Origin: Prevotella sp.
GTDB lineage: Bacteria; Bacteroidota; Bacteroidia; Bacteroidales; Bacteroidaceae
Direction of reading: 5' to 3'
NCBI GenBank assembly: GCA_018385335.1
Contig: JAHAZN010000035.1
Coordinates: 1 to 64,000 of the forward strand
Length of the DNA stretch: 64,000 nucleotides
Shown here: piece after piece, positions 1-64,000 of the stretch
Numbering within the stretch: the first letter of the stretch is position 1
Layout of the letters: each line of letters opens with the position of its first letter
Translations under genes and position numbers: made by a program
The notes under the pieces: generated by a model
What the model saw: only the letters and a program-made list of their open reading frames with translations
Told to the model about the DNA's origin: nothing
The model's database searches: none

Positions 1-1215
1 AACCACCGCAATCATCCTGCTATAGTGATGTGGAGCATAGGCAACGAGATTCCAGAACAAGGGATGAAGGGAGGACAGGAGATGGCGAAACATCTGCAGG
101 ACCTCTGCCACAAGCTCGACCCTTCGAGACCAGTGACACAGGGTATGGACCGTGTTGACAATGCTCTGAAGACAGGATTTGCACAAACGATGGATGTGCC
201 AGGATTCAACTACCGCCTGCACCGCTATGAGCCTTGTATCGATAAGCTACCTCAAGGATTCCTCTTAGGGTCGGAAACGGCTTCGACAGTAAGTAGCAGA
301 GGCGTGTATAAGTTCCCTGTTGTGGTGTCTGACCATGCCACTTATCCCGATGGACAATGTTCAAGCTATGACACGGAGTATTGCTCGTGGAGCAACCTGC
401 CAGACGATGACTGGAGGATGCAGGACGACAAGTCGTGGGTGATAGGTGAGTTTGTGTGGACAGGATATGACTATCTCGGTGAACCCACTCCCTACGATAC
501 CTACTGGCCCAGCCGATCAAGCTACTTTGGTATCTGCGACTTAGCAGGTCTGCCTAAAGACCGCTATTTCCTTTATAGAAGTAAATGGAATGCTAAGGAG
601 CATACCACACACCTCCTACCCCACTGGACATGGCCAGGAAGAGAGGGTGAGGTGACTCCCGTCTATTGCTACACCGACGGTGTGGAAGGTGAACTCTTCG
701 TGAACGGAAAGAGCCAGGGACGCATAAAGAAGGATGCCTCTCAAAGACTCGACCGCTATCGTCTGCGATGGAATAACGTGAGATATGAAGCAGGTGAGCT
801 GAAGGTGGTGACCTACGACAAAGAAGGAAAGAAAATTGGTGAGACTGTAAGAAAGACTGCCGGCACACCCGCTTCTCTGGAGGCTAACGTATGGACTGAA
901 CATAAGAACGGTGTGCTTAAACCTAATGGCAACGACCTGGCCTTCATCACTGTTTGGCTCAACGACAAGAATGGTACCATGGTGCCCACAGCTGATGATA
1001 ACCTAACCTTTGAGGTGAGTGGCGCAGGAAAGTTTGTGGCAGCATGTAATGGTGATGCTACCTCACTCCAGCCTTTCACACAACCAGAGATGAAACTGTT
1101 CAGCGGACAGCTGGTGCTCGTTGTGAGTAGCAAGAAAATGGCTGGCGACATCAAAGTAAAGATTAGCGACAAGCAAAGAAAACTGGTAAAGGAACTCACG
1201 CTGAGATGTAACTGA
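1..1215 (+). CDS. Glycoside hydrolase family 2 (beta-galactosidase-like), C-terminal part, truncated by window start
   Basis: Reading frame is open from base 1 (NHRNHPAIVMWSIGNE...). WSIGNE acid/base motif and GEFVWTGYDY nucleophile region; C-terminal beta-sandwich domains. Confidence 0.9.
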   Translation, partial: NHRNHPAIVMWSIGNEIPEQGMKGGQEMAKHLQDLCHKLDPSRPVTQGMDRVDNALKTGFAQTMDVPGFNYRLHRYEPCIDKLPQGFLLGSETASTVSSRGVYKFPVVVSDHATYPDGQCSSYDTEYCSWSNLPDDDWRMQDDKSWVIGEFVWTGYDYLGEPTPYDTYWPSRSSYFGICDLAGLPKDRYFLYRSKWNAKEHTTHLLPHWTWPGREGEVTPVYCYTDGVEGELFVNGKSQGRIKKDASQRLDRYRLRWNNVRYEAGELKVVTYDKEGKKIGETVRKTAGTPASLEANVWTEHKNGVLKPNGNDLAFITVWLNDKNGTMVPTADDNLTFEVSGAGKFVAACNGDATSLQPFTQPEMKLFSGQLVLVVSSKKMAGDIKVKISDKQRKLVKELTLRCN

Positions 1216-1236
1216 CCCCTCAGTAATATCTCACTC

Positions 1237-1287
1237 ATAGAGAAAGCACTCAGTAAAGAAGATTCTCTTACTGAGTGCTTTCTCTAT
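1237..1287. terminator. 20-bp perfect inverted repeat between convergent genes (likely bidirectional terminator)
   Basis: atagagaaagcactcagtaa (1237-1256) and ttactgagtgctttctctat (1268-1287) are exact reverse complements with an 11-nt loop. Confidence 0.7.
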
Positions 1288-1314
1288 ATAACAGAAAAGA
1301 TAGTGTCGGTAGTA

Positions 1315-2286
1315 TCAGTTGTTTACCGTTCCTCCCACGATATCCAACAGCTCGCTGGTGATGGCCTGCTGACGACTCTTGTTGTATTGCAACTTAAGTT
1401 CGCGCAACAGCTCATCGGCATTGTCAGTAGCTGTCTGCATGGCTACCATACGAGCAGCATGTTCACTGGCATTGCTATCGAGAAGAGCCGTATAGAGCAT
1501 GAGATGAGCCAACTTGGGGATGAGGGCGGAAAGCACCGTCTTCATATCGGGCTCAACAATGAAGTTGTCATTGAGCGGCTTGGCGTCAATGCTCTTTTGC
1601 TCCTTATTGGTCGTCTGCTCCTTGCGTCTCAGATACTCCTGCGACTCCTTGGTGGCGATGACAGTGGTGAGGTCGCGTCCATGATCACGCTCCAGCTCAC
1701 TCTTCACATCAATGGGGAGGAAGACCTTGCGTGTAAGCACCTGAGAACCGGCACTCTTGAAGTGATGATAAACAAGCTCTACACGGTCAATATCGCCCTT
1801 GACATACAACTGTCCAAGCTCACGAGCAATCTCTATGCACTGCCGCACATTGGGTTTGTCAGCCAGGTCAGTGAAATTGCCCGCAACCTTCAGTCCGAGT
1901 TTCGTTGCCTTCTCTGCTGCCTTGCGACCAATAGGATAGATGACCACCTGCTCACAACCAGCATCAGAATATTCGGAAATGACCTGTTCCATGAGCTTGA
2001 GGACATTGGTATTGAAACCGCCGCACAAACTACTGTTGGAGGAGAACACCACCAGGGCAATGCGCTTAACAGGACGCTCCTGGGTGAACACATTGGAGGC
2101 ATCGGCTTCTGAGGCGATAAAACTCTTGAGGATATGCTCAAGAAGTGTCTCATAGGGCAACATATTCTCGATCATCACCTGCGCATGATGGAGCTTGGAA
2201 GAAGCCACCATTTTCATGGCGCTGGTAATCTTACGAGTGCTGTTGACACTGGCAATGCGAGTCTTGATTTCTTTCAGTGACGGCAT
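1315..2286 (-). CDS. atpG: F1Fo ATP synthase gamma subunit
   Basis: MPSLKEIKTRIASVNSTRKITSAMKMVASSKL N-terminus; last gene of the atp cluster. Confidence 0.95.
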   Translation of the reverse strand: MPSLKEIKTRIASVNSTRKITSAMKMVASSKLHHAQVMIENMLPYETLLEHILKSFIASEADASNVFTQERPVKRIALVVFSSNSSLCGGFNTNVLKLMEQVISEYSDAGCEQVVIYPIGRKAAEKATKLGLKVAGNFTDLADKPNVRQCIEIARELGQLYVKGDIDRVELVYHHFKSAGSQVLTRKVFLPIDVKSELERDHGRDLTTVIATKESQEYLRRKEQTTNKEQKSIDAKPLNDNFIVEPDMKTVLSALIPKLAHLMLYTALLDSNASEHAARMVAMQTATDNADELLRELKLQYNKSRQQAITSELLDIVGGTVNN

Positions 2287-2304
2287 ATCGGTAAATGATA
2301 TTCT

Positions 2305-3885
2305 TTAATAACTCTGGGCAATATCCGACATCACAGCCTCTATAGTAGCGGTCGTAGCATCGTCGATCTTTCCACTTCCCAGTGTGTCAATCACCTCTGG
2401 ATGTGAAGAACGCAACTTCTCAAGGAAGGCATCCTGACACTCTCTAACCTTCTCTACAGGCACACGGTGCATCAAACCATGTGTACCACAGTAGAGGATG
2501 GCTATCTGTTCGCCCACTGGCATAGGACTGTATTGGGGCTGAATAAGCAGCTGATTGTTCTTACGACCTCTGTCGAGGGTCATGGCCGTCACGGCATCCA
2601 TATCGCTGGAGAACTTGGAGAAGCTCTCCAACTCACGATACTGAGCCTGGTCAATCTTCAGTGTTCCTGCCACCTTCTTCATACTCTTTATCTGAGCCGA
2701 ACCACCCACACGGGAAACGGAGATACCGACATTGATAGCAGGACGGAATCCCTGATTGAAGAGGTCGCTCTCCAAATAAATCTGTCCGTCGGTGATAGAG
2801 ATAACATTGGTAGGAATATACGCTGAAACGTCGCCAGCTTGGGTCTCGATGATAGGCAGGGCGGTGAGAGAACCTCCTCCACGCACATGTCCCTTCATAC
2901 ACTCGGGCAGGTCGTTCATCTGTTCAGCCACCTCCTGCTGCTCATTGATTTTGGCAGCACGTTCCAACAGACGGCTGTGAAGATAGAACACATCACCAGG
3001 ATATGCCTCACGACCAGAGGGACGGCGGAGGATGAGTGACACCTCACGATAGGCAACTGCCTGCTTCGACAAATCGTCATATACGACGAGTGCAGAATAG
3101 CCACGGTCGCGGAAATACTCTCCGATAGCTGCACCTGCGAAAGGTGCATAATACTGCATGGCGGCAGGGTCGGCAGCCGTAGCAGCCACAACGATGGTAT
3201 AGGGCAGCGCACCATGCTCCTTGAGGTTCTGAACAAGAGCAGCTACCGTAGATGCCTTCTGACCAATGGCCACATAGATGCAATATACGGGTTTGCCTGC
3301 CTCATAGAAACTCTTCTGATTGATGATGGTATCGAGCGCAATGGCTGTCTTGCCTGTCTGACGGTCACCAATGATAAGCTCACGCTGTCCACGACCGATA
3401 GGAATCATCGAGTCAACGGCCTTTATACCCGTTTGAAGAGGTTCCTTCACGGGCTGACGGTAAATCACACCCGGAGCCTTACGGTCGAGCGGCATCTCAA
3501 ACGACTCGGTGAGGTCGAGTGCACCCTTGCCATCAATAGCCTCACCAAGGGGATTGATGACACGGCCCAACATATTATCGTTGACGCGGATACTGGCAAT
3601 ACGCTTGGTACGCTTCACTACCATACCTTCCTTGATGCCTGAGGTAGGACCGAGAAGCACGCAACCCACATTGTCTTCCTCAAGGTTCATCACGATGGCC
3701 ATCGTACCATTCTCGAACTCCAGCAACTCATTAGACTCCGCATTGCGCAGACCATAGATACGAGCCACACCATCACTCACCTGAAGGACGGTGCCCACCT
3801 CGTCAAACTGTTGTCCGCTGCTGATGCCCTGAAGCTGTTCGAGCAGTATCTGCGACACTTCGCTTGGTTTGATTTTATCTGACAT
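2305..3885 (-). CDS. atpA: F1Fo ATP synthase alpha subunit
   Basis: Walker [10 protein letters not shown]; full-length alpha-subunit sequence. Confidence 0.98.
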
Positions 3886-3915
3886 TGTTTTCTTTGTTCT
3901 TTCTGAATAATAACT

Positions 3916-4452
3916 TTATTTCTTCAAATGGCTGAGCACCTGTCGCAACTGGGTATGCACACTGGCATCCAAACGATAAGTGTCATATTCGAGCACAAAG
4001 CCTCCCATGATTTCTGGGTTCACCTCAGTCTCAAACTCCACTGTTCCCTTAGTCTTACCCTCTACCATCTGCCGCATGCGCTGCTCTATTGCACCAGAGA
4101 CAGCTACAGCAGTGGTGAGTTTGGCACGGACAATATTCTTCTGTTGCCTACAAAGAGTGACATAGGTATTGGCCATCAACTGAAGTGTATTCTCACGATC
4201 TCCCTTTAACACAAGATTGATAAACTGAGACGAAAGCTCTGACGGCTTGCCACCAATGGCGGCCGTCAGCAGTTTTCGCTTAGTATCTTTAGAAAGCATG
4301 GGATTGTCTATCGTAGTCCTCAGCTGGGGCACATCAACGAAACTCTTGGCAAGAGTCATCATTTCCTGACATACCACATCCTCGAGTTGTGCACCCGTAG
4401 CAGCCTTGAGCAGCGCACGGGCATATCTTACCGATATTACTCCAGTGTTCAT
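3916..4452 (-). CDS. atpH: F1Fo ATP synthase delta subunit
   Basis: MNTGVISVRYARALLKAA; position between atpF and atpA. Confidence 0.93.
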   Translation of the reverse strand: MNTGVISVRYARALLKAATGAQLEDVVCQEMMTLAKSFVDVPQLRTTIDNPMLSKDTKRKLLTAAIGGKPSELSSQFINLVLKGDRENTLQLMANTYVTLCRQQKNIVRAKLTTAVAVSGAIEQRMRQMVEGKTKGTVEFETEVNPEIMGGFVLEYDTYRLDASVHTQLRQVLSHLKK

Positions 4453-4457
4453 AAGCC

Positions 4458-4973
4458 TTATTTTTTATCTACTTCAGAAATATCATCCAGCAGCCTGTCG
4501 ATGGTCTCCATCTGCTTGGCTTCGGAGGAGAGCTCCTTGCGGAGAATCTTCTCAGCCACCTTTACAGACAATTCAGCCATCTGCGCACGCAGCTCGCTGA
4601 TAGCAGCCTGCTTCTGGCTCTCTATCTCTGCCTTGGCTTCGTTGAGGAGACGGTTAGCCTCTTCGCGTGCTTTCTCCTGTGCCTGAGACACAATAGCATC
4701 ACGCGTTTCGGTGGCTTCCTTCAACAGCTGTGCCTGCTTCTGACGAGCTTCCTGAAGCATGTTCTCGCCCTCCTTCTGAATATTGGCTAACCGTTCGGAT
4801 GCATCATGAGCTTTCTGAAGACTCTCATCAATGTAGCGTTTGCGCTTTTCTACCATACCAATGATAGCAGGAAAGCCCCACTTAGCCACAATGAGCAAGA
4901 CCACCAGAAATGCTAAAAACATCCAAAACAGCAGTCCAAGGTCGGGGGTCAGTATTGATGGCAAATCATTCAT
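4458..4973 (-). CDS. atpF: F1Fo ATP synthase b subunit
   Basis: Start at internal Met (MNDLPSILTPDLGLLFWMFLAFLVVLLIVAKWGFP); one TM helix plus a long coiled coil. Confidence 0.93.
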   Translation of the reverse strand: MNDLPSILTPDLGLLFWMFLAFLVVLLIVAKWGFPAIIGMVEKRKRYIDESLQKAHDASERLANIQKEGENMLQEARQKQAQLLKEATETRDAIVSQAQEKAREEANRLLNEAKAEIESQKQAAISELRAQMAELSVKVAEKILRKELSSEAKQMETIDRLLDDISEVDKK

Positions 4974-4987
4974 CAACTTATCTCTTA

Positions 4988-5227
4988 TTAAATAAGGAAC
5001 GCACAAGCTGCAATGGCAAAAAGAGCACAACCTTCTACGAAGGCTGAGGTCAGAATCATGTTAGTCTGAATCTTACCAGTTGCCTCGGGTTGACGAGCAA
5101 TGGCATCCATAGCGCTGCCACCAATCTTACCAATACCCAAACCTGCTCCAATAGTAGCAATACCAGCTCCAAGACCGCAGCCCAGCTGTGCCAGACCTTC
5201 AGCAGCCAAAAGTGTTGAAATAATCAT
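4988..5227 (-). CDS. atpE: F1Fo ATP synthase c subunit
   Basis: 79-aa hairpin protein GAGIATIGAGLGIGKIGG...ARQPE...FVEGCALFAI; start reassigned from the 114-aa ORF. Confidence 0.95.
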   Translation of the reverse strand: MIISTLLAAEGLAQLGCGLGAGIATIGAGLGIGKIGGSAMDAIARQPEATGKIQTNMILTSAFVEGCALFAIAACAFLI

Positions 5228-5288
5228 AATCGTTGTTTTTAAATTGTGAATAATTATTGTTTCTGTTTTTTTTTTCAATAGTGAGTTA

Positions 5289-6338
5289 TCAAGCATGGTG
5301 CTCCTTGTGAGCCAAACCAATGAACACGGCACTCAACATGGTGAACACATAGGCCTGAACAAAGGCAACAAGAAGTTCCAAGAGGTTCATGAAAAGAAGC
5401 ATGAGGATGCTGAATAAATTGAGACCCAGACCATAACCTACACCCATCGACCAACCGAGGAAGATAACGCATGTGAAACTCAGCATCACTGCATGACCTG
5501 CCATCATGTTGGCAAAAAGACGAATCATCAGGGCGAATGGTTTGGTGAACACACCAAAAAGCTCTATCACAGGCATGATGGGTACAGGATAAGCTTTGAG
5601 GAAGAGGGGCACTTCGGGCCAGAAAATCTCCTTCCAATATTCCTTATTACCAAAAAGATTGATGGCCAACATGGTACATACCGCCAAGAACAGAGTAATA
5701 TTGATGTTTCCCGTGACATTGGCTCCACTGGGGAATAAAGGTATCAAACCCACTATGTTGGTAATAAAAATGAAGAAAAAGACTGTAAGAAGATAGGGGG
5801 CATAGCGTTTGTAGTGCTTCTCACCCACCGATGGTCTAATCAATTCCTCATAGATATTCATTACCAGCATCTCCATCGCACCAACGAAGCCTTTAGGTGC
5901 CGGACTCTTCTCGTCTCTCGACTTATACCAATGGGCGCAGGAGAGGAAGATAGCAATCATCAAGAATACCACTATCCAAATCTGAACCGCTACCTTCGTC
6001 AGACTAAGGTCAAGGGGGCGCACTGCCGAACCATCGTCCATCTTCTCGTAAATCTTGCCATGATATTCCTTGTTGAAGAAAAATCCTTGTGGCAAGGAAT
6101 GAGCGGTGCACAAATGCCATTCGCCGGTCTTTTCACTTCGGATAATCACAGGAAGAGGAATGCTGATATGCTTACTGTCATAAGTAACAATATGCCATTC
6201 GTAAGAATCGGCCAGATGTTCGAGAACAATCTCAGGTATGTTCAACTTCTTACCTTCACCCTCTGCCGTGGAGGCAAGGAGTGTAGCAGGAAGGAAAGCC
6301 ATTATCAGAAGGAACAGCAGCGTTCTAATATTTTTCAT
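5289..6338 (-). CDS. atpB: F1Fo ATP synthase a subunit with extended exported N-terminal region
   Basis: C-terminal a-subunit helices (FTKPFALMIRLFANMMAGHAV); MKNIRTLL signal-like start preferred; ORF could extend to 6362. Confidence 0.92.
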   Translation of the reverse strand: MKNIRTLLFLLIMAFLPATLLASTAEGEGKKLNIPEIVLEHLADSYEWHIVTYDSKHISIPLPVIIRSEKTGEWHLCTAHSLPQGFFFNKEYHGKIYEKMDDGSAVRPLDLSLTKVAVQIWIVVFLMIAIFLSCAHWYKSRDEKSPAPKGFVGAMEMLVMNIYEELIRPSVGEKHYKRYAPYLLTVFFFIFITNIVGLIPLFPSGANVTGNINITLFLAVCTMLAINLFGNKEYWKEIFWPEVPLFLKAYPVPIMPVIELFGVFTKPFALMIRLFANMMAGHAVMLSFTCVIFLGWSMGVGYGLGLNLFSILMLLFMNLLELLVAFVQAYVFTMLSAVFIGLAHKEHHA

Positions 6339-6349
6339 CTTGCACATGA

Positions 6350-6778
6350 TTATTTTGCACAATTGTTATTATTTCCAAGTTGGTTGTGTCTGTTAGACAG
6401 ACGGGAGAAGAAGATAGCATGGTGTGTCAACAATGTAACATAATAGACCAGGAAGACAAGTACATAAGAACTCATCGCATCGCGGCCTACGACTAAGAAA
6501 CAGACAAAAAGTGCAGCTAATGCCAGCAACATTCTGAACCCAGAAACTGCAGAATAGAAGGTGGTGAGCGACTCAGAAGAGTGGCGGGCTGCCTTCTTCC
6601 ACACCAGCACATCTGCAAGCTCAACCAAGAGCGAGAAGACTACGCTCACCGCAATGGGAGACCATAGCGACTGGCAATGGAAAGCTAATTCACAACCTTT
6701 CACCAACACTGTTACGACAAGTATCAGTAGTACGGTCTGAATCAGATACTTCCTGCATATTCTGTTAATTTCTATCAT
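6350..6778 (-). CDS. Small multi-TM protein inside the atp operon (AtpI-like position), function unknown
   Basis: 142-aa hydrophobic ORF between atpC and atpB, same strand, tight spacing. Confidence 0.75.
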   Translation of the reverse strand: MIEINRICRKYLIQTVLLILVVTVLVKGCELAFHCQSLWSPIAVSVVFSLLVELADVLVWKKAARHSSESLTTFYSAVSGFRMLLALAALFVCFLVVGRDAMSSYVLVFLVYYVTLLTHHAIFFSRLSNRHNQLGNNNNCAK

Positions 6779-6792
6779 CGTATTATATTGTC

Positions 6793-7038
6793 TTACAACT
6801 CAACACAGAGACTCACATTGTTGTTTTGCACTTCTACAAAGCCACTCGTTATCTGGAGTTCATGACGTCCCTGAGTATCATCATAGACAATCTTTCCCTT
6901 ATCAAGACAAGAGATGATTGGTGAGTGGTTGATATAGATCTGAAACTCTCCACTTGAGCCAGGAACAGTCACACAATCCACATCTCCAACATACAGAATC
7001 TTCTCGGGAGAGATTATCCTCAGTTTCAATCTACTCAT
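6793..7038 (-). CDS. atpC: F1Fo ATP synthase epsilon subunit (short form)
   Basis: LRIISPEKILYVGDVDCVTVPGSSGEFQIYINHSPIIS. Confidence 0.93.
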   Translation of the reverse strand: MSRLKLRIISPEKILYVGDVDCVTVPGSSGEFQIYINHSPIISCLDKGKIVYDDTQGRHELQITSGFVEVQNNNVSLCVEL

Positions 7039-7056
7039 ATTCTCAACTCCCCAACT

Positions 7057-8586
<1,530 letters not shown>

Positions 8587-8670
8587 CTAATATAGTATTT
8601 ATTATTGTTACGTTTCTCTGTTATAGGGAGCGAAACCGAACATTCCACTTCTCTCAAATTTTAGGTAGTG

Positions 8671-8678
8671 CAAAGATA
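8671..8678 (-). promoter_or_regulatory. Candidate Bacteroidetes -7 box (TATCTTTG) upstream of atpD
   Basis: Matches TAnnTTTG on the minus strand upstream of atpD; no clear -33 TTTG seen. Confidence 0.55.
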
Positions 8679-8784
8679 ACATTTATTCTCATGATATTAC
8701 ACTAAATAACGGCTTTTCCTTCGTTTTTATTTTTTTTTAAGCCAGAATGTGGCATATCATGATTCTTTGTGTATCGTGCATCTA

Positions 8785-9762
8785 CTAAATGCTCAACTCA
8801 TCGAGCACCTTGATAAGTTTCATATCAAGAGGTTTGTCGGTACGAATGGCATCGCTGAAAGGAACATAGACAATCTCGTTGTTTCTTACGCCAACCATTA
8901 CATTGCGCTGTCCCTGCATGATAGCTTCGATGGCACCTACACCTGTCCTGCTTGCCAAGATACGATCGTGAGCTGTGGGGCGACCTCCGCGCTGGAGATG
9001 ACCAAGGATAGAGACGCGAACATCAAAATTGGGGAATTCCTTCTTCACACGATCTGCATAGTAAAGTGCGCCGCATTTAGGACTCTCAGATACGATGACG
9101 ATGCAACTCTTCTTTGACTTTCTGATGCCACGCTCCATGAAGCGAGCCAACTGATCGACATCGGTAGAGTCCTCGGGGATGATAGCTGCCTCGGCACCAC
9201 TGGCAATGGCACTGTTCTGTGCGAGGAAACCGGCATCTCTACCCATCACTTCGACAAAGAAGATGCGCTCATGACTTTGCGCTGTATCACGGATGCGGTC
9301 AACACAATCAACGATGGTATTCATTGTGGTGTCGTAGCCTATGGTGGAGTCGGTGCCATAGAGATCGTTATCTATTGTGCCGGGAAGGCCGATACAGCAC
9401 ACATCATATTCGGCTGCGAAGTCACGTGCACCAGTGAGCGAGCCATTTCCTCCTATAACAACCAATGCATCTATCTCCTCTCGTTGCATGGTTTCGTAGG
9501 CTTTGGCCTTACCTTCGGGGGTCATAAACTCCTTACAGCGGGCTGTTTTGAGGATAGTGCCACCCTGCATAATAATACCACTCACGTTCTCAGTGGTAAA
9601 GGTCTTCACCTCTCCGTTGATGAGTCCATCATATCCACGATAAATGGCCTTGATAGTAAAGCCATTGCAGATACCTGCACGCGTCACCGCCCTAATTGCG
9701 GCATTCATCCCTGGGGCATCACCTCCAGACGTTAGGATTCCAATCGTTTTAATTCTTCCCAT
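8785..9762 (-). CDS. pfkA: ATP-dependent 6-phosphofructokinase
   Basis: [43 protein letters not shown]. Confidence 0.96.
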
Positions 9763-9853
9763 AATACCTCTTTGATCTTTCGTTTAACAATCTAATATAC
9801 ACTTGTAAGGATAAACTTTTATATCTAATCAGTTAGGTTATTTTTTGGGGAGC

Positions 9854-11260
9854 TCAGAACAGCTCACACTCTGCATAGAGAACAGCCAAACCAAGCAACC
9901 ATCCTATCATAATCTTCAGGGTGCAGTGGCGCAGATACCACCCTACCCTCACATGTTCCATTTTCATCAATGCCAAGCCGCTCATATTGGCGTAACCAAA
10001 CAGGCATCCGCCTATCGCCGTAGTATAGGCAATCAACTTCCAATAAGCTCCGTTCTGAACGAAGTTGAGCATATAGTCGGCATCCACCCACCATCGGTCC
10101 AGATCGCCCTCAATCACATCATAGAAGGAGGCATTGCTCATGGCAACAGTGAACGTATCAATCACACTGCTCAGCACACCGCTAATCAGACCTACTATCC
10201 ACACATTATGAATATGATAATCTACCCATTCTGACGCTGCAAGGAGGGCACCAGTCTCGATAGCCATACCCATGGCAAGCAGAATGGCCAACACGAAAAG
10301 AATCTGCTGGATGGCGCCATATTGCAACACTCGTGGAATACTCCTTTGGATATTCTGATCAGCATTCATGAGTTTTCTATTAAACACCTCGTGAACCACC
10401 CACAATACTGACAGTACACAGAGAGCTCCGAGGAAAGGACTGAGCTTGGTGATGTTATGGAATGTGGGGATGAACCACAGACCTCCGATGCCGACAAAGA
10501 ACATCAAGATACGCTGCCATCTGTTAAGGCGGGTATCATCTCCACGATAGGGAGCAGCACACCATGTCACATCGAGATGATCGGGCAGTTGGCGACCCAA
10601 CAGATAGGTGGGAAGCACCCATGCTATGACGGAAGGCAGGAAAAGATAGGCTGAGAAATTGGTAGCAGTCACTGCTCCTTCACCCCACAGATAGACACCA
10701 AGAGGATCGCCTATGACAGTGAAGCAACCTCCGGCATTGGCTGCAAGAACAATTGAGGTACCGATAACCATCCTTTGCCTTCGATTCTGAACAATATTGT
10801 GCATGACAACAAGCATCATCGTTGTAGTGGTGAGGTTATCAAGGTTGGCAGAAACGACAAAGGTGGCAAGGGTAATGGTCCAAAGGAGCCGTTTGCTGTT
10901 GCGTGTTCTTATCCACTCGCTGAAAAAATCGAAACAACCATTGGTATTGAGAATCTCTACGATGGTCATTGTCGCAAGAAGGAAGAGAACGATGGCTGCT
11001 GCCTTACCCACATACTTGAGAAATACTGTCTCGCAAATAAAATACTTCACCGACGATGCCTGATGCCCCATAGCCATCAGGTATTCCCTATACTCTGGAG
11101 AATGCTGACTCATCACAAAGTCAGAACCATAACAGATGTATATCACCCATCCCAATGCACACACAAACATTGCCACTGCCGACTTGTTGACATTGGTAAT
11201 TTGAGCGGTGGCTATCAACAGATAGCCCAACAATAGGATGGCAACAATGATGAGCGTCAT
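9854..11260 (-). CDS. nhaD: NhaD-type Na+/H+ antiporter
   Basis: Multi-TM protein with NhaD/ArsB-like motifs (NLDNLTTTTMMLVVMHNI, NAGGCFTVIGDPLG). Start moved from TTG at 11284 to the ATG at 11260. Confidence 0.88.
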   Translation of the reverse strand: MTLIIVAILLLGYLLIATAQITNVNKSAVAMFVCALGWVIYICYGSDFVMSQHSPEYREYLMAMGHQASSVKYFICETVFLKYVGKAAAIVLFLLATMTIVEILNTNGCFDFFSEWIRTRNSKRLLWTITLATFVVSANLDNLTTTTMMLVVMHNIVQNRRQRMVIGTSIVLAANAGGCFTVIGDPLGVYLWGEGAVTATNFSAYLFLPSVIAWVLPTYLLGRQLPDHLDVTWCAAPYRGDDTRLNRWQRILMFFVGIGGLWFIPTFHNITKLSPFLGALCVLSVLWVVHEVFNRKLMNADQNIQRSIPRVLQYGAIQQILFVLAILLAMGMAIETGALLAASEWVDYHIHNVWIVGLISGVLSSVIDTFTVAMSNASFYDVIEGDLDRWWVDADYMLNFVQNGAYWKLIAYTTAIGGCLFGYANMSGLALMKMEHVRVGWYLRHCTLKIMIGWLLGLAVLYAECELF

Positions 11261-11281
11261 ATCTTTCCTTGTTAATCGTTG

Positions 11282-11289
11282 CAAAGATA
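11282..11289 (-). promoter_or_regulatory. Candidate -7 box (TATCTTTG) for nhaD
   Basis: TAnnTTTG on the minus strand about 20 nt upstream of the ATG at 11260; overlaps the TTG 'start' in the ORF track. Confidence 0.6.
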
Positions 11290-11390
11290 ATCATCTTTAT
11301 TCAAAATGTAGAGTTTGTTGGCAAAAATCTGTCAAATAGAATAGTTTTTCTTACTATTTGGACCAAAAGTAGCCTCGGCAGCATGCTGAT

Positions 11391-11437
11391 AAAAAAACCT
11401 CCGATGCCAACATTGAGTTATGTCTGACATCGGAGGT
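11391..11437 (-). terminator. Rho-independent terminator downstream of nqrF
   Basis: Minus-strand ACCTCCGATG...CATCGGAGGT 10-bp perfect stem followed by TTTTTTT. Confidence 0.85.
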
Positions 11438-11459
11438 CGTGACAGAAGGAAGGTGGTCG

Positions 11460-12743
11460 TTATCCACCAAAATTGTCGTACATGATTGACTCCGGTTCTA
11501 CGCCAAGAGAGTCGAGCATCGCTACAACAGCCTTTGACATAGGGCCAGGTCCACACATGTAGTATTCGATATCCTCAGGTGCCTCATGATCCTTGAGATA
11601 GGTGTCGAGCATCACCTGATGTACAAAGCCAGCAGTGTATTTTACACCCGCAGCATCAGCAGCAGGGTCTGGTCTGTCGAGCGCAAGGTGGAAATGGAAG
11701 TTGTCATACTCCTTCTCCAATCCCAGGAAGTCTTCAAGATAGAACACCTCGTTGAGCGCACGTGCTCCATAGAAATAGTGCATCTCGCGGTCTCTTGTCT
11801 GGAGGGTTTTAGTCATGTGCATAATCTGTGCACGCAGTGGAGCCATACCTGCTCCACCACCTACCCATATCATCTCTTTCTTAGAATCGAAATGAGGATG
11901 GAAATCTCCATAAGGACCACTCATCACCACCTTGTCACCAGGCTTCAGTGTGAAGATATAAGAAGAAGCGATTCCTGGGTTCACCTCCATAAATCCACTT
12001 CTATCGGGCTTGAATGGCGGTGTTGCTATACGTACGGTAAGCATAAACACATCTCCCTCAGCGGGATAGTTGGCCATGGAGTAGGCTCGGATTGTTGGTT
12101 CGGTGTTGACACACTTCAGGGGGAAGAGTCCAAACTTATTCCATGCGGGGAGATACTCATCGCCAATGAGACTCTTGTCGATGTCCTTGTCATAGTCGAT
12201 GCTGAATGTCGGAATCTTGATCTGGGCATAAGAGCCGGGAAGGAAGTCCATGTGGGCACCCTTAGGCAACTGCACCTTAAACTCCTTGATAAAGGTAGCC
12301 ACGTTCTTGTTGGAGATGACCGTACACTCATATTCCTTAACGCCCAATACACTCTCAGGCACCTTGATTTTCAAATCACCCTTCACTTTACACTGACATC
12401 CAAGTCGCCAGTGTTCCTTAATCTCCTTGCGTGTAAAATGCGGCTTCTCTGAGTCGAGAATTTCGCCACCTCCCTCAAGCACCTGGAGTTTACATTGTCC
12501 ACAGGATGCCTTACCGCCACATGCTGAAGGGAGATAGATTCCATTCTCATTGAGGGTGGCCATTAGATTGCCTCCCTGAGGCACAGAAAGATGGGTCGTT
12601 CCATTGACCTCTATATCAGCATTTCCTCCTGGTGAGAGATAGTTCTTTGCTACCAAGAGAAGTATCACCAGTAAAAGAATGGCTGTGAGGAAAACGCCTA
12701 TACTAATCAATATGAATAATGCCATAATACTAAGAATAAACAA
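11460..12743 (-). CDS. nqrF: Na+-translocating NADH:quinone reductase subunit F
   Basis: 2Fe-2S ferredoxin motif CGGKASCGQC plus FAD/NADH reductase domain. Confidence 0.96.
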   Translation of the reverse strand: MFILSIMALFILISIGVFLTAILLLVILLLVAKNYLSPGGNADIEVNGTTHLSVPQGGNLMATLNENGIYLPSACGGKASCGQCKLQVLEGGGEILDSEKPHFTRKEIKEHWRLGCQCKVKGDLKIKVPESVLGVKEYECTVISNKNVATFIKEFKVQLPKGAHMDFLPGSYAQIKIPTFSIDYDKDIDKSLIGDEYLPAWNKFGLFPLKCVNTEPTIRAYSMANYPAEGDVFMLTVRIATPPFKPDRSGFMEVNPGIASSYIFTLKPGDKVVMSGPYGDFHPHFDSKKEMIWVGGGAGMAPLRAQIMHMTKTLQTRDREMHYFYGARALNEVFYLEDFLGLEKEYDNFHFHLALDRPDPAADAAGVKYTAGFVHQVMLDTYLKDHEAPEDIEYYMCGPGPMSKAVVAMLDSLGVEPESIMYDNFGG

Positions 12744-12746
12744 GAT

Positions 12747-13373
12747 TTATATTTTCAAACCGGAGAAACACATCATAGCCATGGCCATCAGTCCCACGGT
12801 GATAAAGGTGATGCCTAATCCCTGAAGGGGTTTGGGTACATCACTATACTGCATCTTCTCCCTAATAGCTCCCATGGCGACAATGGCCAAGGTCCAACCG
12901 ATACCACTACCTATGGCATAGACCAATGCATCGAGAAAGGAACCTATATACTGAGTGTTTGAGGGGTCGAGATTGATGCGCTGCTGCATAAACAGTGATG
13001 CACCCATGATAGCACAGTTGACTGCAATAAGGGGCAGGAAGATACCCAGTGCTGCATACAGCGAGGGCGAATATCGCTCAACGATCATCTCTACCAACTG
13101 AACTATACCTGCTATCACTGCGATGAAAAGGATAAAGCTCAGATAGGAAAGGTCAACACCCTCCACAAGACAGTTGGGACCGAGGATACGTGTCTGTAAC
13201 AGATAGTCAACAGGCACCGTTACAACAAGTACAAATGTTACTGCTATGCCCAAACCAAGAGAGGTCTTGACGTTCTTCGACACGGCCAAAAATGAACACA
13301 TTCCGAGGAAGAATGCGAATATCATGTTGTCCACAAAGATGGACCTAAAAAACAAACCAAACAAATGTTCCAT
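12747..13373 (-). CDS. nqrE: Na+-NQR subunit E
   Basis: [35 protein letters not shown]. Confidence 0.95.
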
Positions 13374-13382
13374 AGTTTCTGA

Positions 13383-14009
13383 TTATTTTTCTTTATAGAA
13401 ATATGCACGATGAATCCAGATGACACATCCCAGCAGGATGAGTGCCATCGCCGGCATGGTCATCATTCCATTGTTGATATATCCCCAATCGTAGAAACAA
13501 TCAGGAATGAGTTGGATACCCATCAGACTTCCACGTCCAAAAAATTCTCGCACGCCACCTACTATCACCAATACCATTGCATAACCCAAGCCATTGGACA
13601 CTCCGTCAAGGAAACTCGGCCATGGTCTGTTCATCATAGAAAAAGCTTCGAGACGTCCCATAAGGATACAATTGGTAATGATCAATCCCACATAAACGGA
13701 AAGTTGCACACTCACATCATAGGCAAATGCCTTTAGCACCTGACTGACGATGGTGACAAGCGTAGCCACTACCACCAACTGAACAACGATACGTATGCGG
13801 GTGGGGATGGTGTGGCGGATGAGTGAGATGATGACACTGGCAAAAGCAGTAATAACCGTCACCGCCAATCCCATCACAACAGCAGGTTTGAGCTGTGAGG
13901 TAACTGCCAACGCAGAGCAGATACCCAACACTTGGATGAGAATAGGATGGTCGAGATTTAGAGGGCGTGAAAATACTTCCCTGTTCTCTTTTGAAAATAA
14001 CTTACTCAT
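13383..14009 (-). CDS. nqrD: Na+-NQR subunit D
   Basis: Six-TM NqrD/RnfE-like sequence; operon position. Confidence 0.95.
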   Translation of the reverse strand: MSKLFSKENREVFSRPLNLDHPILIQVLGICSALAVTSQLKPAVVMGLAVTVITAFASVIISLIRHTIPTRIRIVVQLVVVATLVTIVSQVLKAFAYDVSVQLSVYVGLIITNCILMGRLEAFSMMNRPWPSFLDGVSNGLGYAMVLVIVGGVREFFGRGSLMGIQLIPDCFYDWGYINNGMMTMPAMALILLGCVIWIHRAYFYKEK

Positions 14010-14010
14010 A

Positions 14011-14748
14011 TCACTGTGCCTCCTTCACGTTATTGTTTTGTTTAAGAAAAGCTCTATATCGCGACAAACTGGTTGTCAACATCTGACTGACACCATCAGA
14101 TGTCAGCGTCGCTCCTGTCACGGCATCACACTGGGTCGTGGGGTCGCTCACATCACTCTTCTTGAGCACCTGAAGCTTCACCTCGTCGCTGCCTGACTGG
14201 AAAAGATGTTTTCCCTTGAACTGATCTTGCCACTGCTTGCTATCCTTGATTTCTGCACCGAGGCCTGCCGTCTCGCTCTCATGGTCGAAATAGGCGCCAA
14301 ACACGGTGTTGAGGTCATCATCGACAGCCACATAACCCCATATACTTCCCCAAAGGCCCATGCCATAAACGGGGATAACATACTTGGTTTGTCCATTGAC
14401 GGTACAGATATAAAGTGCGAGCTTGCCTTCCTTAGCATCACTGCTCTTCAGTTTGAAAGCTGCTTGCTCTCCACCCTTTTCTCCCTGAACAATCACATTT
14501 CCTTTCTCATTGATGATGCGATCGGCATCAATCACCTCTGCATAAGTTTGCTTAGCCTCATCATCAGAGAGATTACGGATATTGAGTGCGGCGAGAATCT
14601 GTTTCTTCTTATCCAATGCCACATTGGCGTCTTGCATAGCTTTGAGCGACTGATAGATAAAAGCCAACAAAAAAGCTACGACCACCACCAACACAGCACT
14701 ATATACAAGGATATAGGTATTGGAATTGGTATTTATTTTTTTCTTCAT
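14011..14748 (-). CDS. nqrC: Na+-NQR subunit C
   Basis: Covalent FMN motif DAVTGATLTS near the C-terminus; single N-terminal TM. Confidence 0.95.
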   Translation of the reverse strand: MKKKINTNSNTYILVYSAVLVVVVAFLLAFIYQSLKAMQDANVALDKKKQILAALNIRNLSDDEAKQTYAEVIDADRIINEKGNVIVQGEKGGEQAAFKLKSSDAKEGKLALYICTVNGQTKYVIPVYGMGLWGSIWGYVAVDDDLNTVFGAYFDHESETAGLGAEIKDSKQWQDQFKGKHLFQSGSDEVKLQVLKKSDVSDPTTQCDAVTGATLTSDGVSQMLTTSLSRYRAFLKQNNNVKEAQ

Positions 14749-14771
14749 TGCTGTAGTTTATTGATAAATCA

Positions 14772-15941
14772 TTATTCTTTTCCACGTTTGGCACGTTTGC
14801 TTATATTACGCTCTACAACACAATAGTCGATAAGGGGAGCAAACATGTTCATCAGCAGGATAGCCAACATCATTCCTTCTGGGTAGCCTGGGTTCATCAC
14901 TCTCACAACAACGGCTACGACACCTATAAGGAAGCCATAAACGTACTTGCCACACGAGGTGCGGGCACTCGTCACTGGGTCGGTGGCCATGAATACGGCA
15001 CCGAAAGCGAAACCACCAAGACAGAGATGTGTGTACCAAGAGATATTGGTCATGCCCAACTCCTGGAACAGAGCTGCCGTCAAAGCACCGCCTACAAACA
15101 CGCTGAGCATTGTTTTCCAACTGGCAATGCCTGTCGTCAATAAGATGACCGCACCAATAGCAATAGCTATCACACTCGTTTCACCAATACTACCCGGTAT
15201 AAGACCAATCACCATTTCACAGAGCGACAGGTCGGGGGCGATGCCCTGACCTACCCCAGCCAAAGGAGTAGCCATGGTGAAAGCATCAGGAAGAGTGTTG
15301 CCAAGTCCGCAACAAGCCTCATTAGCCACCCAGACACTATCTCCACTCATCTTTGTGGGATAAGAGAAGAAGAGGAAGGCACGAGCCAGCAATGCGACAT
15401 TGAAAATATTCATTCCTGTGCCGCCAAAAATCTCCTTGCCAAAGACTACAGCAAAGGCCACCGCAATGGCAAGTATCCAAAGAGGGCAACCTACTGGACA
15501 AATGAGTGGGATGATAATACCTGATACAAGATAACCCTCCTGTATCTCTTCACCCTTCCATTGTGCCCAAGCGAACTCAATGCCTAATCCTACAATATAA
15601 CTGACTGCTATCTTGGGCAATACCATGATAGCTCCATAGAGCATCAGTTCAATCCAAGAGGCATCATTCAATGTCCCAACAGCAAGATAATTCTGATAAC
15701 CCACATTATACATACCAAACAGCAGGGCTGGCAGAAGAGCAATGACCACAAAGCTCATGATACGCTTGGAGTCGATGGCATCATGGATATGCGTTCCGCT
15801 TTGAGCAGTGTGGTGAGGTACATATAGAAAGGTTTCCATTCCATCATAAACACTACGGAGGAAATGGAGGTTCCCTTCTTTTTCGAAATTGGGTCTTATC
15901 TTATCCAAATATTTTCTTAAAAAACTCATATCTCTTAACAA
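14772..15941 (-). CDS. nqrB: Na+-NQR subunit B
   Basis: Multi-TM NqrB sequence with DAFTMATPLAG flavin-site region; operon position. Confidence 0.95.
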   Translation of the reverse strand: MLRDMSFLRKYLDKIRPNFEKEGNLHFLRSVYDGMETFLYVPHHTAQSGTHIHDAIDSKRIMSFVVIALLPALLFGMYNVGYQNYLAVGTLNDASWIELMLYGAIMVLPKIAVSYIVGLGIEFAWAQWKGEEIQEGYLVSGIIIPLICPVGCPLWILAIAVAFAVVFGKEIFGGTGMNIFNVALLARAFLFFSYPTKMSGDSVWVANEACCGLGNTLPDAFTMATPLAGVGQGIAPDLSLCEMVIGLIPGSIGETSVIAIAIGAVILLTTGIASWKTMLSVFVGGALTAALFQELGMTNISWYTHLCLGGFAFGAVFMATDPVTSARTSCGKYVYGFLIGVVAVVVRVMNPGYPEGMMLAILLMNMFAPLIDYCVVERNISKRAKRGKE

Positions 15942-17294
15942 TTATCTATTTTCTTTTATAAGCATATCAAGTCCCTGACGTACAATTCGTTGCAGTTCCA
16001 TCTTTGAGCTACACACGAACTCTGCCAAGGCAAAATCTTCGGGCGACACTTCATAGATACCCAACTGTTCCATTCGGTCTATATCGCCTGCAAGAATAGC
16101 TTTTATGAGATATTCAGGATAGATGTCCATGGGGAACACTTTATCATATTCCTCACTCATGATCATATGACGCTCTCCTCCCTTCACACGGGCATCCAAC
16201 TCATAAGTTTTCTTCTTACCCATCAACCAAGAGAAATAACTTCTGTTGGCAGAGAACTGTTGGAATCGCGGCATTATCCATCCAAAGGCTTCATCAACAT
16301 CATCACCTTCGGGAATGACAGTAATTTCAGAAGAACATGCACCTAAGAATCCGTCGATAGAGGTAGTCTTTCCCGTCAACACATTGCCATCGATGATACG
16401 CAAGTGTTTGGTTTCATCAACCCTTCCATGAAGCAATGTTGACAACTCCTGTCCTACTATCATCTCTACATAACACGGATTTTTCACCATTCCTCCTACC
16501 AAGGCTATGGTCCTCTTCAGATTGACTTTTCCTGTGTTGAAGAGTCTTCCTATGAACAGGACCACTGTGGGATCGACTGTCCACACCACCTCTCCTTTGT
16601 TTACCGGACATAGGTGATTCACCTGTACGCCCACATTGCCAGCAGGACAAGGACCATCAAAAATTGCTGTCTCAACGTCTTTTGCAACATTTAGCGCGTT
16701 AGAGGTCTGGTGCCCCCCCACGCCCAAATACACTTTGGCAATTCTCGAGAGCGCAGTGAGTCCTGTTTGAAAATCCTCTTCCTGTCCCTTCAGTTCATAT
16801 TCAAAGTCGGCGGCAAGGGGTTTGTCTCTTAATGCAGAAACTGCAATGGCCTTGGGGAGCACATCAGGATTGGCCGAGATAGCATATGGTATCTGAAAAA
16901 TCATCCCAAAGAGTCCTGCCTCAAGGAGATAATCCACTACTTCATGACCTTCCATCTGTTTAGGGTCTCTCTTTCCGAAATCAACACTCGTCTGAATGTC
17001 ATCGGCCTTCACATTCACACTCAACACTTTTCGTCTCTCACCTCTTCTTACAGCGGTAACCGTTCCGCTCACAGGTGAAATAAACTTCACTTTGGGGTTC
17101 GCTTTACTCACAAAAAGCGCTTCTCCCGCCTTAACGATATCACCCTCTTTCACCACAACCTTAGGGACAATCCCCACAAAATCAGCAGGTTGCAAGGCAT
17201 AATAACCATCAGACGTCACAATATCGGTCCTCTGCTCTGCCTTTCCTTTAAGTTTGATATCAAGGCCTTTGCGCAATTTAATGATATTATCCAT
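15942..17294 (-). CDS. nqrA: Na+-NQR subunit A
   Basis: MDNIIKLRKGLDIKLKGKAEQ; abuts nqrB. Confidence 0.95.
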   Translation of the reverse strand: MDNIIKLRKGLDIKLKGKAEQRTDIVTSDGYYALQPADFVGIVPKVVVKEGDIVKAGEALFVSKANPKVKFISPVSGTVTAVRRGERRKVLSVNVKADDIQTSVDFGKRDPKQMEGHEVVDYLLEAGLFGMIFQIPYAISANPDVLPKAIAVSALRDKPLAADFEYELKGQEEDFQTGLTALSRIAKVYLGVGGHQTSNALNVAKDVETAIFDGPCPAGNVGVQVNHLCPVNKGEVVWTVDPTVVLFIGRLFNTGKVNLKRTIALVGGMVKNPCYVEMIVGQELSTLLHGRVDETKHLRIIDGNVLTGKTTSIDGFLGACSSEITVIPEGDDVDEAFGWIMPRFQQFSANRSYFSWLMGKKKTYELDARVKGGERHMIMSEEYDKVFPMDIYPEYLIKAILAGDIDRMEQLGIYEVSPEDFALAEFVCSSKMELQRIVRQGLDMLIKENR

Positions 17295-17330
17295 AGCCTT
17301 AAATCATTTAGAATTGAATAGTTGCGGTTG

Positions 17331-17338
17331 CAAAAATA
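17331..17338 (-). promoter_or_regulatory. Candidate -7 box (TATTTTTG) for nqrA
   Basis: TAnnTTTG on the minus strand about 37 nt upstream of the nqrA start. Confidence 0.55.
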
Positions 17339-17372
17339 CAAAGAAAATCTAAAATATCTCATGTTTTTTTAG

Positions 17373-17380
17373 TAATTTTG
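17373..17380 (+). promoter_or_regulatory. Candidate -7 box (TAATTTTG) for the TamB-like gene
   Basis: TAnnTTTG upstream of the LKIVKHTINILIW membrane anchor; overlaps the TTG start in the ORF track. Confidence 0.55.
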
Positions 17381-17428
17381 TCGGTTGAAAGCAATAGCTA
17401 TGCATTCAATACAAAAAAGAACATCCAA

Positions 17429-20400
17429 TTGAAAATTGTCAAACATACCATCAATATCCTCATTTGGGCAATCGTCAGCATCTATCTGTTAGCGATTACA
17501 CTGATTCATATCCCTACTGCTCAGCGCTATATAGCCAATCAGACAGCTAAGATTCTGTCAGAGCAATTGGAGACGGAGGTGAAGATAGAGCGCATTGACC
17601 TGGGATTCCTCAATCGTTTGGTGATTGACAACATCGAGCTTTATGACCAACGAGAGCAGCCGCTGCTGAAAGCCTTTCGTGTGGCAGCAAAAATAGAACT
17701 GCTCCCACTTATCACCCAAGGACATATCGTTATCAACTCTGCCCAACTCCTCGGTGCAGATATCAATATCTATCAAGCCAATGCCAATTCAGAGACTAAC
17801 TGCCAGTTTATTATCGACAAGCTGTCTTCTTCGGACAGTGCATCGTCTTCCCCTCTTCATCTGCAGATTGGTTCGCTCATCATACGCAATGCTCAACTAA
17901 AGTATAATAGGCTTGACCTTCCCTATACACCCAAGAAGTTTAATCCCGCTCACCTGAATCTTCAAGGTCTTTCTGCCCATCTTATGCTCAAACAGTTGAG
18001 CGATGATGAGATAGATGTTAGGGTGAAGCGACTGGCTTTTCAGGAACAGACAGGTTTTTGTCTGTCTCGCCTTTCCTTCTTCCTCCACGCCACTCAACAA
18101 CAGTTTGACATAAACGAGTTGGAGATAGCCCTACCCCATTCCTCTCTCTCTCTTCCACAGCTTACAGCCACTTACCTGTTGGCTCCACAATCCACCTTAC
18201 TCAAAGGATTGTCGATTAAAAGCGGCTCGCTCAATTTCAAGGGTTCGTTCCATGCGTCATCACTTAACCTCAGTGACTTACAGGCATTCCTTCCTTTCCC
18301 TTCCTCCATTGATGATTCCTTTAGAATTGATGCCAACATAACCGGTACTGACACGCACATCAACATACACGAACTGGCGATAAACAGTGATACACACCGA
18401 TTGTCTCTGACGACAAAAGGTGTAGTCAACTTGCCCTGTTGGCAATTGGACAATCTGAACTTTGAGTGTTCGGAAGACGTTATCAACGACTTGAGCACAC
18501 GCTTCTCTTCACAAGGTATCGCTCTCCCTCCGGTATTGGGTCAGTTGGGGATGATAAGACTGTCAGCTAACGGTAGGTCTGACGGGACAATTCAGACACT
18601 CAATGCCATCATGTCAACAGACATTGGTGAACTAATCATTGAGGGTCAGCACAACAAGAAGAGTAAGATGTTTTCATCGTCTGCCAACCTCCCCAATCTA
18701 AAACTCAACGAACTCCAGTTTGCAGGAAACGAATTCGGTCGCCTCACTGCCAACATAAAGCTGAATGGCAAATGGGGAGACAAGAACGCATTACTCATCA
18801 ATGCAGATGCAGATATTCCCCAATTGGAATGGCGAGGCTACAACTATCGTCAGTGCCAGTTTAATGGCAAATATCAACACGGAGAGATGAATATAAATGG
18901 GCGCATCAATGACCCACTGCTAACTGCAAGTTTATCAGCCGATTACAAGAAAGAGAAGGCTGAGCACTCCCTATTGTTACGAACTGAAGTAAACGAGTTG
19001 CATCCGCAGGCACTCAACCTAAGCGACAGATGGGAGGATGCGGTCTTCAGTGGGCAACTCAATGCAGACCTAAGAGGATCCAACATCGACAATATCATCG
19101 GGCAGTGTGAACTCCGCCAATTATCGATGACGCGTCCTGATGGAAGCGATATCTATACATTGAAGCAGCTCTCACTGCAGAGTGAACAAGAAGGTGAAGA
19201 CAGACATCTGCAGATTAAGAGTGATTTTGGGTCTGTAGAAATCTTTGGTCAATATACCCTTAGCAGTATTCCTCACAGTATCATATCACAACTGTCTCAC
19301 AGGATGCCTACCATCCCTATCGCGACCATCAATGCCTCAGACAACAAACAGCATTCGTCTCAATCTGTTCGAAACAGATTCACGTTATGGGGTAATATCG
19401 AAGATACTCAATTTATGCGACACCTCTTAGGCGTTGATCTAAGAATAAGTGAGCCCATGAATATCACACTGAGGATGAACGATCTCACTCATTATCTCGC
19501 CTTTCATGCCACCCTTCCTTATATGGATTATGAGGGCAGCAAATACACAGATGGACGCATAGACCTTTATAGTCCGGGAGACACACTACATCTCAATAGC
19601 AGTATCGCGCGCACCAACAACATAGGGAAGACAACAATCTTTGACATTAGAGGTCATGCCGCAGACAACCGACTGTCAACTTCTCTGGCATGGAAGCAGC
19701 AAGAGGATGGGGGGAACAGCGGAGAAATAAACACGCAGTCGCGATTCCTAAAAGATGAATACAACAGAGAACGAGCAGAGATTGACATTCTCCCTTCTGT
19801 CATCATGGTAAAAGGTGCGCGATGGCAGATGGCTCCTTCGCGTATCAACTACTCAAAGAACTATGTGGAGATAGATCATTTCAGTCTTCAGCATCAACAG
19901 CAACATATCTTGATAGACGGCAAAGGAACGGACAACCACGCCGACTCTATTCACGTCAACCTCAATGACGTTGATGTTTCCTATGTGCTTGATTTGGTCA
20001 ACTTCCACTCGGTAGAGTTTGGAGGACTGGCCTCAGGACATGCTTATATCAAGGCTCCTTTCCGCGATTTTGAAGCCAATGCAAGGCTACTGGTAAAACA
20101 GTTTACTTTTGAGGAAGGCCCGATGGGTACGCTCCATGCATTAGCCCTATGGAACAAGGATAATAAGCGTATCGACATCGATGCTATCGCACGCGACAGC
20201 AGTGAGAGAAACACTATTATACAAGGTTGGGTAGAGCCATCTCCTGGTCATATCGACCTCAGTATCAAAGCAGAAAATACCAATATTTCTTTTCTTCAAT
20301 CCTTCACAGAGAGTTTTACGAAATATGTCAACGGCAGTGCCAACGGAGAAGTGCGTCTCCTTGGGCCACTCAGCGAAATCAATCTTACGGGAGAGCTTGT

Positions 20401-21901
20401 TGTAGATGGTAATACACATATTAAGCCATTAGGTTGCACTTATCAACTGCGCAATGACACTGTCCGTTTTATCCCAGATGAGATTGTGCTGAGGAATATC
20501 CCTATCTATGACACTCAGGGCAACAGAGGATTTGTCACAGGAAACATCCATCACAAACATCTCACCCGTTTATCCTACGACCTCTCTTTAGAAAGCAGAA
20601 ACATGCTGGTATATCGTTTCACTGACTTTGGAAATGAGACCTTCTATGGCACTGTTTATGGCTCAGGCAACGTAGATATCACTGGGCGTAGTGGCAGGTT
20701 GGTAATAGATGCAGACATCACTCCCCAACCTCACTCAGTGTTTGTTTACAATGTGTCCAGTCCTGACGCCCTTACTTCACAAGAATTTATCCGTTGGGGA
20801 ACGGCCTCACAGCAAACACTTGCCGACACACTCACCATCGATGCTGTACAACAATCGACGAAATCGACAGAGAATTGGTTCAACCAGTCGTCAGACCTTT
20901 ATATCAACTTGCTCATCAACACCAATCCCAATGCACAGTTGCGTCTTTTGATGGATGCCAAGACCAATGACTACATCACCTTGGAAGGAAACGGAGTACT
21001 TCGCGCCACCTATTATAATAAGGGTGCGTTTAATCTCTACGGCACTTACACTGTAAGCCATGGCACCTATGGTATCACCATTCAGGATATTATGAAGAAG
21101 AACTTCAATTTCAACGAAGGTGGAACCATAGTTTTCGGGGGTAATCCCTATGATGCCACACTCAATCTACAGGCCGTCCATACCGTTAATGGAGTCTCGC
21201 TCTCCGACCTCAACATCGGTAATAGTTTTTCAAACAGTAACACTACCCGTGTCAACTGTCTGATGAACATCACCGGACAGCCACGTGCGCCCAAAGTGGA
21301 TTTCGATCTTGACCTCCCCACAGTGAGTAGCGATGAGAAACAGCTCGTACGTAATATCATCAACAATGAAGAGGAGATGAACCAACAAGTGATTTATCTC
21401 TTGGGCATAGGCCGATTCTATCCACAAGGTAACAATAATGCACAACTTAATGGGGAAAACCAACAGAGCCAAACGTCATTGGCAATGCAGAGTCTCCTGT
21501 CAGGAACCTTGTCTTCGCAGGTAAATAACGTACTCAATACGGTATTGAATAACAATAACTGGAACTTTGGCGCCAATATCTCTACGGGTAATGAGGGTTG
21601 GAACAATGCCGAATATGAAGGATTACTAAGCGGACGACTGCTCAACAACAGACTCCTTATCAATGGACAGTTTGGATACCGCGACAATTCCAACACTGCC
21701 ACCTCAAGTTTTATCGGCGACTTCGACGTCAGATACCTGCTCACTCCCAATGGTTCTGTAGCAGTGAAGGTGTATAACCAAACCAATGACCGCTATTTCA
21801 CGAGGAGCAGTCTGAACACCCAAGGTCTCGGACTCATATTGAAAAAAGAATTCGGACGCTTCTCCGACTTGTTCAGCCTAAGGAAGAAACGTCCGAAATG
21901 A
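17429..21901 (+). CDS. TamB/DUF490-type translocation and assembly module protein
   Basis: About 1490 aa; N-terminal TM anchor, long beta-rich AsmA/TamB-like body, C-terminal DUF490-like region (GVLRATYYNKGAFNLYGTYTVSHGTYGI). Start tentative (TTG at 17429). Confidence 0.88.
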   Translation: MKIVKHTINILIWAIVSIYLLAITLIHIPTAQRYIANQTAKILSEQLETEVKIERIDLGFLNRLVIDNIELYDQREQPLLKAFRVAAKIELLPLITQGHIVINSAQLLGADINIYQANANSETNCQFIIDKLSSSDSASSSPLHLQIGSLIIRNAQLKYNRLDLPYTPKKFNPAHLNLQGLSAHLMLKQLSDDEIDVRVKRLAFQEQTGFCLSRLSFFLHATQQQFDINELEIALPHSSLSLPQLTATYLLAPQSTLLKGLSIKSGSLNFKGSFHASSLNLSDLQAFLPFPSSIDDSFRIDANITGTDTHINIHELAINSDTHRLSLTTKGVVNLPCWQLDNLNFECSEDVINDLSTRFSSQGIALPPVLGQLGMIRLSANGRSDGTIQTLNAIMSTDIGELIIEGQHNKKSKMFSSSANLPNLKLNELQFAGNEFGRLTANIKLNGKWGDKNALLINADADIPQLEWRGYNYRQCQFNGKYQHGEMNINGRINDPLLTASLSADYKKEKAEHSLLLRTEVNELHPQALNLSDRWEDAVFSGQLNADLRGSNIDNIIGQCELRQLSMTRPDGSDIYTLKQLSLQSEQEGEDRHLQIKSDFGSVEIFGQYTLSSIPHSIISQLSHRMPTIPIATINASDNKQHSSQSVRNRFTLWGNIEDTQFMRHLLGVDLRISEPMNITLRMNDLTHYLAFHATLPYMDYEGSKYTDGRIDLYSPGDTLHLNSSIARTNNIGKTTIFDIRGHAADNRLSTSLAWKQQEDGGNSGEINTQSRFLKDEYNRERAEIDILPSVIMVKGARWQMAPSRINYSKNYVEIDHFSLQHQQQHILIDGKGTDNHADSIHVNLNDVDVSYVLDLVNFHSVEFGGLASGHAYIKAPFRDFEANARLLVKQFTFEEGPMGTLHALALWNKDNKRIDIDAIARDSSERNTIIQGWVEPSPGHIDLSIKAENTNISFLQSFTESFTKYVNGSANGEVRLLGPLSEINLTGELVVDGNTHIKPLGCTYQLRNDTVRFIPDEIVLRNIPIYDTQGNRGFVTGNIHHKHLTRLSYDLSLESRNMLVYRFTDFGNETFYGTVYGSGNVDITGRSGRLVIDADITPQPHSVFVYNVSSPDALTSQEFIRWGTASQQTLADTLTIDAVQQSTKSTENWFNQSSDLYINLLINTNPNAQLRLLMDAKTNDYITLEGNGVLRATYYNKGAFNLYGTYTVSHGTYGITIQDIMKKNFNFNEGGTIVFGGNPYDATLNLQAVHTVNGVSLSDLNIGNSFSNSNTTRVNCLMNITGQPRAPKVDFDLDLPTVSSDEKQLVRNIINNEEEMNQQVIYLLGIGRFYPQGNNNAQLNGENQQSQTSLAMQSLLSGTLSSQVNNVLNTVLNNNNWNFGANISTGNEGWNNAEYEGLLSGRLLNNRLLINGQFGYRDNSNTATSSFIGDFDVRYLLTPNGSVAVKVYNQTNDRYFTRSSLNTQGLGLILKKEFGRFSDLFSLRKKRPK

Positions 21902-21932
21902 ACTATCCTCTTATGAGAGAGAAAGATATTAA

Positions 21933-22607
21933 TCAATATACTCGTTCTCCAAAGATTTTTGTCCCTACGCGCACCATATTACTTCCACAGGCAATAGCTT
22001 GTAGATAGTCGTAACTCATACCCCATGAACGGATATTGAAATAGGGTGCATCAGCCATCACCGTTTGCTTCAGCTCGTTATAGAACTGGTAGGCTGAGGA
22101 GAACTCCTGTTCTATCTGACGACTGTTATCAGTGTATGAGGCCATCATCATCAATCCACATATTCTCACACCCTCTAATTGACGCCACTCTCCCTCACTG
22201 AGCCATTGTCTGCATTCATCAATGGTGAAACCATATTTGGTCTCCTCCTCAGCGATATGCAACTCCAGCAGCACATCAATCACCCTATGATTCTTTAGGG
22301 CCTGCTTGTTGATTTCTCTCAGCAGTTTTGGCGTATCTACGGCCTCAATCATAGTGATATAAGGAGCGATATATTTCACCTTATTGGTTTGAAGATGCCC
22401 TATGAAATGCCAACAGATGTCTTTGGGCAGTGAAGCCTGCTTCTTGGAGAGTTCTTGTTCGTGACTCTCTCCAAACACTCGTTGACCAGCTTCATAAGCC
22501 TCGGCTATCATCTCTTCTGGATGATACTTGCTTACAGCCACCAAGGATACCCCCTCGGGCAACTGCGCCTTTACCTCGGTCAATCTCTCCGTGATACCGC
22601 TGTTCAT
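21933..22607 (-). CDS. YggS-family PLP homeostasis protein
   Basis: LVAVSKYHPEEMI, GESHEQELSKK, WHFIGHLQTNKVKYI, GLMMMAS. Confidence 0.93.
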   Translation of the reverse strand: MNSGITERLTEVKAQLPEGVSLVAVSKYHPEEMIAEAYEAGQRVFGESHEQELSKKQASLPKDICWHFIGHLQTNKVKYIAPYITMIEAVDTPKLLREINKQALKNHRVIDVLLELHIAEEETKYGFTIDECRQWLSEGEWRQLEGVRICGLMMMASYTDNSRQIEQEFSSAYQFYNELKQTVMADAPYFNIRSWGMSYDYLQAIACGSNMVRVGTKIFGERVY

Positions 22608-22610
22608 GAT

Positions 22611-23093
22611 TTATCCCTCGTATTCGGGTTGATCGTTCTTTTCCTTATCAGACTTAAACTCAAAGACATCCATCAACGCTGTTTCGGCTACTGATGCTAT
22701 CACGTAATCAATCATTGTTCCGCCCATTACCTCGTCAATATTCTTCACGGCTCCATTGAGCGTTCCTGCATTAACAAGATAATTGACGTTGGAGCGTTTC
22801 TCTTTCTCTGTTTTCTCATCGATGGTAATAAACTGCAACTTGCACTTATACCAACGATCGGCAACGTCTTCGTCGCTGAAGAAAATCTCCTTATATGCAG
22901 CCTTCTTGATATCAGCCACTTCAAACTCTCCACTTATATAGGCCGACATTTCTTCGATGATACGCTGCTCTGCCTCGGTAAAGCTCAAAGCATCAACGGT
23001 ATAAGTTTCTGTCACCTTCTTCTGCATGCCGTCTTCCATGGTCTTCTCATAACGAATCTTGCACTCAAACCATTCGGCTGTTCTACTTCTCAT
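22611..23093 (-). CDS. DUF4494-family protein
   Basis: MRSRTAEWFECKIRYEKTMEDGMQKKVTETYTVDALSFTEAE; start reassigned within the ORF. Confidence 0.75.
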   Translation of the reverse strand: MRSRTAEWFECKIRYEKTMEDGMQKKVTETYTVDALSFTEAEQRIIEEMSAYISGEFEVADIKKAAYKEIFFSDEDVADRWYKCKLQFITIDEKTEKEKRSNVNYLVNAGTLNGAVKNIDEVMGGTMIDYVIASVAETALMDVFEFKSDKEKNDQPEYEG

Positions 23094-23140
23094 GATATTT
23101 CTATTTTGATTATTAAAACTACGTTCATTAAAAACGGCTG

Positions 23141-23148
23141 CAAAACTA
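23141..23148 (-). promoter_or_regulatory. Candidate -7 box (TAGTTTTG) for DUF4494-yggS
   Basis: TAnnTTTG on the minus strand upstream of 23093. Confidence 0.5.
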
Positions 23149-23166
23149 CTCAAAAAAAACGAGACT

Positions 23167-24417
23167 CTACTCTCCTGTTGCCGCTTTTTTCATCTCTGCT
23201 TTCTTGCGCTCAGTGATTTTCTCCACTATCTCTGTGGCTATCCGCTGACTCTTTGAATCAGTCAGGCCAGCTTTTGCTGCTATTTCAACCTGTGCCTTGA
23301 GCAACTCCTCCATCGTGGAATGACTTCCTGCGAGAAAAGCTTTCTCACTGGAGTTCATTGCTGTTCGGTTATATATCTTAGAAAGGATAGCTTCAGCCTC
23401 TTTCTCATATTGTTCCCTAAATATCTGCTCACATTTGGCTTCATACTCATCCATCAGTTTTCGCTCTTCTGGGGTGAGCGGTGCTATCGTATCCTTACCA
23501 TTCACGCCAAACTCAGTTTCTTCATTGAATCCTTTGTCCAGCAGGTCATCATCCTGCTGTTCCACAACGGGTTTGACAAATTCGACATTCTCAGCCTTTG
23601 GCACCAATGAGACATAAGCGCCATAGATACATGCAGCCATTGCTGCAGCCACGAGTAGATATAACAATGATCGATTGACATATTTGTAGATACGCAATGC
23701 CTTTCGCATCTCAGCAACAGAGACAAAGCGATCCTCTGGCAGTTCCATCGTCGCCTTCTTTACCAGTCTCTTATATGCCAACGGCATCGAAGAATTGCTA
23801 TAGAGGTAAGTGATCAGTTTACCTATGGAATATACATCGCTCCGCCGGTCAACAACACTGTTATTGAACACCTCGGGCGCCAAATACTCTTCATAGCCAT
23901 CATAGAGCCTGTTTTGATTGGTGATCGACAAATAGAACGACCCATGACAGAGCAACATAATCCTGTTGTCTCCTTTACGCACAAACACATTGGTAGGTGC
24001 AAAACAAAGATGGAATATATGTTTCTCATGTAATGCTTCGACTGCAGCAAACAACATCTCCACCATTTCATCTACCACATCATGTTGAGCTACTATCGCA
24101 GGTGTGTCGATGAGCAACTGCTGAAGAGGGATAAGATTGCCCGAAGGAAGGACGAGCGTGGTACCATTACCCTCTTTGATGTCACGGACGAAACTAATCT
24201 GGGATTTCTCTTTCATGCTTAGCATCTCAATACTCTCATGGTCGAGACACTCCAAAAACTTAGGTTCTACCACGAGGTCCTTCCTCAATTCTACGACATT
24301 AAGATATTTTTTGTCGATGAGCTGTTTGCCGAAAGTACCCCAAGGCATTTCTATTGGCCTTGATGTTTTGCTCTGCTTTTCGCTGAGCAACTCTTCATAA
24401 TTCATTGCTTTTTCCAT
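23167..24417 (-). CDS. Membrane-anchored protein-kinase-like protein, probable pseudokinase
   Basis: Kinase C-lobe features (FHLCFAPTNVFVRKGD, YLAPEV, RSDVYSIGKLITYLYS) followed by one TM helix (LLYLLVAAAMAACIYGAYVSLV) and a charged tail; start at MEKAMNYEELL or the second Met. Confidence 0.75.
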   Translation of the reverse strand: MEKAMNYEELLSEKQSKTSRPIEMPWGTFGKQLIDKKYLNVVELRKDLVVEPKFLECLDHESIEMLSMKEKSQISFVRDIKEGNGTTLVLPSGNLIPLQQLLIDTPAIVAQHDVVDEMVEMLFAAVEALHEKHIFHLCFAPTNVFVRKGDNRIMLLCHGSFYLSITNQNRLYDGYEEYLAPEVFNNSVVDRRSDVYSIGKLITYLYSNSSMPLAYKRLVKKATMELPEDRFVSVAEMRKALRIYKYVNRSLLYLLVAAAMAACIYGAYVSLVPKAENVEFVKPVVEQQDDDLLDKGFNEETEFGVNGKDTIAPLTPEERKLMDEYEAKCEQIFREQYEKEAEAILSKIYNRTAMNSSEKAFLAGSHSTMEELLKAQVEIAAKAGLTDSKSQRIATEIVEKITERKKAEMKKAATGE

Positions 24418-24429
24418 CTATTATGAGCG

Positions 24430-24437
24430 CAAAAGTA
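24430..24437 (-). promoter_or_regulatory. Candidate -7 box (TACTTTTG) for the pseudokinase gene
   Basis: TAnnTTTG on the minus strand just upstream of 24417. Confidence 0.5.
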
Positions 24438-24523
24438 AGCTTTTTCATCGACACCATAAAATAGATAATTCAAAAAATCGTTAACAAAGAAAAGTATTAT
24501 GCGATAGTCTCAATATTTTTATG

Positions 24524-24531
24524 TAAGTTTG
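24524..24531 (+). promoter_or_regulatory. Candidate -7 box (TAAGTTTG) for the aminotransferase gene
   Basis: TAnnTTTG about 28 nt upstream of the ATG at 24559; contains the TTG used as start in the ORF track. Confidence 0.6.
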
Positions 24532-24558
24532 CATCGATTTTTTAACAAACAATTCATT

Positions 24559-25779
24559 ATGCCAGAGATATCTGTACGTGGTATGGAGATGCCAGAGTCT
24601 CCCATTAGGAAACTGGCTCCTCTTGCCGCAGCAGCGAAGAAGAGAGGTACAAAGGTATATCACCTCAACATAGGACAGCCCGACCTGCCCACACCACAAG
24701 TTGGTTTAGATGCCTTGAAACATATCGACAGATCGATTCTTGAGTATTCTCCATCGCAAGGATATTTGAGTTATCGAGAGAAACTTGTCAGCTATTATGC
24801 CAAGTATAATATCTGTGTATCTGCCGATGATATTATCATCACCTCTGGAGGAAGTGAGGCTGTGCTCTTTGCCTTTATGTCCTGTCTGAACCCTGGTGAT
24901 GAGATTATTGTACCCGAGCCGGCCTATGCCAACTATATGGCATTTGCCATTTCTGCCGGTGCTACTATCCGCACTATTGCTACCACTATAGAGGAAGGAT
25001 TCTCGCTGCCCAAGGTAGAAAAGTTTGAAGAGCTCATCAACGAGCGCACCCGTGCCATCATGATTTGCAATCCAAACAACCCGACAGGTTACCTTTACAC
25101 CCGAAGGGAGATGAATCAGATACGCGACCTCGTGAAAAAATACGATCTCTATCTTTTCTCTGATGAGGTTTATCGCGAATATATCTATACGGGAAGTCCT
25201 TATATCAGCGCCTGCCATTTGGAGGGTATAGAGCAAAACGTTATTCTCATTGATTCCGTATCAAAACGCTATTCTGAATGTGGCATCCGCATTGGAGCAC
25301 TCATCACTAAGAATGAGGCGGTCAAGCAGGCAGTCATGAAGTTCTGCCAAGCTCGTCTCTCCCCTCCCCTCATCGGACAGATTGTTGCTGAAGCATCGCT
25401 CGACGCACCTGAGGAATACTACAGGGATGTATATGATGAGTATGTTGAACGTCGCAAATGCCTCATTGATGGACTCAACCGCATCCCAGGAGTTTATTCT
25501 CCCATCCCCATGGGAGCTTTCTACACTGTGGCTAAGCTCCCTGTTGATGATGCAGAGAAATTTTGCCGATGGTGTCTTGAGGACTTCAATTATGAAGGAG
25601 AGACAGTGATGCTGGCACCTGCCTCTGGCTTCTATACCACCCCTGGTGCTGGTAAGAACCAAGTGCGTATCGCCTATGTCCTTAAGAAGGAAGATCTCAC
25701 AAGGGCGTTGCTGGTATTGAGAAAAGCCCTGGAAAACTATCCGGGACGAGAGACCGACAATATGGATGGCAGTTTCTAA
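24559..25779 (+). CDS. Class I/II PLP-dependent aminotransferase
   Basis: MPEISVRGMEMPESPIRKL; NPNNPTGYLY, DSVSKRYSECGIRIG (PLP Lys). Confidence 0.93.
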   Translation: MPEISVRGMEMPESPIRKLAPLAAAAKKRGTKVYHLNIGQPDLPTPQVGLDALKHIDRSILEYSPSQGYLSYREKLVSYYAKYNICVSADDIIITSGGSEAVLFAFMSCLNPGDEIIVPEPAYANYMAFAISAGATIRTIATTIEEGFSLPKVEKFEELINERTRAIMICNPNNPTGYLYTRREMNQIRDLVKKYDLYLFSDEVYREYIYTGSPYISACHLEGIEQNVILIDSVSKRYSECGIRIGALITKNEAVKQAVMKFCQARLSPPLIGQIVAEASLDAPEEYYRDVYDEYVERRKCLIDGLNRIPGVYSPIPMGAFYTVAKLPVDDAEKFCRWCLEDFNYEGETVMLAPASGFYTTPGAGKNQVRIAYVLKKEDLTRALLVLRKALENYPGRETDNMDGSF

Positions 25780-25793
25780 CCCCCAAAGCTAAC

Positions 25794-27041
25794 ATGTCGT
25801 TCTCCCTCTTCCTTGCAAACAGAATCTATAGTTCGCCTACCGACAAGCGGAAGGTTAGCCGACCAGCTATCCGCACTGCCATTGCCGGTGTGGCTATAGG
25901 ACTGGCAGTAATGCTTATCACCGTCTCTGTTGTGTTGGGATTCAAGCATACTATCCAAGATAAGGTGATTGGTTTTGGAAGCCATATACAGATAGAAAAC
26001 TTCCTGACCATGCAGAGCACAGATCCCTACCCCATCACCGTCAACGACAGTCTGCTAAAGGTTATTAAGAAAATTAAAGGAGTAGCTCACACCGAGCGTT
26101 TTGCCCTTACTCAAGGTATTCTGAAGACCGACGACAATTTTCTTGGCATCACTTTTAAGGGAATAGCACAGGATTATGACCCACATTTTCTTCATGCTCA
26201 TCTTCTTAAAGGTACTATCCCATCATTCAGCGACAAGAAGAGCTCACGGCAACTCCTCGTCTCAAAGATGGTAGCCGATCAGCTCAATATCGATGTGGGC
26301 AAGCAACTCTTTGCCTATTTCATCACCCAAGGCGAAGTGCGAGTACGCAAGTTTACTGTTTGTGGTATCTATGAGACCAACCTTTCGCAGTTTGACCGCA
26401 TGCTCTGTTTTACCGACTTATATACAACGGTAAGACTCAACAAGTGGGAGGCCGACCAATGTACAGGTATTCAGCTCTCTGTAGCCGATTTCTCACGATT
26501 AGAGCTCACCGCCGCCAATGTGGTGGCTCAAGTTAATCGTACCACCGACCATGAGGGTAATACCCTTATGTCTCAAACCATTCACGAAGCCTATCCTCAG
26601 ATTTTCTCATGGTTGGAGTTGTTGGATATCAACGTTTGGATTATTCTCATCCTCATGATTTGCGTTGCTGGTTTTACTATGATTTCCGGTCTGCTTATCA
26701 TCATCCTTGAGCGTACGCAGATGATAGGTATTCTGAAAGCTCTTGGTGCACGCAACCTCACCATCCGTCACACCTTCCTATGGTTTTCCGCCATGATTAT
26801 CAGTCGCGGATTGCTTTGGGGCAATGCCATTGGTTTGGGGCTTATTTTCCTTCAGCAATATACTGGAATCATCAGTCTTGACCCTGCCACCTATTACGTG
26901 AGCGAAGCTCCTGTGGAAATAAATTGGCTCTATGTGTTATTGCTCAATCTTTCCACCCTCCTTATCAGTCTTCTTGTTCTGATAGGTCCGAGTTTCCTTG
27001 TCTCCCATATCAGTCCGGTCAAGTCGATGCGTTATGAATAA
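25794..27041 (+). CDS. ABC transporter permease, LolC/LolE (FtsX-like) family
   Basis: N-terminal TM, periplasmic domain, three C-terminal TMs with ILERTQMIGILKALGARN. Confidence 0.9.
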   Translation: MSFSLFLANRIYSSPTDKRKVSRPAIRTAIAGVAIGLAVMLITVSVVLGFKHTIQDKVIGFGSHIQIENFLTMQSTDPYPITVNDSLLKVIKKIKGVAHTERFALTQGILKTDDNFLGITFKGIAQDYDPHFLHAHLLKGTIPSFSDKKSSRQLLVSKMVADQLNIDVGKQLFAYFITQGEVRVRKFTVCGIYETNLSQFDRMLCFTDLYTTVRLNKWEADQCTGIQLSVADFSRLELTAANVVAQVNRTTDHEGNTLMSQTIHEAYPQIFSWLELLDINVWIILILMICVAGFTMISGLLIIILERTQMIGILKALGARNLTIRHTFLWFSAMIISRGLLWGNAIGLGLIFLQQYTGIISLDPATYYVSEAPVEINWLYVLLLNLSTLLISLLVLIGPSFLVSHISPVKSMRYE

Positions 27042-27992
27042 TCATCTCACGCGTAAGCTGTCGCCCACCTTTATCTGATACTCTGGCGATAACCTGTTCA
27101 TTTTATACAAATACTTGAGACGTATTCCATACATCTGAGCAATTGTGTACATTGATTCACCTGCTCTTACGACATGCAACTTGTTCTTATATTCCTTGGG
27201 AGCCTTAGATCGTTTTTTCTTGAGATAGACAACCTCTCCTTCGTTGAGTATATCATGCTTATCTCTCTCATTGTATTTGGCTAAAGAGCGATATGAGAGC
27301 CCAAGGTGCTTCGCTATCGTCTTGAACGTATCTCCGTATCGTGCTCTCACATAATAGTTGGAGTTGAATGAATAGATAGTATATAGATAATTGTCGTTGC
27401 TGTCCTGATAACCATGCTGGGCAATAAACTTATCAAAGCCCTTACCTGAATCATATCGATGCAGGTCATAGAGTTCAATTATCTCTATCAACTTATTGGC
27501 ATATTGTGGATTAGTGGCATAGCCAGCCTTTTTCAGCCCCCTTGCCCATCCTTTATAGTCGGTAGGTCGAAGAGAGAAAAGATTTCTGTAACGTTGCCCA
27601 TTAACCAAGAAGAGCGAATGATCTTCATAGCTGTCTCTCACCGAGGGATAGGCTCTGAAACACTCGTTAGGAGCATCATCTGTGAAATATAACGTTCGTC
27701 CTGTCCATCCATGACACTTGATGCCAAAATGGTTGTTTCCCATCACAGCCAACCTACTCTTTCCTGCTCCCGACTCGAACACACCTTGAGCCAAGGTAAT
27801 GCTTGCGGGGATATGATAACGCTTCATTTGCTCTACAGCCAAGACACTGTATTTGTCAAAATATTGCTGATAAACAGAGTTCTTTCTCATCTGTGCAGCT
27901 AAGGGCTGACTTATCAAAAGAAGACAGACACTCAGCAAAAGTGTTTTGAGAAGACCTTTTTGGAAAATATTGATAGATGAATAATACTTCAT
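27042..27992 (-). CDS. Secreted glucosaminidase with C-terminal LysM domains
   Basis: Signal peptide; PASITLAQGVFESGAGKSRLA...NNHFGIKC; LysM repeat HVVRAGESMYTIAQMYGIRLKYLYKMN. Confidence 0.9.
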   Translation of the reverse strand: MKYYSSINIFQKGLLKTLLLSVCLLLISQPLAAQMRKNSVYQQYFDKYSVLAVEQMKRYHIPASITLAQGVFESGAGKSRLAVMGNNHFGIKCHGWTGRTLYFTDDAPNECFRAYPSVRDSYEDHSLFLVNGQRYRNLFSLRPTDYKGWARGLKKAGYATNPQYANKLIEIIELYDLHRYDSGKGFDKFIAQHGYQDSNDNYLYTIYSFNSNYYVRARYGDTFKTIAKHLGLSYRSLAKYNERDKHDILNEGEVVYLKKKRSKAPKEYKNKLHVVRAGESMYTIAQMYGIRLKYLYKMNRLSPEYQIKVGDSLRVR

Positions 27993-28030
27993 TTTTATTC
28001 CTTGAGAATATTACAAGATTAAAATCCATG

Positions 28031-28038
28031 CAAAATTA
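28031..28038 (-). promoter_or_regulatory. Candidate -7 box (TAATTTTG) for the glucosaminidase gene
   Basis: TAnnTTTG on the minus strand upstream of 27992. Confidence 0.5.
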
Positions 28039-28071
28039 AGTAAAAGATTTCATTTATTATCCATTTTTATA

Positions 28072-28079
28072 TACATTTG
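28072..28079 (+). promoter_or_regulatory. Candidate -7 box (TACATTTG) for cdd
   Basis: TAnnTTTG upstream of the ATG at 28123. Confidence 0.55.
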
Positions 28080-28122
28080 CATATCACAAGGAGAACATCA
28101 GTTCTATAAATATCATATCATA

Positions 28123-28596
28123 ATGAAAAAACATCTCATCAGCTCAACGATCTACGAATACAGTGAGGATGAGCTTTCGTCTATCGACCGACAGCTCATT
28201 GATGCAGCCAGACAAGCTACAGAACGAAGTTATGCACCCTATTCACATTTTCATGTCGGTGCAGCCCTACTTCTTGAAAATGGTGAGATTATCACTGGCT
28301 GCAATCAGGAAAATGCAGCATTTCCTGTTACTATCTGTGCAGAGCGTAATGCGCTTTTCACAGCCGGCAACCTTTATCCCGATGTCAAGATAGAAGCTAT
28401 CGCCATCGCTGCCCGCAATGCTCAAGGCTTTCTGTCTCATCCCATCAGTCCGTGTGGCAGTTGCCGACAGGTGATGATAGAAACAGAGACGCGCCACCAG
28501 CATCCTCTCCGCATTGTGTTATATGGAACAGAAGGTATCTATGTCTTAGAAGGCATAGCAACACTCATGCCCCTTTCATTCAACAATATGGAATAG
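28123..28596 (+). CDS. cdd: Cytidine deaminase
   Basis: TICAERNALF and SPCGSCRQVM zinc motifs. Confidence 0.95.
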   Translation: MKKHLISSTIYEYSEDELSSIDRQLIDAARQATERSYAPYSHFHVGAALLLENGEIITGCNQENAAFPVTICAERNALFTAGNLYPDVKIEAIAIAARNAQGFLSHPISPCGSCRQVMIETETRHQHPLRIVLYGTEGIYVLEGIATLMPLSFNNME

Positions 28597-28697
28597 GAGT
28601 GCAACATCATAAAAGGACAATAGAAGGGTCAATAAGATGCTTCTTTCTGCATGGTCCTTCCTGTCATACAATAGAGGAATCAACAAATGAAAAAGAA

Positions 28698-29342
28698 ATG
28701 AAGAGAAGCGAGAGATATGAAGGCATTCTGAACTATTTCAGAGAAGCGATGCCGACCGTAAGCAGTGAACTGGAGTTTGGCAATGTTTTTCAACTATTAG
28801 TGGCTGTGATCCTCAGTGCCCAATGCACAGACAAACGTGTCAACATGGTCACTCCCGAATTATTTCGTCGTTTTCCCACGGCAAAAGAGATGAGCAAGGC
28901 ATCGGCAGATGAAATCTATGAATATATCAAGAGTATATCGTATCCTAATGCCAAAGCCTCTCATCTGTACGAAATGGCTTGCCAATTGGTGGATGAGTTT
29001 GATGGTGAAGTGCCATCCACTCCCGAAGGTTTGCTTTCGCTTCCCGGTGTGGGGAGAAAAACTGCCAATGTAGTAATGTCGGTAGCCTTTGGTCAGGCTA
29101 CCATGGCTGTAGATACCCATGTCTTCAGAGTAAGCCATCGAATAGGTTTGGTAAGTTCCTCTGCCAATACTCCAAAGAAGGTAGAAGAGACCCTAATAAA
29201 GCATATTCCTGAAGAAGACATTCCAAGAGCTCATCACTGGCTACTTCTTCATGGCAGATATGTCTGCAAATCACGCAAACCTCTTTGTGAGCGTTGCCCC
29301 ATCACTGCTTATTGCGAGGCTTTCCGCCGCTCCACTGTTTGA
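28698..29342 (+). CDS. nth: Endonuclease III
   Basis: LPGVGRKTANVV HhH; VDTHVFRVSHR; 4Fe-4S CKSRKPLCERCPITAYC. Start reassigned from 28452. Confidence 0.94.
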   Translation: MKRSERYEGILNYFREAMPTVSSELEFGNVFQLLVAVILSAQCTDKRVNMVTPELFRRFPTAKEMSKASADEIYEYIKSISYPNAKASHLYEMACQLVDEFDGEVPSTPEGLLSLPGVGRKTANVVMSVAFGQATMAVDTHVFRVSHRIGLVSSSANTPKKVEETLIKHIPEEDIPRAHHWLLLHGRYVCKSRKPLCERCPITAYCEAFRRSTV

Positions 29343-29745
29343 GCGAATGACGATGAAAACGTTCTTCAGCTCTGATAACATCAAAGACCTTGCCTGCAGG
29401 TAGTATTTCCAAAAACTTGTTGTGATATGTCTGTTGGATTTTCTTCAGTTCAAGCTCGAGTTTATCTTGCTGTTTGATAGCATAAAGACATTCTTTCTCA
29501 CCAGCCGGCTTTTTCCTACCAATTTTTCTCGATTGTCCGAATACTGCCATCTGCCTGCTTCTCATCTCTCTATAAACACTCATAAAACGATGAGCCTCAT
29601 CCTGAGTGAGACAAGCCTCCTTGATGATGTATCTCTCCATATCTTCTTGAAATCTCTCGGGAGAGAATTTGGCATTGTTCTGTGCCAAACCTACAAGATG
29701 TGTTGTCACAGCAACAAACACAATTATGAATATCTTTTTCATCAT
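29302..29745 (-). CDS. Small exported Spy/CpxP-like protein
   Basis: Signal peptide plus a charged helical body; last gene of the ECF-sigma cluster; 41-bp convergent overlap with nth. Confidence 0.65.
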   Translation of the reverse strand: MMKKIFIIVFVAVTTHLVGLAQNNAKFSPERFQEDMERYIIKEACLTQDEAHRFMSVYREMRSRQMAVFGQSRKIGRKKPAGEKECLYAIKQQDKLELELKKIQQTYHNKFLEILPAGKVFDVIRAEERFHRHSLKQWSGGKPRNKQ

Positions 29746-29769
29746 TGTCTCTTTATATTAGTTGAAATA

Positions 29770-30162
29770 TTATTCGTTACTCATCAGACATGCATAGATA
29801 TCGGCATTGTCCATCATGGCACAATCCATCACAGCATCTTCATACGTATTATTGACACCATGACCAGTGATAGTCGCAGAATTCTCGGCTACCTGCGCCT
29901 CCTTTGTGTCATATAAATAGAAGGCAGATATACAGATTAGCCCTCCGCAACAGGCTGCCACCGCATATTTCCACATCATCTTCAAAAGTGGACGCTTCTT
30001 TGCTATCTGCTTCTCCTCGGGCACATCGTTTGCCTCTTTTTCAGGAATGAGGGCCATAACACGTTGCGGCAACTGTTCAAAATAGCCTTCTGGCACTGCA
30101 AACGGATTGGTCTTCCCCACCCGTTGCTGTAGTCTCTTATTTAAAACGTCCTCTGTTTTCAT
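29770..30162 (-). CDS. Single-TM protein, putative anti-sigma factor
   Basis: KTNPFAVPEGYFEQLPQRVM; one TM segment (YAVAACCGGLICISAFYLY); directly downstream of an ECF sigma gene. Confidence 0.6.
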   Translation of the reverse strand: MKTEDVLNKRLQQRVGKTNPFAVPEGYFEQLPQRVMALIPEKEANDVPEEKQIAKKRPLLKMMWKYAVAACCGGLICISAFYLYDTKEAQVAENSATITGHGVNNTYEDAVMDCAMMDNADIYACLMSNE

Positions 30163-30205
30163 TGTTGTTCTTTTATGTTGTTAGACGTAGTGGGGGGCCT
30201 ATCGT

Positions 30206-30763
30206 TTAATTCTGCTTATTGAAAAAATCTGTGATTTTCTTCACCGCTATATGATAAGAGGCTTTGAGTGCCCCTTCTGATGTATTGAGCAACTTGCTCA
30301 TTTCACTGTATTTCATCTCATCATAATAGCGAAGAGTGAACACCATCCGTTGTACATCAGGCAGTTGAGCGATGGCTTGCTGCAGTAACTGTTGGGTATG
30401 ATCACCATCAAAATAGTTGTCAGCTACTAAGCGTTCGGTTATACCCGCCAGGTCGTCAGCATCAAATATGGTCTGCAACTTCTTTTTTCTGAGAAAGTCA
30501 AGACTCTCATTCACTGCTATTCTATAGAGCCAGGTAGATATATGTGCATCCTGCCTGAAATGGTCGAGATTTTTCCAAGCCTTCAACCATACGTTTTGTA
30601 TAATATCATCAGCATCATCATGACTGATAACTACACGCCTCACCGTCCAATACAATTGCTGACTGTATTGTCTTACCACCTGCTCAAATGCTCCCCTTCG
30701 CGTTTGTGGGAGCAACAACAGTCGGTGGAGTTCTTTTTCTTCTATTTCGCTGGATGATGTCAT
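30206..30763 (-). CDS. ECF-type RNA polymerase sigma factor
   Basis: DDADDIIQNVWLKAWKNLDHFR (sigma-2) and MVFTLRYYDEMKYSEMSKLLNTSEGALKASYHIAVKKI (sigma-4). Confidence 0.93.
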   Translation of the reverse strand: MTSSSEIEEKELHRLLLLPQTRRGAFEQVVRQYSQQLYWTVRRVVISHDDADDIIQNVWLKAWKNLDHFRQDAHISTWLYRIAVNESLDFLRKKKLQTIFDADDLAGITERLVADNYFDGDHTQQLLQQAIAQLPDVQRMVFTLRYYDEMKYSEMSKLLNTSEGALKASYHIAVKKITDFFNKQN

Positions 30764-30766
30764 ACG

Positions 30767-32383
30767 TTAGTCGTTTGTTTTGACTGCCAAAGGGAGAAAA
30801 GGTTTAATTATCTCTTCCATAGCTGTGTCGTATCCGTAGATATCCGGAAAACTTCCTATTTCTCCGTTTGGCATAGGATAGAGAGTGAAATAAGTGATAA
30901 GGACAGGCACTTCAGGCTCAACATGCCTCACCGAGACAAGTTTCAGCGGTTTGCCCTGTGCACGTTCCAACATCTTCTTTCCCCTCAGTGTATTAGGTTC
31001 GAGTCCCATGGTTATCCTCATCTTATCCTTTTCCCATTCATCCATATCTGGTCTTAGGAACATAGCTAAGTCAAAAGGACGTTGCACCCTCACACAACCA
31101 TGCGACACTGCTCTCACCTTGCGTTGGAAAAAGGCGGGCGATGAGGTATCATGGAGATATACTGCAAAGTTGTTATCAAAACGAAAGATGATTCTCCCAA
31201 GACTATTGCCTTCTCCTCCCTCCTGTGCCACTCTGTAATTGCCCGAACGAAGCATAGCAGCTGAAAGATGGTGAGGCAAGCACTCCTTACCCGACTGTTT
31301 ATCATAGACCAGGTATCTGTTGCGAGCAAAGTAGGCAGAATCTCCGGCTTTCTTTGCCACTTCATCTTTGATAATAGTATATGGGATATTCCACATGGGA
31401 TTAAGTTCCATTCTCTTGATATGACTCACCAGTATGGGTGTCTTTGTCTTTGTTGCGCCACATCCTATCCTCATCGTTATCACACTGTCGGGTTGATAGG
31501 CATAGAGTTCGAAGGCTGCAATGTTCACCACAACATATTTCTGCTGTTGATTGTCGGGCAGCATCGCCCCTCTCCACCTACAACGTTCCATGTTACACAT
31601 TGTTTTTATCCTCTCCTCTCCCGTTGCCTGTTTGAGATGCTCTCGCAGTCTCTGATAGAAAGGATGCTGCGGTGTGATGCTGTTGAGAAACGAGGTCACT
31701 TCACCTTGCGATATTCTCTTCATAGCATGTTGAAAAAAACTACTGCTGGGTCGATCCACCTTCACGTCATAGAGCGTTCTATAAGCAATCACCCTTCTAT
31801 GAATAGTATCATAGCGCAATGTGTCCATCCTATTGAAGAGCCACAGAGGATTGACGGCGCCATATCTCTGTATAGTAGCATAGTAAAGATAAGCCATCGT
31901 CAGTTTTACTTCAAGCCGTGCCATCACCCGCTCCACCTTGTTGTTGCTGTCATCAAAACGAAGTGTCCTCAAGCGTTCCACATCTTTTCTGATATCATCA
32001 ATATGAAACTTATCTATTGATATTGCATGTTCATCGCTCTGTTGCAATACTTCAAGAAGCGAGTCGGCCTGTGCTGTCACTCCCTGCCATGTCACCCAAA
32101 ATAGTCGGGGGTGAGAACGATAGAGGTTGCGAGCCATCCTTTCTGGTAGCCAGTCTCCACCATGCACCTCTTCACAATATTTTTGTAAGTACAGCATAAG
32201 CTGTTGCTTATCTACGACAAAACAAGGCTTCCTCATACTCGAGAAAGCCTGACTATCTAACTGACTATTGGGATTAGACGATTTTCCTCTGCATCCCCCA
32301 GCCATAACACCCATCAGGGTGAAGATGAGAACTAAGTGATAGAGATTTTTCTTACCACTTTTCCTACCTTTACTACGTAGCAC
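30767..32383 (-). CDS. L,D-transpeptidase lipoprotein (YcbB-like)
   Basis: Lipobox VMAGGC; catalytic SHGCVRVQRPFDLAMFL; YLHDTSSPAFF. Confidence 0.9.
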   Translation of the reverse strand: MLRSKGRKSGKKNLYHLVLIFTLMGVMAGGCRGKSSNPNSQLDSQAFSSMRKPCFVVDKQQLMLYLQKYCEEVHGGDWLPERMARNLYRSHPRLFWVTWQGVTAQADSLLEVLQQSDEHAISIDKFHIDDIRKDVERLRTLRFDDSNNKVERVMARLEVKLTMAYLYYATIQRYGAVNPLWLFNRMDTLRYDTIHRRVIAYRTLYDVKVDRPSSSFFQHAMKRISQGEVTSFLNSITPQHPFYQRLREHLKQATGEERIKTMCNMERCRWRGAMLPDNQQQKYVVVNIAAFELYAYQPDSVITMRIGCGATKTKTPILVSHIKRMELNPMWNIPYTIIKDEVAKKAGDSAYFARNRYLVYDKQSGKECLPHHLSAAMLRSGNYRVAQEGGEGNSLGRIIFRFDNNFAVYLHDTSSPAFFQRKVRAVSHGCVRVQRPFDLAMFLRPDMDEWEKDKMRITMGLEPNTLRGKKMLERAQGKPLKLVSVRHVEPEVPVLITYFTLYPMPNGEIGSFPDIYGYDTAMEEIIKPFLPLAVKTND

Positions 32384-32661
32384 CCTTTCGGAAGATTATT
32401 TAGTTCCACACGTTGTGTTGCAGCCTCAATCTTCACACTCATCATGTTCTTTCCTGTGAGCGAAACCACCTCAAGCACTTGACCCTCCAAGCCATTGACA
32501 ACAAGTGTGTGTTTATTTTTGAGTTCTACAGAGGGAGCTGCAAGTTCTCCCACCTGTGCTTCAGGTGCTATCGTTTCCATTGTAGTAGCAGCCGAAATAG
32601 TAAGAGGTAAGACGCTAAAAGCGACAAGCAGCAATAATATGATAGGTAAACGTTTTGCCAT
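32332..32661 (-). CDS. Small exported protein resembling a stand-alone T9SS C-terminal sorting domain
   Basis: MAKRLPIILLLLVAFSVLPLTISA signal; VVNGLEGQVLEVVSLTGKNMMSVKIEAATQRVELNNLPKGCYVVKVGKVVRKISIT tail. Confidence 0.65.
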   Translation of the reverse strand: MAKRLPIILLLLVAFSVLPLTISAATTMETIAPEAQVGELAAPSVELKNKHTLVVNGLEGQVLEVVSLTGKNMMSVKIEAATQRVELNNLPKGCYVVKVGKVVRKISIT

Positions 32662-32679
32662 ATAGTAGTATTTATACTG

Positions 32680-32687
32680 CAAAGTTA
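32680..32687 (-). promoter_or_regulatory. Candidate -7 box (TAACTTTG) for the ECF-sigma/LDT operon
   Basis: TAnnTTTG on the minus strand just upstream of 32661. Confidence 0.55.
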
Positions 32688-32869
32688 ATCTTTTCTTCAA
32701 TACGATGCAAGAAATCGATCCATTTTTTCTTTTTTCATTGTTAAAAATAGCAAACATTCTTTCTTTTCATATCCATAGTTCACTCATTACAATGTATCAA
32801 ATAAGGATTGCCATTCATCTACTATTTTAGAAAAGATAATATATCCTTGGTGTTTTCATATGAAATCCT

Positions 32870-32877
32870 TAACTTTG
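32870..32877 (+). promoter_or_regulatory. Candidate -7 box (TAACTTTG) for the Rpn-family gene
   Basis: TAnnTTTG 26 nt upstream of the ATG at 32904. Confidence 0.55.
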
Positions 32878-32903
32878 CAAACACGATAAATAGTATTTCA
32901 GCT

Positions 32904-33815
32904 ATGCAGACAGATAACAAGTACATCCGATTTGACTGGGCGGTGAAGCGCATGTTGCGCGACAAAGCCAACTTTGCCGTACTGGAAGGACTGGTCACAG
33001 TGCTTTTAGGCGAAAAGATTGTCATCACAGAACTGCTGGAAAGCGAAGGAAATCAGGATTCTCACGAAGCGAAGTTCAATCGCGTTGACATTAAAGCAAA
33101 GAACAGTAAAGGCGAGATTATTATCGTAGAAGTACAACTGACCCGCCAGCTGTATTATCTTCAGCGTATGCTCTATGGAGTATCCAAAGCCATCACTGAA
33201 CATATCCAGATAGGCAATAAATATGATCAAGTAAAGAAGGTGTACTCCATCAATATTCTCTATTTTGACTTGGGTAAAGGTAACGACTATCTATATCATG
33301 GCAAGACTATCTTTACTGGTGTGCATACAGGCGACCGTCTTGAGGTGAATACTAAGGAGGCTAACGAGATAAAAATGACCGTTCCTGAAGATGTATTCCC
33401 TGAGTATTACATCATTCGGGTCAACGAATTCAATGATATTGCCACTACTCCTATTGAAGAATGGCTCGACTACTTAAAAAACAACCGTATCAAGGATGAT
33501 ACATCTACACCTGGTTTGCAGGAGGCAAGAAAGAAACTGCTATATATGACCATGAGCGATAAAGATCGCCGTGCATATGATGCTCATATGGATGACATCA
33601 TGGTGGAGAACGATGTGCTTGATACAGCCAAGATGGAAGGAAGAGCAGAAGGAAGAGCAGAAGGAAGAGCAGAAGGAAGAGCAGAAGAGCGAGCGAAAGC
33701 AGAGGCTGAGAAATTAGATATTGCCAAGCAATTGATAGCATCGGGGATGTCTATTGAGCAAGTGGCTACCATCACCAAACTCTCTCTCGAGGTAATTAGA
33801 GAGTTGACTAGATAA
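32904..33815 (+). CDS. Rpn-family PD-(D/E)XK nuclease / putative transposase
   Basis: IRFDWAVKRMLRDKANFAVLEGLV; nuclease core RVDIKAKNSKGEIIIVEVQ; C-terminal GRAEGRAE repeats. Confidence 0.9.
   Translation: MQTDNKYIRFDWAVKRMLRDKANFAVLEGLVTVLLGEKIVITELLESEGNQDSHEAKFNRVDIKAKNSKGEIIIVEVQLTRQLYYLQRMLYGVSKAITEHIQIGNKYDQVKKVYSINILYFDLGKGNDYLYHGKTIFTGVHTGDRLEVNTKEANEIKMTVPEDVFPEYYIIRVNEFNDIATTPIEEWLDYLKNNRIKDDTSTPGLQEARKKLLYMTMSDKDRRAYDAHMDDIMVENDVLDTAKMEGRAEGRAEGRAEGRAEERAKAEAEKLDIAKQLIASGMSIEQVATITKLSLEVIRELTR
33636..33683 (+). repeat. Four tandem copies of a 12-bp unit (gaaggaagagca), coding EGRA-type repeats
   Basis: Exact copies at 33636, 33648, 33660 and 33672. Confidence 0.95.
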
Positions 33816-33888
33816 ATAAGCTTTTCCTGTGTAAACCTTGGGATAGAAGGGCAAACATTATTTGACTTTTCTCTATTCTATTGATTGT

Positions 33889-34797
33889 TTATTGTGTGTC
33901 TTTCCGTGAAGATGCAATAGCTATGCCGGCCAGTATGAGCGCTGTTCCTATCAGAAAGAAATGGGTAATATGCTCATCGAGCACCAGCCACGCAAAGACT
34001 ATTGTTGTTATCGGATTGAAATACACCCAGTTAGTAGCATTCACTGCTCCCAACTTCACCATACACCAGTTCCAGCAGAGATAACAAACCATGGAAGCTA
34101 CACAACCAAGGAAGAGAAGATTTCCCCATACTACTGGTTGACACATGGTGGTAAGATCTGGCCAATCCTCTTCCACTATGATATGATAAGGAATGATAGT
34201 CAGCAATCCATAGAAAAATACCTTTCTTGTGACGAAGATTGTAGAGTATCGTTCCCCTACTCTACGCATAATGAGTGAATAAACAGCCCAGCACATACAA
34301 GCGATAAAGGCAAGCGCATCACCAAGCGGTGAGAGATGTAGCACGAAATGTCCATTCAGCACTACAATAGCCATTCCTACAAGTGCGATAACCGACCCTC
34401 CCCACTGCCATACGCCCATCTTCTCGGTGATAGGATAACAGAGTCGTATGAGAATGGCAGTAAAAATAGGGCATGCACATACGATGAGTGAGGTGTTGGT
34501 AGCAGTGGTAAACAGCATAGCTGCATTCTCTGAGAGAAAATAGAGCGATCCGCCTGTCAGTCCTAAGGCAGCCATGATGGGTTCGTCTTTGCAGATGAGT
34601 CCCTTCACATTTTTTTCTTTCCTCAACCACCATCCTGCCAACAGGAGATAGGCAATAACAAAACGCAGTGTAAAGATCTGTGCTGGTGACAAACCATTGT
34701 TTAACAACAGTTTAGTCCAAACAAAGGTTGTTCCCCACACGGCGACAGTCAAGAACGCCACGATGTGAGGAACAACCAAAGATTTCTTTTCATTCAT
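33889..34797 (-). CDS. EamA/DMT-family transporter
   Basis: Ten-TM protein, two EamA halves (VAVWGTTFVWTKLLL; CMCWAVYSLIMRRVG); start at MNEKKSLVV. Confidence 0.88.
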   Translation of the reverse strand: MNEKKSLVVPHIVAFLTVAVWGTTFVWTKLLLNNGLSPAQIFTLRFVIAYLLLAGWWLRKEKNVKGLICKDEPIMAALGLTGGSLYFLSENAAMLFTTATNTSLIVCACPIFTAILIRLCYPITEKMGVWQWGGSVIALVGMAIVVLNGHFVLHLSPLGDALAFIACMCWAVYSLIMRRVGERYSTIFVTRKVFFYGLLTIIPYHIIVEEDWPDLTTMCQPVVWGNLLFLGCVASMVCYLCWNWCMVKLGAVNATNWVYFNPITTIVFAWLVLDEHITHFFLIGTALILAGIAIASSRKDTQ

Positions 34798-34805
34798 CGT
34801 CAGAA

Positions 34806-35603
34806 TCAACCTTTTATCTCTTCGATGTCACGCCTCACGTTCTCTCTGATCTTCGTGAGATAGTTTTTCATCTCCTTGGCATCCTTTCTGTCGATGATGT
34901 CGAGGAGGCAGGTGAGTTCATCCCTTATCTGCGCCACCTGGTCGGTGGTATAAGGATTGAAAAGAATCTCCTGCAAAAGATAGTCATCCTCATTGAGTAC
35001 CCCCTTAGCTATCTTCATGTGCCGTTTGAAAGTCGTTCCTGGTGCATCCTGATGTTTCATCACTGCAGCAAAGACGAAGGTAGATACAAACGGTATGCTG
35101 AGCGAATAGGCCACTGTTTTATCGTGTTCCTCAAAGGAATACTCATAGATATTCAATCCCAATCGTTGATAGAGGTCTTTGAAGAAGATACGTCCCATAT
35201 AATCTCCCTCACTGATGATGATAGCATTCTCCTCACTGAGTTGCTGCAAATTAGCGAAGGTAGGTCCAAACATAGGATGGGTGGAGACAAAGGGATGGCC
35301 GCTGTTCTCATAGAATGCCTTGAGATTAGTCTTCACCGACGAGATATCGCTGATGATACAATCTTTAGGCAGATAGGGCATCACCTCGTTGAATGCAGGT
35401 ATAGTATATTTCACCGTCACTGCATTGATAACGAGTTCTGGTGCGAACTCCCTCACCTCTTCGAGCTGCGTGAACCGTCGGCAGTTATATGTGAAACGCA
35501 TCCTTTTGGCGTCCTTTTCATACACAGCCGTTTCGTGGTCGAAACTTAGTAGGTCGAGAAAGAAACTTCCCATCTTTCCAGCCCCCATCACAAGTATTTT
35601 CAT
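34806..35603 (-). CDS. Prephenate dehydrogenase-like protein
   Basis: MKILVMGAGKMGSFFLDLLSF Rossmann motif; FVSTHPMFGPTFANL. Confidence 0.85.
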   Translation of the reverse strand: MKILVMGAGKMGSFFLDLLSFDHETAVYEKDAKRMRFTYNCRRFTQLEEVREFAPELVINAVTVKYTIPAFNEVMPYLPKDCIISDISSVKTNLKAFYENSGHPFVSTHPMFGPTFANLQQLSEENAIIISEGDYMGRIFFKDLYQRLGLNIYEYSFEEHDKTVAYSLSIPFVSTFVFAAVMKHQDAPGTTFKRHMKIAKGVLNEDDYLLQEILFNPYTTDQVAQIRDELTCLLDIIDRKDAKEMKNYLTKIRENVRRDIEEIKG

Positions 35604-35637
35604 GCTACGATTCTTATTTTTCCTGACAAAGTGTCTG

Positions 35638-36702
35638 TTATTTGTTGATGATCTCCATCTGTTGTCTTACTGACTCCTCGTGTATTCCCTCAAACACTTT
35701 AGCCACAAACTGTGGATCCATGCCACAGAGTGCTCCCTGGGCGCCGCGCTTTTCGAGAATTTCATTGTATCGTGCGGCCTGCAACACAGTCATATTGTGT
35801 TCCTTCTTATATTGACCGATCTCACGGCACACTCTCATTCGCTTTGCCATAAGTTCCATGAGTTGGTTATCGAGTTCGTCAATCTGTTTTCTCAGTATAT
35901 GAATACCCTCAGTGGTAACCGATTCATCTCTCACCACGATGAGGTTAAGGATATAGTCGAGCACATCCGGTGTCACCTGTTGTTTGGCATCACTCCAAGC
36001 CTTATCTGGATCGCAATGGCTCTCCACTATCAGTCCATCAAATCCTAAGTCCATTGCCTGCTGGCAGAGTGGAGCGATAAGTTCTCTTCTTCCTCCGATA
36101 TGACTGGGATCGCAGAAGATAGGCAGTTCGGGGATGCGGCGATGCAGTTCGATAGGAATCTGCCACATGGGCAGGTTGCGGTAGATCTTCTTATCATAGC
36201 TTGAGAAGCCGCGATGGATAGCTCCGAGTCGTTTTATGCCTGCCTGATTGATGCGTTCCATGGCTCCTATCCACAGTTCAAGGTCGGGGTTGACGGGGTT
36301 TTTCACCAGCACGGGTACCTCGGCTCCTTTAAGTGCATCAGCCAGTGCCTGCATAGCAAAGGGGTTGGCTGTTGTTCTTGCTCCCACCCATAGGATATCT
36401 ATCCCATATTTCATTGCCAGTTCCACATGTTCTGGTGTAGCCACCTCAGTAGCCACTTTCATTCCGGTCTCTTCCTTCACCTGCTTCATCCATGGCAGAG
36501 CCTGCTCGCCGTTGCCCTCAAATCCTCCGGGTTTGGTTCTCGGTTTCCACACACCAGCTCTAAAGATTTTGCATCCGCGTGCAGCCAGTTGTTTGGCGGT
36601 GCACACCACCTGTTCTTCTGTCTCGGCAGAGCAAGGGCCGGCGATGACAGTAGGACGTTCCTGATCACTCAACAGTTTGAGAGGTTCTAATTCCAATTCC
36701 AT
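35638..36702 (-). CDS. Bifunctional DAHP synthase / chorismate mutase
   Basis: N-terminal KDSA/AroG-type DAHP synthase (VIAGPCSAETEEQV, FCDPSHIGG) and C-terminal AroQ chorismate mutase (LRKQIDELDNQLMELMAKRM). Confidence 0.93.
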   Translation of the reverse strand: MELELEPLKLLSDQERPTVIAGPCSAETEEQVVCTAKQLAARGCKIFRAGVWKPRTKPGGFEGNGEQALPWMKQVKEETGMKVATEVATPEHVELAMKYGIDILWVGARTTANPFAMQALADALKGAEVPVLVKNPVNPDLELWIGAMERINQAGIKRLGAIHRGFSSYDKKIYRNLPMWQIPIELHRRIPELPIFCDPSHIGGRRELIAPLCQQAMDLGFDGLIVESHCDPDKAWSDAKQQVTPDVLDYILNLIVVRDESVTTEGIHILRKQIDELDNQLMELMAKRMRVCREIGQYKKEHNMTVLQAARYNEILEKRGAQGALCGMDPQFVAKVFEGIHEESVRQQMEIINK

Positions 36703-36780
36703 AGTTTTCTATTTTTATCTTGTTTTCTTCTTTATATATAATAAATAAGGTGTAGCTTCGTTGCCGTTCACCTCTGTTCA

Positions 36781-37944
36781 TTAGGTCTTCATGGCCTTCA
36801 CCCTTTCGAGTGCTTCCTTGATTTTCTCTTCTTTGGCGCAGAGGGAGATTCTCACATATCTGTCGCCATTGCTTCCGAAGATGAAGCCGGGTGTGATGAA
36901 CACGCGTGCTTCATAGAGCACCTTTTCCGTCAGTTCTTCGCAGTTGGCATAGCGTTCGGGGATGCGTCCCCAGAGGAACATGCCCACCTGATTGGTATCG
37001 AAACTGCAACCGAGCGCCGTCATTATCTCTTCGGCATATCTCCTTCGGGCGGCATAGGTCTCGATGTTGGCCTGACGGTGCCACGCCTCATCATTCTCTA
37101 ATGCCTCGGCAGCTGCCATCTGCAGTCCACGGAACGTGCCGCTGTCGATATTGCTCTTCACCTTGAGAATCCAGCTGATGAAGGTGGGATTGCTCACACA
37201 CATCCCCACTCGCCATCCCGGCATGTTATGACTCTTCGAGAGCGAGTTGAGCTCGATGCTACAGTCTTTGGCTCCCTCAATCTGCATGATGGAGAGGTGC
37301 TCCTCGTTGAGGATGAAGGAGTAGGGATTGTCGTTCACCACCACAATCTGATGTCTTTGGGCGAAATCGATCAACCGCTGATAGGTCTCCCTCCGTGCAT
37401 TGCCTCCCGTGGGCATGTTGGGATAGTTGGTCCAGAGGAGTTTCACGCCGGTGAGATCCATCTTCTCAAGTTCATCGAAATCAGGTTGCCATCCGTTGTC
37501 TTCCTTTAGGTTATAGTTCACCACCTGCGCTCCGAGAATCTTGCTAAGCGAGGTATAGGTGGGATAGCCCGGGTTGGGGACGAGCACCTTCTCTCCGGGA
37601 TTGACGAAGGCGAGGGTGACATGGAGGATGCCCTCCTTGGAGCCGATGAGCGGCTGTATCTCTGTGGCAGGGTTGAGTTCCACACCATACCACTTCTGAT
37701 AGAACCGGGCCATGGCCTCTCTGAGTTCGGGGATGCCCATTGTGGGCTGATAGCCATGGGCATCAGCTCTCTCGGCCACTTCGCACAGTCGTTTGATGGT
37801 TTTCTCTGAGGGTGGCATGTCGGGACTGCCTATCGCGAGACTGATGATGTCCATGCCTTGGGTATTCATGGCAGCCACCTCTTTCAGTTTTCTGCTGAAG
37901 TAGTATTCGCTCACCTCAGCAAGTCTGTTTGCGGGTTTTATCAT
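36781..37944 (-). CDS. Class I/II aminotransferase (aromatic operon)
   Basis: PNMPTGGNARRETYQRL, NSLSKSHNMPGWRVG. Confidence 0.92.
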   Translation of the reverse strand: MIKPANRLAEVSEYYFSRKLKEVAAMNTQGMDIISLAIGSPDMPPSEKTIKRLCEVAERADAHGYQPTMGIPELREAMARFYQKWYGVELNPATEIQPLIGSKEGILHVTLAFVNPGEKVLVPNPGYPTYTSLSKILGAQVVNYNLKEDNGWQPDFDELEKMDLTGVKLLWTNYPNMPTGGNARRETYQRLIDFAQRHQIVVVNDNPYSFILNEEHLSIMQIEGAKDCSIELNSLSKSHNMPGWRVGMCVSNPTFISWILKVKSNIDSGTFRGLQMAAAEALENDEAWHRQANIETYAARRRYAEEIMTALGCSFDTNQVGMFLWGRIPERYANCEELTEKVLYEARVFITPGFIFGSNGDRYVRISLCAKEEKIKEALERVKAMKT

Positions 37945-37947
37945 TGT

Positions 37948-38778
37948 CTATTTACTTTTATATTCTCCCAGAATCTTCAGTTCCCTCGTCAACGGCATGA
38001 TGGCATCGATGCTCTGCCGATAGCGAGTGAGGGTGTCGTAAGTCACATCGACATAGAAGAGATACTCCCACTCGTGGCCGATGATGGGCAACGACTGTAT
38101 CTTCGTGAGATTGATGCGATAGAAGGAAAGGATGCTGAGCACCTGTGAGAGCGACCCCTCCTCATGGGGCAGGGCAAAGACGAGGCTCGACTTGTCGGTA
38201 TCCTGGAGTGGGCGGAGGAAGTCGGCTTTCTGCGGATGACAGGTAACGAGGAAACGCGTGAAGTTGTGTTTGTTGTCCTCGATATGGTCCTCAAGAATCT
38301 TCATGCCATAGAGCTTGGCGGCCTCTGCACTACAGATGGCGGCCCATCCACGGCACTGGTGTTCGGCGATATACTTGGCCGAGCCTGCCGTATCTTCACT
38401 CTCCACAGCCTTCAGTTCGGGATGGTTAGCGAGGAAGCCCCGGCACTGCATCAGTGCTACGGGATGGGAGTGGACCTCCTGCACTGTCTCCCAACTGTCT
38501 TCGGGCAGACAGCAGATGCAGTGTGAGATATGCAGTTTGTGCTCTCCCACCACGGTGATGTCGGCCTCACGCAACAGTTCATAGTTGTGGAGCAGACTGC
38601 CTGCGATGGTGTTCTCAATGGCGAGCATCCCGATGACGGTAGGGTCGCGCTTGATGTTCTCAAACACCTCCTCGAAGGTGGCGCAACAGATGAGTTGCAC
38701 CTGCTCTCCATCAAAGAACTGGTGGGCGGCGATGTCGTGGAACGATCCTATCAGACCCTGTATGGCTATTCTCTTCAT
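37948..38778 (-). CDS. pheA: Prephenate dehydratase
   Basis: IAIQGLIGSFHDIAAHQFF; ACT domain GSLSQVLSILSFYRINLTKIQSLP. Confidence 0.92.
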   Translation of the reverse strand: MKRIAIQGLIGSFHDIAAHQFFDGEQVQLICCATFEEVFENIKRDPTVIGMLAIENTIAGSLLHNYELLREADITVVGEHKLHISHCICCLPEDSWETVQEVHSHPVALMQCRGFLANHPELKAVESEDTAGSAKYIAEHQCRGWAAICSAEAAKLYGMKILEDHIEDNKHNFTRFLVTCHPQKADFLRPLQDTDKSSLVFALPHEEGSLSQVLSILSFYRINLTKIQSLPIIGHEWEYLFYVDVTYDTLTRYRQSIDAIMPLTRELKILGEYKSK

Positions 38779-38802
38779 GTTGTCTTCAGTCTTCTTTATT
38801 CA

Positions 38803-41331
38803 TTATTTTGCCTTTTGTCTTGCCTGTTTCGTTATTCTCAAGGCTGCTACCGACCAGGCAGGCAGTGTGAGTGTCACTTCCTCTCCCACTTCTATCTCTC
38901 GCTCCGTCATTTCTTTCCAGGCTTTGTTGCGATCCGGTTGCTGTGGTCCGGTGAGCAGGGTCAAGACTGCTTGGGGCTTGCCTTCACCGATGATGGTTGC
39001 CAGGTCGGCGACTTTCAATGTCACCTCGGCATCGTGTGGCAACAGGCTCACCATCTTCACATCCATCTCGCCGGTCTTCTTCACTCTTGTCACCGAGCAA
39101 TCTATTCTCTTCTCTATCTCTGCCTTGAGCGGTTGATGTCCGTTGTCGCTGAGGTAGGCGGCCTCCACCTGCGATGCGATATACTCGTCACCGGCATGCT
39201 GGCCGAAGAGTTTCTGAATCTCATAGTTGGCGGTGGGTTTCACCTCAGTGTTGTTGAAATAGATAAGGTCGGGATTCCATTTCGTATAACCCTCTTTGGC
39301 CAACAGCGGCGCATAGGAAGCCATGACCACCACATCGGCGTTCTTCTCCACATGGGTGAGATAGGCAGCCTCGGCGAGCGCATTGCTCACATGATTGCCC
39401 TTCGATGCCCATTCGCCGAGATAGACCTTTGTTCCCTGACGGTCATAGTTGTCGTAGAAGTTGCGATGGTTGAAATACCAGCCGGGCGAGTTATAGTAGT
39501 GTTCGTCAACGATGGCGATATGATGTTCCTTGGCTGCCTGCCATCCATATTCGTAGTCGGAACCTTCCCAAAATGGTCCCACGGTGCCCACGAGGGTGAT
39601 CTCGGGATGAGCTTTCTTGATGCCTTCCATGAGGAACAGGTAGCGTTTCATGAAGACGTCGCTGATCAGGTCCTCGTTACCTATGCCGAGATATTTCAGT
39701 CCGAAGGGTTTGGGGTGGCCTGCCTTGGCTCTCAGTGCAGCCAAGGGTGAGGTCTTGGCATCGCCGTTGGCCCACTCTATCAGGTCGAGCAACTCCTGGA
39801 GATAGCTCTCCATGGTGAGGGGCTTGCCGTTATACTGGTAGGGCGATGGCTGTCCGTTGAGTTCTTCCTCAAAGGGGATGCCTCCCTGCTGTCCGTTGCC
39901 TCCCTTCCATGAGTTCTGACAGGGCACACCGGCTGCCAGCACGGGCAACGGTTCGGCACCGAGGTCTTCGCAGAAGGTGAAATACTCATAGAAGCCGAGA
40001 CCTCTCGTCTGGTGGTAGCTCCAGATGTTCATGTCTCCCTGGCGTTCCCACAGGTCGCCGATGGTGGCTTGCCAGTGGTAGATGTTGTCGATGCCCTGAC
40101 CATGAGAGGCGCAACCGCCGGGGAATCTGACGAAACGTGGCTTGAGGTCGGCGATCACCTGTGCCAGGTCATTTCGCAGTCCGTTCTCCCTTCCCTTAAA
40201 GGTGTTCTTTGGGAAGAGCGAGACGAAATCGATGTCGAGGGTTCCCTCCTGCAAGGGGCTGATGACAAGGCGTGCCTTGTCGGCGCTCTTCTTCGGTGTG
40301 AGCACGGCTTTCTGCTGTTTCCATCCCGTCGTGGCCTTGATGTTGCATGAGGCCAGGGTCTCGGTGTCGGCCATGAGGCTCACCTTCACGCTCCCCTTCC
40401 CTTTCACGAAGAGCGAGAGCAGATATTTCTCCTTAGCCTTGAGTGGGATGCCGTCCCATCCGTTATTGACGAGGGCTCCGCCCACCTTGGTCGTGGTAAG
40501 TTGGAGATAGTGACAGTTGTTCTCATGCAACGGCTGTTGGGTGGCCACCTGCCATGAGATATGCTCGCCTTCGAGGTTCCATGCGGTGGTGGCTGTCCAT
40601 CCCCTTCGGTCCTTCTCCGAATACTCGAAGTCGCGGTTTTCGATAAGTTCGGCATAGAGTCCGCCATCGGCGGCATAGCTGATATCCTCGAAGAAGATGC
40701 CCATGAGATTGGGCGAGATGTCCTTCACGTCCTTCGCATCGATGGTCACCGTGGCCTTGATGCCTTTGGCCTCCTTGGCGAGACGGGCGGCAGAGGCTAC
40801 GAAGTTCTCGCTCTCCTTGGCCCAGTTCTGTTCTCTGAGAATCTTCTTGTCGAGCAGGTTCTGCAGTGCCTTGTAGGGGATGCGTATCACGTTGTCCTCC
40901 GATGCTTTCTTCTGCTTTTCGAGCAAGGTTTCAAATGCTTTTTGGTCAAGATATGGATAGTCCTGCGGTTTCCACAGCGTAAAGTTGTCCGACTGTGTCT
41001 TGGCTATCTGTGGCTGTTTGGGGTTGGGGATGAAGGTGGCATAGAAGGTCTTGCCGTCGTAGCTCATCACGGGATAATAGAGTTTCTTCTCGCTTCCCCA
41101 AGGTCCGTAATCGCTCTCGAAGAGGTTGCAGTCCACATGTGTCCAATGCTTCCTGTCCTGCGAATAGGCTATCTGGAAGTTGCGTGTGCCGTTCTTCACA
41201 TCCGGCTTCACATAGATGGAGTCGGGATGGTTGGCCATCACTGTTGTCGCTACCATGGGGGTGGCAGCCACTGCGAATAAAAAAACCCGCCTCAGGAGGT
41301 GAAGCGGGAGTTTGACGTTATATCTTCTCAT
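38803..41331 (-). CDS. GH51 alpha-L-arabinofuranosidase with N-terminal extension
   Basis: GIFFEDISYAADGGLYAELIENRDFE; RFPGGCASHG; GIGNED acid/base; GTKVYLGEWAS nucleophile region. Confidence 0.93.
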   Translation of the reverse strand: MRRYNVKLPLHLLRRVFLFAVAATPMVATTVMANHPDSIYVKPDVKNGTRNFQIAYSQDRKHWTHVDCNLFESDYGPWGSEKKLYYPVMSYDGKTFYATFIPNPKQPQIAKTQSDNFTLWKPQDYPYLDQKAFETLLEKQKKASEDNVIRIPYKALQNLLDKKILREQNWAKESENFVASAARLAKEAKGIKATVTIDAKDVKDISPNLMGIFFEDISYAADGGLYAELIENRDFEYSEKDRRGWTATTAWNLEGEHISWQVATQQPLHENNCHYLQLTTTKVGGALVNNGWDGIPLKAKEKYLLSLFVKGKGSVKVSLMADTETLASCNIKATTGWKQQKAVLTPKKSADKARLVISPLQEGTLDIDFVSLFPKNTFKGRENGLRNDLAQVIADLKPRFVRFPGGCASHGQGIDNIYHWQATIGDLWERQGDMNIWSYHQTRGLGFYEYFTFCEDLGAEPLPVLAAGVPCQNSWKGGNGQQGGIPFEEELNGQPSPYQYNGKPLTMESYLQELLDLIEWANGDAKTSPLAALRAKAGHPKPFGLKYLGIGNEDLISDVFMKRYLFLMEGIKKAHPEITLVGTVGPFWEGSDYEYGWQAAKEHHIAIVDEHYYNSPGWYFNHRNFYDNYDRQGTKVYLGEWASKGNHVSNALAEAAYLTHVEKNADVVVMASYAPLLAKEGYTKWNPDLIYFNNTEVKPTANYEIQKLFGQHAGDEYIASQVEAAYLSDNGHQPLKAEIEKRIDCSVTRVKKTGEMDVKMVSLLPHDAEVTLKVADLATIIGEGKPQAVLTLLTGPQQPDRNKAWKEMTEREIEVGEEVTLTLPAWSVAALRITKQARQKAK
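41279..41308 (-). terminator. Terminator-like hairpin inside the 5' end of the GH51 coding sequence (candidate attenuator)
   Basis: Minus-strand CCCGCTTC-ACCTCCT-GAGGCGGG-TTTTTTT: 8-bp stem with one G-U pair, 7-nt loop, seven Ts. Confidence 0.75.
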
Positions 41332-41384
41332 GTTCTAATGTTTTCTTTTCATAAGTTGAAATCACACGCAACTTCCCGCTCCAC
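41299..41384 (-). promoter_or_regulatory. Candidate antiterminator pairing upstream of and overlapping the GH51 start
   Basis: Leader GTGGAGCGGGAAGTT (41384-41370) can pair with AACTCCCGCTTCAC (41312-41299), which contains the left arm of the 41279-41308 terminator. Confidence 0.55.
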
Positions 41385-41543
41385 AGTAGCCTGCAAAGTA
41401 ATAATAAAAGCTAAAGAAATAGGTGTCAATTCCACTCATATTGTTTCTTTTTTCTTGTTTTCAGTTGCAAAAGTATAATTTTTCTTTGAATGAGCAAAGA
41501 AATCGGAAGTTTTTTTCCGTCTTTTCATGGGTAATTCGTTTAA

Positions 41544-41840
41544 TTAGTCACTTTGCGGGCAAAACCGCGGAGTTAGCACCATCCCATGGGCAAAGAACAG
41601 GGGGGGGAGGTTAGCAAAAAGAATCTCCCCACCTATCGCTGCCTCTGTTGGTGTTGGTTACTGCCATTAGTAACTTTGCGGGCTGTAGGCCCAACCTGCG
41701 ATTAGCCCAGGGTAGAGCGAAGCGGCACCCTGGGGTATGTTGTGAAGAAGAACCACGCCTTGAAAAGGCAAAAGCGTTATACATCAACCAAGCGTACGGG
41801 GCGGATGGAGAGCCCATCGCTGCGAGTGCCAAATAACTTA
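41544..41840. repeat. Structured intergenic element with several hairpins and an internal direct repeat
   Basis: Direct repeat ttagt[c/a]actttgcgggc at ~41544 and ~41668; hairpins gggc/gccc, cccagggt/accctggg (41706-41713/41727-41734), gcctt/aaggc, gatgg/ccatc. Confidence 0.55.
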
Positions 41841-41938
41841 GACATGTAGTTAGCTATTGTATCGCGGAAAAAGCCGGCGGCAGGCAAGGATTCTCCTTGA
41901 CGATACCACGGTGGGCATCATACTGACTGCCGTTGTCA

Positions 41939-42262
41939 TCAGATGCCGTGGGGATTGAGGAAACTGGTGTGCTTCCTTGCCTTCTTTTCTGTCCCTTCGG
42001 CCTGGAAATCTCCTGTGAGCGTATTGAGGCGCTGGGGGTCGAGTTGCAGCATCTTCTCTGCATCTTCCTTAGCTCCTCGGATGTCTCCCGTCTCATATCT
42101 CACCCTGCCTCTCAGCTGATAGGCTTCTGCATTGTCTGGATGATTGACGATGGCTTGGGTGAGCAGGGCGATGGCCATCACTCTGTCTCCCCGTTGCATG
42201 GCATCACGTGCCTGCTCTACGAGCACGTCTCTCTCTTCCTTGTTGTCTTTTGATGTTTCCAT
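41939..42262 (-). CDS. Small TPR-repeat protein
   Basis: METSKDNKEERDVLVEQARDAMQRGDRVMAIALLTQAIVNHPDNAEAYQLRGRVRYETGDIRGAKEDAEKMLQLDP. Confidence 0.75.
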   Translation of the reverse strand: METSKDNKEERDVLVEQARDAMQRGDRVMAIALLTQAIVNHPDNAEAYQLRGRVRYETGDIRGAKEDAEKMLQLDPQRLNTLTGDFQAEGTEKKARKHTSFLNPHGI

Positions 42263-42308
42263 AGTGTTTCTATTTTCTTTTCTAAGAAGTTGTCTCCCCT
42301 GCCCTTGC

Positions 42309-43709
42309 TCATTCGTCGGCAAGGAAGAGTGGGTCTTCGGGTGTCACCATTGTGGGTCTTTGTTCGCTAAGTTTGAGCAGGTCCTGCGGCACATACTGTT
42401 TGTCAACCACCAGTCGGAACATATATTCTCTCATCCAGCGGTCGGTCATAATCATACATCCGCTCTGTCCCCAGGCATTTCCCCAGCTGTTCTCCACCTT
42501 CCATTTGATGGCCTTGCCATCTTCATCCAAGTCAACAGCGGTGAGTGTCATGGCGTGTGTTGACCCGCTGTCGAAGGTACTGATACGCTGTGCCTTGTCC
42601 ATATTGAAAGTGGTACCAAAGAGGGCACCATAGTCATAGTTCTCTGTGTCGCCATAGCCTCTGCTGCGGTCGAGCATCTTGCCCACGTCATAGGAGCTGT
42701 ACATCTTCCTGCCATCTTTGAGTGCTGCAATGGCTAAGCGCGAGATGTCATCCATGGAGAGGTTGAGATATTTCCAGTTGTGTCCGTCGTAGGTGTGTCT
42801 GTCATACTCCACCTCGTAGGTTTTACCATAGGGACGTCTCGGGTCATTCATCACCATGATGAAGGAGCCGTTGAGTGGTTGTCCCACCACCTCTTCAAAG
42901 AAGGTCTTCGGTGTATAGGTCTTCTTCTTTGTCACGGTTTTTCCGCTTTTGTTCTTAAATGCGTAGTCAAATTCTGCAGGTGGTTCTCCTATACAGAGTT
43001 GCAGCATCTTATATACGATAGCGAGCTGTTCAGCCTTAGCCTTTTTTATGTCAGATGTTTTCTTTCCGTCAGCCACCATTTTTCTCAGCATCAGTCCTGC
43101 TTCTCTCAGTTTCGATGCTATGAGTCGTGACATACGCGACGTATTGTCCGATGAGTGGGTCTCTGCCATCACGCTCTTCGGCACGAGTCCATATTTGTCT
43201 GCGAGGTCAGCCACACCGCAGAAGGTGCCTCCGTCGTTGATAGGATGTTTAAAGAAAAACTGCACCCTAGCGTCGTCAATGGGCTTGTCGGCATGGTCTA
43301 TCACTGCCTGTAGGAAGAGGTTGGCTTTCTCCAACTGGTCATAGAAGAAGAGATAAGCCTGCGAGAACTCTACCTGTAGCGAGTCGGTGCGCTTGGCATA
43401 GTTAGCTCTCAGCACATTCAGCCCAGAGAACATCCAGCATCTTCCGCTACTCTGCTGGTCGGTGATCGACTGTTTTGGTGTCTCTATACTGAAGTAAGTA
43501 TCTATCTCGTTTGCATTAGCCTTGTTTTTTGCCAAGTTGTCAATACTGTTGGCAGCTATGGCATTTGCCAACGCCTTGTCTGCTGGCGTCATCTTCACCC
43601 TGCTTCTTATATCACTTAGCATTTCTGGGGTGATGCCTCCCCCCTTGGTCTGTGCGTTGGCAGCCATTGCGAGTGTGAGGGCGAGCGCCCATAAACAGTT
43701 TCTTTTCAT
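42309..43709 (-). CDS. Exported C1-family aminopeptidase (bleomycin hydrolase/PepC-like)
   Basis: Signal peptide; QSSGRCWMFSGLNVLR (Cys), STHAMTLTAVDLDEDG (His), KVENSWG (Asn). Confidence 0.92.
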   Translation of the reverse strand: MKRNCLWALALTLAMAANAQTKGGGITPEMLSDIRSRVKMTPADKALANAIAANSIDNLAKNKANANEIDTYFSIETPKQSITDQQSSGRCWMFSGLNVLRANYAKRTDSLQVEFSQAYLFFYDQLEKANLFLQAVIDHADKPIDDARVQFFFKHPINDGGTFCGVADLADKYGLVPKSVMAETHSSDNTSRMSRLIASKLREAGLMLRKMVADGKKTSDIKKAKAEQLAIVYKMLQLCIGEPPAEFDYAFKNKSGKTVTKKKTYTPKTFFEEVVGQPLNGSFIMVMNDPRRPYGKTYEVEYDRHTYDGHNWKYLNLSMDDISRLAIAALKDGRKMYSSYDVGKMLDRSRGYGDTENYDYGALFGTTFNMDKAQRISTFDSGSTHAMTLTAVDLDEDGKAIKWKVENSWGNAWGQSGCMIMTDRWMREYMFRLVVDKQYVPQDLLKLSEQRPTMVTPEDPLFLADE

Positions 43710-43754
43710 AATTGTATTCTCCTTATAATATTTATATACATTATTACATTTCAC

Positions 43755-46688
43755 TTATTCTATCACCATAACAAACCCACCCCTCGGCTTACATTTCATG
43801 GCCTTGGGTGCTTTTCCTTTCATTCTTCTCACGTTCCATTTCTGAGCGTCTTTCTTTCCATCTTCCAAAATAAGGATATTCTTTCCTCTCTTTACTATTG
43901 GTGTCAGATCGATGTTGAGTGTGATGGGGTGATCGGTGCCGTTGATACCAGCCACGTACCATGTTGTTCCCTTTCTTCTTGCCATCACCACCTGTTCTCC
44001 TGGGTAGCCTTCAATGAGCATCGTCTCCTCCCATGCTGTAGGCAGTGAACCGATAATCTTTTTCACCTCCTCGGGTTGTACGAGATAGCTCTCTGGTCTG
44101 TCAGCCCAGTGTAGTAATCCCGACTCATAGAGCACCGCTAATGCCAGTTCGTGGGCATTGGTGGTGATGTGTGGATGTTGTGAGTCGGAGAAGGTGCATG
44201 GGGTATAGTCCATCGAACCTATCACGTTTCGTGTGAATGGCAGTGTGGCATTGTGTGCGGCAGCCCTGTTGGTGAGCACGGGCAGGTTGTTATACCATTC
44301 AGCGCCGTACACACCCTCCACCGACATGAGGTTGGGATAGGTGCGTTGCCATCCTCTTGGCACTGTAGCTCCGTGGAAGTTGACAAGCAGATGATGTTTT
44401 GCGGCACACTCAAGCAGGTCGATGCAATATTGCATGGTCTCCTGTTTGTCTCCCGCAAAGAAGTCAATTTTCACACCAACCACTCCCTTCTCTTCGAGCC
44501 ATGCAAACTCTCTCTCTCTATTTTCCGGTGCGTTAAGTCTATCATGCGGTCCGGGTGCTCCTCCGTTTTTTGTCCATGCTGTCGAAGAGTTATACCACAG
44601 TATGGTCTTCACACCTTTTTCTTTGGCATAGTTGAGTGCCTTTTCTATGTCTCCGCCATTGCCCATCTCGTCCCATTCGGCATCTATCAGCACATAGGGT
44701 AGCGCCAATTTTGCCGCCATATCTATATATTGTTTCACTATCTGATAGTCCTTTGAGCCATGATTGTGTGCCCAATAAATCCACGACACTCCTCCTGGCA
44801 TTATCCAAGAAGTATCTTCCAGTCGGCATGGTTCACTGACATCGCTGACGAGTGTCGATTCCACGAGGTCTTTTCTCTTTCCAACTATCACCACCCTCCA
44901 TGGCGAGTTCCATTCGCCGCTCATCTGCAGTGTATTGATGTCGGGCACCACTCTGTAGTCCTCTTGATTACCGTCGTTGTAAAGACACGATGCACTATGC
45001 TGTCGCTCTATTCCTGCCTCGGTGATGAGCGCCCACACATCGTTCTCCACCTCTATGAGTGCGGGATATCCCCATCTTCTGTTGTTACTCTTTCCCGTTG
45101 TTGTCAATGGGAAAAACTCTTCATAGGATTCCGTCCATTTCTGCATCCATCTCTTTGTTCCTTCCTTTATGTTATAGGTAGTCTTTTCCTCTGCCAATGC
45201 GACATGCTGCAGTGCTGTGAGCTCATATCTGAAGGCCATTCCATCGTTGTAGAGTCTCACCCTCATGCGTTGCACTCTTCCCATGTTGTCTTCAAAGGAA
45301 TAAACTGTTTCAGTGGCTTCATTTGTGCAGGTCAGTCGTTTACCGCTCTTCATTTCATAATGTTCCTTTATCATTGTCGGCTTGCTCACGCTGCTTATCT
45401 TCAGTCCCCGTCCGCCTCCGTCTCTTGTATTCTGTCCGAACTGTGTGATTGTCAATACCTTTTGTTCCTCACCCTGCTGTCTATAACTAAGGTTGAATGC
45501 CACGATGTTTCCGTCTTTCACCACGGGTTGCAGCCTCACCTTTCCGTTGGGTGCCGTTATCGTGGTAGCCACGTCGGCGGTATTTTTCTGTTTGAAGAAT
45601 TGTTGCATAGTGGTGGCGAGATAGGTGCGTGCATTCATCCATGTATGTCCTCCTCCAGTGAGCATCTTCTCATAGTTCACCTTTTTGTCATTGAGATAGT
45701 CCCAGTTTCTCAGCACATCCTGATAGAGTAAGTCGTCGCTGCCCACACCATACCAGAGCATGGTGAAGGGTGGCTCTCCATCGAAGAGGTGAGGGAAATA
45801 CCTATCCATCACCGCTGGTGTGAGGAAGGCGCTGTAGGATGCCAGATAGGCAAACATCTCTGGATATTTCATAGCAGTGAAGAGCGCCTGCCCTCCTCCT
45901 CTCGAGAATCCTGCTATGGCTCGGTTCTCTCTCCCCGTCTTCACGCGGAAGTGCTGTGCCACATAGGGCATGACACACTCTGTGAGCTCATTGCTGAAGG
46001 TGGTGTACATCTCTGCCGCCTCCATCGATGTCGGTCTGGGAGTGCCATTCATCATATTTCCATAGGGCATCACCACTATCATCTCTTCTGCCTTTCCCTC
46101 CGCGATGAGGTTGTCGAGGATGATATTTGCTCTTCCCACCTTTGTCCATGTCTCCTCGGTGTCTGTAGTGCCACTGATGAGATAAAATGTGGGATAGGTT
46201 CTGTTGCTTGTCTCATAGCCGTGTGGGGTATAAACAAGTAGGGGACGGTTGATGCCGAGCACTTTGGAGTGATAGGTACAATAGCTCACCTTACCATGGG
46301 GCACATCCTTCACGGTGTAGAGAGCGGCATCGCTGGGCATCTCAAGCAAACTGGCCTTAAAGCGCTCGTTGGGGAAGATGTTGGTATTGCTGGGGTCTGC
46401 TATCCTCGTTCCGTCAACGATGAAGGCATAGGGATAGATGTCGGGGGTACTGATGTTTACCTCTCCTCTCCACACTCCATTCTTATCTTTGGTCATTGAC
46501 TTTGTGTCCTTCATAAACTGACCTTCTATGCTCACATCCTTGGCATGAGGGGCATCTAAGGCAAACTTCACTGTGTGGCCGTCATGCTGTATATCGGGCG
46601 ACTTAATAGGGTTATCCCAGTGATTCTGTGCCCAACCTGTGGTGAGGGAGAGCGCGAGTAATAACAGAGTAAGATTGTTTTTTGTCAT
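43755..46688 (-). CDS. CE1-type esterase fused to GH97 glycoside hydrolase
   Basis: Signal peptide; N-terminal E-set/CBM48-like domain; GFSRGGGQALFTA esterase nucleophile elbow; C-terminal GH97 (YVLIDAEWDEMGNGGDIEKALNYAKEKGVKTILWYNSS...GVKIDFFAGDKQ). Confidence 0.88.
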   Translation of the reverse strand: MTKNNLTLLLLALSLTTGWAQNHWDNPIKSPDIQHDGHTVKFALDAPHAKDVSIEGQFMKDTKSMTKDKNGVWRGEVNISTPDIYPYAFIVDGTRIADPSNTNIFPNERFKASLLEMPSDAALYTVKDVPHGKVSYCTYHSKVLGINRPLLVYTPHGYETSNRTYPTFYLISGTTDTEETWTKVGRANIILDNLIAEGKAEEMIVVMPYGNMMNGTPRPTSMEAAEMYTTFSNELTECVMPYVAQHFRVKTGRENRAIAGFSRGGGQALFTAMKYPEMFAYLASYSAFLTPAVMDRYFPHLFDGEPPFTMLWYGVGSDDLLYQDVLRNWDYLNDKKVNYEKMLTGGGHTWMNARTYLATTMQQFFKQKNTADVATTITAPNGKVRLQPVVKDGNIVAFNLSYRQQGEEQKVLTITQFGQNTRDGGGRGLKISSVSKPTMIKEHYEMKSGKRLTCTNEATETVYSFEDNMGRVQRMRVRLYNDGMAFRYELTALQHVALAEEKTTYNIKEGTKRWMQKWTESYEEFFPLTTTGKSNNRRWGYPALIEVENDVWALITEAGIERQHSASCLYNDGNQEDYRVVPDINTLQMSGEWNSPWRVVIVGKRKDLVESTLVSDVSEPCRLEDTSWIMPGGVSWIYWAHNHGSKDYQIVKQYIDMAAKLALPYVLIDAEWDEMGNGGDIEKALNYAKEKGVKTILWYNSSTAWTKNGGAPGPHDRLNAPENREREFAWLEEKGVVGVKIDFFAGDKQETMQYCIDLLECAAKHHLLVNFHGATVPRGWQRTYPNLMSVEGVYGAEWYNNLPVLTNRAAAHNATLPFTRNVIGSMDYTPCTFSDSQHPHITTNAHELALAVLYESGLLHWADRPESYLVQPEEVKKIIGSLPTAWEETMLIEGYPGEQVVMARRKGTTWYVAGINGTDHPITLNIDLTPIVKRGKNILILEDGKKDAQKWNVRRMKGKAPKAMKCKPRGGFVMVIE

Positions 46689-46729
46689 CGATCTTAGTTT
46701 ACTATTTATAATTCTTAGGTATAACTCTG

Positions 46730-46737
46730 CAAATTTA
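46730..46737 (-). promoter_or_regulatory. Candidate -7 box (TAAATTTG) for CE1-GH97
   Basis: TAnnTTTG on the minus strand upstream of 46688. Confidence 0.5.
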
Positions 46738-46863
46738 GTCATTTTTTCTCAGTTGCGTAACAGGGCATTGTTCATTATATCTCATTTGCTCTTCTTTTTT
46801 CACTATTTTTACGTTTACCCTCTGTTTTTCTGTAAAACCCTTTCGTATTTCTTAGAAAACTAT

Positions 46864-46871
46864 TACCTTTG
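46864..46871 (+). promoter_or_regulatory. Candidate -7 box (TACCTTTG) upstream of the beta-barrel pseudogene
   Basis: TAnnTTTG about 50 nt upstream of ATG 46920. Confidence 0.5.
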
Positions 46872-46919
46872 CATCAGTTTATTTTTTTTACATTATTATT
46901 ACACACAAAAAAGAAAATT

Positions 46920-47250
46920 ATGAAAAAGATTGTATTGATGGGGCAGTATTTGCCGTAGCAAGCATGGCAGCAAGTGCCCAGATTTACGTAGGTGGTTCAC
47001 TCGGTATCGGGTCATCCAAGGCTAACTCTAATGCAGACAACCAGACCAACTTCTCTATCAAACCCGAAGTAGGTTAAAACCTCGATGAGAACTGGGCTAT
47101 AGGTCTTCAGATTGGCTATGCAAGCGAAGATAAGACAGGTAACATATGTCATCCGACGACGATGCTCAGGCTACTGGTCACAATAAAGAGGAGATTGGTT
47201 TCTCTATCGACAACACCAACATCGAGTTTGGAGTGCAATTTAACTTCTAA
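46920..47250 (+). pseudogene. Decayed outer-membrane beta-barrel (porin-family) gene
   Basis: Manual multi-frame translation: MKKIVLM/(frameshift)AVFAVASMAASAQIYVGGSLGIGSSKANSNADNQTNFSIKPEVG*NLDENWAIGLQIGYASEDKTGN/(frameshift)SDDDAQATGHNKEEIGFSIDNTNIEFGVQFNF*. Confidence 0.85.
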
Positions 47251-47302
47251 AAATATTTATTTTAACCTTAATGATAAAAGCCCACTGTAGTGGGTTGAAG
47301 AG

Positions 47303-47334
47303 CCCCATAGCTTGCGAAAGTTGTGGGGTTTTTT
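47303..47334 (+). terminator. Rho-independent terminator after the beta-barrel pseudogene
   Basis: ccccatagctt-gcg-aaagttgtgggg followed by tttttt. Confidence 0.75.
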
Positions 47335-47425
47335 CTTTGACCCCGGTGGATAAAAATTATGAAATTTGGCAAACGCTTGGGGATGTACGCTAAAATGCAT
47401 ATTTCTACGCATGCATACGATATGA

Positions 47426-48511
47426 CTATCTTCCACCTGTCATCAATCTTGTAAAACGAGGAAAACTTTTTTGAGCTAAGACATAAATTCCTATCCCTAA
47501 TCCTACGATAAGGAAAGGGATAGATAAATAACCTAAAATCATTGTCAACTCTGTCGGAGATTTGAAGAGGGTAGTCCAAATTTTCATGATGAGAGCAAGT
47601 GGCATTATGTGGTATGCATAAATGAAAAAAGAACTTCCAGACAACAAATCATTACATCTTATTTCCCCTTCTTGTATGCCCAAAGCTGTCCATGCAATAA
47701 TTGTAATTAAGCCAATGACAATGCCCAAATTATGTATTAAAAAGTGTGCTTCAACCTGATTGTACCACAAAATGGTAGCAATCGTAACGATTAATATATA
47801 AAGTAAGGTAAAAGGTAAACGTAAAGGTTGAAAAACTGAGACAAAGTTATGCTGATGAACAGCAAACCATGCACCAAATGAAAAAAAGAAGAATGCATCA
47901 CTGCTAAAACCTGTGATAGGACAGCATAATCCAAGATACCAGGAAATTGCAAGAAATGTGACACCTATAACTTTTAAATGTCTAACAAACAAATATACCA
48001 ACGGAGAAAAAAGGTCCACAACCATTAAATCACGAATAAACCAAAATTGATAACTAATAGGCATATAATCTCCTTTATCCCAAAATATACCAATCCAATC
48101 AGACACAGTATATTCAACTATCAATTTGTTTACTCCTGAAGTCATAGAGGACAGGAACGTTTGGGCTAAAAAGAATAAAGTTACAACAACAGTATTCCAT
48201 AACAAATAAGGAATCAGTAATGTATGAACTCGCCTTTCTAACTTCTTCTTATAGACCGAAAAAGAAAAATCTGTATGTATAAAAAACAAAAAACCTGACA
48301 TGAAGTAAAAAAGGGGAACGGCAATACGGGCTAATTCCTCGCTCACTATATAACGAAATATATCATGAATGGGAAATTGACCCTTTGCAGCCCAAAGTTG
48401 TCCTCCTATGTTTACTTCAGCAAGATTTGTGTGTATAAAAACAATGCCTATAATGAGAGGAAAACGTAAAAATTTAATGGTTTTTGATTGCAGTTCTTCG
48501 TTTTCTATCAT
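47426..48511 (-). CDS. Acyltransferase family 3 membrane protein
   Basis: Multi-TM with KFLRFPLIIGIVFIHTNL and PLFYFMSGFLFF motifs. Confidence 0.88.
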   Translation of the reverse strand: MIENEELQSKTIKFLRFPLIIGIVFIHTNLAEVNIGGQLWAAKGQFPIHDIFRYIVSEELARIAVPLFYFMSGFLFFIHTDFSFSVYKKKLERRVHTLLIPYLLWNTVVVTLFFLAQTFLSSMTSGVNKLIVEYTVSDWIGIFWDKGDYMPISYQFWFIRDLMVVDLFSPLVYLFVRHLKVIGVTFLAISWYLGLCCPITGFSSDAFFFFSFGAWFAVHQHNFVSVFQPLRLPFTLLYILIVTIATILWYNQVEAHFLIHNLGIVIGLITIIAWTALGIQEGEIRCNDLLSGSSFFIYAYHIMPLALIMKIWTTLFKSPTELTMILGYLSIPFLIVGLGIGIYVLAQKSFPRFTRLMTGGR

Positions 48512-48689
48512 AAAGATTTAACGTGAGTTTGATGAATTATAAGTCTATATCCAATTTTCTGTTTAGGGAGCAACAACTCTTGTATTCATCAATGTAAAGT
48601 GTGACTATTCTTACTCTAACAAAATTATATGACGTTCAAAGACTGTCACTGTTTCCAGAAACTTGCAAGTATGATGGCATTCCCCTACA

Positions 48690-49607
48690 CTACAACAACA
48701 AAGCTACGATGGGGATGGTGGCAATGGAGAGGAGGGTGGTGATAAAGGTGAGTTCGGTCATGAGCGTTGCATCCCTACCGTAGCGCAGACAAAAGATGGT
48801 GCCGAAGGTGGCTACGGGCATGGCGAGAATCACGGTGTTGACACTCACCACCAATGGGGCAAAGCCCAGGGCACTGCACAGGGGCAGAAGGAGCACAGGG
48901 AGAAAGAAGAGGCGGAGCATGGCTACGGAAAAGACTAAGCGGTTGCCAAGCATCTGACGCAATGGGAGCTGCCCCATGGAGGAGCCTATGATCATGAGGG
49001 CAGCTGGCACTGTGATGTTACCCACCATGGTGAGTGGGGTGGAGACGACATGAGACACATTGCTGATATCGAGCGCTACTATTGCCATGCCGAGATAGGC
49101 TGCCACCATCGAAGGACTGAGCAACACTCGCCAGCGAAAGGAGGAACGGAGACGTCCACCTGTGATGAGCACCCTGCCCACGGTGAACACCCACAGCGTG
49201 TTGACCACATTGAGGATGGCAGCATAGAACACCGCCTCATGACCAAACAGGGTAGCGACAACAGGATAGCCAATGAAACCGACATTGCCGAAGAGGAGGG
49301 CGAAACCGATGACCCCACGCTCGCTCTCGCTATGGGTAAGCACTCGGGAGAGGAGGATGGCGGCGCCGGTGAGCACTATATAACTCACCACACTAATGGC
49401 AAGGAGAGGAAGAATGAGTTCACGATCGGGCTGACTGTCGCCCATCGTAGAGGAGAGGATGAGCGCCGGAGAGGTGATATCGACAACGAGGGCTGAGAGT
49501 CGGCGGTCGAACTCACCACCCATATAACCCAGACGAGCAGCCACAAAGCCGAGACAAACGATGGCAAAGAGCATCGCCATCACTGAGATGTTATCCATTG
49601 CTGACAA
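48690..49607 (-). CDS. AEC (auxin efflux carrier-like) family transporter
   Basis: Ten-TM AEC pattern; FGNVGFIGYPVV. Confidence 0.87.
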   Translation of the reverse strand: MSAMDNISVMAMLFAIVCLGFVAARLGYMGGEFDRRLSALVVDITSPALILSSTMGDSQPDRELILPLLAISVVSYIVLTGAAILLSRVLTHSESERGVIGFALLFGNVGFIGYPVVATLFGHEAVFYAAILNVVNTLWVFTVGRVLITGGRLRSSFRWRVLLSPSMVAAYLGMAIVALDISNVSHVVSTPLTMVGNITVPAALMIIGSSMGQLPLRQMLGNRLVFSVAMLRLFFLPVLLLPLCSALGFAPLVVSVNTVILAMPVATFGTIFCLRYGRDATLMTELTFITTLLSIATIPIVALLL

Positions 49608-49625
49608 GTTAAATGATTAGTGGCT

Positions 49626-49633
49626 GCAAAGGT
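49626..49633 (-). promoter_or_regulatory. Candidate -7 box (TACCTTTG) for the AEC transporter
   Basis: TAnnTTTG on the minus strand about 20 nt upstream of 49607; position approximate to 1-2 nt. Confidence 0.5.
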
Positions 49634-49682
49634 AATAAAAAATAATGTGATGAGAATAGGGCTGAAGTCGGTTATTTTGATT

Positions 49683-49690
49683 ATTTTTGC
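49683..49690 (+). promoter_or_regulatory. Candidate -7 box (TATTTTTG) for the nitronate monooxygenase/FabK-like gene
   Basis: TAnnTTTG 30 nt upstream of ATG 49721. Confidence 0.55.
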
Positions 49691-49720
49691 AGCTGTATTA
49701 TCAATAAGGTAAGAAAAGAA

Positions 49721-50656
49721 ATGAAGAATAGAATCTGTGAACTCTTTGGTATCGACCGTCCCATTGTAGCGGGTGGCATGGTGTGGTGTAGCGGATGGCG
49801 TCTGGCCGCCGCAGTGAGTAATGCTGGTGGACTAGGGCTGCTCGGTGCTGGCTCTATGCACCCCGAGACGCTACAGGAGCATATTGCTCAGATGAAGAAG
49901 GCTACCACTAAGCCTTGGGGTGTGAATGTGCCACTTATGTATCCTGAGATAGACCGCCTCATCGACCTACTCATCGCTGAGGGTGTGAAGATAGTGTTCA
50001 CCTCAGCAGGCAGTCCGAAGAAATATACTGCCATGCTCCATGCTGCCGGTATCAAGGTGGCTCATGTAGTGTCGAGCTCTAAGTTTGCCAAGAAATGTGA
50101 GGAGGCTGGTGTTGATGCAGTGGTGGCTGAGGGCTTCGAGGCTGGCGGCCATAACGGGCGCGAGGAGACCACCACGCTGACGCTCATCCCACAGGTGCGA
50201 CGTGCCACCACCCTGCCCCTCATAGCTGCTGGCGGCATAGGCAGTGGCGAGGCGATGCTTGCCGTAGAAGCACTCGGTGCCGAGGGTGTGCAGATAGGTA
50301 CGCTCTTTGCCCTTAGCGAGGAGAGTTCAGCATCGGAAGCCTTTAAGCAGCGCTGTCTGCAGACCGAAGAGGGCGACACCATGCTCTGTCTGAAGAAGAT
50401 ATCCCCCACCCGACTGGTGAAAAACGAGCTCTACACCAAGATAGCACAGGCAGAGAGCGAGGGGGCCTCAGTGGAGACACTAAGACAACTGCTGGGACAG
50501 GCGGCCGCCAAACGTGGCATCTTTGAGGGCGACCTCGACGGTGGTGAACTGGAGATAGGTCAGATAGCCTCAGCCATCAATGAGATAGTTCCCGTGGCCA
50601 CCATAATGAAACGCCTCGACGAGGAGTATCTCCGCGCCAAGGCATTGCTTATATGA
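49721..50656 (+). CDS. Nitronate monooxygenase / FabK-like FMN-dependent TIM-barrel protein
   Basis: RPIVAGGMVWCSGWRLAAAVSNAGGLGLLGAGSM; EGFEAGGHNG; LPLIAAGGIGSGEAMLAVEALGAEGVQIGTLF. Confidence 0.9.
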   Translation: MKNRICELFGIDRPIVAGGMVWCSGWRLAAAVSNAGGLGLLGAGSMHPETLQEHIAQMKKATTKPWGVNVPLMYPEIDRLIDLLIAEGVKIVFTSAGSPKKYTAMLHAAGIKVAHVVSSSKFAKKCEEAGVDAVVAEGFEAGGHNGREETTTLTLIPQVRRATTLPLIAAGGIGSGEAMLAVEALGAEGVQIGTLFALSEESSASEAFKQRCLQTEEGDTMLCLKKISPTRLVKNELYTKIAQAESEGASVETLRQLLGQAAAKRGIFEGDLDGGELEIGQIASAINEIVPVATIMKRLDEEYLRAKALLI

Positions 50657-50677
50657 TAAGCCCCAAACATCATCTAC

Positions 50678-51193
50678 TCAGCGAATGCTGTCGGCCGAGG
50701 CTATCGGCTGATGGCATTTGACACGGTAGTTCCAATCAGTCCAATTGCTCACCTTTATGAGATTGAAAGAGGCAATGTCCTCGCGTGTCTCCCAGTCTTC
50801 AAAGATGCCTTTGAAACGTCTAATACGCCCCGACTGATAGAGTTCATAGTCTCGGATGACGATATGGTAGCCATCGTCGTAGTCGATATAGATTCGGCCA
50901 TTACGCACCTCCCAGTCGAACGAGGAGCGCACGATGCGGTTGGTGCGGGTGTTATAGTCAACCTCGGTGCCCCATCCGCCACGTGAGAAGTCGCCCTCTT
51001 GCACAAACTGTATCTCCGTATCCCACGAAGCATTGTCGTGATAGCGGTCAGCATAATAGTTGCCATAGATACTGCCCTGCCAGATACCATTCATATCATA
51101 AGCCTGTTCTACATCATCATCGGTACAGCTCTGCATCGTGACTGTAAGGGTGAGGATGATGATGAGTGTGAGATAGTCAGCTATTCGTTTCAT
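50678..51193 (-). CDS. Putative lipoprotein of unknown function
   Basis: MKRIADYLTLIIILTLTVTMQSC lipobox; beta-rich D/Y/R-rich body. Confidence 0.7.
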   Translation of the reverse strand: MKRIADYLTLIIILTLTVTMQSCTDDDVEQAYDMNGIWQGSIYGNYYADRYHDNASWDTEIQFVQEGDFSRGGWGTEVDYNTRTNRIVRSSFDWEVRNGRIYIDYDDGYHIVIRDYELYQSGRIRRFKGIFEDWETREDIASFNLIKVSNWTDWNYRVKCHQPIASADSIR

Positions 51194-51335
51194 AATACTC
51201 ATTCTTTTGTTATTAATTACTGTTGTCACTGCAAATATCGGCATTTTAGCTTCATTTAGCAATCTTTTTTTCCTACAAGATAATAGGGAATTCCCTACTG
51301 CTGTTTCTGTTTTTCTGTTTCAGTAGGGCTTTTCC

Positions 51336-52604
51336 TTATTTCTTGCCAAAGGAGTCGTCGATACGCAGGAAGGCGGTGACAACATAAGTGAGGACACAGG
51401 AGAGGACAACGATGATGAAGAACCACTGATAGCCCACCCACTCCTGCAGTGCGCCGGCAAAGAGTCCTGGTATCATCATCGAGAGCGCCATCAATGCCGT
51501 GCAAAGCGCATAGTGTGATGTCTTATGTTCACCTTGACTATAATATATAAGGTATAGCATATAGGCGGTGAAGCCAAAGCCATAACCAAACTGCTCAATG
51601 AAGACGCAGCAGTTGACAATGAGCAACTGTTGCGGTAATGCGAAACTGAGATAGACATAGACGAGGTCGGGCAGCGTGATGGCCATCACCATGGGCCAAA
51701 GCCACCGCTTCAGTCCGTTGCGCCCTGCCGCCAGTCCACCAAGGATGCCACCGAGCGTGAGTCCTACAACACCCACGGTACCCTGCACCAATCCATATTC
51801 GGCAGGCGAGAGTCCCAGACCGCCCTTGTGGACGGCATCGATGAGAAAAAGCGCCGACACCTTGGCAAGCAGTCCCTCGGGCATGCGATAGAAAAGCATG
51901 AAACAGAGACCTGCACATACCTGCGGTTTGCGGAAGAAGGTGACGACGGTGGATGCTAACTGACTGAACAGTTGGCGGATGCCCACCGCACTACGCTCCT
52001 CATCTTCTGACGGACGGGGCAACACGGCACCATGCCAGAGCCAGAGAGCAATGAAGAGACCGGCGAGAAAATAGAACATCAGCGACCATGAATAGCGCAC
52101 GTTGCGTGTGAGCACCTCAAGGTTGCCAGCAAGCATCACGAGCAGTCCCTGACCAAAGATGGTGGCTATGCGATAGAAGGTGGAGCGAATGCCCACAAAG
52201 AGTGCCTGACGATGACTGTCGAGGGCGAGCATATAGAACCCATCGGCGGCAATGTCGTGGGTGGCACTGCTGAAAGCCATCAGCCAAAAGAAACACAGCG
52301 AGCCCTGAAGCCACCACGAGGTGGGGATGGTGAATGCCACACCACCAAGGGCAGCACCAATGAGTAGTTGCATGCTCACTATCCACCAGCGTTTGGAGCG
52401 GAGCACATCGATAAATGGGCTCCAGAAGGGTTTGATGACCCACGGCAGATAGAGCCACGATGTGTAGAGCGTTATGTCGGTGTTGCTCAATCCCATGCGT
52501 TTATACATGATGAGCGAGATGATCATCACGGCGACATAGGGGATGCCTTCGGCAAAATAAAGGGTGGGCACCCAGGCCCAAGGGGAGGCAAAACGATGCT
52601 TCAT
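51336..52604 (-). CDS. MFS transporter, AmpG-like
   Basis: WVPTLYFAEGIPYVAVMIISLIMYKRMGLSN; 12-TM pattern. Confidence 0.88.
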   Translation of the reverse strand: MKHRFASPWAWVPTLYFAEGIPYVAVMIISLIMYKRMGLSNTDITLYTSWLYLPWVIKPFWSPFIDVLRSKRWWIVSMQLLIGAALGGVAFTIPTSWWLQGSLCFFWLMAFSSATHDIAADGFYMLALDSHRQALFVGIRSTFYRIATIFGQGLLVMLAGNLEVLTRNVRYSWSLMFYFLAGLFIALWLWHGAVLPRPSEDEERSAVGIRQLFSQLASTVVTFFRKPQVCAGLCFMLFYRMPEGLLAKVSALFLIDAVHKGGLGLSPAEYGLVQGTVGVVGLTLGGILGGLAAGRNGLKRWLWPMVMAITLPDLVYVYLSFALPQQLLIVNCCVFIEQFGYGFGFTAYMLYLIYYSQGEHKTSHYALCTALMALSMMIPGLFAGALQEWVGYQWFFIIVVLSCVLTYVVTAFLRIDDSFGKK

Positions 52605-52616
52605 GGAGAGAGGGAA

Positions 52617-55600
52617 TTAGTAGATGCTTTTTATTTGAGCGCCACGGTAATAGTGGAGCAGGATATCGTTGTAGGGATAGCCCTGCTCTCCCATCACAGC
52701 TGCTCCTATCTGACAGAGGCCGACACCATGTCCCCACCCTGCTCCGAGGAGTACAAAGCGCTGGGGCACCCCATTATCCATCTCCCCCTTATCTACAACA
52801 AATGCACTGCTATAGAGATGGGTCTGACTGAGCGTACGGCGTATCTCGAGCTCCTTACCTATGGTGAGCGTTTTCTTGCTACCCACAATCTTGAGTTTGC
52901 TGATACGCCCACTCTTACCACGCTCTACTGCCACAAGGTCGAGGATGGCGCCAAAGTCGTCTTTCTGCTTCTCACTGATGAGCTGCGAGAGTTCCTCCTG
53001 GGTGTACTCCACACGCCAGCGATAGAAATCTACCGTCTCCTGATCGTAGTCGTTGAGCACCTGTGAGAGGATGCGATGGTCGCGCGTATGACAGAAGGCA
53101 TCGGGGGTACTGCGTATCCATGCCTCGGCCTCAGCCTCGGTCATCGGACGGAGGGGAGAAGAGGACGCCATGTCTCTCACAGCAAGCAGATAGGGCTTGC
53201 TGGTGTCTTCCCAGCAATACTGATATTCCTCGGTGATGCCGCCACAACACTTAGAGAAACGTGCATCGCATATCTCATCGCCATCCACGAGAATCTGTCC
53301 ACGGGTGGAGGCCACTGCATCGCGGGCTGCACGCCCCACCTGCTTGGTAATGCCCTGATAGCGCTGGCAGTGGTCGTCGGCACAGACATCGAAAAGGGTG
53401 TGGTCCTCGCGGTCGTACCAGCGGATGAGCTCATCATCTTTCTTCACAAACGAGAAGAAGCTGTTTTGCTCCTGATGATGAGCTCGGCGGCGCTCCATCT
53501 GTGCCAGCAGCCACGAACGGGAGATGACAGCATGGGCCTTGAGCAGTTCCATCGATGAGGTGGCACTCATCTCGCTTGAGATGACACTCATGAGATAATC
53601 CTCTACGGGCAACTGATTGATGGCTATCAGGCGATCGGCATCGACAACGAGTTTCAGCATACCGCTGAACACCTGTGTCTCCTTGCGCTCCCAATGGAAA
53701 TTGATGCCGATAGTCACGTCTTTCAGCGAGAAGGAGGCGTGCTTCGTCTGGGGCACAAAGGTGAGCTCGCGATAGTGGTTGCCGTTCCACAGAATGCCAC
53801 CCTCGGAGAATGCCACCTCCTGCCCACCGGTAATCACGTCGCCCTTAGCCATATAGGGGGCATTGAGAGTGAACGAGATGCGCTCAGCACTCACAATACC
53901 CACCTTCACCTCGGGCTCGTTCTCATAACTGAGCACGGCCTTCTCTGCCTCTTTGTTACTGTGGGCGATGTTGACGAGATGCTCCTCCACCATGCCCATC
54001 TGCTCCTGGCTGATAGCCACCTCGCGCAGGATGTCGAGAGCGTGTTGCGGGGTGATGCGCTCAAAGTCGGATCTTCTAGGAAGGATAAAGAGGCCTGCCA
54101 TATCGAGCGCACCAGGACTCACCAACAGACGATGCTCATCGTCGGCATAATAGCAGTCAGGGCGGTGCTTTCCACGGGGGAAGATAACAGCAAGATGAGT
54201 GTCTTGGGGCTCCTCGCTTCCAAGGTTCGACTTGCTCATATCAGGACAGGCGCCACGCCATGCCACAATATTAAGCATGGGTTCGCTGTCGCCAGAGAGC
54301 GTAGGAAGGGTCTTATATACAAGGGAGAAGAGTTGTATCCACTGCTCACGCTCACGTGCAGCGATGAGCAGTGCAGGACAGGGATAGTCGGTGACGGTAT
54401 AGATCCCCTCGCCTGCCGATGGCACCACCAAGGGGGTGAGACTACGACTTAATCGCTGCCACGACGACTGAAGGGGGAGCATGCCACTTGTGCCGGCCTG
54501 GAGGTGGGCATGGTCGGGAGCAGAGGCACCACACTTAGGACCATTGTAGAACACCATAAGGTCGGGATAGTCGGTGAGCAACTGATATATCTCATCGAAA
54601 CAGAGGTCGGCACGCTGGGGAACATGAACCTCCTTGACGATGGTGAAATGGATAGGGAGGATGGGGAACGGATTGACCAACAATTCAAAACCACCATAAA
54701 GCACTTTCTTCATCTGCTCTGCAGGACGGTTACTCTCACAGAGGAAACAGGGACGATTGGCCAGACTCTGCTTATCCACAGAGGCGCCTGTAGAGACGAT
54801 GCGCGCGGGGTTGTGCTGAGCTGCTATGGTAAGCGTATCTAAGGCTAAGGGCTTGGTCTCCACCTGCTGAAGGTCGCGGTAGCGGGTGCGGGCCGACTCC
54901 CACTGCTCCAACTGCCGGTTGAAGAAGCGTTGCAGCGAACTGTCGGTCATGATATCTTCCTTGCCCATGCGCATTTGGCGACGGGCGGAAATCTCCAACG
55001 TACGCAGACGATCTTTATAGAGATTGTTGGCGTTCTGCTTCTCCACGGAGAGACGCGCATCGCTATTGCCCTCCCAACGGCGGCAGAGATATAGCTCATC
55101 ATAGATGCGGCCTATGCGGTAACGGCGAGAGAAGATAAGTCCAAGGGCATAGTCTTCACCATAGCTTGTATTAGGAAACTGTATCTGTCGGAGCAGAGGG
55201 GTGAAAAATGCACGTGGAGCTCCCAACCCATTGATACGCAAGGCATTGTTAGGACCATTCTCATCGGTCCATTCCTTATGAGCTATCAGTCCGGGAGGCA
55301 GGGTACCGAGTTCAAAGTCGCACATCCTATAACTACCTATCACCATGGCTGACCGCTGCTGATGGAAAGCATCGACAATGGCCTGGAGGGTGTGGGGCGA
55401 ACTGTAGAGATCGTCGCTATCCAACTGCACAGCAAAGCGTCCGCAGTGCTCGTGGTTGACAGCCATGTTCCAGCATCCGCCTATGCCAAGGTCGTGGCGC
55501 GTGGGGATGAGATGAATGAGGCGCTGCTCGCCTGCCTCAGCCACAAGATTGCGGAGGAGTTCTGTGGTGCCATCGTCGGAGAGATTATCTACCACGATGA

Positions 55601-56444
55601 CGTTGTAGTCGAAGGTGGTCTGCTGCGCAAGGGCACTGCGTACAGCATCGGCAATGGTGCGCACACGGTTGCGAACGGGGATGATGACCGAAGCCTCAAC
55701 GGGGAAGTCCTGCTCGTTGAAGTCGGGACATGAATAAGAAGTGGTATCTACTAGGGCACCGATGGCCTCGAGATGCGACGTCACCACACGCTCCATCTCC
55801 TGCTGAACCTCAACGTTGGAGGGGTTGACATAATCAAACTGCTTCTCACCGCTCGCACGCAGGTCGGTCTCTTCCTCGGTATAGAGATACTCGTTGAGAT
55901 GAAAGATGGTACCCTTGCGGCTGAGATAGAGACGCAGGTCGTACCAGGCAGCATAACGCCAACTGCGATCTTTACTCTCGCTCACATAGTTGCGCAAAAG
56001 TTGGGTATCAAAGAGAATGGCTGAACCGAAGTCGAAATCGTCGCGCACACTGCCCTCCTGATAGTCAATGACGGGATGACGGCTCAGTTCTCCTGCCGCC
56101 AACGTGTAATGGTCGCTATAAACCATAGCCGCATTGGCATCGGAGGCAACACGCAGAAAACGTTCAAGCGCTGACATACCAAATTGCACACCGCCCAATT
56201 TCATACATACCAGCGTGTAGTCGGCATCGGCATAAAGGGCTATGCTTCTGAGGGTATCACTCGAACGGAGATGGTCGATAACTATCAACGAACAGTCTTC
56301 GGGAACACTCGACGCTTGCGAAAAACTGGCATCGACTAACAAATGGATATGCTGAACGGTCTTGCTCTGACGCAAATCGGCAAGCATCGCATCCAGATAT
56401 TGTAAATCGGCACAAGGCACAAAACAATCTATCTTTTCTCTCAT
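52617..56444 (-). CDS. Multidomain protein: glycosyltransferase family 2, DUF4922 (HIT-like) and SpoIID/LytB domains
   Basis: 1275 aa from MREKIDCFVPCADLQ; GT2 ASVIIPVRNRVRTIADAVRSALAQQ...VQLDSDDLY; HIT-like GPKCGASAPDHAHLQAG; SpoIID GAGWGHGVGLCQIGAAVMGEQG. Confidence 0.9.
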   Translation of the reverse strand: MREKIDCFVPCADLQYLDAMLADLRQSKTVQHIHLLVDASFSQASSVPEDCSLIVIDHLRSSDTLRSIALYADADYTLVCMKLGGVQFGMSALERFLRVASDANAAMVYSDHYTLAAGELSRHPVIDYQEGSVRDDFDFGSAILFDTQLLRNYVSESKDRSWRYAAWYDLRLYLSRKGTIFHLNEYLYTEEETDLRASGEKQFDYVNPSNVEVQQEMERVVTSHLEAIGALVDTTSYSCPDFNEQDFPVEASVIIPVRNRVRTIADAVRSALAQQTTFDYNVIVVDNLSDDGTTELLRNLVAEAGEQRLIHLIPTRHDLGIGGCWNMAVNHEHCGRFAVQLDSDDLYSSPHTLQAIVDAFHQQRSAMVIGSYRMCDFELGTLPPGLIAHKEWTDENGPNNALRINGLGAPRAFFTPLLRQIQFPNTSYGEDYALGLIFSRRYRIGRIYDELYLCRRWEGNSDARLSVEKQNANNLYKDRLRTLEISARRQMRMGKEDIMTDSSLQRFFNRQLEQWESARTRYRDLQQVETKPLALDTLTIAAQHNPARIVSTGASVDKQSLANRPCFLCESNRPAEQMKKVLYGGFELLVNPFPILPIHFTIVKEVHVPQRADLCFDEIYQLLTDYPDLMVFYNGPKCGASAPDHAHLQAGTSGMLPLQSSWQRLSRSLTPLVVPSAGEGIYTVTDYPCPALLIAAREREQWIQLFSLVYKTLPTLSGDSEPMLNIVAWRGACPDMSKSNLGSEEPQDTHLAVIFPRGKHRPDCYYADDEHRLLVSPGALDMAGLFILPRRSDFERITPQHALDILREVAISQEQMGMVEEHLVNIAHSNKEAEKAVLSYENEPEVKVGIVSAERISFTLNAPYMAKGDVITGGQEVAFSEGGILWNGNHYRELTFVPQTKHASFSLKDVTIGINFHWERKETQVFSGMLKLVVDADRLIAINQLPVEDYLMSVISSEMSATSSMELLKAHAVISRSWLLAQMERRRAHHQEQNSFFSFVKKDDELIRWYDREDHTLFDVCADDHCQRYQGITKQVGRAARDAVASTRGQILVDGDEICDARFSKCCGGITEEYQYCWEDTSKPYLLAVRDMASSSPLRPMTEAEAEAWIRSTPDAFCHTRDHRILSQVLNDYDQETVDFYRWRVEYTQEELSQLISEKQKDDFGAILDLVAVERGKSGRISKLKIVGSKKTLTIGKELEIRRTLSQTHLYSSAFVVDKGEMDNGVPQRFVLLGAGWGHGVGLCQIGAAVMGEQGYPYNDILLHYYRGAQIKSIY

Positions 56445-56491
56445 GAGTTGAAATAGTGGGATAATGATAAAAAAGGTTATTCTAATACTTG

Positions 56492-56499
56492 CAAAGGTA
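56492..56499 (-). promoter_or_regulatory. Candidate -7 box (TACCTTTG) for the GT2-DUF4922-SpoIID gene
   Basis: TAnnTTTG on the minus strand about 48 nt upstream of ATG 56444. Confidence 0.55.
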
Positions 56500-56594
56500 A
56501 TAAATATTTTTCTATCCACTTCAGTAGAAGAGGTCTTTTTCCTATCAGCAGGCATTTTTCGCCCTGTGTTGTTTCGTATTTCGAGAAAAACAAG

Positions 56595-56602
56595 TAAATT
56601 TG
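56595..56602 (+). promoter_or_regulatory. Candidate -7 box (TAAATTTG) for rlmN
   Basis: TAnnTTTG about 24 nt upstream of ATG 56626. Confidence 0.6.
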
Positions 56603-56625
56603 CAAATAATTGCATAAAAAGAGAA

Positions 56626-57657
56626 ATGACCCCGAAAAAAAAACCACTGCTGGGAATGACACCCACAGAACTCAAAGAGATGACTGCCCTGCTGGGCATG
56701 CCTGCCTTCACAGCCAAACAGATAGCTGAATGGATCTACGTGAAGCATGCTACATCGATTGAGCAGATGACCAACATCTCAAAGACGAATCGCAAGATAC
56801 TGGCGGAACAATATGAGGTGGGGGCCATGGCGCCTTTGGAACGTCTGGAGTCGGTTGATGGGACGGTAAAATATCTCTTCCCAACAGAAAACGGGAAATT
56901 TGTGGAGTCGGTGTTCATCCCTGACAAGGACAGGGGTACTCTCTGTGTGTCTAGTCAGGTGGGATGCAAGATGAATTGTCTCTTCTGCCAGACAGGAAAA
57001 CAGGGATTCGACGGACAGCTCAGTGCTACCGACATTCTCAACCAGATCTATGCGCTACCCGAAGCGGAGCGACTCACCAACATCGTGATGATGGGACAGG
57101 GAGAACCCATGGATAATCTTGATAATATATTGAAAACCATCAACATACTAACACGACCATGGGGATATGCCTGGAGTCCGAAACGCATCACAGTGAGTAG
57201 CGTGGGGGTGAAAAACAAACTGAAGAGATTTCTCGATGAGACCGACTGCCACATCGCCATCAGTATGCACTCACCGCTGCACGAGCAGCGACTGCAACTC
57301 ATGCCGGCAGAGAAACAGATGAGTATAGAAGAGGTGGTGCGACTGCTCAAGACCTACGACTTCACCCACCAGCGCAGATGCTCATTCGAGTATATCTGTT
57401 TCGCACATCTCAACGACTCCATGCAACACGCACAGGAAATCATCAAACTGACAAGGGGACTGGAGTGTAGGGTGAACCTCATCAGATTCCACGAGATACC
57501 TGGGGTTGACCTGCCTGCATCCGACGAGACAAGGATGGAACAGCTACGTGACTATCTCACGGGGCACGGGGTGTTTACTACCATTAGGGCAAGCAGAGGA
57601 CAGGATATCTTTGCTGCCTGCGGTCTGCTGTCAACAAAAAAGAAATGTGAACAATGA
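56626..57657 (+). CDS. rlmN: 23S rRNA (adenine2503-C2)-methyltransferase, radical SAM
   Basis: CKMNCLFCQTGKQGF radical SAM motif, MGQGEPMDN; start reassigned from 56464. Confidence 0.95.
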   Translation: MTPKKKPLLGMTPTELKEMTALLGMPAFTAKQIAEWIYVKHATSIEQMTNISKTNRKILAEQYEVGAMAPLERLESVDGTVKYLFPTENGKFVESVFIPDKDRGTLCVSSQVGCKMNCLFCQTGKQGFDGQLSATDILNQIYALPEAERLTNIVMMGQGEPMDNLDNILKTINILTRPWGYAWSPKRITVSSVGVKNKLKRFLDETDCHIAISMHSPLHEQRLQLMPAEKQMSIEEVVRLLKTYDFTHQRRCSFEYICFAHLNDSMQHAQEIIKLTRGLECRVNLIRFHEIPGVDLPASDETRMEQLRDYLTGHGVFTTIRASRGQDIFAACGLLSTKKKCEQ

Positions 57658-58595
57658 AAAGAAGCAGTCTGTTGCTCATCATCGCTCTGCTCATCCTCGG
57701 CGCATGCACTAGCCGGAGAGAGAGTATTGGTAAACCTTGCGAGGTGATGGTCACCGGTGAGGAGACCAAAGCTGTGATGGTGGTGGACAACCTACTGACA
57801 CTGAGCTTCATAGACGCACTGCCTAAGAACGAGCGCTCCTTTGATGTGGTGACACTCACAGGGAAGAAAGCCAACAAAGTGCGCTACGAACGATGTATCG
57901 TGAGGGTGAAAACAGACAGCAGTCACAAGGGAAAGACGATGATAACGAGCAAAACCAACCAATGGGCACAGCCACAACTGGTGGTGAACATCATAGCTAC
58001 ATCGGCTGCTCAACTCGAGAAGGAGAAAAATAATTGGGGAACAAAACTCATAAAAATGCTCGAACAGTTTGAACGGAGACAGTATATCAGGGAGATAGAA
58101 AAGAAAAATGAAAAGGAGATGACGCTACTCACCGAGAAAGTGACGGGACACAAGCTCCTAATACCCAATGGAATGACGGCGTTTAAGAAAGGAAAAGACT
58201 TCCTCTGGATATCAAACAACACTGCTACCGGAATGAAAAACATCTGCTGCTATGTTTACGGAGACACAACTCTCAATGCAAAAACACTTATAGAGAAACG
58301 AGACAGCATGATGCAAACATATATCCACGGAGAGAAAAAGGACTCATACATGAAAACGGAGCGACAACTCAACCTTATAGCAAAGAATATCACTGTCAAC
58401 GGACAGCAGAGGCTTGAGGTAAGGGGACTCTGGTATATGAAAGGAGACGCCATGGGAGGACCATTCATCTGTCATGCCATCTGCAAAAAAGAAGAGAAAA
58501 AAGTGGTGGTGGCAGAAGGGTTTATCTATGCACCGGAAACAAGAAAGAGAGAACTGATAAAACAGCTTGAAGCTGTGCTATATACACTCAACTAA
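57654..58595 (+). CDS. DUF4837-family lipoprotein
   Basis: MKRSSLLLIIALLILGAC lipobox; overlaps the rlmN stop by 4 nt. Confidence 0.8.
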   Translation: MKRSSLLLIIALLILGACTSRRESIGKPCEVMVTGEETKAVMVVDNLLTLSFIDALPKNERSFDVVTLTGKKANKVRYERCIVRVKTDSSHKGKTMITSKTNQWAQPQLVVNIIATSAAQLEKEKNNWGTKLIKMLEQFERRQYIREIEKKNEKEMTLLTEKVTGHKLLIPNGMTAFKKGKDFLWISNNTATGMKNICCYVYGDTTLNAKTLIEKRDSMMQTYIHGEKKDSYMKTERQLNLIAKNITVNGQQRLEVRGLWYMKGDAMGGPFICHAICKKEEKKVVVAEGFIYAPETRKRELIKQLEAVLYTLN

Positions 58596-58607
58596 CAAAA
58601 CATATTT

Positions 58608-59738
58608 ATGGAGAATAACACTATTCGCGTGGCTATCACGCAAGGAGATACCAACGGCATCGGATATGAGGTGATATTAAAGGCTTTAGAAGACCCTATG
58701 ATGCTGGAATTATGCACACCCATCATCTATGGGTCGCCTAAAATTGCTGCCTATCACCGAAAGGCTATGGATCTGCAGACACCTTTCACTATCATCGACA
58801 AGGCCGAAGAAGCTAAGTCGGGAAGGGTGAACCTCATTACTACCTTTGACGACGAGGTAAAGGTGGAATTTGGACAACCTACAGCCGAAGCAGGAGAAGC
58901 AGCACTCAAAGCACTCGACAAGGCGATGACCGACTTTAGAGCCGAACTCTATGATGTGCTGGTGACCGCTCCTATCAACAAAAACACCATACAGAGCCCG
59001 CTCTTTCATTTCTGCGGACACACCGAATATATAGAACAGTCGGTGGGAGAAGGAAAAAAAGCACTGATGATTCTGGCAAGCGACCAACTAAGGGTGGCAC
59101 TCGTCACCACTCATCTTCCTATCAAAGATGTGCCACAGGCCATCACCAAAGAGGCTATCATAGAAAAAGCACAAATCTTTCATGAGAGTCTGAAAAGAGA
59201 TTTCCGCGTGCAGAACCCACGCATCGCCGTGCTGTCGCTCAACCCTCATGCCGGAGACGACGGACTGATTGGAAAGGAAGAACAGGAAGTGATTATCCCT
59301 GCCATCAACGAACTGAGCGACAATGGGATACAGGCCTTCGGACCTTATGCAGCCGATGGATTCTTCGGTAGCGGAAACTACATCAAATTTGACGGTGTGC
59401 TGGCAATGTATCACGACCAGGGACTCGCACCATTTAAGACACTGGCACAGGAGAGCGGCGTCAACTTCACCGCCGGACTACCCATCATACGCACATCGCC
59501 AGACCATGGCACTGCATTTGATATCGCAGGAAAAGGTATCGCCGATGAACAGTCGATGAGAAACGCTATCTATGCAGCTATCGATACTTACCGCAATAGG
59601 AAAAACTATGAAGACCCCATGGCTAACCCGCTACCTAAACTCTATCACGAGAAAAGAGACGATAGCGAGAAAGCAAGATTTGCTACTCCAAAACCCAAAC
59701 GCGAAGATAAACAGCAGGAGAAAAAAACAGCTGAATGA
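58608..59738 (+). CDS. pdxA: 4-hydroxythreonine-4-phosphate dehydrogenase
   Basis: ITQGDTNGIGYEVILKAL; TAPINK; GHTEYIE; MYHDQGLAPFK; PDHGTAFDIAGKG. Confidence 0.96.
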   Translation: MENNTIRVAITQGDTNGIGYEVILKALEDPMMLELCTPIIYGSPKIAAYHRKAMDLQTPFTIIDKAEEAKSGRVNLITTFDDEVKVEFGQPTAEAGEAALKALDKAMTDFRAELYDVLVTAPINKNTIQSPLFHFCGHTEYIEQSVGEGKKALMILASDQLRVALVTTHLPIKDVPQAITKEAIIEKAQIFHESLKRDFRVQNPRIAVLSLNPHAGDDGLIGKEEQEVIIPAINELSDNGIQAFGPYAADGFFGSGNYIKFDGVLAMYHDQGLAPFKTLAQESGVNFTAGLPIIRTSPDHGTAFDIAGKGIADEQSMRNAIYAAIDTYRNRKNYEDPMANPLPKLYHEKRDDSEKARFATPKPKREDKQQEKKTAE

Positions 59739-60715
59739 AAAAGAAATACCAAAACGGATTCTTCATCTTCGGACTGACGGTCTTGGTGATCATGGTGAGT
59801 CAACTCGACTTTCACCAGGTGTGGCAAGGCATCAACAGAGCAGGATACTGGTTTCTCGCTGTTATCCTGCTTTGGTTTGTGCTCTACATCTTCAACACCT
59901 CTGCATGGTGGATAATCATCAGGAGTCTGAACAGAGAGAAGATATCCTTTTGGTGGCTCTATAAGGTGACCGTGTCGGGATTCGCACTCAACTACGCCAC
60001 ACCTGGGGGTATGATGGGAGGAGAACCATATAGGGTGATGTCACTCGCACCAAAGATCGGCACCGAAAAAGCATCGGCATCAGTCATCCTCTATGCCATG
60101 ACACACATCTTCTCTCACTTCTGGTTCTGGTTGCTCTCCGTGGTGCTCTACCTTCTCACCCAACAGCTGTCTATACCTATGACTATCATGCTGTTGGCTA
60201 TCACTGCCTTCTGCACCTTGGCCATATGGTTTTTCATCAAAGGATATAAAAAGGGGATAGCAGTGAGGTGTATGAATATGCTTAGCCATTTCCCAATGAT
60301 AAAGAAAAAGGCACAGCATTTCATCGAACGGCACGAAGAACAACTCGCTAGCATCGACCAAAATATCGCCGTGCTACATGGACAAAACAGAAAAACATTC
60401 GTCACGGCAGTGGTGCTGGAACTGGCATGCAGGGTACTGTCGGCTCTGGAAATCTATTTCATCCTCTTGGTCATCATGCCCTCAGTCAACTATATCGCAT
60501 GTATCCTCATCTTAGCCTTCACCTCACTCTTTGCCAACATGCTCTTCTTCCTGCCACTGCAACTCGGAGGAAGAGAGGGAGGATTTCTCATGTCGGCAAA
60601 AGGACTCGCCATGACACTCGACGCTGGCATCTTCGTGGCACTGCTGGTGAGATTAAGGGAACTGATTTGGACGGCAATAGGATTGTTGTTGATAAAATTC
60701 GACAAAAAACAATAA
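59735..60715 (+). CDS. Lysylphosphatidylglycerol synthase TM-region / flippase-like membrane protein
   Basis: Multi-TM; NYATPGGMMGGEPYRVMSL; LPLQLGGREGGF. Confidence 0.85.
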   Translation: MKKKYQNGFFIFGLTVLVIMVSQLDFHQVWQGINRAGYWFLAVILLWFVLYIFNTSAWWIIIRSLNREKISFWWLYKVTVSGFALNYATPGGMMGGEPYRVMSLAPKIGTEKASASVILYAMTHIFSHFWFWLLSVVLYLLTQQLSIPMTIMLLAITAFCTLAIWFFIKGYKKGIAVRCMNMLSHFPMIKKKAQHFIERHEEQLASIDQNIAVLHGQNRKTFVTAVVLELACRVLSALEIYFILLVIMPSVNYIACILILAFTSLFANMLFFLPLQLGGREGGFLMSAKGLAMTLDAGIFVALLVRLRELIWTAIGLLLIKFDKKQ

Positions 60716-60754
60716 ATTATTGCTGAAAAAAACTACAATATCATCCAAAAGATG

Positions 60755-60762
60755 TAACTTTG
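60755..60762 (+). promoter_or_regulatory. Candidate -7 box (TAACTTTG) immediately upstream of the sigma-54 activator gene
   Basis: TAnnTTTG ending 8 nt before ATG 60771. Confidence 0.55.
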
Positions 60763-60770
60763 TAGAACGA

Positions 60771-61985
60771 ATGAAAGTCTCCGAACTGCAAAATATCAAA
60801 CAGCGATACAATATTGTGGGCAATTGCGATGCCCTCAATCATGTACTCGATGTCGCCCTACAGGTGGCACCAACCGACGTGAGCGTACTCATCGTGGGCG
60901 AAAGTGGTGTGGGAAAGGAAATTATCCCAAGGGTCATACACGATAGTTCACCAAGAAGAAGGGAAAAATATTTTGCCATCAACTGCGGCTCCATTCCAGA
61001 AGGAACGATAGATAGCGAACTCTTCGGACATGTGAAAGGTGCATTTACCGGAGCTATCAATGATTCACCGGGATATTTTGGAGTGGCCGACAAGGGAACA
61101 CTCTTTCTCGATGAGGTGGGAGAACTGCCCTTAGCCACCCAGGCAAGACTGCTACGCGTTCTCGAGACAGGAGAATATATCCCTGTGGGAGCTACTGACG
61201 TGAGAAAAACAGACGTGCGTATCGTAGCTGCCACCAACGTCAATATCCAAAGGGCTATCAGTGAGGGACAATTCAGAGAAGACCTCTACTACCGTCTTAA
61301 TACCATCTCCATACAAATGCCTCCACTGAGAGATAGAGGAGAGGATATCTCACTGCTGTTCAGACTCTTTGCACTGCAGATGGCAGAGAAATACCGCATG
61401 GAGAAAGTGACACTCACACCCGAAGCCAAAGAAATGCTCATGCACTACAAATGGCCAGGAAACGTGAGACAGCTAAAGAATATCACCGAACAAATCTCTA
61501 TCCTCAGCACCGAAAGACTCATCACACCCGAACAGCTGAGGAAATTTATCCCACAGGACCAGGAGAGTACACAACTCACAATGGTCAGCAAGAAGAATGA
61601 CCACAACTTTGAGAATGAAAGGGAAATTCTATACAAAATACTCTATGAACTGAGAGGAAATGTTAACGACCTGCGTAGGGATATTAGTATGCTGAAAAAA
61701 CGATTTGCCGAAGAAGAGACGCATGGCGCACAAAACTTCCTGCAAACAACGACAGCACCCATCGCTCCTATTGCCGAAGATGCCATCGCAGAGGAATATG
61801 TGGAGTATCACTCGGCAAACAACAAAGAACAGGAAAGTCTCAATCTCAACACACTGGAACGACAAACGCTGGAAAAAGCACTGGAGAGAAACGGTGGAAA
61901 CAGAAAAAAAGCGGCACAGGAACTGGGTATCTCAGACAGAACACTCTACAGAAGACTGAAACAATACGGATTGGAAGAAAAATGA
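60771..61985 (+). CDS. Sigma-54 interaction-domain transcriptional activator without an N-terminal sensor domain
   Basis: Walker A GESGVGKE, GAFTGA loop, C-terminal Fis-type HTH GGNRKKAAQELGISDRTLYRRLKQYGL. Confidence 0.94.
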   Translation: MKVSELQNIKQRYNIVGNCDALNHVLDVALQVAPTDVSVLIVGESGVGKEIIPRVIHDSSPRRREKYFAINCGSIPEGTIDSELFGHVKGAFTGAINDSPGYFGVADKGTLFLDEVGELPLATQARLLRVLETGEYIPVGATDVRKTDVRIVAATNVNIQRAISEGQFREDLYYRLNTISIQMPPLRDRGEDISLLFRLFALQMAEKYRMEKVTLTPEAKEMLMHYKWPGNVRQLKNITEQISILSTERLITPEQLRKFIPQDQESTQLTMVSKKNDHNFENEREILYKILYELRGNVNDLRRDISMLKKRFAEEETHGAQNFLQTTTAPIAPIAEDAIAEEYVEYHSANNKEQESLNLNTLERQTLEKALERNGGNRKKAAQELGISDRTLYRRLKQYGLEEK

Positions 61986-62491
61986 AAACAAAATACGCTA
62001 TCCTGCTCGCTCTCACCATCGTCTTTGCAATGAGTTGCTCCGTTTCATACAAATTTAATGGGGCAAGTATCGACTACTCAAAGACCAAGACGATACAAAT
62101 CAATGACTTCCCTATCAGATCAAGCTACGTATGGGGCCCCATGGCAAGCATCTTCAACAACCAACTGAAGGATATCTTTGCCAACCATACTAAACTCATA
62201 CAGGTAAGACGAAACGGAGATATGAAGATAGAGGGGGAAATAACACGCTACGAACAGAGAAACAAATCGGTATCGAGCGAAGGATATTCAGCGCAGACAG
62301 AACTCTCTATGACAGTCAACGTGAGGTTTACAAACAATAAAAACCACAGCGAAGACTTTGAAAGACAGTTTACTGCTGCTGCCACCTACGAGACAACACA
62401 ATCGCTCAACTCCGTTCAGGAGGAACTGGTAACACAAATGGTGAAGGAAATAACCGACCAGATATTCAACGCCACCGTGGCCAACTGGTAG
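61982..62491 (+). CDS. LptE-like LPS assembly lipoprotein
   Basis: Lipobox AMSC; SVSYKFNGASIDYSKTKTIQINDFPIRS. Confidence 0.85.
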   Translation: MKTKYAILLALTIVFAMSCSVSYKFNGASIDYSKTKTIQINDFPIRSSYVWGPMASIFNNQLKDIFANHTKLIQVRRNGDMKIEGEITRYEQRNKSVSSEGYSAQTELSMTVNVRFTNNKNHSEDFERQFTAAATYETTQSLNSVQEELVTQMVKEITDQIFNATVANW

Positions 62492-62544
62492 GGGAATACA
62501 AAAAAAAAAAAGAATGCACTAACAAAGAAGATTAAACAGAAGAT

Positions 62545-63294
62545 ATGAATCTGTCAGCACTCATCAAGAACCCACAAAACTTAGATCGCGACTCTCTCTA
62601 TGAGTTGCGCTCATTGCTGGCACTCTATCCTTACTATCAGACAGCGCGACTGCTGATGCTGCAAAACCTCTATCTGTTGCACGATCCGATGTTCGACGAA
62701 GAGTTGCGAGCTGCTTCGGTATATATCACCAACAGAAAAGTGCTCTTCCAGATGGTGGAGGCCGCACATTACCAGCTTAGAAACAATAACACATCGATAG
62801 CAACAGCTCCTAAAAACGATAGCAACAGAACACTCACACTCATTGACAGCTTCCTTAAAACAATACCACAGGAGACCGAGGAAGAACACAATAGCCAAAA
62901 ACGGAAACCTACACCGGCCGACGCTACCGTAGATTATGTGGCATATCTGCTCGAATGTGACAACGAGGAGCAGCAAGAAGAAGAAAAAACTCCACTGCTA
63001 AAGGGACAACAACTCATTGATAATTTCATCCAAAACGATACCGGGAAAATCGTTCTCAACGACAATGTGGTATATCAACCGCAAATAGCTGAAGAAAATG
63101 AAAAAGATAGCGAAAATGACATAGAAGAAAGCTATTTTACAGAAACTTTAGCCCGAATTTATATCAAACAGGGCAGATATTCGAAGGCTTTAGAAATTAT
63201 TCAGCGATTAAGTTTGAATTATCCAAAAAAAAATGCTTACTTTGCAGACCAAATCCGTTTTTTGGAGAAATTGATAATAAATAACAACAAATAA
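62545..63294 (+). CDS. TPR-like protein of unknown function
   Basis: Alpha-helical 249-aa ORF; C-terminal TPR-like segment LARIYIKQGRYSKALEIIQRLSLNYPKKNAYFADQIRFLEKL. Confidence 0.75.
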   Translation: MNLSALIKNPQNLDRDSLYELRSLLALYPYYQTARLLMLQNLYLLHDPMFDEELRAASVYITNRKVLFQMVEAAHYQLRNNNTSIATAPKNDSNRTLTLIDSFLKTIPQETEEEHNSQKRKPTPADATVDYVAYLLECDNEEQQEEEKTPLLKGQQLIDNFIQNDTGKIVLNDNVVYQPQIAEENEKDSENDIEESYFTETLARIYIKQGRYSKALEIIQRLSLNYPKKNAYFADQIRFLEKLIINNNK

Positions 63295-63303
63295 AAAGTA
63301 AAA

Positions 63304-63681
63304 ATGTACACAATTTTAGTAATTCTTATTTGCATCGCATCTGCGCTGATGATTGCCATCGTACTCATCCAAGAGTCAAAAGGCGGCGGACTGGCATCAA
63401 GTTTCTCATCTTACAACCAGATTGGTGGCGTCCGTAAAACTACCAACTTCATTGAAAAAGCTACATGGGGACTGGCAATCGCTATGGTGGTCATTAGCAT
63501 TGCTACCGCTTACACCCTCCCTCAGGCTGCTTCTGGCTCGTCAGTGATGGAGAATGTAGAGAATCCCGTGACCAACCCCAACAATCTCCCAGGATTTGGC
63601 GCAAGCCAGCCCAAACAGGCTGCTCCTGCCAAAGCCAACGAGGCTCAGCAGGAACAGGCTCCTGCACAGCCTAACAACTAA
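63304..63681 (+). CDS. secG: Preprotein translocase subunit SecG
   Basis: VLILICIASALMIAIVLIQESKGGGLASSFS; Ala/Pro/Gln-rich tail. Confidence 0.93.
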   Translation: MYTILVILICIASALMIAIVLIQESKGGGLASSFSSYNQIGGVRKTTNFIEKATWGLAIAMVVISIATAYTLPQAASGSSVMENVENPVTNPNNLPGFGASQPKQAAPAKANEAQQEQAPAQPNN

Positions 63682-63730
63682 TACAGAAAGTAGGAATGAT
63701 GTGATTTCCTTATTATTAGGAGAAAAATAA

Positions 63731-63759
63731 AAAAGGAGAACGCTAAGTTCTCCTTTTTT
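63731..63759. terminator. Bidirectional rho-independent terminator after secG
   Basis: aaaaggagaac-gctaa-gttctccttttttt-like hairpin (ggagaac/gttctcc) with flanking A and T tracts. Confidence 0.85.
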
Positions 63760-63845
63760 ATTTTCTACAAATCCTTGATAAGCGACAAGAAATAAGCAAC
63801 ATCTGAGTCTTATCGTTCTTTCTCAAACACCAAACCACTACTTCC

Positions 63846-64000
63846 TCATAAGTTTGAGTCCTCTTCATTGACATAATCAACAGCTCTGTTGATATAATCA
63901 ATAAAGGGTTTAGTAGATTTCATACGCACAGCTATACGCTTGGCAAGGTCGCTACGCAATATATCCTGATCAGACAATGTGGCAACAAGACAGTAGCTCC
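63846..64000 (-). CDS. C-terminal fragment of an unidentified protein, truncated by window end
   Basis: Open minus frame ...SYCLVATLSDQDILRSDLAKRIAVRMKSTKPFIDYINRAVDYVNEEDSNL*. Confidence 0.5.
   Translation of the reverse strand, partial: SYCLVATLSDQDILRSDLAKRIAVRMKSTKPFIDYINRAVDYVNEEDSNL

Follow-up and report, generated by a model that had tools for sequence, protein, structure and literature searches.

A probable ribosome-mediated Phe/Tyr attenuator of the pheA operon in a Prevotella sp., with a GH51 arabinofuranosidase gene inserted behind its terminator

Taken as a whole, the element analyzed here is very probably a ribosome-mediated Phe/Tyr attenuator of the pheA operon, behind which a GH51 alpha-L-arabinofuranosidase gene has been inserted. 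The window, a stretch of 64,000 nucleotides from a Prevotella sp. contig (JAHAZN010000035.1), carries this element on its minus strand, and the arrangement seen in ribosome-mediated attenuators was found in it: a leader ORF rich in Phe and Tyr (F/Y) codons, two mutually exclusive helices, genes for the same amino acids downstream, though GH51 intervenes in this genome, and a suitable spacing. We also lean slightly towards the view that the GH51 gene has been captured by the attenuator. In that case it would be transcribed mainly at Phe/Tyr shortage, and the n-region and the beginning of the hydrophobic core of a hybrid signal peptide would be translated from the antiterminator/terminator, the same bases being RNA switch and secretion signal.

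Results

Leader ORF, promoter, and aromatic operon

As shown in Table 1, a leader ORF with F or Y at eight of nine consecutive codons starts 28 nt downstream of a Bacteroidetes-type promoter, and transcription would begin near 41462. This was the sole ORF in the window to reach at least 8 F/Y per 12 residues, and about 0 such ORFs per window were expected from a first-order Markov control. The promoter was likewise the only strict Bacteroidetes match on the minus strand between 33 and 44.5 kb, and no second strict match was found there before GH51 or pheA. The initial annotation had missed the 25-codon leader ORF and its promoter, and also the downstream aromatic operon. A second copy of the attenuator was looked for in the genome, and none was found. 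Elsewhere in the window, at 43755-46742 on the minus strand, a 995-aa protein fuses a putative esterase domain to a complete GH97 glycosidase.

Table 1 Features of the attenuator and of the genes behind it in the window
Feature	Position	Strand	Remarks
Bacteroidetes-type promoter, TTTG-N19-TACTTTTG	41498-41468	minus	strict motif match
Leader ORF, MSGIDTYFFSFYYYFAGYCGAGSCV plus stop, 25 codons	41439-41362	minus	directly upstream of the interval first annotated; stop codon 41364-41362
Control codons, Tyr-Phe-Phe-Ser-Phe-Tyr-Tyr-Tyr-Phe	41421-41395	minus	extra Tyr at 41388-41386
Antiterminator 5' strand, GTGGAGCGGGA	41384-41374	minus	within last codons of leader ORF
Inner hairpin, AAGTTG...CAACTT	41374-41353	minus	spans leader stop codon
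MKRKH ORF of the initial annotation	41352-41335	minus	without conservation, probably incidental
Antiterminator 3' strand, TCCCGCTTCAC	41309-41299	minus	overlaps terminator 5' arm
Intrinsic terminator, CCCGCTTCA-CCTCC-TGAGGCGGG	41308-41286, U-tract 41285-41279	minus	hairpin plus 7 T
GH51 alpha-L-arabinofuranosidase, 842 aa	41331-38803	minus	between attenuator and pheA; attenuator DNA supplies the codons up to about 18
pheA, prephenate dehydratase	38778-37948	minus	single copy found in genome
Class I/II aminotransferase	37944-36781	minus	aromatic operon
DAHP synthase-chorismate mutase	36702-35638	minus	aromatic operon
tyrA, prephenate dehydrogenase	35603-34806	minus	aromatic operon
EamA-family transporter	34809-33889	minus	end of operon; after tyrA in L263 too

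Terminator and competing antiterminator

In a consensus scan for terminator-like sites between 38 and 44 kb, the terminator with its U-tract was at the top of the list. The competing antiterminator helix, GTGGAGCGGGA x TCCCGCTTCAC, consists of 11 contiguous pairs including one G-U, followed by a bulged A and then GTT x AAC, and its 5' strand sits in the leader codons TGT GGA GCG GGA. This helix was the dominant feature of a local RNA fold (MFE -40.1 kcal/mol, z = -3.4), and 0 of 200 shuffles were as stable. The initial annotation had located the terminator within the opening codons of GH51, had described the antiterminator pairing and called the two structures mutually exclusive, and had suggested an RNA fold and a covariation check on both stems. 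Its sequence, coordinates, and pairing proved correct, as did the mutual exclusivity. The terminator/antiterminator pair is real: compensatory changes maintain each helix in the relatives described below.

Helix conservation was examined in 98 aligned leaders, with slid helices and 300 column shuffles as controls, which correct only partly for relatedness. With relatedness only partly controlled in these 98 leaders, 88% of cells were paired in the antiterminator (slid helices, 40-48%), 81% in the terminator (37-57%), and 70% in the inner hairpin AAGTTG/CAACTT (21-41%). Each of the three was above all 300 column shuffles, and in each, five pairs had changed at both positions. Compensated helices included GTGAAGCAGG x CCTGCTTCAC in one relative (L074), and GCGGA x TCCGC in one group of leaders versus GCGGGA x TCCCGC in another. 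Since both helices are conserved in the 98 aligned relatives, the terminator and antiterminator stand well above chance. The inner hairpin, present in the window and in relatives, is a possible RNA polymerase pause hairpin.

The same leader directly before pheA in relatives

About 107 genomes contributed the 119 pheA loci of the same-genus comparison set. The results showed an F/Y-rich leader directly before pheA, with GH51 absent, at 116 of the 119 loci, and the leader typically read ..NAYFYGYYFYFA.NCEAGSCV. The distance from leader to pheA was 150-375 nt, which leaves no space for an intervening gene, and in 97 of the 116 loci the leader was preceded by a promoter motif of the TTTG-N19-TACTTTTG type. 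Core columns near the end of the aligned leader block were occupied almost solely by F or Y, interchanging with each other (117 loci), as expected if Phe/Tyr codons are under selection. In 103 of 117 sequences the start of the helix core was 17 nt downstream of the first base of the last F codon, and the stop codon lay 16 nt after the helix core start in 101 of 117. At the three loci without the leader, pheA was found behind a bare promoter (L099) or close behind another gene (L009 and L112). The leader in the window departs somewhat from the consensus: its helix contains one G-U pair, Gly replaces Glu, and an additional Tyr follows downstream.

F/Y-rich leader ORFs before pheA were also found in other Bacteroidales families (L232-L260), for example MNHFSFTYFYFYFYFSNKVKRDFNV in L240. 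Across many families of the order, such leaders before pheA are a candidate new RNA family.

Masking simulation and proposed mechanism

In the masking simulation, an equilibrium and non-kinetic calculation, the RNA was masked by a ribosome of assumed footprint. With this assumed footprint at the stop codon, P(terminator) was 0.94 and P(antiterminator) was 0.00. With the same assumed footprint stalled at codons 9, 12, and 15, P(antiterminator) was 0.82, 0.95, and 0.65, respectively, and P(terminator) was at most 0.024. The antiterminator was favored in the ribosome-free fold (P 0.81), so basal termination would need translation of the leader. Together with the conserved geometry, the simulation with its assumed footprint showed that the spacing suits a choice of structure by a stalled versus a terminating ribosome.

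In the mechanism we propose, charged tRNA-Phe/tRNA-Tyr would be the sensed signal, and the pheA-aminotransferase-DAHPS/CM-tyrA operon the target. The ribosome would translate the leader with RNA polymerase close ahead. When Phe and Tyr are ample, it would reach the stop codon and cover the antiterminator 5' strand, so that the terminator would fold and transcription would end in the U-tract. When Phe or Tyr is scarce, the ribosome would stall on the control codons, and the free 5' strand would pair with its 3' partner, letting transcription go on. Lying between terminator and pheA, GH51 would be part of the same attenuated transcript in this genome.

Insertion of GH51 and its hybrid signal peptide

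The gene order PepC-TPR-leader-pheA in three relatives (L075, L093, and L106) is that of the window minus GH51. Because both flanks are syntenic with relatives lacking GH51 at this place, the gene was inserted between the terminator and pheA. The best of 80 GH51 relatives from the genome collection was 73% identical; none of the 80 had a comparable leader before GH51, and pheA was absent from the compared stretches around them. As no other strict promoter was found, GH51 is expected to be transcribed solely via attenuator read-through, and it is probably, perhaps fortuitously, under the control of aromatic amino-acid supply.

A local origin from the GH51 genes found downstream of pheA in L262 and L263 was considered and rejected as unlikely, because their identity is 41-43%, versus 73% for a GH51 found elsewhere. 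As for their location, these related genes lie about 7-10 kb downstream of pheA (L262:8044-10617 and L263:10577-13120), and match positions in several other members of the genus suggest a GH51-pheA distance of about 8-14 kb.

Signal peptides of the orthologues were mostly short and ordinary, for example MKRLSSILFVAFMACTTAMA-NHPDS in L122. In the window, NHPDS is preceded by MRRYNVKLPLHLLRRVFLFAVAATPMVATTVMA; attenuator DNA encodes this stretch as far as the U-tract (about VFL), and the remainder resembles an orthologous signal peptide. In a relative, L204, the same reading frame hits TGA right after the terminator. The ATG at 41331, the only one in frame that supplies a signal peptide, sits in the loop of the antiterminator, and the start of the signal peptide would therefore be encoded by the terminator and U-tract. 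Judged from the reading frame, the n-region of GH51 appears to be encoded by the attenuator, with the U-tract coding part of the hydrophobic core. It is unlikely, at something like one chance in a handful, that the attenuator is real but translation of GH51 begins at a GTG/ATG farther downstream, leaving the protein without a full signal peptide, or that GH51 is a silent passenger. Such a reading would fit the long n-region, which is unlike that of the orthologues, but nearly all inspected orthologues have a short signal peptide abutting an NHPDS-like mature start, which in this gene only the ATG at 41331 would provide, and the 842 codons are open and contain GH51 domains.

We consider it improbable that the attenuator is real and its adjacency to GH51 is an artefact of assembly. 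The draft genome comprises 84 contigs, and no second genome with this arrangement was found, in a scan possibly lacking very near records. However, the genes on either side, PepC and TPR before GH51 and pheA after it, keep the order seen in relatives, so a chimeric assembly would need two false joins. One of them would be in frame with the ATG, the other, just before pheA, would keep the GACAACATGAA stretch seen in L204, and the GH51 ORF between them is intact.

The initial annotation had read the element as an attenuator of GH51 itself, answering arabinan/arabinoxylan, with MKRKH as its leader ORF. Although the terminator does fall inside the GH51 ORF, the same element stands before pheA without GH51 in more than 100 relatives, 0 of 80 GH51 relatives have a comparable leader or, in the compared stretches, a nearby pheA, and MKRKH is not conserved: the triplet after CAACTT was ATG in 31 sequences and AAG, AGG, AAA, or ATA in 24, and CAACTT was missing in 62. 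The same leader before pheA without GH51, together with the Phe/Tyr genes downstream, points to a Phe/Tyr attenuator and not an arabinan switch, and GH51-specific regulation is very hard to sustain. For this Phe/Tyr attenuator, the relevant condition is probably Phe/Tyr limitation, and a comparison with and without arabinan/arabinoxylan would probably be uninformative.

Direct sensing of a metabolite or tRNA by a riboswitch or T-box-type element has next to no likelihood: alternative structures exist, but the window gave no Rfam family match (including RF01859 Phe_leader at E up to 10), the T-box model was not among the matches in the window or relatives, the relatives gave only a sub-threshold Phe_leader match (full-length in L240, from another part of the order, scoring 30 bits where the cut-off is 55), and what is conserved is an F/Y ORF that is translated and lies at constant distances from the helix and the stop codon.

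Discussion

A conserved attenuator without an Rfam family has now been given a sensor, a signal, and a target. The attenuator appears to be widespread upstream of pheA in Bacteroidales, an order for which the searched literature documents little leader-peptide attenuation, and our literature search found no paper on attenuation of pheA in Prevotella. The GH51 locus would also offer an example from nature in which a gene has entered behind a terminator and recruited the regulatory RNA as the beginning of its own reading frame, tying a CAZyme to the supply of amino acids.

That phe operons can be attenuated through leader peptides is textbook knowledge. In the proteobacterial trp, his, and leu attenuators, translation of the leader is coupled to the choice of terminator, as proposed here, usually with a 1:2 protector hairpin, whereas no separate protector helix of this type is evident in the present element. 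The survey of Vitreschak et al. in 2004 reportedly mentions attenuators in Bacteroidetes/Chlorobi. Bacteroid-trp is a trp-operon attenuator candidate, but its model, RF01692, was not among the Rfam matches in the window or relatives. That motif was listed as a Bacteroidetes cis-regulatory motif by Weinberg et al. in 2010 (PMC2864571). The map of B. thetaiotaomicron contains sORFs reminiscent of attenuation leaders (PMC7366714), and the transcriptome of Flavobacterium psychrophilum gave strong clues that leader peptides attenuate amino-acid operons, and revealed, in front of pheA, a conserved structured 5' element with no Rfam match (PMC9723704). The F. psychrophilum element is from the same phylum and precedes the same gene, but belongs to another family with no GH51 reported, and is likened here by description, not by sequence.

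The enterobacterial Phe_leader of pheL-pheA (RF01859) resembles the present element in its short leader peptide, rich in the amino acid that the operon produces, and in its mutually exclusive antiterminator and terminator before prephenate dehydratase. It differs in that the element here has Tyr codons besides Phe, an antiterminator strand in the last codons of the leader ORF, an operon that includes tyrA, and a promoter of Bacteroidetes type. The switching logic suggested by the masking simulation would be that of the pheL attenuator. The attenuator belongs to a known kind, and the odd part is the capture of GH51.
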